Assembly: GCA_039654915.1 (NCBI GenBank)
Contig: CM077600.1
Coordinates: 44,004,492 to 44,068,491 of the forward strand
Length of the DNA: 64,000 nucleotides
From: Aquilaria yunnanensis
Lineage: Eukaryota > Streptophyta > Magnoliopsida > Malvales > Thymelaeaceae
Direction: 5' to 3'
This document shows, in pieces, positions 1-64,000 of the stretch; position 1 is the first letter of the stretch; each line of letters starts with the position of its first letter. Below the pieces are notes generated by a model. The model had not been told where the DNA came from. It made no database searches and worked only from the letters and a program-made list of their open reading frames with translations. Made by a program: the position numbers and the translations under genes.

Positions 1-69
1 GATTGCAAGTGTAGATGGTTTCAATTTTCACCTGACACATTTATCTGCGTTCTTTGGGGCTACTTCAAT

Positions 70-1349
70 ATGGGAGGCTGTGGTTTTTTATGGAGTTTGA
101 CAAAGAAGTATATGACTGCTGGGCTTGTTGCACTTACTGTTTCAGATCAGTTTGCCAGTCTGGTTCCAGTCTGTGGTTCTTATATGTCTCCTACTTTCAA
201 TCCTGGAAGCAGCGGATTATTGGGTCATTTGCTAGTAAAGTTTTTTGCTGGTACAGTTTGTCTTTTTAGTGTGATATTCATTAACTAATGATTGTTACCA
301 ACTTGGGTTCAGATAACTGGGTTCTGGTGGAGAAGTGGTGCCTCAAACACTACAAATTTTCCCATGGCAATGTGATAGTTTTTCGGTACATTTTCAGCTT
401 TTTTCTTTACATTCAACACTCTGATATGCTTTCTACATATTGGGTATCTGACAGCATGAGTTTCAGATGCCAACATAGTTTGCTACAATGTACTTAGCCC
501 TTCATGATCCATGTTTCATGTTAGACCTTGGGATTTCAATAATTAGAAGAATGAGTAGTAAGGGGTATTATGGATTGTGTGATGCAAGTTTAGCTTAATT
601 TATTGAGATTCATTGCCTGAATGCTTTGAATTACTAGCCGTGGCTTCTTTATAACTGTAACTGAATGCTGACTGCCTTTTACCTGTTGGCTGTAGCTCAC
701 CAAATAATCACAAGGAGAAAAACATAAAGAGAGTTATCTGCTTGCCGGGTGATTAGGTAGGAACTCCTTAAAGTTCTTGAAGGACATTGCTGTGTTAAGG
801 GTGACAATCCAGCTTCTAGCATGGATTCAAGGTCCTTTGGCCTGGTAAGTTAGCATCATTTTTTCAGCTTACTGCTGACTACTGATGAATATTGAAGGAT
901 GAACCCAGGATTTGTTTGCAGTGTTATGTATTTGAACTTACTAATGCCATACAAACAAATATCATAATGTTGTCATGGGCAAGTAAGTACTTTTTTCCCC
1001 CCTTCCTCTCCAATGGTGAAATAGGCTTCCTACATAATGAATAGTAATGGTGTTGTATGTACTTGCTACCCTAAACTGCCTTTTCTTAGTTCTTACTGCA
1101 TGTAAGGGATTCCTCTAATAACTTGTTAGATACAATGGAACTGAATATGTGAATGAGGTTATTCACAAACTTATGGTTTGTAGTCTACAATAGTGATTAT
1201 TTGCATTAATAGTAGACTGAACCAGATGAGTTTCACAGATTCTTTTAGATTTGGCTGATGGAAGGGCTACACACATTTTATGCCCTCCGCATAGAATACG
1301 GGAGGTTTCAAGAATAGTCCCTGAAGGCAGATTTTCTTCCTCAAACTAA
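70..1349 (+). pseudogene. IMP2-like mitochondrial inner membrane protease subunit 2 pseudogene
   Basis: Four exons read as a relative of plant IMP2, the S26-family peptidase that trims signals of inner-membrane proteins. Exon 1 (70-223) has the N-terminal membrane segment and ends near YMSPTFNP. Exon 2 (313-385) encodes NWVLVEKWCLKHYKFSHGN. Exon 3 (696-844) holds the region of the catalytic lysine (NIKRVICLPGD) and GDNPASSMDSRSFG. Exon 4 (1239-1349) holds GRATHILCPP and a stop. GT and AG borders fit, and the phases join through exons 1, 2 and 3. It is broken: the family's catalytic serine before M-S-P-T is Tyr (GSYMSPT), the Trp after LPGD is a TAG stop, exon 3 changes frame before LKVLEGHC, and two conserved Trp are Cys. 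The family call is firm because four exons align in order. That it is dead is inferred from these lesions. Confidence 0.85.
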
Positions 1350-1892
1350 GCTCCGCTGCAGGTTTAATGGCAAGATATGCTTTGATCTTCATTTTTTTCC
1401 TATTGTGAGGTAAAAAATTCCCTGCCATAGTTCAAAGAACAAGTGCTCTAGTGGCAATTGCTACTGCAAGCGCTCCACCTGTTTTCAATCCTTTTAACAA
1501 GTTATGGTTTAGATTCTTTTTATTTTATTTTTTAATTTAACCATGATTTTCAGCCAACTCTTGAACCAGTTAAATCTTACATAAGACTGCATAGATAGAA
1601 CTAGAGCTGTGGTGGAGGGCATATTTTTTGTTCATTTAGGTCCATTCTGCATGATGCTTTTCCATGTTTTTGCCCATGTAGGCAATAGTCGTCTCCTTAG
1701 GTGGGCACTATCTGACAGGAGCCTAAGCGCTTATTTGATTGAAAGAAATTTGGGACTTGTGCGGAAAATTTGTTATTTTTCTGCTCATTATCTCGAGGTA
1801 CTTGTTGCAAGTGAAAATTTTGAAGCGAAAGATTTGAATTGCTGCGTTTGAGTGGCTTTATAATTACTGGAAAAGTAGCTAACCCCAAAAAT
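1350..1892. other. No gene seen (3' flank of IMP2 pseudogene)
   Basis: AT-rich sequence after the pseudogene stop. An 80-codon open frame at 1609-1851 has no recognisable motif and no splice context. Nothing else can be supported here. Confidence 0.5.
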
Positions 1893-2069
1893 TGTATTGA
1901 AGATAAATGTCAAGATATATCTTCCAAGAGATAGCTCATTATCTTGTATATATTATCCTACTTGTAGTTATCTCTAGTGTTTATCATGTATTACAAAACC
2001 TGTATATAAACCAATGAGAAAGTGCTTCGACCGTGTGCAACAACAAAACTCTGTTTTCAACTTCTTTCA
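1893..2069 (+). repeat. 5' LTR of the Copia element
   Basis: Starts TGTATTGAAG and ends CTTCTTTCA, directly before the primer-binding site. It repeats at 6260-6271 plus 7289-7436. A TATA-like stretch (CTGTATATAAACC) lies about 70 bp before its end and is a plausible promoter. Confidence 0.9.
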
Positions 2070-2084
2070 TGGTATCAGAGCCTC
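2070..2084 (+). other. Primer-binding site, initiator tRNA-Met type
   Basis: TGGTATCAGAGCCTC immediately follows the LTR end. This is the usual plant Copia primer site, complementary to the 3' end of initiator tRNA-Met. Confidence 0.9.
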
Positions 2085-2101
2085 TGCGACATACGTCAAC
2101 C

Positions 2102-4624
2102 ATGTCGTCTCTCAATCTCTCAACGACTTCTTCCCCTTCCCTCTCTTCTTTCTCTGGACCACCATTGTTGCCCACTCCACCATTGAACCTTGGACATCTT
2201 ATCAACATCCGGCTTAACAGAGATAACTATCTACTCTGGAAAGCTCAGTTTCTTCCCTATCTTAGAGGCCAACGCCTCCTTAGCTACGTTGATGGTACCA
2301 CTGAGTGCCCGCCAAAAATGATTGCCAGTGAGGCATCTTCTCAGGAAGCGAACACAGATTCACTCGAAGTAGCTGAAGCAAGCCAGATTCCAAATCCGGC
2401 TTATCAAATCTGGTTTCAGCAGGACCAGATGGTTCTGAGCGCGATCCTTTCGTCCTTATCAGAAGAGATCCTAGCTCATGTCATCAACATAACAACTTCA
2501 CGAGAGGTCTGGGTGACTATTGAAAGAATGTTCGCATCTCACTCTCATGCTAGAATTATGCAAATTCGACTTCAGCTATCTACCCTGCAAAAGAAAGACC
2601 TCTCCATCACCGAATACTTCAATCGAGTGAAAGGGCTAGCTGACACTCTCTCTGCAGTTGGACAACCACTCCAAGACTTTGAAATTGTCTCCTATCTTCT
2701 GGCAGGTTTAAACTCTGAGTATGATCCTCTGGTGACATCCGTTACAACAAGAATTGACCCTATGCCTCTAAACGATCTCTGTGGTCATCTTTTGAGCTAC
2801 GAACTTCGATTGGAACAACATAATGCTGTGGCACAGACTTCCTCGTCAGCAAATGTTGCTAATACTGTGGTCCAGACTTCCTCGTCAGCAAATGTTGCAA
2901 CTCGCAACAATAATTCAAACAGAGGCGGCAGAGGTCCAAACACCAGAGGAAGAGGACGCGGGCGTGGAAGAACCAGCTCGCCTAACTACAAAGGGAACAA
3001 CTCTACAAACAACAACAATGGGGCTCGAGTTGTGTGCCAGGTCTGTCAAAAACCAGGCCATGCTGCTGCTATTTGTTTTCATCGATTTGATCATTCCTTC
3101 CAAGGAGACTTTAATCGTGTTGCTGCAGTAGCATCAACTCCTTCCTATCAGTTAGATCCAAACTGGTATACAGATAGTGGAGCAAATGTTCACATCACCA
3201 ACGACCTCAACAATCTTACCATCAGTGAAAAATATGGTGGTGCCGATCAGGTGCAAGTAGGTAATAGAGTAGGTTTGTCTTTTAAACATATTGGTCAATC
3301 TCACATCAAAACCCCTCAATCCTCCTTATCCTTGACTAATGTTCTTCATGTTCCTCAAATTAGCAAAAACTTAATCTCTGTTAGCAAGCTTACCCATGAT
3401 AATGACGTTTTCATAGAATTTCACCCTAATTGTTTTCTTGTTAAGGATCGATCTACGAAGAAAAGTATCCTGCAAGGGGAATGTAGGAACGGACTCTACC
3501 TTCTCCCTCCAGCCGACACTACCTCTTCTTCTTGTCAGGCTTTAGTTGGTGAACGTGTAGACATTGACCAGTGGCACAAACGTCTTGGCCATCCTTCCTC
3601 ATCAGTTGTTGCAAGAATCATTCATCAAAATAACCTTCCTTGTCGAAAGGGTAACACTCCATTCGTGTGTAATGCCTGCCAACAAGGCAAGAGCCATCAG
3701 CTACCATTTCATAATTCTAGCTATGTTTCTAAGACTCCCTTAGACCTTGTCTTTTCTAATGTTTGGGGACCTGCTCCCCTTTCAGTTAATGGCTTTCGGT
3801 ATTATGTCAGTTTCATTGACAACTTCAGTAAGTTTGTGTGGATTTATCCTATATCTCTTAAATTTGAAGTTTACAATGTCTTTCTTCAATGGCAAGCACA
3901 CGTAGAACGATTACTTGAAAGAAAAGTTAAAAGGGTTCAGACAGATTGGGGTGGTGAGTATCACAAACTAAACACTTTCCTTTCCTCCATTGGTATTGAA
4001 CATCGTGTCTCTTGCCCTCACACTCACCAACAAAATGGTTATGCAGAACGAAAACACAGACATTTAGTGGAAATGGGCATGACTCTTCTTGCTCAAGCAT
4101 CTATGCCATTAAAATTCTGGGATGAAGCCTTTCGATCTGCTTGTTACTTGATCAATAGATTACCTAGCCCAGTCATACAGAATATGTGTCCCATACAACG
4201 TCTTTTTCACATCAAACCTGACTATTCCTTTATAAAAGTATTTGGATGTGCTTGCTGGCCATACCTTCGTCCCTATAACTCAATTAAACTTGAGTTTCGA
4301 TCTAAGCAATGTGCCTTCATTGGTTATAGTGGTAAACATAAGGGATACAAATGCCTACATGTGCCTACTGGTCGTGTCTACATTTCACGTAACGTAGTTT
4401 TTGATGAGAATATGTTTCCGTTCTCACAAGTTTCTCATACAGGACCAAAACCAGACGTGATCAGTCCAGCCCCTATCTCTCTCCCTCTTGCTGTACAGAC
4501 AACACCATCTCAGACAGCACCAGCCATCCCTGAAACATTGAACCCATCTGAGTCAATACTTACCACCAATAGTGTTTCAATGGATTCTGCTCCAGAATCG
4601 CTGCACCGGTTGTTCATCCCATGA
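2102..4624 (+). pseudogene. Copia Gag-protease-integrase, part 1 of a frameshifted polyprotein
   Basis: ATG at 2102 opens a frame of about 840 codons. In order it shows a UBN2-type Gag (RDNYLLWKAQF), a Gly/Arg-rich stretch, a CCHC zinc knuckle (CQVCQKPGHAAAIC), the protease site (WYTDSGAN), the pre-integrase zinc region (WHKRLGHP, CNACQQGKSH) and the integrase core. The integrase triad is incomplete. The residue before VWGP, normally the first Asp, is Asn (AAT at 3758-3760). The second Asp (TDWGGEY, 3944) and the Glu (GYAERKHRH, 4046) are present. The frame ends at TGA 4622-4624, although the next frame continues the protein, so a one-base indel lies near 4600-4612. Integrase function is inferred lost. 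Confidence 0.92.
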
Positions 4625-6024
4625 AAACACGGCTTCAAAACAACATCAGAAAACCCAAACGTTTTATTGACGGAACTATTGCATATCTGTCCACATTTGC
4701 TGCAGGTGAAAACGCTGAGCCTGATTCCTATGAAACAGCTGCTAAGTATCAACCATGGAGGCATGCAATGAACATTGAGTATGAAGCTCTCTTGAAGAAT
4801 CATACATGGACACTTGTTCCACCAAGGAAAGACATAAATTTGATTGATTGCAAGTGGGTGTTCAAGTTAAAAAAAGGGGCCGATGGCACCATTGAAAGAC
4901 ATAAAGCGAGACTCATTGCGAAGGGTTTTAAACAACAGTATGGTATGGACTACCATGATACCTACAGCCCGGTAGTAAAACCTGCCACAATTCGCATCAT
5001 TATCTCATTAGCAGTTTCGAAAGGATGGGATATACGACAAATCGACGTGCAAAATGCATTCTTGCACGGGCATTTACATGAAGCAGTATACATGAAGCAG
5101 CCCCCAGGCTACACTAATCCAAAGTATCCAAATTATGTTTGTAAACTAAACAAGGCCTTATATGGCCTGAAACAGGCGCCCTGGGCATGGTATTCTCGCC
5201 TAAGCTCGAAGCTGTTGGAACTTGGTTTTGTTCCCTCGAAAGCAGATACATCCTTTTTTATACTCAAGAATGATGGTGTTACAATATATTTCTTGATCTA
5301 CGTTGATGATATTCTCATTACAGGATCTTCTACAGTTGCTGTAAATGGCCTGCTCCATTCACTGCGAGAAGATTTTGCAATAAAAGACTTGGGAACGCTA
5401 AGCTACTTTCTTGGCATCGAAGTCATTCATGATCCACATGGTGTGATCCTCTCCCAACAGAAGTACATTCTTGAGTTACTAGCTCGAACCAACATGCTTG
5501 AGGCGAAACCAGTCTCCACTCCCATGTCCACTGGCGAGAAGCTATCCAAAACTGCAGGAAATCCTCTCAGCGATGCTACCAAGTACAGGAGTACTATCGG
5601 AGCACTCCAATATGTTACACTCACACGGCCGGACATTTCTTATGCCGTAAAAAAAGTCTTCCAGTACATGCATTCTCCTACTGAGTTACATTGGTCTGCT
5701 GTTAAACGCATCCTTCGATACTTAAAGAGCACAGTCTCGCTTGGTATACGGATTTGGAGGTCAAAATCCAATCTTCTTAGCGCATTCTCAAATGCAGACT
5801 GGGCTGGCTGTGCAGATGACTGGAGATCAACAAGTGGCTATGCCATTTTCTTGGGAGAAAATTTGATATCTTGGAGTTCTCGAAAGCAGCCCACTGTTTC
5901 TCGTTCAAGCACGGAAGCTGAATACAGATCATTAGCAAACTCTACAGCTGAACTGATATGGATTCAAATCACTTCTATCCGAGCCTGGAGTTTACTTACA
6001 TCGATCACCTGTTCTCTGGTGTGA
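4621..6024 (+). pseudogene. Copia reverse transcriptase-RNase H, part 2
   Basis: This continues the polyprotein in another frame; the ATG at 4621 is a chance overlap with the preceding stop. The RT contains [19 protein letters not shown], the catalytic YVDD (5299-5310) and [14 protein letters not shown]. The RNase H region contains [20 protein letters not shown] and [11 protein letters not shown]. The residue expected to be the first RNase H aspartate (in D-A-D-W-A-G) is Asn (AAT at 5791-5793). A second frameshift, one extra A near 5965-5968, moves the C-terminus out of frame, so this frame ends at TGA 6022-6024. Confidence 0.92.
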
Positions 6025-6271
6025 CAATATAGGTGCCATCTACTTGACTGCCAATCCAATGTTCCACGCCAGGACCAAGCACATAGAGATAGACTTTCAC
6101 TTTGTACGTGAAAAGGTGGCACAAGGAAATTTGGAAGTGCGTTTCATATCAACCAAAGATCAGCTTGCTGACATCCTCACCAAGCCGTTACCTGTCCAAA
6201 ACTTTCAAAAATTTCGTTCCAATCTCAATATAGCCCACAGACCCTTGAGATTGCGGGGGCGTATTGAAGAT
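5968..6271 (+). pseudogene. Copia polyprotein C-terminus, part 3
   Basis: After the second frameshift the RNase H tail resumes ([39 protein letters not shown]). It ends in the usual basic tail just before the polypurine tract. The frame then runs into the 3' LTR, where it would stop at TAG 7316-7318 if the solo LTR at 6272-7283 were absent. Confidence 0.85.
6251..6259 (+). other. Polypurine tract of the Copia element
   Basis: TTGCGGGGG lies directly before the 3' LTR start. Its position is as expected for plus-strand priming. Confidence 0.7.
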
Positions 6272-7436
6272 TGTGGCAACGTCGGGTTTTCGGGAGTCGC
6301 CACCAATCTGTTTACCTAGGTCGATTGGACATCTTAAAATTGGTCTGCGAGAGTTCGGGGGTTCGGGAGTACGGTTACGTTAAAACAACTTTGTTAAAAC
6401 GCCGGCCGAGGGAGGCGGACGGCAGCTGGGCGACGGCGGACTAACGGCGGGCAGGCGACTGCGGCAGCGTGCCGAAAAGGGGACGACGGCAGGGGAGACG
6501 TGGGGGCGATGGCGGACGGGCAGCGTGCAGGAAAGAGAGAGAGAAATGAAACGGAAGAAAAGAAAAAACAAACGAAGAAGATGGTCAAAACGTAAGGAAA
6601 AAAAATTTGGGACTTTCTGGGAAGAGGGAGGAGAGGCTAGGGACTAAGGCTGTAGTTTTTTCCCTTTTTTTAATACGGAGCTCTAAGCTTTCTTTCTATT
6701 TTTTTTTCTCTCTTTTTTTCTGTGTTAACACATAGATTTGGACCCCTATTTATAGGGGAAGGGGTGCTGGACTGTTCATAATTAAAAATTAATTAAATTC
6801 AAACTTATCTTTTAATTTGTTAAAATAACAATTTCAGTCCTTTACGTCTCTCAGACTCTGGATAAGTTCCTGAAGCTTTTGATTTTGACAATTTTGTCGT
6901 TTTCTGTTAATTAGGGCCAGAACGGTTACACTGGCCCCAAATTGATGTGACAAACTACCAAATGCTCCTGGAACTTTCAGATTTTGTCAATTTTTCCTAA
7001 AACTTCTCAATTTTGTCATTTTTACCTCAAACTTTTTAATTTTGTCATTTTTATGGATTTTTCTTTTTTTCTTTCAAACATACACATATACACACATATA
7101 TCATTTTAAATCAAATCTTCACAAAACAAAACAAAAAAATGTATTTTAAACTAATTAACTTAATTAAAATTTTTCAGTAATAATAATAATAATAAAATAT
7201 ATTATTATTTATTATTATTATTTTTTAATTAATTTTTTTTAGTTTAATTTTGTTTAATGGTCGGACGAAATTGGGTGTCAACAAAGATAAATGTCAAGAT
7301 ATATCTTCCAAGAGATAGCTCATTATCTTGTATATATTATCTCTAGTGTTTATCATGTATTACAAAACCTGTATATAAACCAATGAGAAAGTGCTTCGAC
7401 CGTGTGCAACAACAAAACTCTGTTTTCAACTTCTTT
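6260..7436 (+). repeat. 3' LTR of the Copia element, split
   Basis: The LTR start (GTATTGAAGAT) is at 6261-6271 and the rest, AAATGTC onward, at 7289-7436. Between them sit a 1,012-bp solo LTR and the duplicated AAGAT. The first base of the expected TG is C here. It lacks the 15-bp block of the 5' LTR. Confidence 0.88.
6272..7283 (+). mobile_element. Solo LTR of a Ty3/Tat-type element, inserted in the Copia 3' LTR
   Basis: Begins TGTGGCAACGTCGGG and ends GGGTGTCAACA. A perfect 5-bp target duplication AAGAT lies at 6267-6271 and 7284-7288. Both ends match the 3.3-kb LTR at 55201-58523, but this version lacks that copy's ~2.2-kb middle. It contains a GC-rich block (6395-6530) and a T-rich promoter-like zone with TATTTATAGGGG near 6750. 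It must be younger than the Copia element it splits. Confidence 0.93.
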
Positions 7437-7438
7437 GA

Positions 7439-7690
7439 AATTGAAGGCCAAAATGTTGCATGCCAAGAAAAAGAAGCCATTTTATTATAAAAATCTATGA
7501 AGAAGCAATTAAATAACAGTGTAACAATCGTATCAGTATTATTAAAGAAATTTCTATTGTGAGACAGGGAAAATGAAATTAGAAAATTTCCTAAACGTTA
7601 AAGGCTGCTCCCAAGATGCAGCTAAAGGAATTGCCTGGCTCTGCGCCAAGCTTATTTGCTTGTGTGATTTCCATATAGGAAACGACATTT
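7439..7690. other. No gene recognised
   Basis: Unique flank between the Copia element and a minus-strand solo LTR. A 64-codon open frame at 7573-7767 runs into that LTR and has no recognisable motif. Confidence 0.4.
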
Positions 7691-7989
7691 TGTTAAGATT
7701 ATTTGATCAACAGGATGCTCAAGAGATCAAACTTGCAAAACAAACCAAAGAACAACCACTTTATTGATCGAGAGAACTTGTCTTTAAATAGCCTAATACA
7801 TAAGAATCCTATATGGAATAAAATAAGTATGTAATCCTAATACAAGAAGTAGTCCTAGACCTATTCTTCTAGGCTTAGTGCATGTATGTACGTGAACTAA
7901 ACATACTTATATTAGAACTTAAGAACTAGAGTCCTATATGAAGTATTACTCTTCACATTTTTCTTCATTAATAGTAGGAAAGCACAACA
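7691..7989 (-). mobile_element. Solo LTR of a second Copia family
   Basis: 299 bp, reverse complement of the LTR at 31854-32153; the sense strand starts TGTTGTGCTTTGC and ends CTTAACA. Flanks on the sense strand are AAATC and AAATG, an imperfect target duplication. The same insertion site lies beside the LTR at 31854, so the insertion predates the inverted duplication of this block. Confidence 0.85.
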
Positions 7990-8570
7990 GATTTCAAGAA
8001 ATAAATTGACAAAGCCTGCAGCTACAAACAATATTATTATCTACTACTTTAGCCGTTTGGTGCTCTGCTCTGTCCTTATGGGATATAAATAGATTGGTAG
8101 ATATAAGTAGATTGGTATTTGTTTCGGATTTAGCCGTCCGATGCTTGTACCCTGTTGATTTATGGCTGAAATTCATTTTGTTCCCCTGATCTTTGTTGAA
8201 TCAGACACTTCATACTTTGAACTTAGGACTCATTCCTCAAACCATGAAAATTACTAGAATAGTTCACCCCTAACCGGAACACTTTTGCCTATTTGTTGGT
8301 TGAAAGGTGTCTCATTTTCACACATACACTACACTACATCTATTAAGACTAAAGCATATTTATAATTCATCATTAATTAGTACTATTATCTATCCTCTTG
8401 GCTCTAACTCGAACATAAGTTCCTTGAACTTGCAATCCTGAAGGAGATAAATTATACAAGGTTTGCTGATCAAAGAGACAATTCTGTCTGGTTCAAAGCA
8501 GTGCATGATATGGGCTATGGTATTTCTTTATTTTTTATTTGGTAGAAATTTATTTGGTTTAATCAATTTC

Positions 8571-8920
8571 GTAATTTACAATACCCTATGAACTTAGGAT
8601 ATTATAATAGTTACACTCCTTATGTTTAAAAATCTACACTTTCTTCTTATATTTTTTTTTCTTTTAAAATCCTAATTTAAACTATCAAGTATATGTAATA
8701 GTAATTTTGATTTGTCCAGTCTTTTCTTTACTTTTAATAGATATTTTAAATTATCAATTTTCCCTCTCTAAAATATTAAATAATATTTTTAAATGATAAT
8801 TAGCTGTAAATGACCAACCAAAACTTCAAATCATTAGAATATAGTTACTTGAAAGTCTACATTAAGATTTTAGAATTAGAAGTTGCATGATACATTGTAA
8901 CGGTAAAATATCCTAATTAA
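8571..8920. repeat. MITE family M1, copy 1
   Basis: About 350 bp with inverted ends (TTACAATACCCTATGAACTT against TAACGGTAAAATATCCTAA). Its core 'AATTTAAACTATC...TAGTTACTTGAAAG' recurs in at least six other places in the window. Confidence 0.6.
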
Positions 8921-9154
8921 TTTTATCTAGCTTTTAGTAAACGGTGCATGCATGGCTCAACTTTTTTTTTTCTCCATAAAAGAAAAAGATCAGAATTCAA
9001 GTGAAACAAAATGAAAATATTCAGTGATGAAGTTTTTCATTTTTCAAAAAGTGAAATTCTTACAGGTAAAGAAAGAAGAAAATAGAGAAAGAAACAAGAA
9101 ACAAGAAACAAGAAATGCAATGGTAATGGAATGGAGCCAAATTGTGGTGGAATT

Positions 9155-9697
9155 TGTTGGAAAAAATTTCCTAATCACCCATCACGTGCAGCGGAGTAAC
9201 AAACATGATCAAATGAACACACACAAATTTAACACGGTTCAGTTCTTAACAACTCTACATCCACGGATGAGAGGAATCTATTTAAACAAAATATAGAGAT
9301 TACAGTAGAGGTATGCCTTTAGTGTTCACGCAGGCATAAGGATTCTCTACACATCACTGATAACTTTAATATTTTGCTCTCACACAATTATAAGATATAT
9401 AAGATCTGAGAAATTGTAAAATGCTTCTTGTCCTAACTCTCTCCGGCCTCCAGACCTCTTCACCTTCTTGAAACCTTCACATCTTGTGTCTTTACCACAT
9501 TGACTTTTCTTTCAAACTAAAACCCTAATACAACACGTTTTTTTATAGGTCACACACAAAACTAAACCATATTAAAATAGGAAAACTAAATCCAAAAAAA
9601 ATAGAAAAATTAAAACCAAATCCAAAAGATAAACATAAACCCAATTCTAAACAAACTAAAATTCTTAAGTTTATTGGATCTGAGGTGTAACCTAGCG
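9155..9697 (-). mobile_element. Copia-type LTR remnant within block A
   Basis: Mirror copy of 30125-30676. The sense strand ends ...TTTTTTCCAACA and contains CCTATAAAAAAAC, a TATA-like signal. The block-B copy at 22600-22710 lacks it, so it is an insertion. No matching target duplication was seen. Confidence 0.6.
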
Positions 9698-9963
9698 GAG
9701 ATGTTAAAACAAGCATTCGCGTTCGCATTCACATCACTTCGCTTCCCGTCACCATTCTCTCCTGATCTGATTACAAATCCTCCAATTCTCTCAACCTCCC
9801 TCCCTCCCTCCCTCTCTCTCTACAACAATTCGACAGTACAGTTACTTTAGGCACTGCCGGGCGCAGCGGAATTTCTTGGTTCTGCTGCCGATAAGTAGGT
9901 CGTCTACTGCTGGGGTTCGCTTGCTCGATCGTTGAGGAAGGAATAAAGAATTGATCAGAAGAA

Positions 9964-10058
9964 ATGGGGAGACTGTTCTTGATCAATCTGGAAGGGAACG
10001 TGTACAGTTGCAAGCATTGCTGTACCCATCTTGCCACCGCTGACGACGTTATTTGGAG
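9964..10058 (+). pseudogene. YIPPEE-like exon 1 fragment (copy A)
   Basis: ATG at 9964 encodes [19 protein letters not shown], the family's N-terminus with the first zinc-binding CxxC pair. It is 95 nt, one short of the 96-nt exon in copies C and D, because of a deletion next to the splice donor (TTGGAG|GTATG). Intron 1 continues to about 10396 and then the gene stops. Exons 2-5 are absent on this strand. The ~200 bp before the ATG match the promoters of the other copies. A transcript could start here but cannot make the whole zinc fold. Confidence 0.85.
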
Positions 10059-10396
10059 GTATGTTCGCACTTAATTAATTAAGCTTTCTTGATCGATCTT
10101 AGTCCTAATTTATCTTTCTCAATCTACCTCCCCTTGCTAATATTGCATTTGAATATTTTTAGTTATTAATTCTTTACGCTTGCTCAGGCAATAATCTTTG
10201 TGTATATTCTTTTGTATGAATTAATGGATCAGTTCGTGGCAATTGGTTAGAATTAATACGATTGTACTTTGGTTCTGGGGATATTGGAGGAGAAAGATTT
10301 TGTAGCTTGTCGTACGTACGACGTTGTCTGTGAGTTGGTTTGATTTACATATATAGCAGGAATGTTGGTGGCGGAGTTATCTTATGTTTGAGTTTT

Positions 10397-11180
10397 GGTA
10401 CAAATTGTGGGGTGTTGTAATTGAATTTAAGGGGCCTAAATGGAAACTGCTGGTATATGGTTAGGAGCCACTTTTAACCACTTTTGCTTGAAATTACACT
10501 ACTGGTATATATTTAGGGGCCAATTTATGAATCATATTACCCAGAAAATTAACTACCCAATTAGTGGTTGATCTTTGGGGGCCATAAAATGAACCGATTT
10601 TCCATGGTACACTTTCTGGGCCCTTGTGGTTAAATTTGAGGGGCCCAGAAAATGAACCGCTAAATTTTGTGATGAACTTTTTGGCAGCCATAAGACGAAC
10701 CGCGTGTTTTTGTGGTGCAAATTGTCAGGTGTTGTGGTTGAATTTGAAGGGTCTGACTTGAAACCGCTGGTACAAGGTTAAGGGCCACTTTTTGAACCAC
10801 TTTTGTCTGAAATTACACTGTTGGTATGTGTTTATAGGCTAATTTATGAACCACATCATCCAGAAAATTAACCGCTCAATTAATGGTTGATTTTTGGGGG
10901 CCATAAAATGAACCGATTTTCCATGGTACACTTTTTAGGCTCTTGTGCTTAAATTTGATGGGCCACTTTATGTACCATGGACCCTAGAAAATTTGTGGTG
11001 AACCTTTTGCAGACCATAAGATGAACCGCTTGTTTTTTTGGTACAAATTTTGGGATATTCTGGTTCAATTTGAGGGGTCTAACTGAAAGCCGCTGGTACA
11101 TGGTTGGGGGCCACTTCTTGAACCACTATACCCAGAATTTATACTGCTGATTTGTATTTTGGGTCCACTTTGTTAACCAC
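10397..11180 (+). repeat. ~315-bp tandem monomers
   Basis: The landmark GGTACAAATTGTGGGGTGTT and its variants recur at about 10399, 10713 and 11040 (spacing about 314-327 bp). Each monomer itself contains repeats of 'GGGGCC...TGAACC' type. The same monomers occur in reverse at 50050-53170. Confidence 0.8.
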
Positions 11181-13735
11181 TTATTCATTCCTATATATCC
11201 ATTTTTTTTCTTATTAGATCATTTTAGTATTTTTTAAAGTTCATTTACCAATGAAAGAAATATGAAAAATCTTAAAATTAATGAAATTTTAGTTTCAGAT
11301 TTTTAATTTTGGATGTGAGAAGTTGTGAAACACTATAAATGAAGCTGTGCTAAAGTATTAGTTTTTAAAGATAGGAGACTCCATGTACATTACATGAGAC
11401 CATAGTGGCAATGTTGTCATTAACCTTAAAGGATATAAACCGACCCTGCTAATTAAATTTCCCCTACCACATTTGAATTTTTACACTCACTCCCTGTAAC
11501 TCCAATATTTAATCTTCCACCCCCTATAACTCCATTATTTAATCTTTCTCCATTCTTCTCTGCTCCCACTGCTGCCAATTCAAGCATTCCATCTCCCTCA
11601 CCTTCACTTTCTATATTCCTACCTTTTATCGTCAAAGAATGTACCACGATGCTGCTGGAGATTTTGTGAAGGAATTATCATGCTATTTGAAGACATTCAT
11701 GATAAAAAAAAACTAACACCTTATAAGAAATTACGGTCGGTGATTACTATCTACTTAGATCCAGAGTGAGTCCTACATTTCTCACCTCGCACACCTGGTA
11801 TGTTTTGATTTAAATTACTAAAAATTTCTTGCCAGATTTTATATGTACAATGTTAGAAAAAAAAACTAATTTCAAAAAACTCCTCCGAAATCATTATTGT
11901 GAATAAAAGGCCATCGAGATTTTGTTGTAGATTTATTGTGTATTAGGATGGTGATTTTATTGTAGATAAGAAGAAAGAACGAAATAAAACACTACATAGC
12001 TTTAAAATCTACGATCGAAGATTATGGAAAGCGATAAATATATAGAAAAAAAAGATAAAAATTAGAAAAAGGTGATAAAATTTTAAAAAGGATAAATTTT
12101 TAATAAAATTATGAAAAAAATTTAAAAAAAGTGATAAAAATTTTCAAAAGTCGACAAAATTTAAACAACTGATTTTTTTTTGAAAAAAGTGATAAAAATT
12201 TTGAAAGGACAAATTGTTTTTAAAATTATGAGAATCCATAAAAAAAAAATTTAAAAAGGAGATGAAAATTTTTAAAAAGGTGATTAAATTTAAAAAAGCG
12301 ATAAAAAATTTAGAAAGGCGATAAAAATTTTAAAAGGTCATAAAATTTTGAAGAAGCAATAAAAATTTTAAAAAGGTGATAAGAATTTAAAAAATGTGAT
12401 AAAATTTTAAAAAGGCGATAAGAATTTAAAAAAGGCAATAAACTTTAAAAAGTGATAAAATTTAGTAAAAGGCGATACAAATTTTGAAAAAGTGATTAAA
12501 CTTTAAAGAAAGGTGATAAAATAATTAAAAAGGCAATAAAGGTTCAATATCGGTTCAATAGTTTAAATTTTGATATTATAAAAAAAGTTCATTGGTTATT
12601 AAACTTGCCCCTCGTATGTTCGATTTGATATTACATGCATATATAATTTGACATTTATAGAATAGGCTCGGTGTATATCATGGATATAGCATTATGAAGC
12701 CGCTATTGGAGTGGTTTAATGGGTTTCCAAAGATTGTGAAAGCCATTTGTTATCATCTTTTTTCCGTCTCATCACTTTTCTTATAAATTAATCAATTTTT
12801 CTATCTCAATATCGCTTCTTTATCTTGTTCATTGCCTTTATAAGTAACATAACGCAAACTCATCATCGCTTTTTTTTTGTAATAAAGCCAACAACTCATC
12901 CACAAAAAAGGTGACTTATTAAAAACAAAAGCGAATTAGCCCAAACAACTGTGATTTAGTTAAAAACAAAAATGATTTAATCCAAAAAAATGAGTTTTGA
13001 TTAGAAAGGATATTACTTGTATTTAAAAGCATTTTATGTGTAAATTGTTTACTACCCTTTTGGAAAACCTTAAAAAAATTCACAAATAAATTAAGCATCA
13101 CTACTTAGCTAATCCTTCATAAACTCTTTATAATTCACACCTTCCCCCTTTATGATTTACCTATTTACACTCCCATTCTCTTTACATTGTAACATTAATC
13201 TTATGTAGAGTTACAAATGTGGAAGAAGATACACTTAAAGCTTCTTAAATTCTACTTATAGACTTCCTCCCCACCACCTATCTACCTTCATTGGTTGTCT
13301 TAACCCCATTTTACTAACAAAAACAACTACTACTCCTATATTAATTCACTTCTCCATATTAATTTAAATTTCTCACATTAATTCTCATTCCTTTTTCATT
13401 CCACCCACATTTTTCTTATTTTTTTAATACATGCTCATTCTCTCAAATTTTTTAAAATTGTTTTTTTTTTTTTACTTTTATCTCATATTAAATCAAACTC
13501 ATTACATTACCTTTCTTTCTCTCAAACTATTTAATACCATTTTTCTTACTTCTACCTAAATTATTTACCACTAATAAATTTTTAAATATAATATTACACA
13601 TTATTTTATCTGTTTACTCTTTATTCCCTTTATAAACTAAAACCATCATTAATTTACAACTGGCATAAACCAGTTAACTGGTAAAACACTTTCAAACATT
13701 ACTTTTTCCTTTTTTGTCGTTTTCTCCTATATTTG

Positions 13736-13754
13736 CTACGGCAAGTTGCCGCAG
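13736..13754. other. Palindromic end of repeat family F
   Basis: CTACGGCAAGTTGCCGCAG folds with at most one mismatch. The other copy has CTACGGCAAGTTACCGTAG at 48868-48886. Similarity between the copies fades within about 25 bp beyond it, so it lies at or near the element end. Confidence 0.6.
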
Positions 13755-13770
13755 CAGCAAAGCAGAATCT

Positions 13771-14106
13771 TCCACAATAGGGTGGGGGAGGGAGGTTAAA
13801 GTTGAATATTTTCTCCTTTTTTTAATAACAGCCATTAACAAAGTTAAATGTTGAGGGAGACAAGTAGATATTTGAAAAAGAGGGAAAAAGTATAGGTTCG
13901 AGTAAACCTCAGGGGGGGTTTTTTGGATAATTTTTCCTCGAAACAATTATGTTTGTCGGGACAGAACAGGGAAGGTGGAGCGAGAGTGAGACTAAAGGGG
14001 ATCCAGAGTTGACGCCAGCCATCAACACCAGTACCGACATCCAGAGTAGGTCAATCTAGCAAGAAAGAGTGACTTAGCAGGAAAGAGAAAGAGAGAGAGC
14101 TTGGTG
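13771..14106. other. No gene seen
   Basis: Spacer with purine-rich tracts (GAGAGAG at 14085-14098). No motif-bearing frame was seen on either strand. Confidence 0.4.
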
Positions 14107-14114
14107 GTTACAGA

Positions 14115-14518
14115 CAGTGGCGGAACTAGGATTTTTGGTTTCTTGGGGGCGAGCCCGGAGGAGAGTCGACTAAACTAGGAGGAGAGGGACGGCATCGTGG
14201 CGAGGTAAAGCTGGAGATTGGGAGTAATTCGTACTAATTCAAAGATTAGGTTGCAACTCGTACAGGTTGAAAAATTTAAAGGACTAATAGTGCATTTGGG
14301 CCATGTTAGAATATCTGTTTAAGACTAGAGGGAATAATTACTCATTTGGTCACTGTTTTATTTAGCACCTACCTTACTGCCCCCTATCTTCATATTCTTT
14401 TAATATTTCAGGGGGGCAAAAATACATTTCTACTCCCTAATTTCTCTTAAATTAACCAATTAAGTACCTATATTTAAATTTTTTCAAAATTTGGGGGGGG
14501 GGGGGGTCCCTGCCCCTA
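14115..14518. mobile_element. hAT-like MITE with 8-bp target duplication
   Basis: A perfect 8-bp direct repeat GTTACAGA lies at 14107-14114 and 14519-14526. The inverted ends are imperfect: CAGTGGCGGAACTAGG against TAGGGGCAGGGACC. It is 404 bp and non-coding, with a 14-G run at 14493-14506. The 8-bp duplication and end sequence point to hAT. Confidence 0.8.
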
Positions 14519-14526
14519 GTTACAGA

Positions 14527-15605
14527 GAGAGCTGCGATTGGAGGGGATCCGAATGTTGAGGCAGCGAGTAGAACAATTTGGGCCACCATCGTTCTTGTGT
14601 AAGGCCATTGAAGCTGGAACGAGGTTCTATTTTTCCATTTGGGTGACTGTTCTAGAGAGAGAAAGTTAAGTGAGAAAGAAAAACAGTGGAAAAAGAACAT
14701 GAAAATGGGAGAAATAGCAAAATCGGTGAGTACCATTGGGACAAGGGCCAGGAGAAGAGACCGATGGTGATGCTATTTTTTTGATTCGGCAAGGTCAATT
14801 CCAAGCTACTGGATAGTGGCGGTCCGGCGACGTTTCGGCCAATTGGGTGGTGGAGCTTGGAAGTGATAGCCTACCTGGAAGTTTTTAAGAGTTCGACGAC
14901 AAAGTGTAAAAAGGAAAGAGTTGGACGGTTTTCCAGATTTTTGAAACAAGATGATCCCTAAACTTGGATAAACTTTTCAAAAGTCACTAACATTTGAAAA
15001 GTTTTACTTTAGTCACTAAAGATAGTGACCAACACTTATTCCAAGAGTTACATATCTGATTTGATGATCCAATCCCATAGTTTTGTATCAATAACACCAC
15101 ATTAAGTGCCACATGAGCATTTTTTTGTTAGAAACAAAAGTTTTAGGACTGATTTGGCAAAATGTGAAACTTTTAGGACTAACAGAGTTAACGGTTATAA
15201 GTTTTAGGACTTATTTGGAAAATCAAGAAGTTTAGGACTGATTTGGCAAAATATAAAAAGCTTTAAGACTTATAATGTACTTCCCCTTAGTCAAAAAGAG
15301 GTTGAGGATGGAATGTTCTTTAGAAAAGTCTAGGACCAAATTACAAAACTTCCAATGTTATGAACTAAAACAGGTCTAAACTTGCAGGCACATATGCATT
15401 AGCTGATAAGAAGATTAAACTTGAAATGGCCATCAAGTTGTCATGTTTTTACCATATACCCATCAAACATATTTTCGTTGTCATATTGTCCACTAAACTT
15501 TCAAAATCATGCTTGATTGTGCCACTTTTTCTAATGTTTTAAATATTCAATTTATTGCTTTTGTATCCTCTTTGTCACAAGTTAGAAAGTTTAACGCCAA
15601 TTAGA
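14527..15605. other. No gene seen
   Basis: 14527-14960 is mixed-composition DNA without a recognised frame. 14960-15290 repeats 'TTTTAGGACTNATTTGGCAAAAT' phrases several times. A loosely similar stretch is at 48170-48360. Function unknown. Confidence 0.4.
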
Positions 15606-16043
15606 ATAACCCCTTGTAGTTTGGTCTAATCTATATTTTTCTCACTATTTTTAAAAATCTACACTTTACCCTGCTTCGTTTACACTGTTCAACAATAATT
15701 TTTGAAAATATAATTTAAATCGTACGATAGTCATCTTTCAGTAATTTCAATTTCTTCAATATTTTTGTACAAGTAATAGCAATTTTAAATTATCAAAATT
15801 TGTTCTTTGCAAATGCATTTTCCTTCTTGTAAACGCAAATCAATATTTTTTAAATATCAATTAACTATAAAAAAGATCAAAAATTTTAAAATTATTGAAA
15901 CATAGTTATCAGATAGTTTAAATTGAAATATAAGAAATTGTTGTCGGACAGTGTATGGTAAGTAGAAGGTAACATGTAGATTTTTGAAATAGAAAGGGCA
16001 AAATGTAGGTTAAGCTAAATCATAGGGGTTATGTAGTTTTCCC
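15606..16043. repeat. MITE family M1, copy 2
   Basis: Inverted ends ATAACCCCTTGTAGTTTGG and (reverse) ATAACCCCTATGATTTAGC. The core shares 'AATTTAAAT...ATAGTTATCAGATAG' with the other copies. Confidence 0.65.
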
Positions 16044-17860
16044 AAATTTTTGTGTGCAGGTGTGAACTAAAAAATTTTAATAGGTTGATTGTTATAAGAT
16101 CAAAAGGTTGAGGACCCTTGGGGTTTTGTTATCTTAGAAAGAATTTCCAATATGAGACATATAGATATACACCCAATTTGTTTTAACTGAAATCAACTTA
16201 ATCTAAAATGGTTTTAAATCTTTTTCATCTATAACTAATTTCATTTAAAATTTAATATTATATAGGTGTAATAATCCATTTGAAACAAAATTTTTATCAT
16301 GTTATTAAATTTCTATGAAATTTTCTCTTTTAATGTTTAAAAAAGAAAAATTCATAAAAAATTAATGGTATTATAAAAATTTTACAATCAATGGATTATT
16401 TCACCTAAATAATATTGAATTTCAAATAAATTGGTTTCAAGAAAAAAAATGTAAACATAAAAATAAGTTGTTTTGAATTAAATTAGCTTAAGTTAAAATG
16501 AATTGGCTAGTATGCCCTATGTAAGATATGATGTTTAATATTTTTTTTTCAATAAATAAGTTATTTAGATGATATTTGAGTTCTCATGAATTCTAATACA
16601 ACCCTAATTTTTTATAACATCAATAGATTTCTTCTGATTTTTTTTTTTGTGAAAGAAATAAAGATACAAAAAATTTGAGATAAACTTGCAATGTCTAACT
16701 TTACAAGAAATAAAAGAAAGAACTTCTGATGATGTAACTGGTTCAAATATGTACACCAACTGCATTTGATAGTTCACCGTTAGGTAGATTTGGAATTCTG
16801 CAATGAACCCACTAGCTAAGGCCATATCTTTTTTGGTTTTTCACCCTTGCTAATTTAAAAAAGTTTTATATGTTCTCTTAACTAGTCAATACACACAGAG
16901 AGATGTACAAAGATATGCCCAATAGTAGAACCGGTTTATTATATTTTGAATTGGGTGTTTCTTCATGCTCTATGCTAAGCTCTCACACCAAAACACCAAT
17001 AACAATTCACAAGACGGAAACCATAAGATAAAAGTATATATGGATCAGCCATATATTTATATGCACTACGCTTTTCTTCAGCCTGCATGCTTGCTAGTAG
17101 GAGAGGAGTTCCCTCTTTCATTACCAAGATCATTCTCTCTTAACCCTATTTTGTAACTTTTTTTTCTTTCCATATATCCTTCTCGAATTCCAGGGATATC
17201 AAAATCCAATCACCGACTTCTTTAGCAACGAGCATGGTGATGCGCGGCTGTTCGATGGCCAAGGGAGGTGTTGTCTTGGCAAGTCCCAAAAATCTATTGG
17301 ATTTTAAAATCCAATCATCCACATCTTTAGCTGTTGTCCGTTTCTAGCTTTATGCCCACTGTTTACCATTGACAATTATCGTCTAGTCTGATCCACCCAC
17401 ATCCTCTCATGTCATCCTCAAATTTGAACTTGTTTTTGTGCCATCACCTCCTTTGATTCACAATGTTGTTTTGAATCCATTTCGCTTCTAAACAATTTTC
17501 AGCAACAATGCCCTCCTTTGATCTCTCCGGTCCTCCTCTCAAAGTTAGCTTCTAGGGATTTGGTATCTCAGTTGTTGCTTAATCTATAGATGATTTTATT
17601 CTTCAAATGTTTTCCTTGCTTAATATGGAGGGTTGTCAATCGAATGCGTGTTAGATTCCTCGTTAACCAAAAAACAAATTGGACTAACCAGGGAGATCAA
17701 TTGATGGCCAAGAGATATATCAATGAATTGGAAAATGAATCAAAACCTGTAGGGTGGCATTCATACACAGCCACTTTCAAAATGGTGGCCCCAAGGTATG
17801 AGGCTAGAATATGCTTTTATTTGGAGCTATTATTTTGCAAGAAATGGCTGCTGTGATATA
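16044..17860. other. No gene recognised
   Basis: AT-rich. 17190-17335 contains two versions of 'AAAATCCAATCA(C/T)C' about 100 bp apart. An 88-codon frame (17590-17856) has no motif. From about 17860 the sequence becomes the 3' flank shared by the YIPPEE-like copies. Confidence 0.4.
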
Positions 17861-18301
17861 CATCTAGCTAGTTGAAGGATAAATGTATCAGCAAGCGTGG
17901 GGAATGTACAGTTGAATTAGGAAGAAAAAGAAAAGAAGAAAAATTAAGCATCAGCAACGTCATCATTTGCTGTAGTTGAATTGGCACCGACGCTAGCACC
18001 AACTTGCGAATGATCATGACTGACCACTTGGTTACCACCTTCAGCTTCAGGACCCAGCACCTTGAACTGTTAGGAATTTGAACGAGTTTCACGTTATTAA
18101 ATTAGCGTGCACCAGGATCGGATTGCAGAAACAATCACACGGGTACTTTGTTTTCGAAAATTCCATAAGTGCAGAATTCTCCAAGCTTTACTCGCTCGAA
18201 TTCCTTCTCTCCCAGTTGCACTATATGAGTGTTTGTGCAATTATTGTTGTTGCTCTCATAATCTCTTTGTCAACAATGCACAACCACTCCTTTTATAGGC
18301 A

Positions 18302-18385
18302 AAAGCACAACAACTTCTTTTAGAAGCTAAAGCACAACAACTTCTTTTAGAAGCTAAAGCATAACAACTTCTTTTAGAAGCTAAA
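18302..18385. repeat. Three tandem 27-bp repeats
   Basis: Unit AAAGCACAACAACTTCTTTT plus AGAAGCT, three copies with one substitution. They lie inside the outer LTR just upstream, in its sense, of its TATA-like box. Confidence 0.85.
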
Positions 18386-18428
18386 CCGGGTAGAGTTCAC
18401 AATGTGGCGTGGGACCCCTTGGGATCTC

Positions 18429-19935
18429 TGATGAATACTCATAAATGTATTACTAGTAAGGGTTTAAATAATGATTATACACTTTGAGTATGATTAATTT
18501 TTATATTTTTAGCATTTTTTCACCGGGTTACTATGCATGTGTTTTTACTATTCACATGCATTTTTACTATTCATAATTACTATTCAGTGAGAACTATTCA
18601 CCAATTCACTATTCATACACATATTTTCACTATTCACATGCATATTTTATTGTTAATACGTGTTTTACTATTCATTAATATTAATTTTTTTTTATGTGGG
18701 TAAAATCATCACTTGGCGACCCTTCACAAGAAAAATCATATCTAGAGCTGTAGATGTTAAAACTGAGTGATTCCAAATTCATCTGAAAGCCAACACATAA
18801 ATTTTTAACTTTGCTTCATTCTGTGAGCTAATTTGATCATTTTCATTGCCGAAATCTGATTATAGATGAGACCTTTCATTATTTTGTGTGCTGAAGAGAA
18901 ATTTCGGTAGAAAAATCATAACTTGAGCTATAAATGTCTGATTTGAATGAGCAAGCTATCGATTCGAAGCTAAAGAGGAGATCTACAACTTCCGTACTTT
19001 GAGGAAGAGCTGATCTGATGTCTACGATGGTTGAAAAATTAAAATAAGTTGCAGCCTGCCATTATTGATTTGTATTTACCTACATTTTACCATTTTATTT
19101 TTACCATTTCACCCACCCTAAAACTCTATAAATAGGCACCTTGGGGGAAGGGTGAAAGATGCCATTTCTTAGGCCTCCTTTATGTTCTTGTATCATCCTT
19201 AGTTTTTTTTCTTTAGTTTTGTTCTAGTTTTCAATACCGAAGCTCTGTCCATGTGTTTTCTCGTTCTTGTTCTTGTTCTTCATTTGATCTTTCAATCTAT
19301 GTTCATTTCATCTTTCTACATGTTGTCTACTTTTATTATGGCTAACTAATTTTCTTTTTGTTAAGGTGAAAGGTGGAGCTTTTGGTATAAAGGTTATAAT
19401 TGATTTGAATGGATCACAACGTTAACGGTATTTTCTTCCTTAATCTATTTAACTTTCCTCCTTGTTAAGTGGAAATCTTGATTCATCATAGTCAATCATT
19501 GGCACAAAAGCTGCTTGATTCCCTCTGTAGAACATGGCTCTATTGGCTATATTGGAATCTTGAGTTATTGTTGACAAATGTTGGCATGATGAATACTTGA
19601 ACCCATTAGCAAGTGTTGGCGTTTTAAGGTCAATGAAAGTTAATACTAACTAAATTCCGTGATTGGGACCTCCTTTATGTGTGGATCTCAATTGAGTGGT
19701 AAGATGGGCTAAAATTAATCATAACCAATATACTAAAAGTGGATTCCCTAACCTTAGCTATTTTATTTGAATTTAAATTTTTAATCAACACTTGTTCACA
19801 CCTTTCACAAAAACCTTCCTTCACTTTTGTAATTTGTATTTCTTAATTCACTTCCTTGTGGTTTGACACTCGGACTCCCAAGATTTTATTACCTGCAACA
19901 ACTTACACTTGGGTTACAACTGCTAGAGTGCAGCA
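18429..19935 (+). mobile_element. Solo LTR (probably Ty3 type) nested in the copy-B LTR
   Basis: Begins TGATGAATACTCAT and ends AGTGCAGCA. A perfect ATCTC duplication lies at 18424-18428 and 19936-19940. Length 1,507 bp. TCTATAAATAGGCACC near 19125 is a typical TATA box. 18530-18670 repeats 'CACTATTCA(CATGCA)' phrases. The distal 'TGTGGTTTGACACTCGGACTC' zone is typical of plant Ty3 LTR ends. Confidence 0.87.
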
Positions 19936-20828
19936 ATCTCTTAATCCTGTCAAATTAGTCCCCAACTAATTTATTGTTTACAAGTCAATACAAAATTTTA
20001 CACGACCTTGTAAAATCTCCCAAGATTTCGGAGATAATTTACAAGTACCCATTTTATTCTATTCCGTTTACCGTCCAATATTGTCACACATAATCCAGAC
20101 TAGACCAACCGGTCAATATGAAATTAAATATTTGCATGTCTGTTCAACTTTATTCGGAATTTAAACAATTTAGAAAAAAATTTATAAAATCTATATGTAC
20201 CATATATATAATTTTATATAGAAAATAATATTTTCAAAACAATATTTTTCTAAATCGACCACGTGAATTTCTTAATTCGAAAAACCAAGAGACATACTCC
20301 ACAATATTCACTCTTATTTTAAGAGCGGTGAATTCCATGTTAGGCATTTATGTAATCCAACATGTCCAAGTATATCCTATATTATGCATCATTGGTTGAC
20401 ATATCAAAATCACATAATGTAACATTTAAATTTATATTATTCTCAAATCTACGGAATAAATAATATTTACTCTTTCTCAACAATTGAAGGTCTAAGAGTA
20501 ATCGATTTGGTCCTGTTCAAATATTTATCTCCATAAATATTCACATACACAATAGGAATCAATATTCCAGTGGTTGAGATAAATCACTCTATCTCATATA
20601 GTAATGTCATGTGTGCAATCTTTTATGAGTAATTAACCCATGTATATACTCATAGATTGTGAGCACCTTTTAAAGAACTATAAAGATGAATCAAGTCTCA
20701 TGTGGCATGATCTCCATCATCCATCAATCCATATATAATATAGCTCTATGGGTTTATCACAGCAGGAGATAATAATAAAGTTTAAGTTGACTTTGATGAA
20801 CATAATAAATCTTTCATGAACCTGCCCA

Positions 20829-20831
<3 letters not shown>

Positions 20832-20860
<29 letters not shown>

Positions 20861-20863
20861 CTA

Positions 20864-20897
<34 letters not shown>
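20832..20897. repeat. (AT)n and (GT)n microsatellites in copy B intron 4
   Basis: AT dinucleotides at 20832-20860 followed by GT dinucleotides at 20866-20897. Copies C and D have only short AT-rich tracts here, so it expanded in copy B. Confidence 0.9.
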
Positions 20898-20899
<2 letters not shown>

Positions 20900-22507
20900 A
20901 CACAAACATACTATATAGCTAGCTAGTATTAATTAGATAGATTGATCATCTTACATTTCAAGAGCGAATATCTCTCCTATGAACTCCTGATTCTCCACAT
21001 GAACAGCCTCCTATAATTAATCACAAAGATCAGTTGGGTGTTATAAGTGAGGGAAAATCATCTTTTTTTGTTTTTTCTTCTTTCCTTCCAACAAATGCTA
21101 GCTAGGACGACGGGCTTGAGGAACATGGACAGGGTAAAAAAGGGAAGGTGGGCTAGCTAGGTGTAGCTGCGAAACATAATTAAGCTTGGTAACTCACATA
21201 TTTCCAACTAACAATGGAACCGCAACGAACACAAAAAATGTCACCTATAGTATGCGATCCAATCAACAACCTCTGTTCCTTCTTCTCTCCCACCATTATG
21301 TTCACTCTATATTATATACATGCATGTAAATGAATGTGCATTATAAGTAGTCTTACATAGTAATTAATTAATAAGATAATGGCTAAAAGCTTGGAGACTT
21401 CCCACCCCCACACCACTAAGGCCCCCTCCTTTACCTAGCTAGCTCCTCAACTTAATTCTTTCTGATCATCTGCCAAATATAAGTGTAACCTAGCTAGCTC
21501 CTTAATTAATTTGAAATATCGTCCTTTCCATTCTTCCTTCTACATGAATAATCTCTCAAGTCTCATCACACACATATTGAAGTCAAAAAACCAAGGCCAG
21601 CAGCAATATAAACCACATGCATATTCTAAGCGACCTAGCTAGCTATACATATACATTGATAAGATGCAATTAGTTACAAATTATTGAAATTAAGGCCAAT
21701 CAGGTACTCACACTTTATCAAAGAGATAAGCCTCGCCATGTCTCCTGAGAAAAGACTGAAACATTCATGGTTAAATTATATACTACATATCATGCAGGAG
21801 AAATTGTCCAGTTAATTAAACTAATAAGGACATGCTTGCAACTGGATCAATGGAAGACAATTAAGTTATATATCCATGACCGCCCCTAACCAGCAGCCCA
21901 TATCAATGAAATTATAACTCAAACGTAAGATAACTCCGCCACCAACATTCCTGCTATATACGTAAATCAAACCAACTCACATACGACGTGGTACGTACGG
22001 CAAGCTACAAAATCTTTCTCCTCCAATATCCCCATAAGCAAAGTACAATCATATTAATTCTAACCAATTGGCACGAACTGATCCAATCCATACTAAAGAA
22101 TATACACAAAGATTATTGCCTGAGCGCGAGAGTAAAGAATTAATAGCTAAAAATATTCAAAGGCAATATTAGCAAGGGGAGGTAGATTGAGAAAGATGAA
22201 GGATTAAGATCGATCAAGAAAGCTTAATTACGTACGAACGTACCGTGGAAATAATGCAGTTGGCAGTGGCAAGATGGGTACGGCAATGCTTGCAACTGAA
22301 CGTTCCCTTCCAGATTGATCAAGAAAACTCTCCCCATTTCTTCTGATCAATTCTTGACTTCTTCCTCAACGATCGAGCAAGCGAACCCCAGCAGTAGACG
22401 ACCTACGTACGGTTGCAAGTAACTGGAAATTAATGATCTTATTGGCAGCAGAACCAAGAACTCCGCTACGCCCGGCAGTGCCTAAAGTAAGTGTACCGTC
22501 GAATTGT

Positions 22508-22508
<1 letters not shown>

Positions 22509-22539
<31 letters not shown>
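22509..22539. repeat. (GA)n tract in the YIPPEE-like 5' region
   Basis: 31 bp of GA in the leader or promoter of copy B. The equivalent place in C (30000-30020) and D (34549-34571) holds GAGAGG or GGGA tracts, so it is a variable length-polymorphic site about 170 bp upstream of the ATG. Confidence 0.75.
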
Positions 22540-22972
22540 CAGGGCGGGAGGGAGGGACAGAGAATTGGTGGATTTGTAATGTGATCAGGAGAGAGTGGTG
22601 ACGGGAAGGGAAGTGATGCGAATGCGATTGCTAGTTTTAACGTCTCCATAAATCGTATATATACCAACGCCGATCTAGTCATCCAGCTTAAGATTAAGAT
22701 CAAGATGAATTACATCACAATTTGGCTCCATTCCATTTCCATTGCATTTCTTGTTTCTTGTTTCTTTCTGTATCTGCTTCTTCTTTACCCGTAAGAATTT
22801 CAGTTTTCGAAAAACCAAAAACTTCATCGCTGAATATTTTCATTTTGTTTCGCCTGAATTGAATTCTGATCTTTTTCTTTTTTGGAGAAGCCTGAATTCT
22901 GATCTTTTTCTTTTATGGAGGAAAAAAAAAAGGTTGAGCCATGCATGCACAGTTTACTAAAAGATAGATACA

Positions 22973-23322
22973 ATTAATTAGGATTTTTTTCCGTTATAAC
23001 TATTATGCAACTTCTAAAATCTTAGCTCATCAGACTTTCAAGTAACTATATTCTAATGATTTGAAGTTGTTCAGTTGGTCCCTTACAACTAATTATCATT
23101 TTAAAAAAATTGTTTAACATTTTAGAGATGAAAAATTGATAATTTAAAATACCTATTAAATGTAAGGAAAACACTGGACATATCAAAATTATCAATATAT
23201 ATACTTAACAGTTTAAATTAGAATTTCAAAAGAAAAAAAAATTAAAAAGAACTTATAGATTTTTAAACATAAGGAGTGTAACTCTTATATTATCCTAAGT
23301 TCATAGGGTACTATAAATTACA
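22973..23322. repeat. MITE family M1, copy 3
   Basis: Same orientation and flanks as 30904-31250 and 25340-25680 (TTAGGATATTTTACCGTTAT type start). It is part of the duplicated block upstream of the YIPPEE-like genes. Confidence 0.6.
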
Positions 23323-23734
23323 TAATTAATTGAACCAATAAAATTTCAACCAAATAAAGATTAAAGAAATATCAGAGCCACTACTCTAGAGCAGACAAGT
23401 TCATATCATGCACTACTTTGAACCAGACAGAATTATCTCTTTGATCGATCAGCAAACCTTATCTAAGCTACCTTCTTCAAGATTACAAATTCGCGGAACT
23501 TATGATAGAGTTAGCGCCAAGAGGATATATAATAGTACTAATTAACAACCAAACCAATTATAAATAAGATTTGGCCTTAATAGATGTAGTATAGTGTACG
23601 TATGAAAATGAGACACTTTGCTCCTTGATTCACCGATTTGGCCAGCCATCAAATATGAAGTGTCTCATTCAACAATTATCAGGGGTACAAAATGAATTTA
23701 AGCCATAAATCAACAGGGTACAAGCATCGGATGG

Positions 23735-23930
23735 CTAAATCCTACAAGGTGTTGCATGCTTGACTGCTGCTAGTAGTGTGAACCTCCCACCAGGTGTTGT
23801 AGACCTACTTGAAGATTTTGGCTCACCTATTGATGATGGATGCCCATTGTTAGTATCAGAAGAATTCTGTCTAGACAGTGAAGTCGGATGTTTTGGAACT
23901 AAGATGCTCTTTGAAGCTAGTTCCTCCATG
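23735..23930 (-). pseudogene. Serine/proline-rich protein exon fragment
   Basis: Open frame with LVPKHPTSLSRQNSS and GEPKSSSRSTTPGGR, a second copy of exon 3 of the gene at 26092-27331. The plant serine/proline-rich 'FLO11-like' family has such PTS and R-x-T-P-x-GR tracts. Only this exon remains. Directly beyond it (23937-24106) the adjoining intron lies in inverted orientation, so a rearrangement cut the gene here. Confidence 0.6.
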
Positions 23931-23936
23931 AGATGT

Positions 23937-24106
23937 CAGTGCTGAGACTTGATGCTTCTTTGTCACTGTAACTCCTTGAAAAGATTAAAGCAGGCTGACT
24001 ATCTTTGTGTTGTTTTTTTATTTTTTGTGGTTATAGCTAGATTTTTTTTGCTTGTCTTTGGATGTGACATCCCATAAAATTACGTTGGGTTTTTGGTTGC
24101 AGCTGC
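23937..24106 (+). repeat. Inverted copy of an intron from 26290-26470
   Basis: Reads as the reverse complement of the intron between exons 2 and 3 of the serine/proline-rich pseudogene, up to its acceptor (GGTTGCAGCTGC). It then meets a CACTA-like end. The minus-strand intron is therefore found here on the plus strand. Confidence 0.75.
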
Positions 24107-24741
24107 CACTACTAAAAAAATTCAAATTTCTAATAGCCTCGAATTGGAAAATTCATGTTTCCAACACAAGGCCGCTGGAAACATGGCCATTGGTAAACAA
24201 CGCGTTAGAACAAAAATTTTCCAATGGCACAATGATTGGCCATTGGTATTTCCAATGACCATTGCATTGGAAATTGGGTCATTAAAAATTTCCAACAACC
24301 TTAACATATAGGAGTGTTTCTAGAAGCTTAACCTTTTTCCAATGGCCAGGCTGTTGGAAATATCCAACGGCTTAGGCCAATAGAAAATTGCCAACAGCTC
24401 AAACTGATGGAAATTTAGCCGTTAGAAACTTGTTTCAAAAAAATTATAAAAAAAATTATTGATAATAACTGAAAATATATTTTATAAAATTATAAAATTT
24501 ATTTTTTTTAGTATTAAAAACAAATTTAATTACTAAATTTATATTTTTATATAATTACTAAATTTATGCTTACTAAAATTATATTTCCTATTTACTAAAA
24601 CCAAAATTTATATTTTATATTTACAAAAAATGTATCTACTAAAATTCTGTAATATTACTAAAATAAAATATACTAAAATCAACTAAATATATATATATAG
24701 ACCTAATAATATATTTTAGATATAAAATATATATTATTATA

Positions 24742-24775
<34 letters not shown>

Positions 24776-25339
24776 GTTATTATTATTATTATACATTATG
24801 ATATGTATGATATATTTTAAATATATATTATTATATATGATACATTGTGATACATATGATAAATAATAATATATGATAATAATATATTTTAAATACATAT
24901 TATTATATATAGTACGTTATGATACATACATATATTATAATATATGAAACATACAATATAATAAATTATAATATATATTATTATATTTATAATAATAATA
25001 ATAATACTTTAATTTCTAAAATTGTATAATAAAAATGATATATATATATATGTCAATGTAATGTAAATATATATATTATAATTATTTTTATTTCTAATAA
25101 TGTGTATAGATATATATGTACATATATATATTACTATCATCATCATCATCATCATCATCATTTATAACAAAATATTTTCAAAACACTACTTTATTTTTGA
25201 AAATTGTAAAATTTTCAAAGTGAAATTTCCAACTGCCTTGCCAGAATTTCCAATGGCTTCGTGTTAGAAATTTCCAACAAAATTAAATTTTTTGAAATAC
25301 CCAATGAGATGGTTTCCAACGGCTCAATCCATTATAATG
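24107..25339. mobile_element. CACTA-like element, one end visible
   Basis: Starts CACTACTAAAAAAATTC, a classical CACTA terminus, followed by subterminal motifs of 'TTTCCAATGGC / CCATTGG' type in both orientations (24140-24420). Such motifs reappear at 25225-25330. The far end lacks a matching CACTACT, so that terminus is lost. The middle is AT-rich with (ATT)n at 24741-24792 and (CAT)n at 25135-25162. No transposase frame was seen. Confidence 0.6.
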
Positions 25340-25680
25340 ATTAGGATATTTTACCATTATAACGTATCCTGTAACTTCTAAAATCTTAATTCAAACTTTC
25401 AAGTAACTATATTCTAATGATTTGAAGTTGTTCGGTTGGCTCTTTACAGCTAATTATCATTTAAAAAATATTATTTAACATTTTAGATAGAAAAAATTGA
25501 TAATTTAAAATCCTTATTAAATGTAAGGAAAACACTAGACATTTCAAAATTACCAATATATATACTTGACAGTTTAAATTAGGATTTCAAAAAAAAAAAA
25601 AAAAAAGAACGTGTAGCTTTTTAAACTTAGGAAGTGTAACTGTTATATTATCGTAAGTTCATAGGGTGCTGAAAATTACG
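25340..25680. repeat. MITE family M1, copy 4
   Basis: Matches 22973-23322 in the same orientation. It directly follows the CACTA-like segment and precedes a third copy of the block flank (25690-26100). Confidence 0.6.
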
Positions 25681-26091
25681 TAATTAATTAAACCAATAAA
25701 ATTTCAACCAAATAAAGATTAAAGAAATATCAAAGCCACTGCTTTAGAGCAGACAAATTCATATCATGCACTACTTTGAGCTAGACTAAATTATCTCTTT
25801 GATCGATCAATAAACCTTACCTAAGCTACCTCCTTCAAGATTACAAATTCGTGGAACTTATGATAGAGTTAATGCCAAGAGGATATATAATAGTACTAAT
25901 TAACGACCAAACCAATTATAAATATGCTCTGGCCTTAATAGATGTAGTATAGTGTCTGTATGAAAATGAGACACTTTGCTGTTTGATTCACTGATTTGGT
26001 CAGCCACCAAATATGAAGTGTCTCATTCAACAAATATTAGGGGTACAAGATGAATTTTAGCCGTAAATCAATAAGGTACAAGCATCGGACA

Positions 26092-27331
26092 GCTAAATCC
26101 CACCAGGTGTTGCAGGCTTGACTACTGCCGGTAGTGTGGACCTCCCACACTAGGTGTTGCAAACCTACTTGAAGATTTTGGCTCACCAGTTGATGATGGA
26201 CGCCCATTGCTAGTATCAAAAGAATTCTGTCTAGACAGTGAAGTTGGACGTTTTGGAACTAAGGTGCTCTTTGAAGCGGGTTCTTCTATGAGATTTTCCA
26301 GTAGCTGCAACCAAAAACCCCAACACAATTGTATGGGATGTCACATCCAAAGACAAGCAAAAAAATCTAGCTATAACCACAAAAAAAATAAAAAAACAAC
26401 ATAAAGATACTCAGTCTGCTTTAATCTTATCAAGGAGTTATAGTGACAAAGAAGCATCAGGTCTCAGCACTGAGCCAAAACCCAATAAATTAAAGTTCTT
26501 ACCCTAGGTTTCAAAGCAGTAGGACGTGAGTTAGGCACTGCAATCTGGTTCATCATAGACTCCTTTTCCAAAGATGAAAGGAGTGTTGTGACAGGTGGAG
26601 TCAGCAACCTGGACACAGATGAATAAAGATATAATTTGAAGCCACCAAACAACAGTTTGAGAGATCACATTCAAATGGCAAATGATAAACGAAAAACTAT
26701 AGAAGGATCAACACTAGCTCAAGTCCATCTACTCTCGAGACTAGTGAATCTACGAGTTAAGAGGTACTGAGCTGTCAAATACTTGCCCATGGAACTCGAA
26801 CAGTTCAAATTCAATTATTCCATTCCCAACTCCACTATCAAATAACGCCTGTCTTTATCTGTAACATCAAACTCTAATCTCGCTTGCTGGAAATCTTAAG
26901 CTACGAGCGATCACGAGAGAACTAATAATCATTTCATCATGAAATTAACATAGGGAAAACACTACTTAACAATTCACGCAACACCGTTGAAAAGAAATGG
27001 AAACAGAGAGACTGCAAAAGCATTACCACTCGTAGTCGGACTTATTATTCTCCGAGTTCAGAAAATTATCATAGCCATCCTCCGCGGCGGCATCGCTGAC
27101 AACAGGTCAAACAGCGGTGAAAATCTGCCGTCGTTAGGTCCTATAGAATCAGGCAACAATCGACTGAAAAATCGCTTCTCGAACCAGCACTTAGAAGAAA
27201 ACGGAGAATGAAGCAAGTATGTGCCTAAAGAGGCATCCGAGTTCTGAAGAGGCTCCGTCTTAGCATTCTCTTTCTCTCTTCTTCGTATCTCGAGGAAAAG
27301 CATAAGCTCCTCGTCTGTCTCTTTCGCCACA
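26092..27331 (-). pseudogene. Plant serine/proline-rich (FLO11-like) gene, 5' three exons, decayed
   Basis: Exon 1 (about 27027-27331) encodes DEELMLFLEIRRREKEN and ends, in another frame, with AAEDGYDNFLNSENNKSDYE. Exon 2 (26503-26608) encodes LLTPPVTTLLSSLEKESMMN and ends PTALKPR. Exon 3 (from 26304) encodes EEPASKSTLVPKRPTSLS and PSSTGEPKSSSR. The joint TG|G gives DYEW-LLTPP, as in the plant family ('DYDWLLTPP' type). These proteins are Ser/Pro/Arg-rich, and some are reported to bind microtubules. Lesions: no ATG before the DEEL segment (an in-frame stop lies upstream), a frame change within exon 1 (or an unrecognised intron ending TTGTCAG), and a frameshift in exon 3 after RFATPS. The 3' half of the gene is missing. 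Confidence 0.7.
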
Positions 27332-27345
27332 CATTTCTACTGGAG

Positions 27346-27937
27346 ACTTCTGGTGATCTCTGGAGATTTAGAAATTCAAACAAAAAGAGAACGAAGAAAA
27401 CAAGAAAGTTGTGTCCGTCCCGTTGTTGATTGAGCTTATTTTGGCTCTTGGAAATTCAAATGCTGCGGCAGATTTTATAACAAGCGCTCTTATGAGTCTT
27501 GTAACTCTAGTACTTGAAATGCCATTTATGGTAAGGTGAGGGATCTTTTTCCCTCTTTTCCTTTATTTGTTTCTTTTTCTGGTTATTCCAAATTTTTTAA
27601 AGGATTATTCAAAATTTTCTTTTCCGCTTTCTGCGCTTTCATCACTGGTAATTTGCAAAAAAAAAAAAAAAAAAGGAAAAAAAGAGGAGTAGGTGTTAAG
27701 GATAATAAAAAGCCACAACTGATTTCAATTTTATTGGGAAAACTTTATAGAAGGGTAGGTAACGGTTCCAATGAAAGGTTGCATTTAGCACTTGGTTTAT
27801 TTGTTTAACAATGTTCATACACATCGTAGGCGATTGTTTTTCAATTTTTATGTAAAGAAATATGCTCCACCATGCATCCCATGATAACCAACACACATTT
27901 TTTTTGCCCATTTACAATTATTTTTTGTTTAAAAAAT

Positions 27938-27981
<44 letters not shown>

Positions 27982-28020
27982 TGTCTACTGAAAATTTTGA
28001 AACAAAAATGAAATTAAAAG
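27346..28020. other. No gene seen; former promoter side of the FLO11-like gene
   Basis: Contains an A-run (27657-27674) and an (AT)n tract at 27940-27979. Frames here have no motif. Confidence 0.4.
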
Positions 28021-28256
28021 ACTATAAGATTATCTATCACATACACTTACACACATTATAGGATAAATTACCATCATAGAGCCTAGGCTATGTAGCCATT
28101 GCTTTAATATGGTACCAAATTGATTTTGCCGTTAAAATCCATAATTTCCAAATCATTGAAGATATACCGATATTGTGATATAGATCTAGTCGAAGGATAA
28201 GATGTATCAGCAAGAGCGGGGAATGTTTAATTGAAGTAGAAAGAAAAGAGGAAAAA

Positions 28257-29857
28257 TTAAACATCAGCTGCATCATCACTTGCTGCATTTGAACCGGCAT
28301 CGGCACTGGCACCAACTTGCGTATGATCATGACCGACCTCTTGGTTACTATCTTCAGCTTCAGGACCCAGCACCTTGAACCTGCAAAAGCAACATATATA
28401 TAATATATGTAATAGAAACGTACCATATAGCTAGTTAGTATTAATTAGATAGATTGATCGTCTCACATTTCAAGAACGAATTTCCCTTCCTTGTACATTT
28501 GACTCACCACATGAACAGCCTCCTGTGATTAATCGCAAAAATCAGTTGGATTATTTTTTTTTTCCTTCTTTCCTTCCAACAGATACTAGCTAGGACGACG
28601 GGCTTGGGGAATGAGGACGTACGTGTAGGAACATGGAGAGGGGAAGAAAAAGAAGGTGGGCTAGCTAGGTGTAGTAGTGAAACATAATTAAGCTTGGTGA
28701 CTCACATATTTCCAACGAACAATGGAGCCGCAACGAACACAAAAAATTTCGCCTATAGTGTACAATCCAGTCAACATCCTCTGTTCCTTCTTCTCTCCCA
28801 CTGTTATGTTCGCTCTATATTATATACATGAAAGTAAATAAATGTGCATTATAAGTAGTCTTACATAGTAATTAATTAATAAGATCATGGCTAAAAGCTT
28901 GGAGACTTCCCACCCTCACACCACTCAGGCCCCCTCCTTTACCTAGCTAGCTCCTCAACTTAATTCTTTCTGATCATCTGCCAAATATAAGTGTAACCTA
29001 GCTAGCTCCTTAAATAATTTGAAAAAACTCGTCCTTTCCATTCTCCCTTCTACATGAATAATCTCTCAAGTCTCATCACATATACATTGAAGGCAAAAAA
29101 TTAAGGCCAGCAGCAATATAAACCACATGCATATTCTAAGCGACCTAGCTAGCTATACATATACAATGATAAGATGCAATTAGTTACAAAGTATTGAAAT
29201 TAAGGCCAATCAGGTACTCACACTTTATCAAAGAGATAAGCCTCGCCATGTCTCCCGTGAAAAGACTGAAACATTCATGGTTAAATTATATACTATATAT
29301 CATGCAGGAGAAATTGTCCAGTTAATTAAACTAATAAGGACATGCTTGCAACTGGATAAATGGAAAACAATTAAGTTATATATCCATGACCGCCCCTAAC
29401 CAGCAGCCCATATCAATGAAATTATAACTCAAACGTAAGATAACTCCGCCACCAACATTCCTGCTATATATGTAAATCAAACCAACTCACAGACGACGTC
29501 GTACGTACGACAAGCTGCAAAATCTTTCTCCTCCAATATCCCCAGAACCAAAGTACAATCATATTAATTCTAACCAATTGGCACGAACTGATCCTTTAAT
29601 TCATACAAAAGAATATACACAAAGATTATTGCCTGAGCAAGCGTAAAGAATTAATAACTAAAAATATTCAAATGCAATATTAGCAAGGGGAGGTAGATTG
29701 AGAAAGATAAATTAGGACTAAGATCGATCAAGAAAGCTTAATTAATTAAGTGCGAACTTACCTTGGAAATAACGTCGTCAGCGGTGGCAAGATGGGTACG
29801 GCAATGCTTGCAACTGTACACGTTCCCTTCCAGATTGATCAAGAACAGTCTCCCCAT
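28257..29857 (-). CDS. YIPPEE-like zinc-binding protein (copy C), five exons
   Basis: Exons on the minus strand are 29762-29857, 29222-29265, 28706-28814, 28467-28522 and 28257-28380 (429 nt, 142 residues). Each intron has GT-AG borders and all phases join. Zinc-binding pairs are YSCKHC in exon 1 and IFCVRCG in exon 3, as in the Yippee/Mis18-like fold. Other family marks are [25 protein letters not shown] and YKEGKFVLE. The C-terminus is a 40-residue acidic, Ala/Asp-rich tail, longer than in many plant YIPPEE-like proteins. Changes at usually conserved places, LYT for LHT and IVRWKY for IVGWKY, suggest relaxed constraint. YIPPEE proteins are small, conserved eukaryotic proteins whose plant role is little known. 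Copy D is its near twin, so this arose by block duplication. Confidence 0.85.
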
Positions 29858-30124
29858 TTCTTCTGATCAATTCTTTATTCCTTCCTCAACGATCGAGCAA
29901 GCGAACCCCAGCAGTAGACGACCTACTTATCGGCAGCAGAACCAAGAAATTCCGCCGCGCCCGGCAGCGCCTAAAGTAACTGTACTGTCGAATTGTTGGA
30001 GAGAGAGAGGGAGGGAGGGGGGGAGGTTGAGAGAATTGGAGGATTTGTAATCAGATCAGGAGAGAATGGTGACGGGAAGGGAAGTGATGCGAATGCGAAC
30101 GCGAATGCATGTGTTAACGTCTCC

Positions 30125-30676
30125 GCTAGGTTACACTTATAGTTGGCTCAGATCCAATAAACTTACAAATTTTAGTTTGTTTAGAATTGGGTTTATTTTT
30201 ATCTTTTGGATTTGGTTTTAATTTTCCTATTTTTTTTGGATTTAGCTTTCCTATTTTAATATGATTTGGGTTTGTGTGTGACCTATAAAAAAACTTGTTG
30301 TATTAGAGTTTTAGCATGAAAGAAAAGTCAATATGGTAAAGACACAAGATGTGAAGATTTCAAGAAGGAGAAGAGGTCTGAAGGCTAGAGAGAACTAGGA
30401 CAAAAAGCATTTTGCAATTTCTCATAACTTATATATCTTATAATTGTGTGAGAGCAAAATATTAGGGTTATCAGTAGTGTGTAGGGAATCCATATGCCAG
30501 CGTGAACACTAAAGGGATACCTCTACTGTAATCTCTATATTTTGTTCGAGTAGATTCCTCTCATCCGTGGATGTAGGGTAGTTAAGAGCCGAAACATATT
30601 AAATTTATGTGTATTTATTTGATCATGTTTGTTACTCCGCTACATGTGATGGGTGATTGGGAAATTTTTTCCAACA
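30125..30676 (+). mobile_element. Copia-type LTR remnant upstream of copy C
   Basis: Absent from the equivalent place in block B, so it is an insertion. It ends GGAAATTTTTTCCAACA and contains CCTATAAAAAAAC (about 30282) and the 'TCCTCTCATCCGTGGATGTAGG' zone common in plant Copia LTRs. No TG start is evident. A partial copy ending at 34878 lies beside copy D, and a mirror copy is in block A. Confidence 0.6.
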
Positions 30677-30903
30677 AATTCCACCACAATTTGGCTCCAT
30701 TCCATTACCATTGCATTTCTTGTTTCTTGTTTCTTTCTCTATCTGCTTCTTTCTTTACCCGTAAGAATTTCACTTTTTGAAAAATGAAAAACTTCATTGC
30801 TGAATATTTTCATTTTGTTTCACTTGAATTCTAATCTTTTTCTTTTATGGAGAAAAAAAAAAGTTGAGCCATGCATGCACCGTTTACTAAAAGCTAGATA
30901 AAA

Positions 30904-31250
30904 TTAATTAGGATATTTTACCGTTATAACGTATCATGCAACTTCTAATTCTAAAATCTTAATATAGACTCTCAAGTAACTATATTCTAATGATTTAAAG
31001 TTTTGGTTGGTCTTTTACAGCTAATTATCATTTAAAAAATATTGTTTAATACTTTAGAGAGGAAAAATTGATAATTTAAAATATCTATTAAAAGTAAAGA
31101 AAAGACTGGACAAATCAAAATTACTATTACATATACCTGATAGTTTAAATTAGGATTTCAAAAAAAATATATAAGAAGAAAGTGTAGATTTTTAAACATA
31201 AGGAGCGTAACTGTTATAATATCCTAAGTTCATAAAGTACTGTAAATTAT
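30904..31250. repeat. MITE family M1, copy 5
   Basis: Direct counterpart of copies 3 and 4 and mirror of copy 1 in block A. Confidence 0.6.
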
Positions 31251-31853
31251 GCAATTGATTAAACCAATAAAATTTCAACGAAATAAAAAATAAAGAAATA
31301 CCATAGCCACTGCTCTAGAGCAGACAGATTCATATCATGCACTGCTTTGAACCAAACAAAATTGTCTTTTTGATCAGCAAACCTTGTATAATCTATCTCC
31401 TTCAAGATTACAAATTCAAGGAACTTATGTTAGAGTTAGAGCCAAGAGGATAGATAATAGTACTAATTAACGATGAATTATAAATATGCTTTGGTCTTAA
31501 TAGATGTAGTGTAGTGTATGTGTGAAAATGAGACACCTTTCAGCCATCAAATAGGCAAAAGTGTTCCGATTAGGGGCGAACTATTCCAGTAATTTTCATG
31601 GTTTGAGGAATGAGTCCCGAGTTCAAAGTATGAAGTGTCTGATTCAACAAAGATCAGGGGAACAAAATGAATTTTAGCCATAAATCAACAGGGTACAAGC
31701 ATCGGACGGCTAAATCCGAAACAAATACCTATCTACTTATATTTACCAATCTACTTATATCCCATAAGGGCAGAGCAGAGCACCAAATGGCCGAAGTAGT
31801 ATATAATAATATTGTTTGTAGCTGTAAGCTTTGTCGATTTATTTCTTGAAATC

Positions 31854-32153
31854 TGTTGTGCTTTGCTACTCTTAATGAAGAAAAATGTGAAGAGTAATAC
31901 TTCATATAGGACTCTAGTTCTTAAGTTCCAATATAAGTTCGTTTAGTTCACTTACACGCATGCATTAAGCCTAGAAGAATAGGTCTAGGACTACTTCCTT
32001 TATCAGGATTTACCTACTTATTTTATTCTATATAGGATTCTTATGTATTAGGCTATTTAAAGACAAATTCTCTTGATCAATAAAGTGGTTGTTCTTTGGT
32101 TTGTTTTGCAAGTTTGATCTTTTGCTCATTTTGTTGATCAAATAATCTTAACA
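31854..32153 (+). repeat. 5' LTR of a truncated Copia element
   Basis: 300 bp, TGTTGTGC...CTTAACA, followed three bases later by TGGTATCAGA (32157-32166), the initiator tRNA-Met primer site. It is mirrored by the solo LTR at 7691-7989. Confidence 0.88.
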
Positions 32154-32230
32154 AACTGGTATCAGACCAACCACTATGTTTGATAACAGAGCAGCAGACT
32201 TTTGAGTGACATTTCAACCGAGAAAGAGAG

Positions 32231-32572
32231 ATGGCAAGTGAGAACAATGGAAGTTTTGTCCAGCCAGCCATACCGCGGTTCGATGGCCACTACAATCATT
32301 GGAGTATGTTGATGGAGAATTTCTTGAGATCCAAAGAATATTGGAACTTGGTGGAGAATGGATATGTGGAACCAGCAGAAGGTGAAGTTCACATAGAAAC
32401 ACAGCAAAAGAGGCTTGATGAATTAAAGCTCAAGGATTTAAAGGTAAAGAATTATTTGTTCCAAGCGATAGATAAAACTATACTTGAAACCATTCTAGAA
32501 AAGAAAACATCCAAACAAATCTGGGATTCAATGAGGAGGAAGTTTGAGGGGAATGCACAAGTGAAACGATCC
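32231..32572 (+). pseudogene. Copia Gag N-terminus, truncated
   Basis: ATG at 32231 encodes PAIPRFDGHYNHWSMLMENF and later KQIWDSMRRKFEGN, the DUF4219/UBN2 Gag signature of plant Copia elements. After about 32570 the frame enters the 3' flank of the YIPPEE-like copy D and is unrelated. The remaining polyprotein and the 3' LTR are absent, so the duplication joint of block D cut the element. Confidence 0.85.
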
Positions 32573-32812
32573 ATAAGATCATCTATCACATACACATACA
32601 CACATTATAGGATAAATTACCATCATCGAGCCTAGGCTATGTGGCCATTGCTTCAATATGGTACCAAATTGATTTTTCCGTTAAAATCCATAATTTCCAA
32701 ATCATTGAAGATATACCGATATGATATACATCTAGTCGAAGCATAAGATGTATCAGCAAGAGCGGGGAATGTATAATTGAAGTAGGAAAAAAAGAAAATT
32801 AAAGAGGAAAAA

Positions 32813-34407
32813 TTAAGCATCAGCGGCATCATCACTTGCTGCATTTGAACTGGCATCGGCACTGGCAAAAACTTGCGTATGATCATGACTGACCACTTGA
32901 CTACTATCTTCAGCTTCAGGACCCAGCACCTTGAACCTACAAAAACAACATATATATAATATATGTAACAGAAACGTACCATATAGCTAGTTAGTATTAA
33001 TTAGATAGATTAATCGTCTCACATTTCAAGAACGAATTTCCCTTCCTTGTACATCTGACTCGTCACATGAACAGTCTCCTGTGATTAATCGCAAAGATCA
33101 GTTGGGTTTTTTTTTTTTCCTTCTTTCCTTCCAATAGATACTAGCTAGGACAACGGGCTTGGGGAATGAGGACGTACGTGTAGGAACATGGAGAGGGGAA
33201 GAAGAGGAAGATGGGCTAGCTAGGTGTAGTAGTGAAACATAATTAAGCTTGGTAACTCACATATTTCCAACCAACAATGGAGCCGCAATGAACACAAAAA
33301 ATTTCACCTATAGTGTGCAATCCAGTCAACATCCTCTGCTCCTTCTTCTCTCCCACCGTTTTGTTCGCTCTATATTATATACATGCATGTAAATAAATGT
33401 GCATTATAAGTAGTCTTACATAGTAATTAATTAATAAGATCATGGCTAAAAGCTTGGAGACTTCCCACCCCCACACCACTAAGGCCCCCTCCTTTACCTA
33501 GCTAGCTCCTCAACTTAATTCTTTCTGATCATTTGCCAAATATAAGTGTAACCTAGCTAGCTCCTTAATTAATTTGAAAGTCCTTTCCATTCTTCCTTCG
33601 ACATGAATAATCTCTCAAGTCTCATCACATATATATTGAAGTAAAAAAATTAAGGCCAGCAGCAATATAAACCACATGCATATTCTAAGCGACCTAGCTA
33701 GCTATACATATACATTGATAAGATGCAATTAGTTACAAAGTATTGAAATTAAGGCCAATCAGGTACTCACACTTTATCAAAGAGATAAGCCTCGCCATGT
33801 CTCCCGTGAAAAGACTGAAACATTCATGGTTAAATTATATACTATATATCATGCAGGAGAAATTGTCCAGTTAATTAAACTAATAAGGACATGCTTGCAA
33901 CTGGATAAATGGAAAACAATTAAGTTATATATCCATGACCGCCCCTAACCAGCAGCCCATATCAATGAAATTATAACTCAAACGTAAGATAACTCCGCCA
34001 CCAACATTCCTGCTATATATGTAAATCAAACCAACTCACAGGCGAGGTCGTACTTACGACAAGCTACATAATCTTTCTCCTCCAATATCCCCAGAACCAA
34101 AGTCCAATCATATTAATTCTAACCAATTGGCACGAACTGATCCATTAATTCATACAAAAGAATATACACAAAGAATTTTTGCCTGAGCAAGCGTAAAGAA
34201 TTAATAACTAAAAATATTCAAATGCAATATTAGCAAGGGGAGGTAGATTGAGAAAGATAAATTAGGACTAAGATCGATCAAGAAAGCTTAATTAATTAAG
34301 TGCGAACGTACCTTGGAAATAAGGTCGTCAGCGGTGGCAAGATGGGTACGGCAATGCTTGCAACTGTACACGTTCCCTTCCAGATTGATCAAGAACAGTC
34401 TCCCCAT
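32813..34407 (-). CDS. YIPPEE-like zinc-binding protein (copy D), five exons
   Basis: Exons on the minus strand are 34312-34407, 33771-33814, 33261-33369, 33023-33078 and 32813-32936 (429 nt, 142 residues), with the same splice borders and phases as copy C. Both zinc pairs are present (YSCKHC, IFCVHCG). It keeps [10 protein letters not shown] and SIVGWKY, so it is the most family-like of the intact copies. Exon 1 differs from C by one residue near its end (ADDLISK against ADDVISK). The C-terminal tail is again acidic and Ala/Ser/Asp-rich. Copies C and D share about 2.3 kb from 3' flank to promoter (28022-30330 against 32573-34878). I infer a recent tandem duplication. Expression is untested. 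Confidence 0.87.
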
Positions 34408-36579
34408 TTCTTCTGATCAATTCTTTATTCCTTCCTCAACGATCGGGCAAGCGAACCCCAGCAGTAGACGACCTACTTATCGGCAGCAGAACCAAGAAAT
34501 TCCGCCGCGCCAAGCAGTGCCTAAAGTAACTGTACTGTCGAATTGTTGGAGAGAGGGAGGGAGGGAGGGAGGTTGAGAGAATTGGAGGATTTGTAATCTG
34601 ATCAGGAGAGAATGGTGACGGGAAGGGAAGTGATGCGAATGCGATTGCTAGTTTTAATGTATCCACTAGGTTACACTTATAGTTGGCTCAAATCCAATAA
34701 GCTTAAAAATTTTAGTTTGTTTAGAATGGGGCTTATGTTTTTGTTTTGGATTTGGTTTTAATTTTCTTATTTGTTTGGGATTTAATTTTCCTATTTTGAT
34801 ATGATATGGGTTTATGTGTGACCTATAAAAAAACTTATTGTATTAGAGTTTTAGCATGAGAGAAAAGTCAATGTGGTTGGATGACTTTGATCGGAATTAG
34901 CCAAATCTGACCAATGACTTTGATCCCTCACGGGCTGTGATCACTCTTGATGTCATCAAGAAGATAGAGAAAGGGCGCATCAACCAAAACAAGCTTCAAT
35001 ACCTCACGGTTCATACAGAGACTAAGGGTGGAAACGAGCCAAGCCGCTTATCAAACGGTTCAGGCTCGAGCTCGATTTTTCTCTTTTCAAGCTGAGCTTA
35101 ACGACCCTCGAATTGAGCTTTGAGCTGTTAGATAAGCTCGAATATTTAAAGAGCCAAGCTTCGAGCCGGACAGTGTTCGACTTGAATACCAACAAGCCTA
35201 GTAAAAAAAATAATATAATATAATTTACTTACCCCTAAATCCTAATCCTGTTACCTAATTCCTAAAAGTCCTACATGGAGCACACACGCCAGTCGCCAGA
35301 CTTGCCACCAGACCAAAGTTCTTGTGCCCTTCGCTTCTTGAGTCACGACTCAAGCCCGACATTCCGGTGAACCTTGCCCTGCGTCTTGACTTTTCGCGTC
35401 AAACTCCCGACATTCCGGTGAACCCTTATCCCACCGCCATCTCCAGCCCATCGCTGCACCTTGCACACCCACTCGCCAGGGCCAACACCGTAGCTCCTAC
35501 TGGCCGGCAGCCACATTCATAAACATTGACGATTGAGCTCCTACTATAAATCGGCGATTAGCCCCAAAATACCTCTTCGTTCGAGCTACAAATACAACCC
35601 ATCACCTTTTCATTTTGGCCACTACTATAAATTGACGATTAACCATTCGAGCACCTGCTGAAAGCTTGGAAATCGGCAATTCGGTTAGTAACCAGCCCAT
35701 CCTTTTTTAATTATTGCTTCCACAATTCTAGGGCTTTTGTCCGGTTCTTGTTTAGTGTCATTCTACTGAAAGTCTGAAACTAAAAGGTATAAAATTTTTG
35801 TTTGCTTTACCACACCAATTAGTAACATTAAATAAACAAAACTCGGTAATTTTTTTGTGTTTGTTCTACAGCTCTGTTGTGATCAGCTAAGTGGAAAAAT
35901 ACTTGTAACAGCTGGGGTCCTTGCAACAGGTATGTGTCCTTCTTACAGTTGCCTGTTTGTTCCTGCATAGAACATCAGTGTTGAAGGTATGCATTTTAGT
36001 TTCTGTAGAGTTCTTTCATAGCTTGTGTTCTAACTTACAATATCAGTGCTTCCATCTTTATGAGTTGGTAATTTTTAATCTTCATTTCTGTTTTAGGAAG
36101 GCTCATTTATTTATTAGAAAAATTATGGTTCAGTAGGAGAAGTCATAGGCTTTCAATTATATGTAAATGTTTTACCATTGTTTAGTTTTGTCTTCCTTCT
36201 TTCTTTTCATGCTATTGCCTTTTGCTATTTGTACATTAGTTAGTTCTCAATGGAAGCAAAATGCTGTCATAATCAAAAGTGTTGGTATTTTTTTGTGCTC
36301 AGGTGCACAGGAGTGCTTATAATGATTAACCATATACCTTTCTGCCTCTAATGGATTTGGGAAGATGATCATTTGTTCTTATATGTATGTTTTACATGAA
36401 GACTTCTAGTGGCTGTTGTTATTCTCTTATCTCACTACCCATTCGGAATTTGCTTGTTTAGTCTCATAGTGCATAAATGGATTCATTTGGAATTTGGTTG
36501 TTGTTCTCTTATCTCGTGTTTTGCTGAATTTAAGTCTTATCTTATTGCAACTTGCATTAGCTCAATTTAGTAGCCCAAA

Positions 36580-36990
36580 ATGTCATCTTCAGCTAGTTGG
36601 TATCCATCTATTGAAGAGTCAAACTCATTAACTTTTATGCAAGATGTTGATGACATTGATACGACAATAGATACTGATCAAGCTCATATAAAGGAAATGG
36701 CTAATATTTTTGAAGAAGAAGCAAGTATTGATGGAAATGACCAGCAGAGTAATAAGGGTGAGGGTTCTGATGGAGCACTTGATAAAAAGAAAAAGGCCAT
36801 GAAATCCAAAATTTGGACAGTATTTACAAAAGCTACAGATGTGAAAGGGTTGACATCAGTTAAATGAAATTTTTGTGGTTTAACTTACTCTTGGCAGAAG
36901 AGTGGAACCACATCACATCTTGGCCACTATATGAGTAGTTGTATTAAAAGGAAGCTTCATCTAAAGAAGCAAGGGCTTCTTAATTTTTAA
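36580..36990 (+). pseudogene. hAT transposase N-terminus with broken BED zinc finger
   Basis: ATG at 36580 opens an acidic 95-codon frame ending KSKIWTVFTKATDVKGLTSV-K. The TGA at 36865-36867 falls where the first BED cysteine is expected (K-C-x-x-C), and the finger continues in frame as NFCGLTYSWQKSGTTSHLGH. A second stop follows at LLNF. Confidence 0.8.
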
Positions 36991-37062
36991 CCCAGTGATA
37001 CAAAGGTTAGTGTTAACATTCCGGCCCTTGCCTCAGCTATAGTAGATGGAAAATATGATCCT

Positions 37063-37670
37063 ATGAAGATAAGGGAAGCCATTTGTTATTGGGTGTTGAT
37101 GCATGAGCATCCATTCTCAGTTGTAGATAAGGAAGTGTTTAACTTTATGATGAAAGTTGTAATCCCCCAATTTGAAAAAATTGCCCGTGCTACTTTGAAA
37201 AGTGATTGCATGAAGATATATGAGCTTGAAAAGAAAAAGGTGAAGGTCATGCTAAGGAAAACTTCAAAAATTAGTTTGACAACAGACTTATGGAAGTCAA
37301 AGAACCAAAAAATCGGGTACATGGCTATCACTACCCATTTTGTTGAATTTGAATGGAAGTTGAATAAATGGATATTGAATTTTGTTTATATTCCTCCTCC
37401 TCATACAGGTGATGCCATTTCAGATGGAAATTTCAAGTGTTTGAAGGAGTGGGCCATTGAGAACAAAGTTGATACTATTTTAGTTGATAATGCTTCAGCA
37501 AATGATTCTGCCATAAAAAATTTGAAGGAAATTTTTTAGAAGTGAATAAGAAGTTGTTGTGTGGTGGGAAATTGTTTCATGTGCGGTGTTGCGCACATAT
37601 TCTGAATCTAATTGTCCAAGATGGTTTGGCCGAGATAAAATTTGTCATTCAAGATGTGAGTGATATCTGA
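37063..37670 (+). pseudogene. hAT transposase catalytic region, frameshifted
   Basis: ISLTTDLWKSKNQKIGYMAI carries the family's D in 'TTDLW'. TILVDNASANDSAI matches the 'VDNASANDxA' region. After a stop at 37537-37539 another frame gives FHVRCCAHILNLIVQDGL, the hAT 'CCAHxLNLI' block, then stops near 37670. Sequence up to 39100 has no further recognisable transposase. Confidence 0.85.
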
Positions 37671-39391
37671 AAGGTGACTTTTTAGTATTTACCCATGTTC
37701 TAATGCCATATTGAGGTGGTGTTAACCAAATTTTTTTTTACATTTGATTAGAAGTGGTAGGTGCACTAGGTTTTGTGTGGATTTTTGGATGGAGGAAGGA
37801 ATTTTGCAGGTACTTTTTCCAAAAATATATACTCCTATTGTGGAAAAAAAATTAAGTGTAGTGTGTAGCTTTGGTTTGTCAATTATTGATGAAATTAGTG
37901 ATGCCATTTCAGATGGAATTGTTCTATGTTTCTTCCAAATCTACTGAAATTATTGGTTAACTATGGGAGTGAACTAATTTCATCATACCATATTTTGTTC
38001 TACCATGAAGTGCTGAGGCACACAATAGCTTTCAGATTTGATTGCTTGTGTACTTGTTTTTAGGAGTACATATGCCTCCACAAACCCATTGTTACATTTC
38101 TCCATCAACATATATAAAACTTGACAACTGAAGTTGTCATCTTTTATTTTTATTTTTAAGACTTTTAATATATACTCCTGCATGATATGGACGTATTTTT
38201 TGGCCTTCTTTTTTCAATCCTCCCCCACCCAAAAAAAAAAAAAAAAGGATGTGTGTTGATAGTCCCTTCGATGTATGCTTTCCACTTATCTATCTTGTTT
38301 TGCGCCGCAACTATATCTCAAGGGTTGAATGAAACAGAACAGATAGAACAGACCCATTATTTCTTATTTGCCCCCTTCAAATCCATTTTTCAATTTGACT
38401 TCTTTTTCTCAGCTTGAAATGGTAGAATTGACTAGCAGCCAGTACTCATAGTCTCATGCAACTCTAAGAAAAAAGAGAGAAAGAGAGAGAGAGAATTTGA
38501 ACTGTATTGGTGTTTATACCTTAATTTAAAGTTTTGATTTTTCAGGAGTTTCCTTTTTTGACCATTAATATGATGCTAGTGTTGAAGCCATCCCTGTCAA
38601 ATTTTTCAATCCATTTTTAAGACTCATATGGACGTATTAGCAAAGTGGCAAGTTTTCAGCTAAAAAAACTTGATTCCATATTCTATCTTCATGCAGTGCT
38701 TATATTTCTTTTTTTCTTTTATTCCTTTTTTGTTTTAATGTGTTTCATGTAACTAGAAGAGAATTCGACAGTGGAAATAATGTACATATTTTTTTTTGTA
38801 CAAATTCCATCTTCTATCTTGATTCCTTCTTTGTTTTAATATACAAGATTTATAAAAATAATGTATACATTTTGTTTTTGGTACATGAATCACCATTATA
38901 GGTATTCACTTGACATGAAGGAGATTTAGATGCTATTGCTGGCTGGACAAGAAATGAGGAGGGCTAATCTTCACTGTCTTGGAATGAACTTGAAAACTTT
39001 GAATTGACTTGTTAATTTGAATGATTTATGAACTTCCTTGTTTATTGATCATTGAACTTGGATTATGCTTAGTTAACTTTATGTTTAGTTGGACTAAATT
39101 ATTAAGTTGTATGGTATTTTTTTGGTTTTTGTTTGTTATGAAAACTTTAACATGTTTCTCAAATCGAGCTCGATTCGAGCTTCAAGCTTATCGAGCCAAA
39201 TTCAAACTTTTTCGAGCCAAGCTTTGAACCCATTTTTTTGAGCTCGTCAAACTCGAGCTAAGCTTCGAGCCAAGCCAATCCTAAACGAGCTGAGCTTCGA
39301 GCCTAGAGGTGTTCAGGCTCGGCTCGACTCGTTTTCACCTTTAGCAGAGACTACAACTTTACCTACTTCTCTCAGTAATTCCGAGACTTAA

Positions 39392-40433
39392 ACCAAGACT
39401 GGGTCTTGTCATTATTGTGTTTGTCTACTTAATTCGAAGCCATTAAAAAGTTTATCATTTTCTGAATAAGGAGACATGGGGAAGAGAGAGAGAAATTACC
39501 CAGAACTAGCTCCATCACCGGAGTGAGGCAGAGACCTTTCATCTTTTGAAGATTTAAAGTCGTTCACTTCTCCGTCGAATCTCACTTCCTCATCTCCTAG
39601 CTCCATGGATTAGAAGGAAAGGATGAAGGTTGGATGGGAGATAGCTGAGAGGTCTAAGAGGAATTGTTCAATCAGAGGAGAGGGTTAGGGAGTGTGGATA
39701 CGAGGATGATGGTGCAAATCTGGGGTATGGGTTTCAGGCGGCAGTATGAAATTGCGAAGGGACCCGACGCAAACAAACCCGATGCGAACAGATTGTTGCT
39801 GTCCGATCCCAGTCGGCTGCTCATCGATTCACCGTCGGACTGCCGTGATTTCTGGGGAAGAAGGAGCAAGGAAAGAGAAAGAAGAGCAACGAGAGAAGAA
39901 GAAGAAGAAGAAGAAGAAGAAGAAGAAGAAAGGGAAGAGAGTGTGGAGCAATGGTCTTCATCGTTAAATCCAATCACTGATTTTGGTTTCGCCGGATTTT
40001 GACTCTGATGGGTCAATTCTATCCTCCGTTGACCTGGAGTTCCAACAAGAGTCTTCATCGTTCGTTCAATCCAATCGCCGATTTCGGTTCACAGGATTTT
40101 GACTTTCATAGGTCAGTTTTCTATCCTCCGTCGACCTGGTGTTCCAGCAAGACTCTTAGGGCTCTTGTTAATCACTGAAAGAAGTTGGGGGCAAAGTTTA
40201 TAAGAAAGAAAGATAAGAGGACAAAATTAAGCATTTTCTCTATTCTTTTATAACTGTGAATCATTAACATCTGATGGGCAAGTGTATGTTTTTAAAAAAT
40301 AAGGGACAAAATTATAGGTTATGCCAAACTTTAGAGAATTTTGTTAATTTTTCAATGACGTGATAGATAATCAAATCATCCAACTCATAAGTTCTGTGTC
40401 TGTAGTGTCCGTTAAAGGTTAAACCCCACCCCC

Positions 40434-40464
<31 letters not shown>

Positions 40465-41167
40465 GAAAAGGCAAAACCAAGCTTTGATACTGGTCTTTTT
40501 TGTCTTGAACCTCTGACCCCTAAACTTTCACATTAACAAACTAGCGCTCGTGCACGACAGGCAAAACATGCCACTGTCTTCCTTCCACCTCAAACCGCGG
40601 GAAATTCACCAAAAGCTCTCTCTCTTTCATCAAATGAAAATAGAGGCTTTACTATTTGCCAATGACTGGGAAATCCATAGACGAACCAAATAAATCTTTG
40701 AAGAAAAATCACACAAGCAACCGACACTTCAAACAGATTTTCAGAAAGAAAAGTTAGAAAACCGATTCTGCCAACCACTAGTATCATCTTTGTCCTGAAT
40801 CATCTTTATGCGCATTAAATCGTTAAGCCAACTATAATCATCTTTATTCTTCAATTGCTCCTTCATTCTCCGTCGCTAACCGCCACCGCTTAGGTCGAAT
40901 CGGTTACGAATCTGTTGACAAGTTCCTTGATTTCAACCGAGTTCACAGCTACTACGGTTCAACTTTGATGGGGAGGAAGACAGGACAGAGAGAGAGAGAG
41001 GGAGAGAGAAGGTTTGGAGACAGGATCACAGGAAAGACGACGATAGTGGCGGGTGGAAGATGATGGAGGAGGAGGCGGCGGCTAAAGGCCGATGGCTGAA
41101 AAGCCTTGGAGTCTGGGGTAGAGTACTTTTTTAATTATTCCATTTTTCTATCCTTTTTTTTTATTCT
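39392..41167. other. No gene recognised; simple and tandem repeats
   Basis: Holds (GAA)n at 39895-39930, a tandem duplication of about 100 bp (39955-40052 and 40053-40158, around 'CATCGTT...CCAATC'), and a 26-C run followed by A's at 40429-40464. GAGAGA tracts lie at 40985-41007. Frames of 112 and 128 codons cross the (GAA)n and look like artefacts of it. Confidence 0.5.
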
Positions 41168-41587
41168 GAAAATTACATAAAAGCCCGCAGTCTGACCAAA
41201 CATACATTTTTGTTCTCTTTATTGAAAAAACTTACACTTTATCATCTACTTTTTTATCCATCTCACAATGATTTCTAAAATTTAAACTTAAATTATCTAG
41301 TAATTATGTTTCAATAATTTTAAGTTTTTAATAATTTTTCATAGTTAATTAACATTAAAATATATTGATTTGCATTTATATGAAGGAAATCACATTCACA
41401 GATAAGAAAAATTGATAATTTAAAATTTTTATTAACTATAAAAAGAATATTGGAGAGGTTAAAATTATTGGAAGATGACCACCATACAGTTTATATTAGA
41501 ATTTCAAAAAATTGCTATCAAACAGTATGGAAAAAGTAAGGGGCAATTATAGGTTATGCCAAAGTATATAGAGTTATTGTAAATTTT
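41168..41587. repeat. MITE family M1, copy 6
   Basis: The core 'CTAGTAATTATGTTTCAATAA' and the inverted-end pattern match the other M1 copies. Its ends are the most diverged. Confidence 0.5.
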
Positions 41588-41671
41588 GTTTTTTTGGGTG
41601 CTTATTCCTTTTTTTTTTTCTTTCAGATGAAGTATTTGACTCAATATTTTATGTAGTTGAGATTATCGGTT

Positions 41672-41770
41672 ATACACCATGAGCTTAACTTAGTTGGTAA
41701 ATGTCATATACACTTTAACCCCAATACCGCAATACTAAAGGTTTGAATTATTAGAAATACATGGAAGTAT
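41672..41770 (+). repeat. Possible tRNA-derived SINE remnant
   Basis: GAGCTTAACTTAGTTGGTA resembles a polymerase III A box, and AGGTTTGAATTATT about 50 bp later resembles a B box (GGTTCGAATCC). Spacing fits a tRNA-derived SINE head. No cloverleaf and no tail were identified. Confidence 0.35.
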
Positions 41771-43244
41771 TTATTGAAATGAAGCAGCTTAGCAGCCAAA
41801 GACCCTAAAGAATGTGGGCTTGGGCATATACCAATTAAGAAAACCCGCCGAAATTCCTGGAACAACTCTCTACTATAACTGCGTATGGAATACTTATGTG
41901 TACAAAAAAAATTATTAATGCTAAATTAAATTTTTATTTTTATTTATTCAAATTGCACACTATTTTGAAAGAATTTCCAAATTTTAACATATTTTTTGTG
42001 AAAATTATTTTTTATTAATTTTTCGATTCATAGGTTGTAAAGGTTTATACAAAATTAATTACCATTTGGCTTGATTCCTTAATTTCATTTATATGGTGAG
42101 AATTAGTTTTTAAAATTAAAAAAAATAACTAAAATATATTTCTCCATAAAAAATATACTTATATGTTTTACCTAACTGTAAATAATAAGTTATTAAGAAT
42201 AAATATTAATATTAATTACAAACATAAATATACGAGCTATCACAAACTACTTTTTGTTTAAAAAACATATTATGTATTTAGGCAAAGTTGGATTGGAGGT
42301 GCCTGAGATGAATCTTTGGGGTTTATTCGCTCGATTCTTGAACGTTCATGGTTAATCAGAAACGTCTGACCCACAAGCATAACGGACAAAGTGGGGAGCT
42401 TACAATTTGGGGTCAAACGTAGGTTTTCAAAAGTGTGGGGAATATATGTAATTTATTTAAAACCTAAGGGAAATTTTTGCAATATATCAATGATGATATG
42501 ACATAATCATTACGTGTAAAGAGTGTTCTTATTATTTCCTTTTTCTTATGGAGTACAATTTTCCAGAAATTTGCTTATACAAAAAATCATGTTCATGGAT
42601 AAGTTGGTTGACCTTTGCGCAGAATCCATCGACATGTATTGTGTGGATCAAAATAAAGGATGTTTACGGAAAAAAAATTTTAGGACGACTGTCAGTTTTA
42701 AATAATTTAATAACGTACGATTAATTATTAAAGTTAAAAGTTAAAAAATTATGTTTGATAATTTTTTGAACTTTAATTCTAATTAACACTGTTATTCTGA
42801 CAGGACTAAAAAATCATATTAATTCCTTTGTTCAACCAATTTTACTCTATTTGGATTTGATTTGGCTCGAAGATTAAAAAAGTGGAAAGTAGAGTGTATT
42901 ATTTTCACTTTTACCCTTAGTTTTTAATACATAAATTAATAAAATTGAAAAAAATTAATATTACAATGATAGTTTAAATAGTAATATAGTAAAATAAGTT
43001 GCTAAATATAGAAATATTGTAAAAATTTGGGACTACAAAAAAAAGGTAAAAATATTGGTGGGACTATAGAAATATTATTTAGATTTCCATTGTGAGAGGT
43101 GAATCAATTACTAAAAAATCATTTAGTCATTATTTTCTTGTTTATTTAGAATTAATATCATTTAAAAGTGAATAATTTATTTGCTTAGTAATTACTTAAA
43201 TCATACTCTTAGAGATTCATTAATTTTTGTGAATTTTTTTTCAA
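41771..43244. other. No gene seen
   Basis: Strongly AT-rich intergenic sequence. Only short motif-free frames (for example 42523-42705). Confidence 0.4.
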
Positions 43245-43699
43245 GAAAATTACAAAACCTCTCTATGGTTTGATCTAGTCTACACTTTACTTCCTCTATT
43301 TTCAAAAATCTACACTTTACCCCTATTTTTTTTACAGTATCCGACAACAACTTCTGAAATTTTAATTTAAATTATTTGATAATAATGTTCTAGTAATTTC
43401 AAGATTTTTGATATTTTTTTCACAACCAACCGACTTTTAAAAAATATTAATATGTATTTATATAAAGAAAAATACATTTACAGAAAGGAAAACTGATAAT
43501 TTAAAATGTCTATTAATTATAAAAAAATATTGGAGAGATTAAAATTATTGGAAGATGAATAGCATATAATTTAAATACAGTTCCATAAGTTATTATTAGA
43601 CAGTGTAAAAACCATAATGGGCAAAGTGTAGGTTTTTAAAAATAGAGGGGGCAAACTGTAGATTAGAGCATACCATAGGGAGGTCATTGTAAGTTTTCC
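43245..43699. repeat. MITE family M1, copy 7, best preserved
   Basis: Inverted ends of about 50 bp: GAAAATTACAAAACCTCTCT at the left against GGAAAACTTACAATGACCTC reversed at the right, followed by CTATGGT...CTACA on both. Total about 455 bp, non-coding. Confidence 0.75.
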
Positions 43700-43807
43700 A
43701 TTTTTTTCACCATTTTTTGCAAAAAAGAAAATTTTTATATTTTCAGCTTTTTCATAGTGCAGGGTTTTAATTCCTATACAGGTTACACAAATAATTATTA
43801 ACAATTA

Positions 43808-44117
43808 CTCCATCCGTCCCAATTTAGATGAAATGTATTCATTTTTTTTATGTCTCAAAAAGGTTGAAACGTTTCCCCCTTTGAAAAATTTTAAACAATC
43901 AATTTACTATTTTACCCATATTTAAACTCTCATTACACAAAACCCAATAATTTTTTTTTTAATCTCCACTCAATCTCTCACCATACAAAACCCCAAAAAA
44001 GAATATATTTTTTTAATCATAATTTAAACTCTCACCATACAAAAAAATAACACAAATTACATGCATCTTAATCTCTGTACCCAGATAAATATTTCATTTA
44101 TTATGGGACTGAGGGAG
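43808..44117. mobile_element. Stowaway (Tc1/mariner) MITE
   Basis: Starts CTCCATCCGTCCC and ends GGGACTGAGGGAG, flanked by TA on both sides (43806-43807, 44118-44119). 310 bp, AT-rich, as typical for Stowaway. Confidence 0.92.
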
Positions 44118-44523
44118 TACTTATCAATAATCTTTCAAAATATACCCTAATCACGTTACTCATAGTTTTGGTACCTATGATGCAATATTTAATTATTCAA
44201 GGGTGATAATGCAGCATATGGTGTGGTTTGCGGAATATTGTTCCTTTCTTGACTTTCTTTCCTAGTATGTGGGGCCAATCTTGTGTCATCCTACTTTGAT
44301 TTTAGTATTCCATTTAATTCCATATTCTTTCTAATATTTACTATTTTATATCATCTCAAATGATATATTCACTTTTACTATATCTTTTTTCATTTAAATA
44401 CAAAAAAAATTTTAAAGTAGAAGTAAAAATATCACACAAATGTTTCACCTTTTCCCAATTCTATCCAGAATTCAAATGTCTTGGAGACTTGAAATAGATG
44501 ATCCCTTTTGCTCTTTTGGTGTG

Positions 44524-46427
44524 CGTGACCAGAATGCTATCGAGAATGTTGATCCACAAATTTGAGGTGAGTGTGAACACATTTTCTACAATTGAGGTGG
44601 TCTTTTTCAACCTTGCAACGAATCGGTCCACAGGGAGGAGGACCTAAACAAGTTTCAGCATGATTAAAACCCCTTTGCATTGCATCAAAGTCGTCGTATG
44701 ATTCTAGTCTAGAAGTAGGTTTATGATGGACTCATTTTGCCCCAAATACGATCATTATACGAAACTAGGGATGGCAATTGGGTGGATCAGGTCAGGTTTG
44801 GGTCTAGTCGGGTTAGTATGAATTCAGGTCCAGGTCAGGTTTAGGTTCAGGTCAGGTCATTTGAGTTCCGGTTGATTTCAGGTTGAGTTGATTTCGGGTT
44901 CAGGTTGGGTTAGGCCAGGTTTATTTGGGTTCGGATTCACTTCAGGTTATGTCAATTTTAGTCTCAGGTAACTTTAGGCCAACTTTCGGGTCAAATTCGG
45001 GTCTACCTTTGTGTTCACATGGGTTACTGGTGTGAAGTCAAAACGATTGAATCTATTCAATTTTTTAAAAAATTTAAATCAAATAATTCAATTTTTTGTG
45101 TGATTTAATTTAAATTAAATTTTCATTTTTTAGTATATTTAATTAAAATATTCATAAAAATCTTCTTCATTATAGTTTATTACATATTTAAGTAATTTAA
45201 CATTCTTAGTAATATTTGATTGTTTTTCTAAATCCATACCCTTTAACTATCATTGTACAGATTATTCAGATCTTCACCCAGCTATCACTTAGGTATACAG
45301 AATGACAATTTTGTTATGCTTATGTTTCAATAATTTGTTTTTGAAATTACAACGAAATGCAAATCAAGTTCATTATTAGTGACTAAATTGTAAAATTTAA
45401 AAAATTTTGGGTGAAAGTGCAAAGATTTCCAAAAATTTAAGATCCATGTTGTAATTATTATGGGTGACTAAAATAAATTTTTTTAAAATTTAGGTGCCTT
45501 ATTGCACTATACTTAAAAGTATAGGGATGAATGTTGTAATTTTAATAATTACCTATTAAGATAATTAAACTTACTAAATATAAAAATTACTTCTGTTGGA
45601 AAAATCTAAATATGAGATTTACTAAATATGAATGTTTTTTTCCCCAAATAAGATACATGCAATATATAGAAGTCCTAAAAAAATAGAAGTTATTAAATAT
45701 GGAAATTCTTTCTCAAAATATGAAAATTATTAAACATTAATATCTTAAAAAAAGAAATGAAACTACTTAACATGAAAGTCTCATCTCCAAATATAAGACT
45801 TACTAAATATGGAAGTATCAAAAAATAGAAGTTACTAATAATGTAAGTCATCATTCCTAAATATAAGACATACTGAATATAAAAGTTTCAAAAAATTGAA
45901 GTTACTAAATATGGAAATATCCATATTTAGGACTGACTTAATATGGAAAATAATGAAAGAAGAAAGTTAAGGTTTAGGGTGACGGTTAAAATCGGGTATT
46001 ATCGAGTTTAGTTATCGGGTCATCTCGGATTCAGGTCAGGTCAATCTCGGGTTTGGGTCATTTCGGGTTCGGGTCAATTCAGGCTCGGGTCATTTCGGGT
46101 TTGGGTCATTTTGGTTTCCCTTTAATCGGGTTCTCTTGGGTTTCCCTTTAATCGGGTTCAGGTTCATATCGGGTTCAGGTCGTTGACTTTTTAGTCAAAT
46201 CGGGTCAAATCAGGCTTGGGTTCAGATGGGTTGGGCCAGGTCATCGGGTCGGGTCCGATTTTGCCAATCCCTATGCGAAACCGATTGACATTTTGTGACC
46301 AGCTTGAAAATTGAGATGTGTCCCCAGGTTGTTCCCATGTTTTGTTCTGTCCTACCAGCATGTCAATTTGGTCTTTGACCTTGCCGACAACATATATTTC
46401 TTTCGGCAAATTTTTGTAAGATGGCAT
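44524..46427 (-). pseudogene. Unrecognised Cys-rich gene remnant split by a hAT-like MITE
   Basis: On the minus strand an ATG at 46427 opens MPSYKNLPKEIYVVGKVKDQ and runs to NRF at the MITE. With one copy of the target duplication the same frame goes on as RIMIVFGAK, one TGA stop, then ESYDDFDAMQRG, CLGPPPCGPIRC and NCRKCVHTHLKF to a stop near 44540. A shared frame for over 120 codons across an insertion suggests a former protein. Cysteines cluster at the C-terminus. I do not recognise the family. Confidence 0.35.
44766..46273. mobile_element. hAT-like non-autonomous element
   Basis: Ends TAGGGATGGCAA and TTGCCAATCCCTA are inverted repeats. Flanks TACGAAAC (44758-44765) and TGCGAAAC (46274-46281) are an 8-bp target duplication with one mismatch. 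Both ends are filled with repeats of 'GGTCAGGTT / TCGGGTTCAGG' (44790-45010 and 45990-46255). The middle has 'AAATATGGAAGT' style repeats (45600-45950). 1,508 bp, non-coding. Confidence 0.88.
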
Positions 46428-46602
46428 TGTAGGCAAATTATATTTATTCCCGAATATATGCTTATTTTCCTGAAATGTTACCTCCGTTGTTGATTGGCAG
46501 TTGGCCGTTAAGAAGATGGGCCCAAATGCTCGGATTGACCTTCAAAATAAAAACTTTAGACAAATGTGCGTCAACTCTTGGTTTCTTAGAACTATTATTT
46601 TT

Positions 46603-47218
46603 GGCAAAAATATCAAATTTGCCTCTAATGTTTTGGGTAGGGAGCAGATATACCACTATATTTTTTTTACTTAATCTCACACTAATGTTTTAAAATTGGC
46701 CGAATATGCCATTGCCGGTTAGAAAATAACAAAAATGGTAAAAAAAAAAGCAAATTTTAAAATTTTGGGGTTATTATTCATCTTTCAAAAAATATCAGGA
46801 TCTTTGAGATTTTTATCAAAAAGGGGGTTTGATCTTTACCATCAGTGCTTCAACCTTGTCATTGTTTCCATCATCGGCGCTCTAGCCCCATCGCTGTCTT
46901 CCTGGCTCCCTCTATCTTGCTGTCTAATATTATCGCCGGCATTCGAGAGAGCGAGAAAAAGAGAGAGTCTAATTACAAAAAATCTTTAAAATTTGTTAAA
47001 ACTTTGCATTTTCAACCTAAAATTTAAAAACTTATTTTTTTTAATATTTTTCGTTAGTTTTTTAACGGACGGTGATATATCCAGTCTTAATTTGAAACCT
47101 CAGTAGCATATCCATCTCATTTTAAAATATTAGGAGGAGATTGGGAAAAAAATAAAAAACTATAATGACTTATCCGCTCCTAACCCAAAACATTTATGGC
47201 AAATTTGATATATCTATC
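46603..47218. mobile_element. MULE-type MITE
   Basis: A perfect 9-bp direct repeat ATTATTTTT lies at 46594-46602 and 47219-47227. The long inverted ends begin GGCAAAAATATCAAATTTGC and, reversed, GATAGATATATCAAATTTGC, and extend about 90 bp (shared 'AATGTTTTGGGT'). A 9-bp duplication and long TIRs fit Mutator-like elements, though the duplicated site is AT-rich. Frames inside have no transposase motif. Confidence 0.8.
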
Positions 47219-47227
47219 ATTATTTTT

Positions 47228-48850
47228 TTACTGATTCTTTGTAAGTTGCAATTGAGGAATCAAGGGTTCTTCTTCCCTGTTCTATCTTTTTCACCTATCC
47301 TCTATGAACCCTAACTCTTGGTTCCGAATCAAATGAACCCAACGCATGTAAATTAGTTCAATATTCCCCAAAATCAAGTGACCCAAAGTCAAATAATCTA
47401 TGCTTGCTTCAATTTATTGAAAGCAAACTGCAAAATTGCAGCAATTGTGAGGCGATCAGGCGGTGCAAAATGGCAAGATGGCGAGCAATGAACGATGGAT
47501 GTAGGGTGCATAGTGCAGACTCTTTAACATCGCAAACTACGAACATCAATGGGATCAACAATTTCCTAGGTCGAGCAGCCTTCACTCTGTTAATCATTGT
47601 CACAACATTTACAAGCTCAGACGCGAAAAAACAAAAAAGGGTGATTGGTGATTGACGAGGAGCAAAAGCTATGATAAACCAAAAAATGGGCTAACTTGAC
47701 GTGGAGTGTCTTGTGGATGAATCTTCTGGCAATTAAAGGTCATTTTCCCTAATTTTTTATGTCATTGAGCGTGAGAGAAAGAAAATTCAAAATGAATTTT
47801 TTTTTTGTGCTTGGTAGTTGGTATTATTGGCAATTACAGTTAAGAAAATTATAATGTGACAAATGACAAACATAATAATGTAATTTAAATAGTAAAAAAT
47901 GTAAGATCAATGTTGATATTCAAACTTGAATGACTCAAACCTTACTGTCATATTTGTGATCTGCCATATAATAAGGACCCTTTAGGAAGTTGATGAATAT
48001 GACTTTCGATTGCTGGTGTAAATAATTTTTAGACCAATTTCTTGTTTTTCTTTTTTAAGTTTTTTTTTCCTAAGTTCACCTGACATGAAGATCGAGGATT
48101 GCCCTCAAGCTAGTGCTGATATGATCCCTTTTGACTCTTAACAGTAGGGGAAACTAGGAAAGTATATTGCCAAATAAGCCATTATAATTTTTAACTCTGA
48201 TAGTGCTTAAAGTTTAATGTTTTTCCGAATTAGTCTTAAAACTTTTATTTTTGAGAAAAATATTGACATGACACTTAATGTCATTATCTTCAGTGATTAA
48301 ACTGACACTTTTTAAATTTAGTAACTTATTTGAAACCCTTTCAAAGATTAGGTTGCATAAGCCTTATAAAGTAATGCTCTTAAGTAAAACAAAGAACAAA
48401 CCTTTGAGGGCTTTTATGGGGTTGGACCATGTTTTAATGGGAATTTGAGCCAATTTTGAAACAAAGGAAAATTAGCAAAAACCCTATAAGGATTGCTCAA
48501 ACTTACAGTTTTGTCCTCCTTTTTCAAATACCTTTATCTACCTTCCAAAAAATTAACTCCATTCATGATCGTTACCACAAAGAAGAAAAAAAAAATCTGA
48601 CTGAGCCCCCTCATACGTCCTTCCAGACAAACTTTGCCCCCAACTCTTACAGTTAACAATTTACCTCCGGCCAGAAAAAAAAAAAAAAACTAAACCCATC
48701 CTTTCCTAAAACAAACCCAAATCCCAGAATCGGAGCTCCAAGCTCGATTCCGATTCATCTTCTTCACTGCTACTCCACGCTCTGTCTTCTTGAGTGAACT
48801 ATGGCCGGATTCAAATGAATCAGGACTATGCACAAATAAATAGGAGATTC
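47228..48850. other. No gene recognised
   Basis: Mixed intergenic DNA. An 83-codon frame (47404-47655) has a hydrophobic tail but no family resemblance. 48170-48360 shares phrases with 14960-15290. Confidence 0.4.
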
Positions 48851-50329
48851 TGCATTGCCACTACGGCAAGTTACCGTAGCGGCTATTGAAGAAAACAACA
48901 AAAAATAAAACAGTAACGTGTAAAAGTTTTCTACCGGTTACCTAGTTATTTTGGTTGTAAATGTAAATAAGTTTAGTTTATAAAGGAAATAAAGTGTAAA
49001 AAGATAAAATAATGTGTAAGATTATATTTAAAAAATTCAGTAAATATAATTATTAACATGTTAGTGGTAAATAATTTAGATAGAAGTAAGAAAAATGGTA
49101 TTAAATAGTAATAAATAGTTTGAGAGAAAGAGAGTTAATATGATGAGTTTGATTTAAGTGGAGATAAAAGTAAAAAAAAAATAGCATTAAATAATTTAAG
49201 AGAAATAGCAGTATGTATTAATAGAACAAGAAGATAGTGGGTGGAATGAAAAAAAAAAAAGAATGAGAATTAGTGTGAGAAATTTAATTTAATATGAAGA
49301 AGTGAATTAATGTAGGAGTAGTAATTATGTTTGTTGGTAAGAGGGAGTTAATACAGCCAATAAGGGTAAATTAAACCATCTAATAATCATATTTCAGTAC
49401 TTTTAAGATTTTTGATATTTTTTTTGTAGTTAATCGACCTTTAAAAATTATAAATTATTGATATCCTCAAATTTTTATTTTTTTAATCACTTTTTAAGAC
49501 ATTTATCATTTTTTTCTATTTATCACCTTTTTTACTGTAAATCACTTTTTTTTATTTTTTATTGCTTTTATTAAACTATTATCACCTTTAGAATAATATT
49601 ATCTCCTTTTCTAAAAATTTTACTACTTTTTAAATTTTATCCATTTTTAAAATTTTGTTATCATGTTTTAAATAATATTATCACCTCTTTAAAAAATTTT
49701 CCTAAATTTTTACCATTTTTTATAATTTTTTAAAATTTTTATTATTTTTTAAAATTATTGTCGCCTTTTATAAGTGTTTTTTGCCTTTTTCATATCTTTG
49801 AAGGGTTAATGACAACATCCCCCCTATGGTTTAACATAACCTACACTTTACCCCTATCTTTAAAAACTAATACTTTACCCCGACTTCATTTGTAATGTTT
49901 TACAACAACTCTTGACACCTAAAATTGAAACATCTGATAACTAAATTTCATTAATTTTAAAATTTTTCATATATTTTTCGTAGCAAATTGAGCTCCAAAA
50001 AATATTAAAATGATTTTACACAAAAAAAAATAGATATACAAGAATGAATAAGTCAACCACTAATGTAACGGCTAATTTTCTGAGGAATGTGGTTCACAAT
50101 GTAACCCATAAATATATACCAGTGGTATAAATTCTGAGTAAAGCGGTTAAAAACTGGCTCTTAACCATGTACCAGCGATTTCGACTTAGGCCCCTCAAAT
50201 TGAACCACAAAACCCCACAATTTGTACCACAAAAAATACTATTCATATTATAGCGCTCAAAAAGCTCACCACAAATGCAGCGGTTGCATAAAGTAGCCAC
50301 TCAAATTAAACCACAATAGCCCAGAAAGT

Positions 50330-51885
50330 TAATAAATGTTAATTTTGTGGTCAAACCTGTTGACTTTTTGTCAACTTTGACCACAATTTTCTACCTTACC
50401 ACTCAATGTTTTTAGCCGATTCTTGCTTTGATCCTTCATTTTATAGGTCGGAGAAGCGGATCATAGCATTGGAATGGCACCGGGATGAGCGGAACGAAAA
50501 ACGGGAATGCAAAAGTCAACGGAAATTATAACTATGAGGCATAGGCCCCAGGAGTGGGCCTAGGCACCACAATACAAAAGCTTACTGCCTGAAAAATGAC
50601 CTAAGCACCTGTGAGCCTGGAGGCCTAGGCGCCCAAGCACCCCCACCTGGGGCTTAGGTGCCAGAACACCTGTGAGCCTAAAGGCCTAGGCGCCAAGCGC
50701 TTCCTCCTGGGGCCTAGGCACCAGAGCACCCTTGAGCCTGGAAGCCTAGGAGCCCAAGTACCCCCTCTTGAGACCTAGGCGCCAGTCACCCGGGAAAGTT
50801 GTCCCCTACCTTAAATTTGAACTTAAGCTTGCTATTGGCCAAAGATTTCTATCCAAATGGTTTAGTGAGTGAAAGGGACACCTCCAAGGGGTAGAAGAAC
50901 CTGGAACCTAGCAAAAGAAAGAAGCTTTATCTTCATCTTCTCATCTTAGACTTAGATTTTTCATCACTATTTCTTACATTTCTTCTTCTTCATTGGAAGC
51001 ATTTATGGATTCTTGCTTGAAGAAGACTTGGAGGACTTGAAGACTTGTAGAAGCCTTGAGGAATCAAGCATCTAGATTGGGTTCCTTCTTGCTTTCTTTT
51101 ATCTTGTATTTAGACATGGATGCTCTTTTATGTATTTTCATGTTTATTTTTAGTTTGATTATGGAATAGTTTTCTCTACACTTTCTATGGTTGTAGCTAC
51201 TTGAATTGGTTATGTTGGTTGAATTAATGACTATTTGACTTTGGTTTTCCTCCATTGCTTGTTTATTCTTTTCCTTGAGCTTATTGTTGTGTTGATTGAT
51301 TAAGAGCCCTAGTCAATTGCACCTTAGATTTCTTTTAAACTCTTGAAAAGATTAAAAGGAATTAAAATTAAAAAAAGAATATAGTGGCCATGGGCTTGTT
51401 GGGAGACTAGTCTATGACACTAGGTGAAGGTAAATTAAACTTGTAATGCCCCTATTGAACTAGCAATTTGGATGGGAGTCCATTCTAGTATAAGCTTGGG
51501 AGAGTGACCCTTTCACTTGGGAGAGTAAGAGTCAAATTAGTTAATTTCACCAACAAATAGAAAAACCAAACTATTAGCCTTAATTCACCAGCTAACCAAG
51601 TCAAATAGTGAAAACCATAGGAAGTGTGTTTTGTTAATTCATGAGAAAACCTCTAATTTGTATTGTGTTTATTGTTCTTGTGTAGTGGTAATTTAAGTGG
51701 AGTTGCAAACTTAGTTATTTTCATAGTGAGTAAATCATCAATTGTTGCTTGTTTAGCTAAAGTGAGTCTTAAAGTAATGGTAATTAGCAAACAATACAAA
51801 TCAATCCTCGTGGGAACGATATCTTATTTACCCTATCTACACACGTCCCATGCGCTTACGGATTAAGGTTGTAGAACTCATAACA
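50330..51885 (+). mobile_element. Solo LTR (probably Ty3 type) inside the monomer array
   Basis: Interrupts a monomer between CCCAGAAAGT and AAAGTGCACCACAG, leaving a perfect AAAGT duplication (50325-50329, 51886-51890). It starts TAATAAATGTTAATTTTG rather than the canonical TG and ends CTCATAACA. The distal 'CAATCCTCGTGGGAACGATA' zone is typical of plant Ty3 LTR ends. 1,556 bp. Confidence 0.8.
50545..50785. repeat. GCCTAGGCGCC repeat cluster in the solo LTR
   Basis: Eight variants of the near-palindrome GGCCTAGGCGCC at about 50557, 50598, 50622, 50652, 50681, 50711, 50742 and 50773, mostly about 30 bp apart, with 'GAGCCTGGA' and 'CACCTGTGAGCC' between them. It is unusually GC-rich within AT-rich surroundings. 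Confidence 0.8.
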
Positions 51886-54800
51886 AAAGTGCACCACAGG
51901 GAAGCGGTTAATACTCTGACCCCGAAAAGTCAACCACTAATTTAGCGGTTTATTTTCTAGGAATATGGTTCACAAAGTTGCCCCTAAATACATATTAGTG
52001 ATATAAATTCTGGGTAAAACGGTTAAAAAATTGGTCTCTAACTGTGTATCAGCGGTTTCAACTCAGACCCCTCAAATTGAACCACAAAACCCCATAATTT
52101 GTACTACAAAAAACACGGTTCATATTATGGCCTCCAAAAAACTCACCACAAATGCAATGATTGCATAAAGTGGCCCATCAAACTAAACCACAAGGACCCA
52201 GAAAGTGCACCACAGAGAAACGATTAATATTCTGGCCCTGAAAAGTCAACCACTAATTTAGCGGTTTATTTTCTAAGGAATGTGATACACAAAGTGGCCC
52301 CTAAATACAAACCAATGATATAAATTCTGGGTAAAACGGTTACAAAATTGGGCCCTAACCATGTACCAGCGGTTTCAACTCGGGCCCCTCAAATTGAACC
52401 ACAAAGTTCCACAATTTGTACCACAAAAAAATACGGTTTATATTATGGCCCCCAAAATGCTCACCACAAATGCAGCGGTTGCATAAAGTGGCCCCTCAAA
52501 TTAAACTACAAGGGCCCAGAAAGTGCACCACAGAAAAAAAGTTAATTTCTAGCACAGAAAAGTCAACAACTAATTTAGCGGTTTATTTTCTGGAAAATGT
52601 GGCACAAAGTTACCCCTAAATACATATCAGTGGTATAAATTTTAGGCAAAGCAGTTAAAAAACTGGCCCCTAACTGTGTACCAACAGTTTCAACTCTAGC
52701 CCTCAAATTGAACTACAAAACTCCACAATTTATACCACAAAACAATATGGTTTATATTATTACCCCAAAATGCTCACTACAAATGCAGCTGTTGCATAAA
52801 GTGACCACTCAAATTAAACCACAAAGGCCCAGAAAGTGCACCACAGAAAAACGGTTAATATTCTGGCCTCAAAAAGTTAAGCACTAATTTAGCGGTTCAT
52901 TTTCTAGGGAATGTGGTTCACAAAATGGCCCATAAATACATACCAGTGGTATAAATTATGGGCAAAATGGTTAAAAAACTGGCTCATAACCGTGTACCAG
53001 CGGTTTCAACTCAGGCCCCTCAAATTGAGCCACAAAACCCCACAATTTGTACCACAAAAAAATGTGGTTCATATTAAAGCCCCCAAAAAGTTCACCACAA
53101 ATTCAGCGGTTGTATAAAGTGACCCATCAAATTAAACCATAGGGGCCCAGAAAGTGCACCACAGAAAAGCGATACAAATTTTCTAACTTTCTAGGCCTTT
53201 ATGGTTAAATTTAAGGGGCTCAGAAAATGAACTGCTAAATTTGTGATAAACTTTTTGGGGGCCATATGATGAACCAGTTGTTTTTTCGGTACAAATTCTA
53301 AGGTGTTGTGGTTCAATTTGAGGGGCTTAACTAAAAAATGCTGGCACACGGTTAGGGGCTACTTCCTCAACTACTATACCTAGAATTCATACCGCTGATT
53401 TGTATGTCCACTTTGTTAACCACTTATTCATTCCTGTATATCCACTTTTTTCTTGTAAAATAATTTTAGTATTTTTAAATTTCACTTACCGATGAAAAAA
53501 ATATATGAAAAATCTTAAAATTAATGAAATTCTAGTTTCAGGTGTTTTAATTTGGATGTGAAAAGTTGTGAAACACTATAATGAAGCTGTGCTAAAGTAT
53601 TACCTTTTAAAGATAGAAGATTTTATGTAAGTTACATGAGACCATAGTGGGAGTGTTGTCATTAAACCTTAAAACATATGAACCGACCTCGCTAATTAAT
53701 TTTCCCCAACTACACTTGAATTTTTACATTTTTACACCCACCCACTCCATTATTTAATCTTCCACCCCCTATAACTCCATTATTTAATCTTCCACCCCCT
53801 ATAACTCCATTATTTAATCTTCCTCCATTCTTCTCTGCTTCAATCTCTGCTAGTTTCAGCATTCCTTCTCCCTCACCTTCACCTTCTATATTCCTAACTT
53901 CCAATGTCAAAGAATGTCCCACGGTGCTGCTGGAAACTTTGTGAAAGAATTGTCATGCAATTTGAAAACATCCATGATCAAAAGACTAACACCTCATAAG
54001 AAATTTCGGCTAACGATTATTATCTACTTGGACCCAGAGTCTCACATTTTTCACCCTGCATACCCAGTATGTTTTTATTTAAACTGCTAAAAATTTCTTG
54101 CTGAATTTTATATGTATGATGTTAAAAGAAATAAAAACTAATTTCAAATAACTTGTCTGAAATCATTATTGTGAATAAAAGGCCATAGGGATTTTGTTGT
54201 AGATTTATTGTGTATTAGGATGGTGATTTTATTGTAGATTTAAAGTAGACGAGAATAAAGAACGAAATAAAACGGTACATATTATCTAAAAAAGGCAATA
54301 TAACTTTAAAATATGGGATTCAAAATTATGGAAAGCGATAAATATATAGAAAAAGATATAAAAATTAGAAATAAGAAATAAAAGTTTAAAAGGATAAAGT
54401 TTTGATAAAATCATGAAAAAATTTTAAAAAAGCAACCAAAAATCTAAAAATAAGATTATAACTTAAAAAAGGAGATGGAAATTTTTCTAAAGTCGCGAAA
54501 ATTTCAAAAAAGTGAAAAAAAAAATTAAAAAAGGCAATACCTATTTTTAAAAAGAGATAAAAATTTTAAAGGATAAACTTTTTTAAAAATTATAAGAATC
54601 CATACACAAAATTTAGCAAAGGAAATAAAAATTTCAAAAAAGTAGATTAAATTTCAAAAATATGATAAAAAATTTAAAAAAGTGATAAAAATAAAATAAA
54701 ATATTATAAATCATAAACACCACCAAAAAATTTGTAATATAATATTACATAATCTTTCATCTTTCTACTATTTATTCCATTCATAAATTAAATATGAATT

Positions 54801-55200
54801 CACAAATCATAAACACCACCAAAAAAGTGATTAAAACCATAAACAAGCGATAAAAATAAAATAAAATAGATAAAACAAAAAAAAGTGATGTAAATTAAAA
54901 AAAAACAAGAAAGCAAAAAAAAAAAGTGATAAACACAAATTAAAAGTGATAGCCTCCAGCTGCAAATCACAACAATCGATCAGGGCTTTAATATGGGGTC
55001 CTCAATATAAACTACAAATTTAGTTGTTTAAATTAGGGGGTCTGTTGTTTAAAAAAAAGTGACAATATATATACAAATGTGACAATATGACGTAAAAGAT
55101 GTTGAAAAAAAATAAATGCGACAAAAGGATCATAAAGGCAAAGGGTAATTTTGTAAAAATTACGTAGAAGCCATTTTATGCTAAAATAATTGATTATTAG

Positions 55201-58200
55201 TGTGGCAACGTCGGGTTTTCGGGAGTCGCCACCAATCTGTTTACCTAGGTCGATTGGACACCTTAAAATTGGTCTGCGAGAGTTCGGGGATCGGGAGTAC
55301 GGTTACGCTAAAACAACTTTGTTATAGCGCCCAAAATTGGCACCATAGTTGATTTTAATTTTATTTTGCTTTGCTTTTAGAAAATATTCAGTTAATTTTC
55401 AAACTAGAAATTTTAACTGAATTAATCGGATGTGGATTTTTAAATTAATTTATATAAAATTTGATACTTCCGAACCATGGACTCTGCCGAGTCATTTGGA
55501 CACGGAAGATTTAATTCCGAACCATGGACTCTGCCGAGTCACCCAGACACGGAATTTGATGAAATTTTAAATAAATTAATCCATATCGTAAATATGGATT
55601 TTTATCTTTGTATTTATTTAATTTAATTAAAAAGTAGATGTTTTCCAAACCGTAGATCCTGACGGATCATCCGGATATGGAAATTATGTTAAAAAGGTGA
55701 GCAAAAAAATAATTATTTAATCAATATTTCATTTATTTAATAATGAAACCAAAAATTTATGTATATTTCAAAAAAAATAAAAAGAAAAGTCTTAATACTT
55801 TATTTGATAAAAGGTGAACAAAAAAAAATAATTATTTAATCAAAGTTTTATTTAATAAAGGAAACAAAAATTGATATGTATATTTCAAAAATAAAAGAAA
55901 AGTTTTAATATTTTATTTGTTTTATTTTGTTTTAATGAAAGATTAACCAAAAGTAATTATTTAATTAAGAAACCAAAAATTTATATGCATATTTTAAAAA
56001 TAAATAAAAGTTTTTGATATTTATATATTTTATTTTTTTTGAGTTCTTTTTTATTGATAAATTTTTTTTCTAATTTATAAGTCTAAAAATACATCTAATT
56101 AATAAGTCTAAAATATTTAAAAAAATTTAATTCTTTTTTTCTTGTTTATTTTTATTACCTTTATTTGAAATTATTTGGGTAAAATTTTATTTTGTTTAAT
56201 AAAGGAAACAAAAAGTTATATCTTTTTATTATTTTGAAAGAAATAAGTAAAATATTACTGGATAAAGAGATAAGTAAAATATTAGTCCAAAGTTTTTTAT
56301 TATTTTTATTCTTTTTAATAATAAAGAAACTAAAAAGTTATATTTTTATTATTTTAAAAGAAATAAATAAAATATCGATGGGTAAAGAAATAAGTAAAAT
56401 ATTAGCCCAAAGTTTTTTTATTCTTTTATTATTTTTAAATAATAAAGAAACTTTATTTATATATTTTATTTAAAAAAATATTTTAAATTATTTAAAAAAA
56501 AAATTTATATACTTTATTTTTAAAAAATATTTTTCAAGCCATAGATCCTGGCGGATCATTTGGACATGGAATTTAATTTTTATTAAATTTTATTTTTTAA
56601 TTATTTAATTAATTATTAATTTTAATCATAATTTTTATTATTATTTTTTCTTTATTTTTTTTTAAATATCATTAATTTTAAATATATGTTTAAAAAGAAT
56701 TGATTTGTATATTTTTGGAATTATTTAATTATGTTTATTTATTAATTTTTACAAAAGGAATAAAAAGTTAACTTTTTGTTATCTTTAAAGAAATAATAAA
56801 AGAAACATGTATTCCAAAAATAATAAAAGATAATTGTTTTTTTTTTTAAAAATGATTTTTATTAGCCTTAATAATTATTCACATGAAATTCTTTTTGTTT
56901 TGTTTTTATTTTTTATTAAAAGTGGAATAAATTTAACCAAAAAAAAATAATTAATAATAACAAAGTGGGGCTTTTTGGCCATCCACTTTAATAACACAAT
57001 AATAATAACAACAATAATAAAAGTTAACAAAGTTAGTAAAGTTAGATGTTAATAACAATAAAAATAAAAGTTAGTAATGTTAGTTGAGTTAATTGTTAAC
57101 AATAATAACAACAATAATAATAAATGTTAGCAAAGTTAGTAAGTTAGTTGTTAGTAACAATAAAAATAAAAGTTAGTAATGTTAGTTGAGTTAATTGTTA
57201 ACAATAATAACAACAATAATAATAAAAGTTAGCAAAGTTAGTAAGTTAGTTGTTAGTAACAATAAAAATAAAATAAAAATAAAAGTTAGTAAAGTTAGAT
57301 TAGCTGTTAATAACAACAATAAAAAAAGGTTAGTAATAATAACAATAATAAATAAATAAATAAACAAGTAAAAATTAAAAGAGTTGATAATTAATTCTGT
57401 AAGATCAAAATAAAAGGTTAGTGACCAAAGTGAAAGAAATTGAAAAGATGAAGGATTAAATGAGAGTTTACCCTTTTGAAAACAAATTTTGAATTCTGTT
57501 GTCACATAACGACGCGGAACGCGGGGGGAAAAAAAAACAACGGTGAACAAGGCTGGACACGGCGGCAAAGGCGTGGCGGCGAGGCGGCGTGGGGCGGCGG
57601 GGCAAAGGGCGGAGGGGTGACGGCGACGTGGGACGGCGGGAGCGGTGAGATCGACGGCGGCGGCAAAAGCAAAGAAACGTGGAGCGGTTGCATCGGCGAT
57701 GGGGAGCAACGGCGACGGCGGAAAGAGCGACGGCGACTGCGGGGGAGCGACCGATGGCCGCGTGACGGCGACGGCGGGCGTGGCTAGGCCGGACGACGGC
57801 GGCAGAGGAGAGAAAAAAAACGGTGAACTGAGAAAGTGAGAGAAAACCGAAATATTGGGGACGGGGGTTAAAACGTGAAAACAGAAAAGTTTTGGTCTTC
57901 TGGGAAGAGGGAGGAGAGGCTAGGAACTAAGGCTGTGATTTTCCCTTTTTTTTAAACGGAGCTCTAAGCTTTCTCTCTATTTTTTTTCTGTGTTCAGCAC
58001 TAAATTTGGAGGCCTATTTATAGAGGAAGTTTGGCTGAACTGTTGATGGATAAATTAATAAAAAATTTCAAACTTATCTTTTAAATTGGTAAAATGACAA
58101 TTTCAGTCCTTTACGTTTCTCACGCTCTGGATAAGCTTCAGAAGCTTCTGATTTTGACAATTTTGTCGTTTTCTGTTAATTTGGGCCAGAAACGTCCGTT

Positions 58201-58523
58201 TAGGCCCAAAATTGACGCAAAAAATTGCCCAAAGCTCCTGGAACTTTCAGAATTTGTCAATTTTGCCCGAAACTTCTCAATTTTATCATTTTTATCTCAA
58301 ACTTTTTAATTTTGTCATTTTTATGGAGTTTTCTTTTTTTCTTTCAAACATACACATATACACACATATATCAAATCTTCACAAAACAAAACAAAAAATG
58401 TATTTTAAATTAATTAAAAAAATTTTAGTAATAATAATAACAATAATAATAATAATACATTTTTTTTAATTAATTTTTTTTATTTAATTTTTTTTAATGG
58501 CCGGACGAAATTGGGTGTCAACA
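55201..58523 (+). repeat. 5' LTR of the Ty3/Tat-type element
   Basis: Same ends as the 1,012-bp solo LTR at 6272-7283, with about 2.2 kb of extra AT-rich and repeat sequence (55335-57480). A GC-rich CGG block lies at 57510-57800 and a promoter-like TATTTATAGAGG at 58013. Several frames in the GC-rich block are low-complexity artefacts. 56960-57380 repeats 'GTTAGTAAAGTTAG / AATAACAATAATAA' units of about 65-70 bp. Confidence 0.85.
55462..56575 (+). repeat. Four dispersed ~40-bp 'accatggactctgccgagtc' motifs
   Basis: Versions of CCGAACCATGGACTCTGCCG followed by AGTCA...GACACGGAA lie at about 55467, 55518, 55642 and 56535. The later two read CCRTAGATCCTGRCGGATCA. They are GC-rich islands in AT-rich sequence and are absent from the short solo LTR. 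Confidence 0.8.
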
Positions 58524-58599
58524 GCTGCCCCCCTTTGCATGCTTCATGGGACATGATGTATGCAAAGTCGTTATCAAATTTCGTCCGGCTTAGCTAGGC

Positions 58600-59740
58600 A
58601 TTGAGAACCTTCTCGCCACCTAAATTGTAAGGTTAAGGAATCCTCCTTAGAACCTCGGCGATAGGAGGAGTCCTACCGTTGAAAGAAAATTGATTGTTTT
58701 CGAGGCAAAGGTTCCATCCTTAAAACCCCGATGATAGGAGCAGTCCTACCGTTGAATGAAAATTGATTAATTTCGAGGCAAATGTTCCATCCTTAAAACC
58801 TCGACGATAGGAGCAGTCCTACCGTTGAAGGAAAATTGATTGAATGAAAATTGATTGATTTCGAGGCAAAGGTTCCATCCTTAAAACCCCGACGATAGGA
58901 GCAGTCCTACCGTTGAAGGAAAATTGATTGTTTTCGAGGCAAAGGTTCCATCCTTAAAACCCCAGCGGTAGGAGCAATCCTACCGTTGATTGATTTCGAG
59001 GCAAAGGTTCCATCCTTAAAACCTCGGAGATAGGAGCAGTCCTACCGTTGAAGGAAAATTGATTGTTTTCGAGGCAAAGGTTCCGTCCTTAAAACCCCGA
59101 CGATAGGAGCAGTCCTACCGTTGATTGTTTTCGAGACAAAGGTTCCATCCTTAAAATCTCGACGATGAAAATTGATTGTTTTCGAGGCAAAGGTTCCATC
59201 CTTAAAACCCCGATGATAGGAGCAGTCCTACCGTTGATTGTTTTCGAGACAAATGTTCCATCCTTAAAATCCCGACGATAGCAGCAGTCCTACCGTTGAT
59301 TGTTTTCGAGACAAAGGTTTCATCCTTAAAATCCCGACGATGAAAATTGATTATTTTCAAGGCAAAGGTTCCATCCTTAAAACCCCGATGATGAAAATTG
59401 ATTGTTTTCGAGGCAAAGGTTCCATCATTAAAACCCCGATGATGAAAATTGATTCTTTTCGAGGCAAAGGTTCCATCCTTAAAACCCCGATGATGAAGAT
59501 TGATTGTTTTCGAGGCAAAGGTTCCATCCTTAAAACCCCGATGATGAAGATTGATTGTTTTCGAGGCAAAGGTTCCATCCTTAAAACCCCAATGATGAAG
59601 ATTGATTGTTTTCGAGGCAAAGGTTCCATCCTTAAAACCCCGATTGATTGTTTTCGAGGTAAAGGTTCCATCCTTAAAACCCCGATGATGAAAATTGATT
59701 TTGAGGCTAAGGAGCTTTCCTTAGGACCTCGAGCGAAATT
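58600..59740 (+). repeat. Leader tandem-repeat array
   Basis: About 17 units built on 'TTTTCGAGGCAAAGGTTCCA' + 'TCCTTAAAACCCCGA'. Units up to about 59320 are long (roughly 60-87 bp) and mostly include 'GATAGGAGCAGTCCTACCGT', whose core TAGGAGCAGTCCTA is a near-palindrome. Units from about 59330 are short (~54 bp, 18 codons) and lack it. Because 54 is a multiple of three, both strands stay open and produce spurious repetitive frames of 135 (+) and 179 (-) codons. Confidence 0.88.
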
Positions 59741-60245
59741 TATATGAAAGCAATTGAAATTGGAATAATTTTCTTCGAAAGTGTGAATTTTCATAATAGG
59801 CGAGCGCAAAGAATTAGGCTTCGATAAAACGAGTGAATCTTGATGATGACAATAACACTGACAAATTATGTAAAGGGAACGGATGTTTGGAATCAATATT
59901 CAAGGTTCATCTAATATTTTCTTTAGTAAATATAGATTCCCTTGTGAGATATGTCATCCAAATAAGTTAAAGCTTAACTACCCCAAAATGTTATGCCTAG
60001 TAGACCTAATAGGATGCGTCTCAAGAGTAACAAAAATTACTCTTTACTCAGTCATTCCAACCTAAAGGCATTGTCCTATGGTTTTAATATCAGCATGGAC
60101 GAAACTATATTATAAAAAAAGAAATTCTCTGAAAAGAAAAACTGAAACGCAAAAGAAAATGCTGATAATAAAACTAAAGGACAAGAAAAACGGATCAGAT
60201 CGCTTCTTTCTTCCACAATACTTCAACAGGGTGAGTAGAGGACCA
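59741..60245. other. No gene seen
   Basis: Leader sequence between the tandem array and the LOG-like frame. Only short frames without motifs. Confidence 0.4.
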
Positions 60246-60875
60246 TTATGGGAGTGAACTGGTCGGGAAAGACTGTCGTGTCCAGTCTATCTGGATCATC
60301 GCTGGATCTGGTTCAGGAACAAAAGCTTGCATTTTATCTAGCAATTCTTCAGCAGTTGTTGCGGATATTATGATTCGTCGTGCTACTCTTGATATGAAAT
60401 TCTTCTGCATAGCATAATCCACAAAAGCTATCAGACCTGTAAAGAAATTGTTAACATTCAACAGCCCAATGGGTTTCTTATGCAAATTAAGTTGGGCCAT
60501 GGAAGCAATTTGAAAGACTTCTCCCAATGTGCCAAAACCACCTGGTAGAGCGATAAAAGCATCAGCATTTAAAAGCATTTGTAACACACGCTCTTGCAAA
60601 TTTTTAACCACTAATTCTTCTCCAATCGTGCCCCCAGAAACAAATTTCAAAGGTCCAGGGATGATGCCCAAAACTTGACTTCCTCCTAAAGATGCTGCTG
60701 ATGCTACACCTCCCATTAATCCGACACTACCTCCTCCATAAACTAAATGCATTTTTCGCTCAGCTAATACTCTACCCAAATGGTTGGCTGCCTTTAAATA
60801 CTCTCCATCTTTTCCAGGAAAAGCCCTAGAAAATACACAAATACTTCAGGATTTACGAGTTGGGGTTTTCTCCAT
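60246..60875 (-). pseudogene. LOG-like cytokinin riboside 5'-monophosphate phosphoribohydrolase, intronless, early stop
   Basis: 210 codons from the ATG at 60875, with an in-frame TGA at codon 10 (60846-60848). The LOG fold continues in the same frame right after the stop (SICVFSRAFPGKDG), then HLVYGGGSVGLMGGV, the substrate Arg in LQERVLQML, and the catalytic PGGFGTLGE (PGGxGTxxE is complete). The 177-codon part from Met 60779 lacks the first strand of the fold. LOG enzymes release active cytokinin bases from their nucleotides. Plant LOG genes normally have several introns and this has none, which suggests capture through RNA. TATTTATA at 60908-60915 is a minus-strand TATA box unusually close to the ATG. 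It lies antisense inside a Ty3 leader. Whether the 177-residue form is made is unknown. Confidence 0.85.
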
Positions 60876-60907
60876 TCCTATCCTTATCCTTGTGAGAAAA
60901 GAGGATA

Positions 60908-60915
60908 TATTTATA
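60908..60915 (-). promoter_or_regulatory. TATA box of the LOG-like frame
   Basis: TATAAATA on the minus strand, 33-40 bp before the ATG at 60875. Transcription would start almost at that ATG, so initiation could fall to a later Met. Confidence 0.5.
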
Positions 60916-60969
60916 GAGATAAAGAGATAAGGCAATAATTTTATTTTTCAAGAATGGATACATTATTGC

Positions 60970-61260
60970 CAGCTATTCACAGTAGTCACGGGTATGACTC
61001 TGGTCAGGTATGGGTACACTATCGTTAAAAGATGAGGAAATTTTTCAAAATAGCTGCTAGCATGTACAGTAGTCACTACTGTAGCTTACGTCAGGGGTAG
61101 GTATGTGATTGTTGGAAGAGAAGGAAAATTTTAAAAGTGGTAGCTATATACAGTAGTCATAACTGTATCTCATGTCAGGAGTGGGTACATTATTGGGAGG
61201 ATAATTTCAAAAGCGACAGCTAGCATGTACAGTAATCATGACTTTGGTCCACGTCTTCCA
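60970..61260. repeat. 'TGTACAGTAGTCA' repeats upstream of LOG, downstream of the Cys4 copies
   Basis: Four diverged units with 'CAGCTAGCATGTACAGTARTC', 'GTCAGGRGTGGGTAC' and 'TTATTG' at about 60975, 61050, 61140 and 61217. One further unit lies in the 3' flank of each of the other two Cys4 copies (61992, 62830). They are probably remnants of the unit that was triplicated with the Cys4 frames. Confidence 0.75.
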
Positions 61261-61294
61261 CTGATTTTGCATCCAGTAACGGCTTCAATGCCTT

Positions 61295-61843
61295 CTATGA
61301 ATCGGCGATTTGCATCCCATCCAGTTTTCTCACAAACTGGCAAACTGGGTCGTTTAAAGTCAGATTCCCAAGACTATAACGATCTCGTTCTTTTTGGAGA
61401 ATTATCAATAATCCAACAATCTCAAATTGCACTATTCCGCAAGAATGCGCTTCAAGAACCTCTCGAATATCTTCTAGAGATTCCTTACGCAAGCCATTCT
61501 TAATGAATCTTATTCTATCACTACGATTTCTGGTGATCACTCCTGGAGAACGACATTTATTGCCGCAAATCCACCATCCACAATTATGACAAACGCCTAG
61601 CCTCTTTGCTCTTCTTTTTTTGGCATAAGCGCTTTTACCAAAGCCGGGCATACGGGGAAAGAACGCTTCTGGAACTTCACCAGCTGAACGAACCTTAGCT
61701 TCGATTAGCCACCGCACATTATCAGGAATGCCTTTGTGCATAAATACTCTGAATCGTTCACATCTAGCTTAATAAATCTTTTTAAGAACATTTATTGGGA
61801 AGGAAGGAAAATACTTTCGTAGGGCGGAAAGAGAAGACTCCAT
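61295..61843 (-). pseudogene. Cys4 basic protein, copy 1, early stop
   Basis: 183 codons, colinear with copies 2 and 3, but with TAA at codon 25 (61769-61771). Downstream it is open to the end from a Met at 61741 (148 residues). The Cys4 cluster CHNCGWWICGNKC and the basic AYAKKRRAKRLG are kept. One otherwise conserved Arg beside the second Cys is Trp. If translation restarts at 61741 the Cys4 part would still be made. The N-terminal 35 residues, shared by the other copies, would be missing. Confidence 0.8.
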
Positions 61844-62067
61844 TGATGAAGGAGGTATTTAAGAGAAGAAAGAAATTAGTGATTGTAGGAAACGGAAATA
61901 ACTAACACATATTTATGGTGATGAAAGGGATAATGCGTTAATTACACTTACAGAAGCAAGTACATTATTGTCAAAAGAAAATACAAATGACAGCTTATAT
62001 GTACAGGAATCATGACCTTGGCTCTCATCTTCCACTGATTTATGTCCAGTAATGGCTTCAATGCCTT

Positions 62068-62616
62068 CTATAAGTCGGAGATTTGCTTCCCATCCAGTTT
62101 TCTTACAAATTGACAAACAGGGTCGTTTAAAGTCACATTCCCAAGACTGTAACGGTTTCGTTCTTTATGGTAAGTCCTCCATAAACCGATAATTTCACCT
62201 TGCACTTTTCCACAAGAATGCGTTTCAAGAGTCTCTTGGATATCTTCCAGAGATTCCTTACGCAGGCCATTCTTAATGAATTTTCTTTTATCTTCACGAT
62301 TTATGGAGATGTATCCTAAAGAGCGACATTTAGTATTACAATTCCATCGCCCACATTTATAACACACGCCTAGTCTCTTTGCTCTTCGCCTTTTGGCATA
62401 ACGGCTTTTACCTAAACCGGGCATGCGGGGTATAAATGCATCTGGAACTTCACCCGCCAAACAGACCTTAGCTTCAATTATCCACTGCATATTATCGGGA
62501 ATGCCTTTGCGTGTAAAAACTCTGATTCTTTCACATCTAGCAAGGTAGATCTTTTTAAGGACTTTTATTGGAAGGGAAGGAAAGTATTTTCGCAGTGCAG
62601 AAATAGTAGAATCCAT
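62068..62616 (-). CDS. Cys4 basic protein, copy 2 (carlavirus CRP-like?)
   Basis: 182 residues from the ATG at 62616. In order: an N-terminal helix-like segment (STISALRKYFPSLPIKVLKK), a 'KGIPDNMQWIIEAKV' block, a basic stretch SRYAKRRRAKRLG, the Cys4 cluster C-x2-C-x4-C-x3-C (CYKCGRWNCNTKC, residues about 85-97), FIKNGLRKESL, then a C-terminal half with ETHSCG and NDPVCQFVRKLDG. The arrangement small-x-S-x-Tyr-Ala-basic-Arg-Arg-Ala followed by CxxC resembles the cysteine-rich nucleic-acid-binding proteins of carlaviruses, but the spacing of the last two Cys differs and the C-terminal half is extra. A TATAAAT (62737-62743, minus strand) lies about 120 bp upstream. It lies antisense to the Ty3 element. 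The function is not known; nucleic-acid binding is inferred. Confidence 0.75.
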   Translation of the reverse strand: MDSTISALRKYFPSLPIKVLKKIYLARCERIRVFTRKGIPDNMQWIIEAKVCLAGEVPDAFIPRMPGLGKSRYAKRRRAKRLGVCYKCGRWNCNTKCRSLGYISINREDKRKFIKNGLRKESLEDIQETLETHSCGKVQGEIIGLWRTYHKERNRYSLGNVTLNDPVCQFVRKLDGKQISDL

Positions 62617-62736
62617 TGATGAGAGAAGAATTTGAGAGAAGAGGGAAATGAATCAGTTATTGTAGGAGACTGGAATAACCGACTTTAGAAGTCACGGGGT
62701 ATCTTATCCGCTGCTTAATCAGAAGGAAGAACACGC

Positions 62737-62743
62737 ATTTATA
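62737..62743 (-). promoter_or_regulatory. TATA box of Cys4 copy 2
   Basis: TATAAAT in 'TCATCACTATAAATGCGTG' on the minus strand. Copy 1 has a similar 'CACCATAAATATGTG' at about 61907-61920. Confidence 0.45.
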
Positions 62744-62905
62744 GTGATGAAAAGGGATAACGTGTCGATTACACTTAGGGGAGCATGTACATCTGTCAAA
62801 AGAAAATGCAAACTTTTCCAAATATAACAAACTGTATGTACAGTAATTGTGACTGTGGCTCACATCTTCCACTGGCTTTACGTCCAGTAACGGCATTAAC
62901 GGCTT

Positions 62906-63454
62906 CTATGAGTCGAGGATTTGCTTCCCATCCAGTTTTCTTATAAGCTGGCAAACAGGGTCATTTACAGTCAGATTCCCGGGACTGTAACGGTTTCGTT
63001 CTTCATGAAAAATGCTCCATAAACCAAGAATTTCACGTTGCACAGATCCACAAGAATGCGTCTCAAGAGTCAATTGGATATCATCCAATGAGCCCTTACT
63101 CAAGCCATTCTTGATGAACCGTATTTTATCTTCTCGATTATTGGAGATCATTCCTAAAGAACGACACCTAGTCTTACAAGTCCACCTACCACATTTATGG
63201 CAGACTTGTAATCTTTTCGCTCTTCTTTTTCTAGCATAAGAACTTTTGCCAACACCAGGCATGTAAGACGCAAATGTCTCTGGGATTTCACCTGCCAGAC
63301 GAACCTTGGCTTCGATTAACCACCGTACATCTTCAGGTATTCCTTTGTGCATCAGAGCTCTTAATCGTTCACAGCGAACTCGGTAGATCTTTTTGAGGAT
63401 GTTCATTGGGAGAGAAGGGAAATACTTTCGCAAGGCGGAAAAAGTAGGATCCAT
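62906..63454 (-). CDS. Cys4 basic protein, copy 3
   Basis: 182 residues from the ATG at 63454, fully open. The layout is that of copy 2: FPSLPMNILKKIYRVRCERL, KGIPEDVRWLIEAKV, SSYARKRRAKRLQ, Cys4 cluster CHKCGRWTCKTRC (Cys 85, 88, 93, 97), FIKNGLSKGSLDD, ETHSCG and NDPVCQLIRKLDG. The three copies lie head to tail about 773 and 838 bp apart with similar flanks, so the unit triplicated locally. Exactly equal length (549 bp each) despite many substitutions suggests the frame was selected, at least until recently. Family resemblance to carlavirus cysteine-rich proteins is tentative, as for copy 2. Confidence 0.75.
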   Translation of the reverse strand: MDPTFSALRKYFPSLPMNILKKIYRVRCERLRALMHKGIPEDVRWLIEAKVRLAGEIPETFASYMPGVGKSSYARKRRAKRLQVCHKCGRWTCKTRCRSLGMISNNREDKIRFIKNGLSKGSLDDIQLTLETHSCGSVQREILGLWSIFHEERNRYSPGNLTVNDPVCQLIRKLDGKQILDS

Positions 63455-64000
63455 TTTCTAGGAGGAAGTAAAAGAAAGAAGGGGTGAAGGAATCAGTTAT
63501 TATGGGCAACTGAGAAAACCGACTTGAGAGTTACGGAGTACCGTATCCGCCGTTTAACCGGAAAAGTGGATCCTACTTTATTTTGGTATCATAGATATTT
63601 CTTATCTTTGATGTCTCATCAGGCATGACATTGATCCAGTCCTTGATTATTGAATCCATTGTCTGCTTTCGACGACAATATTTCTCGATATCCGCGTTTA
63701 TCTTTGACCATAGCTATTTCTTATCTTGGATACCGCTAAGCTGGCGTCAATTCTGTCCATCCAGGTGTAGCCTCGATTATTGAATCGATTGCCAGGCTTT
63801 TGACATATTGTCTACCTTATCCTTGAATTCCTGATGCGGGTTGGTCCCGCATATTAGCTGTGTATCCAGTGATAGATTGGTAAGAGCTGATGACATTGAG
63901 ATCTCAGCTTATACTGCTGAAACTGTGCCGTGGATGTGCTTCCCATTTGGTTCCTATTATGCAAAAGTCATGCATGTATGATGTGAAATGCATGAATGCA
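63455..64000. other. No gene seen; internal duplication
   Basis: 63460-63560 is the 5' flank of copy 3 and matches that of copy 2 ('GAATCAGTTATT...ACCGACTT...CCGTATCCGC'). 63589-63665 and 63709-63792 are diverged copies of one segment ('ATAG(A/C)TATTTCTTATCTT...GATTATTGAATC'). The element continues past the window end. Confidence 0.55.

Follow-up and report, generated by a model that had tools for sequence, protein, structure and literature searches.

A Ty3 retrotransposon family of Aquilaria yunnanensis with LOG-like and carlavirus-type nucleic-acid-binding protein genes as putative counter-silencing and growth-promoting cargo

Four minus-strand frames lie close to a long repeat in a 64,000-nucleotide stretch of Aquilaria yunnanensis DNA (the window), raising the question of whether they belong to a retrotransposon and, if so, what they might do for it. 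An earlier note on this DNA had read them as antisense cargo in the leader of a Ty3/Tat-type element, placed between a 5' LTR and an unseen gag-pol.

Architecture and clade of the element

The window holds part of a Ty3 LTR retrotransposon on the minus strand. The repeat at 55201-58523 can be assigned as its 3' LTR because the polypurine tract adjoins it, the PBS adjoins the next LTR and gag lies on the minus strand. The main structural features are as follows.

55196-55200: left target site duplication, ATTAG; a second ATTAG follows the third LTR on its outer side (C8:44090908)
55201-58523, minus strand: 3' LTR, in sense TGTTGACACC...CGTTGCCACA, repeated at C8:44073742-44076959 and C8:44087690-44090908
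58014-58022, minus strand: candidate LTR promoter TATA TATAAATAG at LTR sense position 502, picked by inference from 11 TATA-like strings in the LTR
58524-58538, minus strand: polypurine tract GCAAAGGGGGGCAGC, adjoining the 3' LTR
58606-59700: tandem repeats of about 51, 62 and 73 bp in the stretch from LOG to the polypurine tract
63455-64000, minus strand: first part of the 2.9 kb that separate NABP1 from gag
Equivalent positions 66365-68407, beyond the window, minus strand: gag, 680 aa, recognised also by its Pfam domain
Equivalent position about 69245, beyond the window, minus strand: PBS
Equivalent positions 69251-72468, beyond the window: next LTR

Paired LTRs, target site duplication, PBS and polypurine tract were all found, as in an LTR retrotransposon, with the PBS and polypurine tract on one strand. 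Their positions led us to reject the antisense-leader geometry: the repeat taken for a 5' LTR is the opposite end of the element, and the PBS, gag and, in a sister copy, pol lie upstream of the four frames and on the same strand, which identifies the frames as sense genes ahead of the 3' LTR. The copy in the window contains gag on the minus strand, is without pol and is tandemly duplicated with three LTRs; only the gag part of the expected gag-pol is therefore present, beyond the window. The ATTAG duplication flanks this entire structure with the cargo genes inside, and two further copies of the element are bounded by AGCTG and GGAAG. Substitutions per site between the window LTR and those at C8:44073742-44076959 and C8:44087690-44090908 amount to 1.03% and 1.15%, and LTR pair divergence across the copies compared ranges from 0.04 to 1.15%, the comparison at C4:76.7 Mb being based on incomplete LTR extents. 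A tRNA search of the 64-kb window found none.

In the sister copy, a gag-RT-RH-aRH-INT series lies upstream of the same four genes on the same strand, with gag and RT-INT in separate frames. The order of its Pfam domains (L018:4812-6899) is RT_RNaseH, RVT_3 and Integrase_H2C2, that is, with an additional RNase H between RH and INT. This supports a placement of the element family in the Tat clade (Ogre/Retand), which for the pol-less window copy rests on its pol-bearing sister, and backs the Tat-type affiliation proposed earlier. PF04195 (Transposase_28) was not found in the selected ORFs scanned with Pfam.

The NABP and LOG-like genes

The four frames, described previously as one LOG-like enzyme and three Cys4 basic proteins, were recovered as ORFs with matches to PF03641, PF05515 and PF01623. 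The protein frames below come from ORF and Pfam analysis and the TATA-like boxes from comparison of copies; NABP denotes nucleic-acid-binding protein.

60246-60875, minus strand: LOG-like frame (cytokinin riboside 5'-monophosphate phosphoribohydrolase family)
60910-60915, minus strand: TATAAA upstream of LOG
61295-61843, minus strand: NABP3, stop at codon 25
61912-61917, minus strand: CATAAA upstream of NABP3
62068-62616, minus strand: NABP2, 182 aa, open
62738-62743, minus strand: TATAAA upstream of NABP2
62906-63454, minus strand: NABP1, 182 aa, open

Not all of these frames are open. NABP1 and NABP2 are intact, whereas NABP3 and LOG are interrupted in the window copy; in LOG an in-frame ATG at 60875 is followed by a stop at codon 10, and the frame is open from 60845 to 60246. 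The earlier attribution of own TATA-like boxes to the frames holds in part. TATAAA is found 40 nt from the LOG start position in 6/6 copies (one of them without an ATG there) and upstream of NABP2 in all six copies with sufficient upstream sequence, the seventh being cut by the locus end. NABP3 has TATAAA at -66 in 6/7 copies and CATAAA at -74 in the window copy, while for NABP1 the box is present in 3/7 copies and absent from the window.

All three NABPs of the window score above the curated cut-offs of PF05515 (28.1-35.2 bits, cut-off 23) and PF01623 (22.4-28.0 bits, cut-off 20.9), a modest similarity at the level of profiles which suggests that the "Cys4 basic proteins" are relatives of carlavirus-type nucleic-acid-binding proteins. 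NABP1-3 are tandem paralogues with pairwise DNA identities of 75-81% and dN/dS values between them of 0.22-0.29 at dS 0.53-0.90, and therefore represent more than chance frames. Two plant relatives, P0019 and P0074, score under the cut-off for one of the two Pfam families. AlphaFold2 modelling of an NABP gave a mean pLDDT of 58.1 and a pTM of 0.29. No relative was confirmed in IMG/VR scans with one NABP or a 41-NABP alignment as queries, and a 19-sequence profile of the NABP core, directed at short viral NABPs, gave no match named as a virus among the 120 listed of 614. One NABP cluster and one LOG cluster agree in the length of their longest contig, 8723, and another such pair in a length of 4511; the two genes may thus be linked in other samples too.

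The intronless LOG frame matches PF03641 (Lysine_decarbox/LOG domain) with 107.3 bits (cut-off 27) and carries PGGFGTLGE, a form of the PGGxGTxxE motif, together with the catalytic Arg. Among the 120 listed LOG matches, the Arg is kept in 114 and the Glu in 118; these two are the catalytic residues of LOG enzymes. At the N-terminal ICVF motif the window LOG has SRAF where At2g37210 has CGSS, and the Lys after the catalytic Arg is missing in 117 of the 120 listed matches; cytokinin specificity of the element LOG is uncertain because of these two changes. The 120 matches and the window LOG fall mostly in one clade (119/125 tips, support 0.957), which is partly a product of sampling by similarity; the named plant outgroups were limited to two Arabidopsis LOGs. 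A C-terminal query piece recovered about six exon matches from host LOGs that are distinct from the element type, with 69-94% identity to At2g37210 across 48-52 residues.

Linkage and constraint across copies

The same four frames in the same order are present in 12/12 copies fetched by NABP2, and at 14/14 loci fetched by LOG an NABP lies upstream on the same strand, even beside LOG copies of as low as 77% protein identity. The linkage holds in every fetched copy, and the target duplication lies outside the whole structure instead of ending the element before 60246. The view of the frames as retrotransposon cargo therefore stands, and chance neighbourhood is rejected. It is extremely improbable that the NABP and LOG genes are ordinary host genes or endogenous carlavirus fragments next to an element insertion. 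PF05515 and PF01623 are indeed virus families and LOGs are host genes, but the cargo is enclosed by the duplication and linked in all fetched copies, host LOG exons are of another type, and the neighbouring features that could be recognised were gag, pol, LOG and LTR. An endogenous carlavirus fragment was rejected since these neighbours are retrotransposon genes; no other virus gene was recognised beside the NABPs in 19 intervals, in which ORFs of at least 120 aa were listed and selected ones scanned with Pfam.

A first look gave thousands of element candidates in the 842-Mb genome, with many identical top scores among the matches, and the family is large, young and recently active. In a first set of copies, from which duplicates and copies differing in length were excluded, dN/dS was 0.17 for NABP1, 0.24 for NABP2, 0.28 for NABP3 and 0.12 for LOG, the NABP2-fetched copies being chosen by similarity to the window NABP2 so that the low NABP2 dS is biased. 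A second set gave 0.25 for LOG (10/14 loci, excluding L030 as an identical unit, L039 and L042 as split hits, and L041) and 0.34 for the adjoining NABP (11/14 loci, excluding L030, L036 and L042); out-of-frame controls, which belong to this set only, were 0.61/1.64 and 0.74/1.16, respectively. All are counting estimates without confidence limits. Scored matches were stop-free in 150/150 cases for LOG, 142/150 for NABP2, 64/64 for pol and 39/65 for gag; these are the best-scoring matches, biased toward intact copies and including young, open ones. Stops occur in 3/6 LOG, 3/9 NABP1 and 2/7 NABP3 copies of the first set and in 6/11 NABPs beside LOG in the second, and cargo is lost in individual copies.

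Such frequent stops, the young amplification (low LTR divergence, identical top scores) and the lack of confidence limits on dN/dS agree with genes that were acquired once, amplified from few intact sources and show low dN/dS by descent, with no present benefit. We consider this unlikely, as the NABP paralogues retain their low dN/dS at considerable dS, NABP still adjoins the most divergent LOG copies, and relatives of NABP and of LOG are each present in several plant families.

Possible roles and comparison with known systems

The most likely mechanism, to which we assign a probability of about 0.5, is that the cargo forms a counter-silencing and growth-promoting module. Like their viral relatives, the NABPs would suppress RNA silencing, reprogram transcription or do both, and the local release of active cytokinin would fall to LOG. 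The element would then be less silenced and its host cells kept dividing or meristematic, where insertions are heritable. The genes may be expressed from their own TATA boxes, or through LTR transcripts, either spliced or read-through. The pol-less form would borrow pol, and the four-gene module may be retained because it helps the element. It is a more tentative suggestion that a Tat lineage has kept NABP and LOG as a host-manipulation module under purifying selection across eudicots, weakening silencing and holding cells in a dividing, germline-accessible state. If true, this would be a retrotransposon acting on hormones somewhat like a gall-former.

The cargo might instead serve the element's own cycle only, with NABPs in RNA chaperoning, packaging or export and LOG acting on non-cytokinin nucleotides, without effect on host hormones or silencing. 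Passages of reviews liken extra ORFs to retroviral accessory proteins (PMC7264820, PMC11963269), and the missing Lys allows a changed substrate. However, viral NABP relatives are described as silencing suppressors (in the relevant part of PMC12172455) and the LOG catalytic residues are mostly retained among the listed matches, which makes this explanation rather doubtful.

According to passages of PMC7264820 and PMC6317226, origin and role are unknown for the majority of extra ORFs carried by plant LTR retrotransposons, and the antisense ones were noted to be without similarity to viruses. Both cargo types considered here have functionally studied relatives, in viral silencing suppression or nuclear regulation and in plant hormone activation. 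Because of these relatives, the thousands of candidates and the young, open state of the best-scoring copies, the element offers a testable case of a transposon with anti-host and growth-regulating genes. As a caution, transposon copies may be among the plant genes that carry a LOG annotation.

LOG-type cargo in Ty3 elements has been published before, but the literature searched yielded no case of a retrotransposon with a virus-like NABP of carlavirus type. Two Athila-like elements with similarity to LOGL4 were reportedly described by Steinbauerova et al. in 2011. PMC9289625, which cites that study, mentions a YgdH (LOG-type) domain in Ty3/gypsy consensus elements of Citrus and, once the filter was relaxed, of Populus trichocarpa. 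These are likewise plant Ty3 elements with a LOG-type extra ORF, but the passages on them give no nucleic-acid-binding partner, ORF position, orientation or order (PMC9289625).

Cysteine-rich or nucleic-acid-binding proteins of carlaviruses, allexiviruses and mandariviruses are presented as RNA silencing suppressors, and one of them as a transcription factor inducing hyperplasia, in the relevant part of PMC12172455. Similarity to PF05515/PF01623 and a basic stretch followed by four Cys are shared with the element NABPs (PMC12172455). In contrast, the element NABPs lie in a retrotransposon, in three copies, and have long flanks around the Cys4 core. Cys spacing is probably longer in the viral proteins.

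Orchid Gypsy elements, as outlined in PMC9289625, carry an ORF for an AlkB-type m6A demethylase with activity shown in vitro and a proposed effect on host control. They resemble the present family as Ty3 elements with an extra ORF of recognisable enzyme type; the enzyme is a different one and its activity has been seen in vitro, whereas the LOG here is a putative enzyme.

Within the Tat clade, Ogre and Retand elements have the additional RNase H between RH and INT and the separate gag and RT-INT frames seen in the sister copy, and 5-bp target site duplications and extra ORFs are common to both (passages of PMC6317226 and PMC10508981). The usual domains of their extra ORFs in these sources, the plant mobile domain (Ogre, 57%) and Transposase_28 (Retand, 23%), are neither NABP nor LOG. 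Part of PMC11963269 describes Retand elements in which the stretch from pol to the 3' LTR contains antisense TRP28 ORFs and tandem repeats. They share with our element the length of the region ahead of the 3' LTR, the presence of tandem repeats and extra ORFs and, in some families, a non-autonomous form. In those elements known domains are confined to antisense ORFs, the sense ORFs having none, whereas in the Aquilaria element LOG and NABP are encoded in sense.

Anatomy of the element and its four cargo frames

The four minus-strand frames claimed in the earlier note are present in the ORF reading of the window, which lies at C8:44004492-44068491 (C numbers denote contigs) in a searched genome of 842,125,765 bases. 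The cytokinin-riboside-5'-monophosphate-phosphoribohydrolase-like (LOG) frame matches PF03641 with 107.3 bits in the Pfam scan, and its top PDB sequence match is At2g37210 (E 5e-44). The other three are tandem paralogues (NABP1-3) encoding a basic protein of 182 aa with four clustered Cys at residues 85, 88, 93 and 97, and all three exceed the curated cut-offs of both Viral_NABP (PF05515) and Carla_C4 (PF01623). In the window copy NABP1 and NABP2 are open frames, and stops are present at codon 10 of LOG and codon 25 of NABP3.

Features of the window and of the array running beyond its end
2018-6024, plus strand: two long frames, Ty1/copia gag-pol-like by eye
36991-37539, plus strand: 182-aa frame like a piece of a hAT-type transposase, by eye
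55201-58523: LTR of the minus-strand element, repeated at C8:44073742-44076959 and C8:44087690-44090908
C8:44059692-44090908: tandem array of two units with common LTRs; window positions from 55201 onwards hold its left part

A minus-strand polypurine tract (PPT) adjoins the window LTR, and the primer binding site (PBS) TGGCGACTCCGCTGGGGA adjoins the second LTR on the same strand. A minus-strand gag frame of 680 aa (PF03732, 45.6 bits) lies between the second LTR and the cargo, and no Pfam match was found in the five ORFs of at least 80 aa between gag and NABP1. The sense order is 5' LTR, PBS, gag, 2.9 kb with no recognised domain, NABP1, NABP2, NABP3, LOG, tandem repeats, PPT and 3' LTR. The frames had earlier been placed antisense in the leader of a Ty3/Tat-type element; this geometry is not borne out, the four frames standing in sense order downstream of PBS and gag and before PPT and 3' LTR. 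ATTAG occurs at each outer end of the C8 structure, which therefore reads as LTR-internal-LTR-internal-LTR with one target duplication; the duplication flanks the whole structure and does not end the element before 60246, the event that would have made the frames chance neighbours. Gag, NABP1, NABP2 and LOG are identical in the two units and NABP3 is 99.5% identical. We regard this anatomy as near certain.

Divergence between LTRs is 0.16% of sites for the second and third, 1.03% for the first and second, and 1.15% for the first and third. Further LTR pairs diverge by 0.04-0.68%, some of them being neighbours inside one tandem array. At the plant substitution rate in common use, 1.3e-8 per site and year, these events would date from the last half million years or so. 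Another array of the family, from C5:95207171 onwards, has at least three units of ~12,994 bp, and NABP2 match pairs 14-15 kb apart mark two candidate arrays at C2:9365931/9380635 and C5:95685632/95699893.

A pol-bearing relative and linkage of the cargo

A sister copy at C4:51.78-51.80 Mb (fetched loci L018/L019) has a gag frame with a G-patch followed by RVT_1, RT_RNaseH, RVT_3, Integrase_H2C2 and then rve, with RT and integrase domains in separate frames; these domains lie upstream of NABP1-3 and LOG, all on one strand. The G-patch (35.6 bits, cut-off 22) is in the gag frame L018:816-4154, and the frame upstream of gag (L018:2-679) matches DUF7745 with 23.2 bits, below the cut-off of 26. 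The available text of PMC6317226 and PMC10508981 describes an extra RNase H domain, placed between RH and INT, as a mark of Ogre and Retand, the Tat subclades of angiosperms. The proposed Tat affiliation is supported through this sister copy, where RVT_3 lies between RT_RNaseH and Integrase_H2C2. Our element shares with L018 gag (87.6%) and the stretch beside NABP1 (87.0%), with no match in between, and tblastn with the L018 RT and integrase gave no match in any other of the fetched loci L001-L028, the window's element included. Genome-wide, all 64 scored RT matches, the best of 35,077 first-look candidates, are free of stops.

The same frames do recur at the same place in other copies. Three NABPs and LOG stand in the same order in 12/12 copies chosen by NABP2 similarity (LOG truncated by the locus end in two; the partly fetched L017 and L028 left out), and an NABP lies upstream on the same strand in all 14 loci chosen by LOG (L029-L042, both own units included), three of which have a LOG only 77-84% identical. 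Among the pol matches listed, 19/64 are followed in the same orientation by LOG at a distance of 5.5-8.8 kb; within 12 kb, none has LOG upstream or on the opposite strand. Among the gag matches listed, 8/65 are paired with LOG and 7/65 with NABP2 (one upstream in each case); among the NABP2 matches listed, LOG lies on the same strand downstream in 7/112 and upstream in 3/112. None of these gag-LOG, gag-NABP2 and NABP2-LOG pairings among the matches listed is on opposite strands. These fractions are low because they were computed among the matches listed, and tandem neighbours may account for the few upstream cases.

Open frames, constraint and relatives

For LOG the genome gave 3646 first-look candidates and for NABP2 it gave 8774, most of them unscored. 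Among the best scored, a sample biased towards intact copies, stops are absent in 150/150 LOG (the query begins downstream of the window's early stop), 142/150 NABP2 and 39/65 gag matches, and 145/150 LOG matches sit within an open frame of at least 221 aa. Counting gave dN/dS of 0.17 for NABP1 (n=9), 0.24 for NABP2 (n=9), 0.28 for NABP3 (n=7) and 0.12 for LOG (n=6), with stops in 3/9, 0/9, 2/7 and 3/6 copies, respectively, and 0.22-0.29 between NABP paralogues. In a second set, LOG gave 0.25 (n=10); for the nine LOGs of the same length the in-frame value was 0.22, and out-of-frame readings gave 0.61 and 1.64. For the NABP adjacent to LOG the value was 0.34 (n=11), with 0.74 and 1.16 when read out of frame. 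Stops occur there in 1/10 LOG and 6/11 NABP copies.

Relatives elsewhere appear as protein records, which may or may not lie in retrotransposons. NABP has 259 at E<=0.001, with Rhamnella, Populus, Acer and Xanthoceras named among the 120 matches listed; a separate profile search added Parasponia and includes one protein titled 'Viral nucleic acid binding'. A Rhamnella gene model (P0102), in which the Pfam scan finds LOG families only, joins NABP-like and LOG-like parts and is 62% identical to NABP1 across 99% of the query. For LOG, 7839 of the 7999 scored candidates are relatives; the 120 matches listed include many from Reevesia and others from Paulownia, Orobanche, Diplodiscus, Populus, Melia, Parasponia and Xanthoceras. 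The catalytic Arg is retained in 114 of these 120 and the Glu in 118; the Lys that follows the Arg is missing from 117. In the genome, some six host LOG exon matches show 69-94% identity to At2g37210 across 48-52 residues; the remaining 144 LOG places are set apart from them (one at 60% with a stop, the rest at 38-50%). Four plant protein records named LOGL10 or cytokinin phosphoribohydrolase (P0177, P0202, P0205, P0223) fall in the clade of the element LOG, a clade that is partly a product of match choice, and may be transposon copies.

Possible role of the cargo

In nearly all inspected copies, LOG, NABP2 and NABP3 are each preceded by a TATA box at a fixed distance. Such positions are compatible with separate transcription of these frames, and shared descent would also explain their conservation.

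LOG enzymes release active cytokinin bases. Viral NABPs/CRPs are described as suppressors of RNA silencing; for the protein of chrysanthemum virus B, a further role as a transcription factor causing hyperplasia is described (available text of PMC12172455). Both functions would lead towards permissive, dividing cells, and we therefore favour the reading that the cargo may act as a counter-silencing and growth-promoting module.

We found no carlavirus-type NABP in a retrotransposon in the open-licence PMC literature, nor in the available text of PMC9289625, PMC11963269, PMC7264820, PMC6317226, PMC6338049 and PMC3136472; an earlier, unlabelled detection, for instance in supplementary files, is possible. 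The LOG part of the cargo has a published counterpart, as a YgdH/LOG-type domain is described in Ty3 elements of Citrus and Populus in the available text of PMC9289625.
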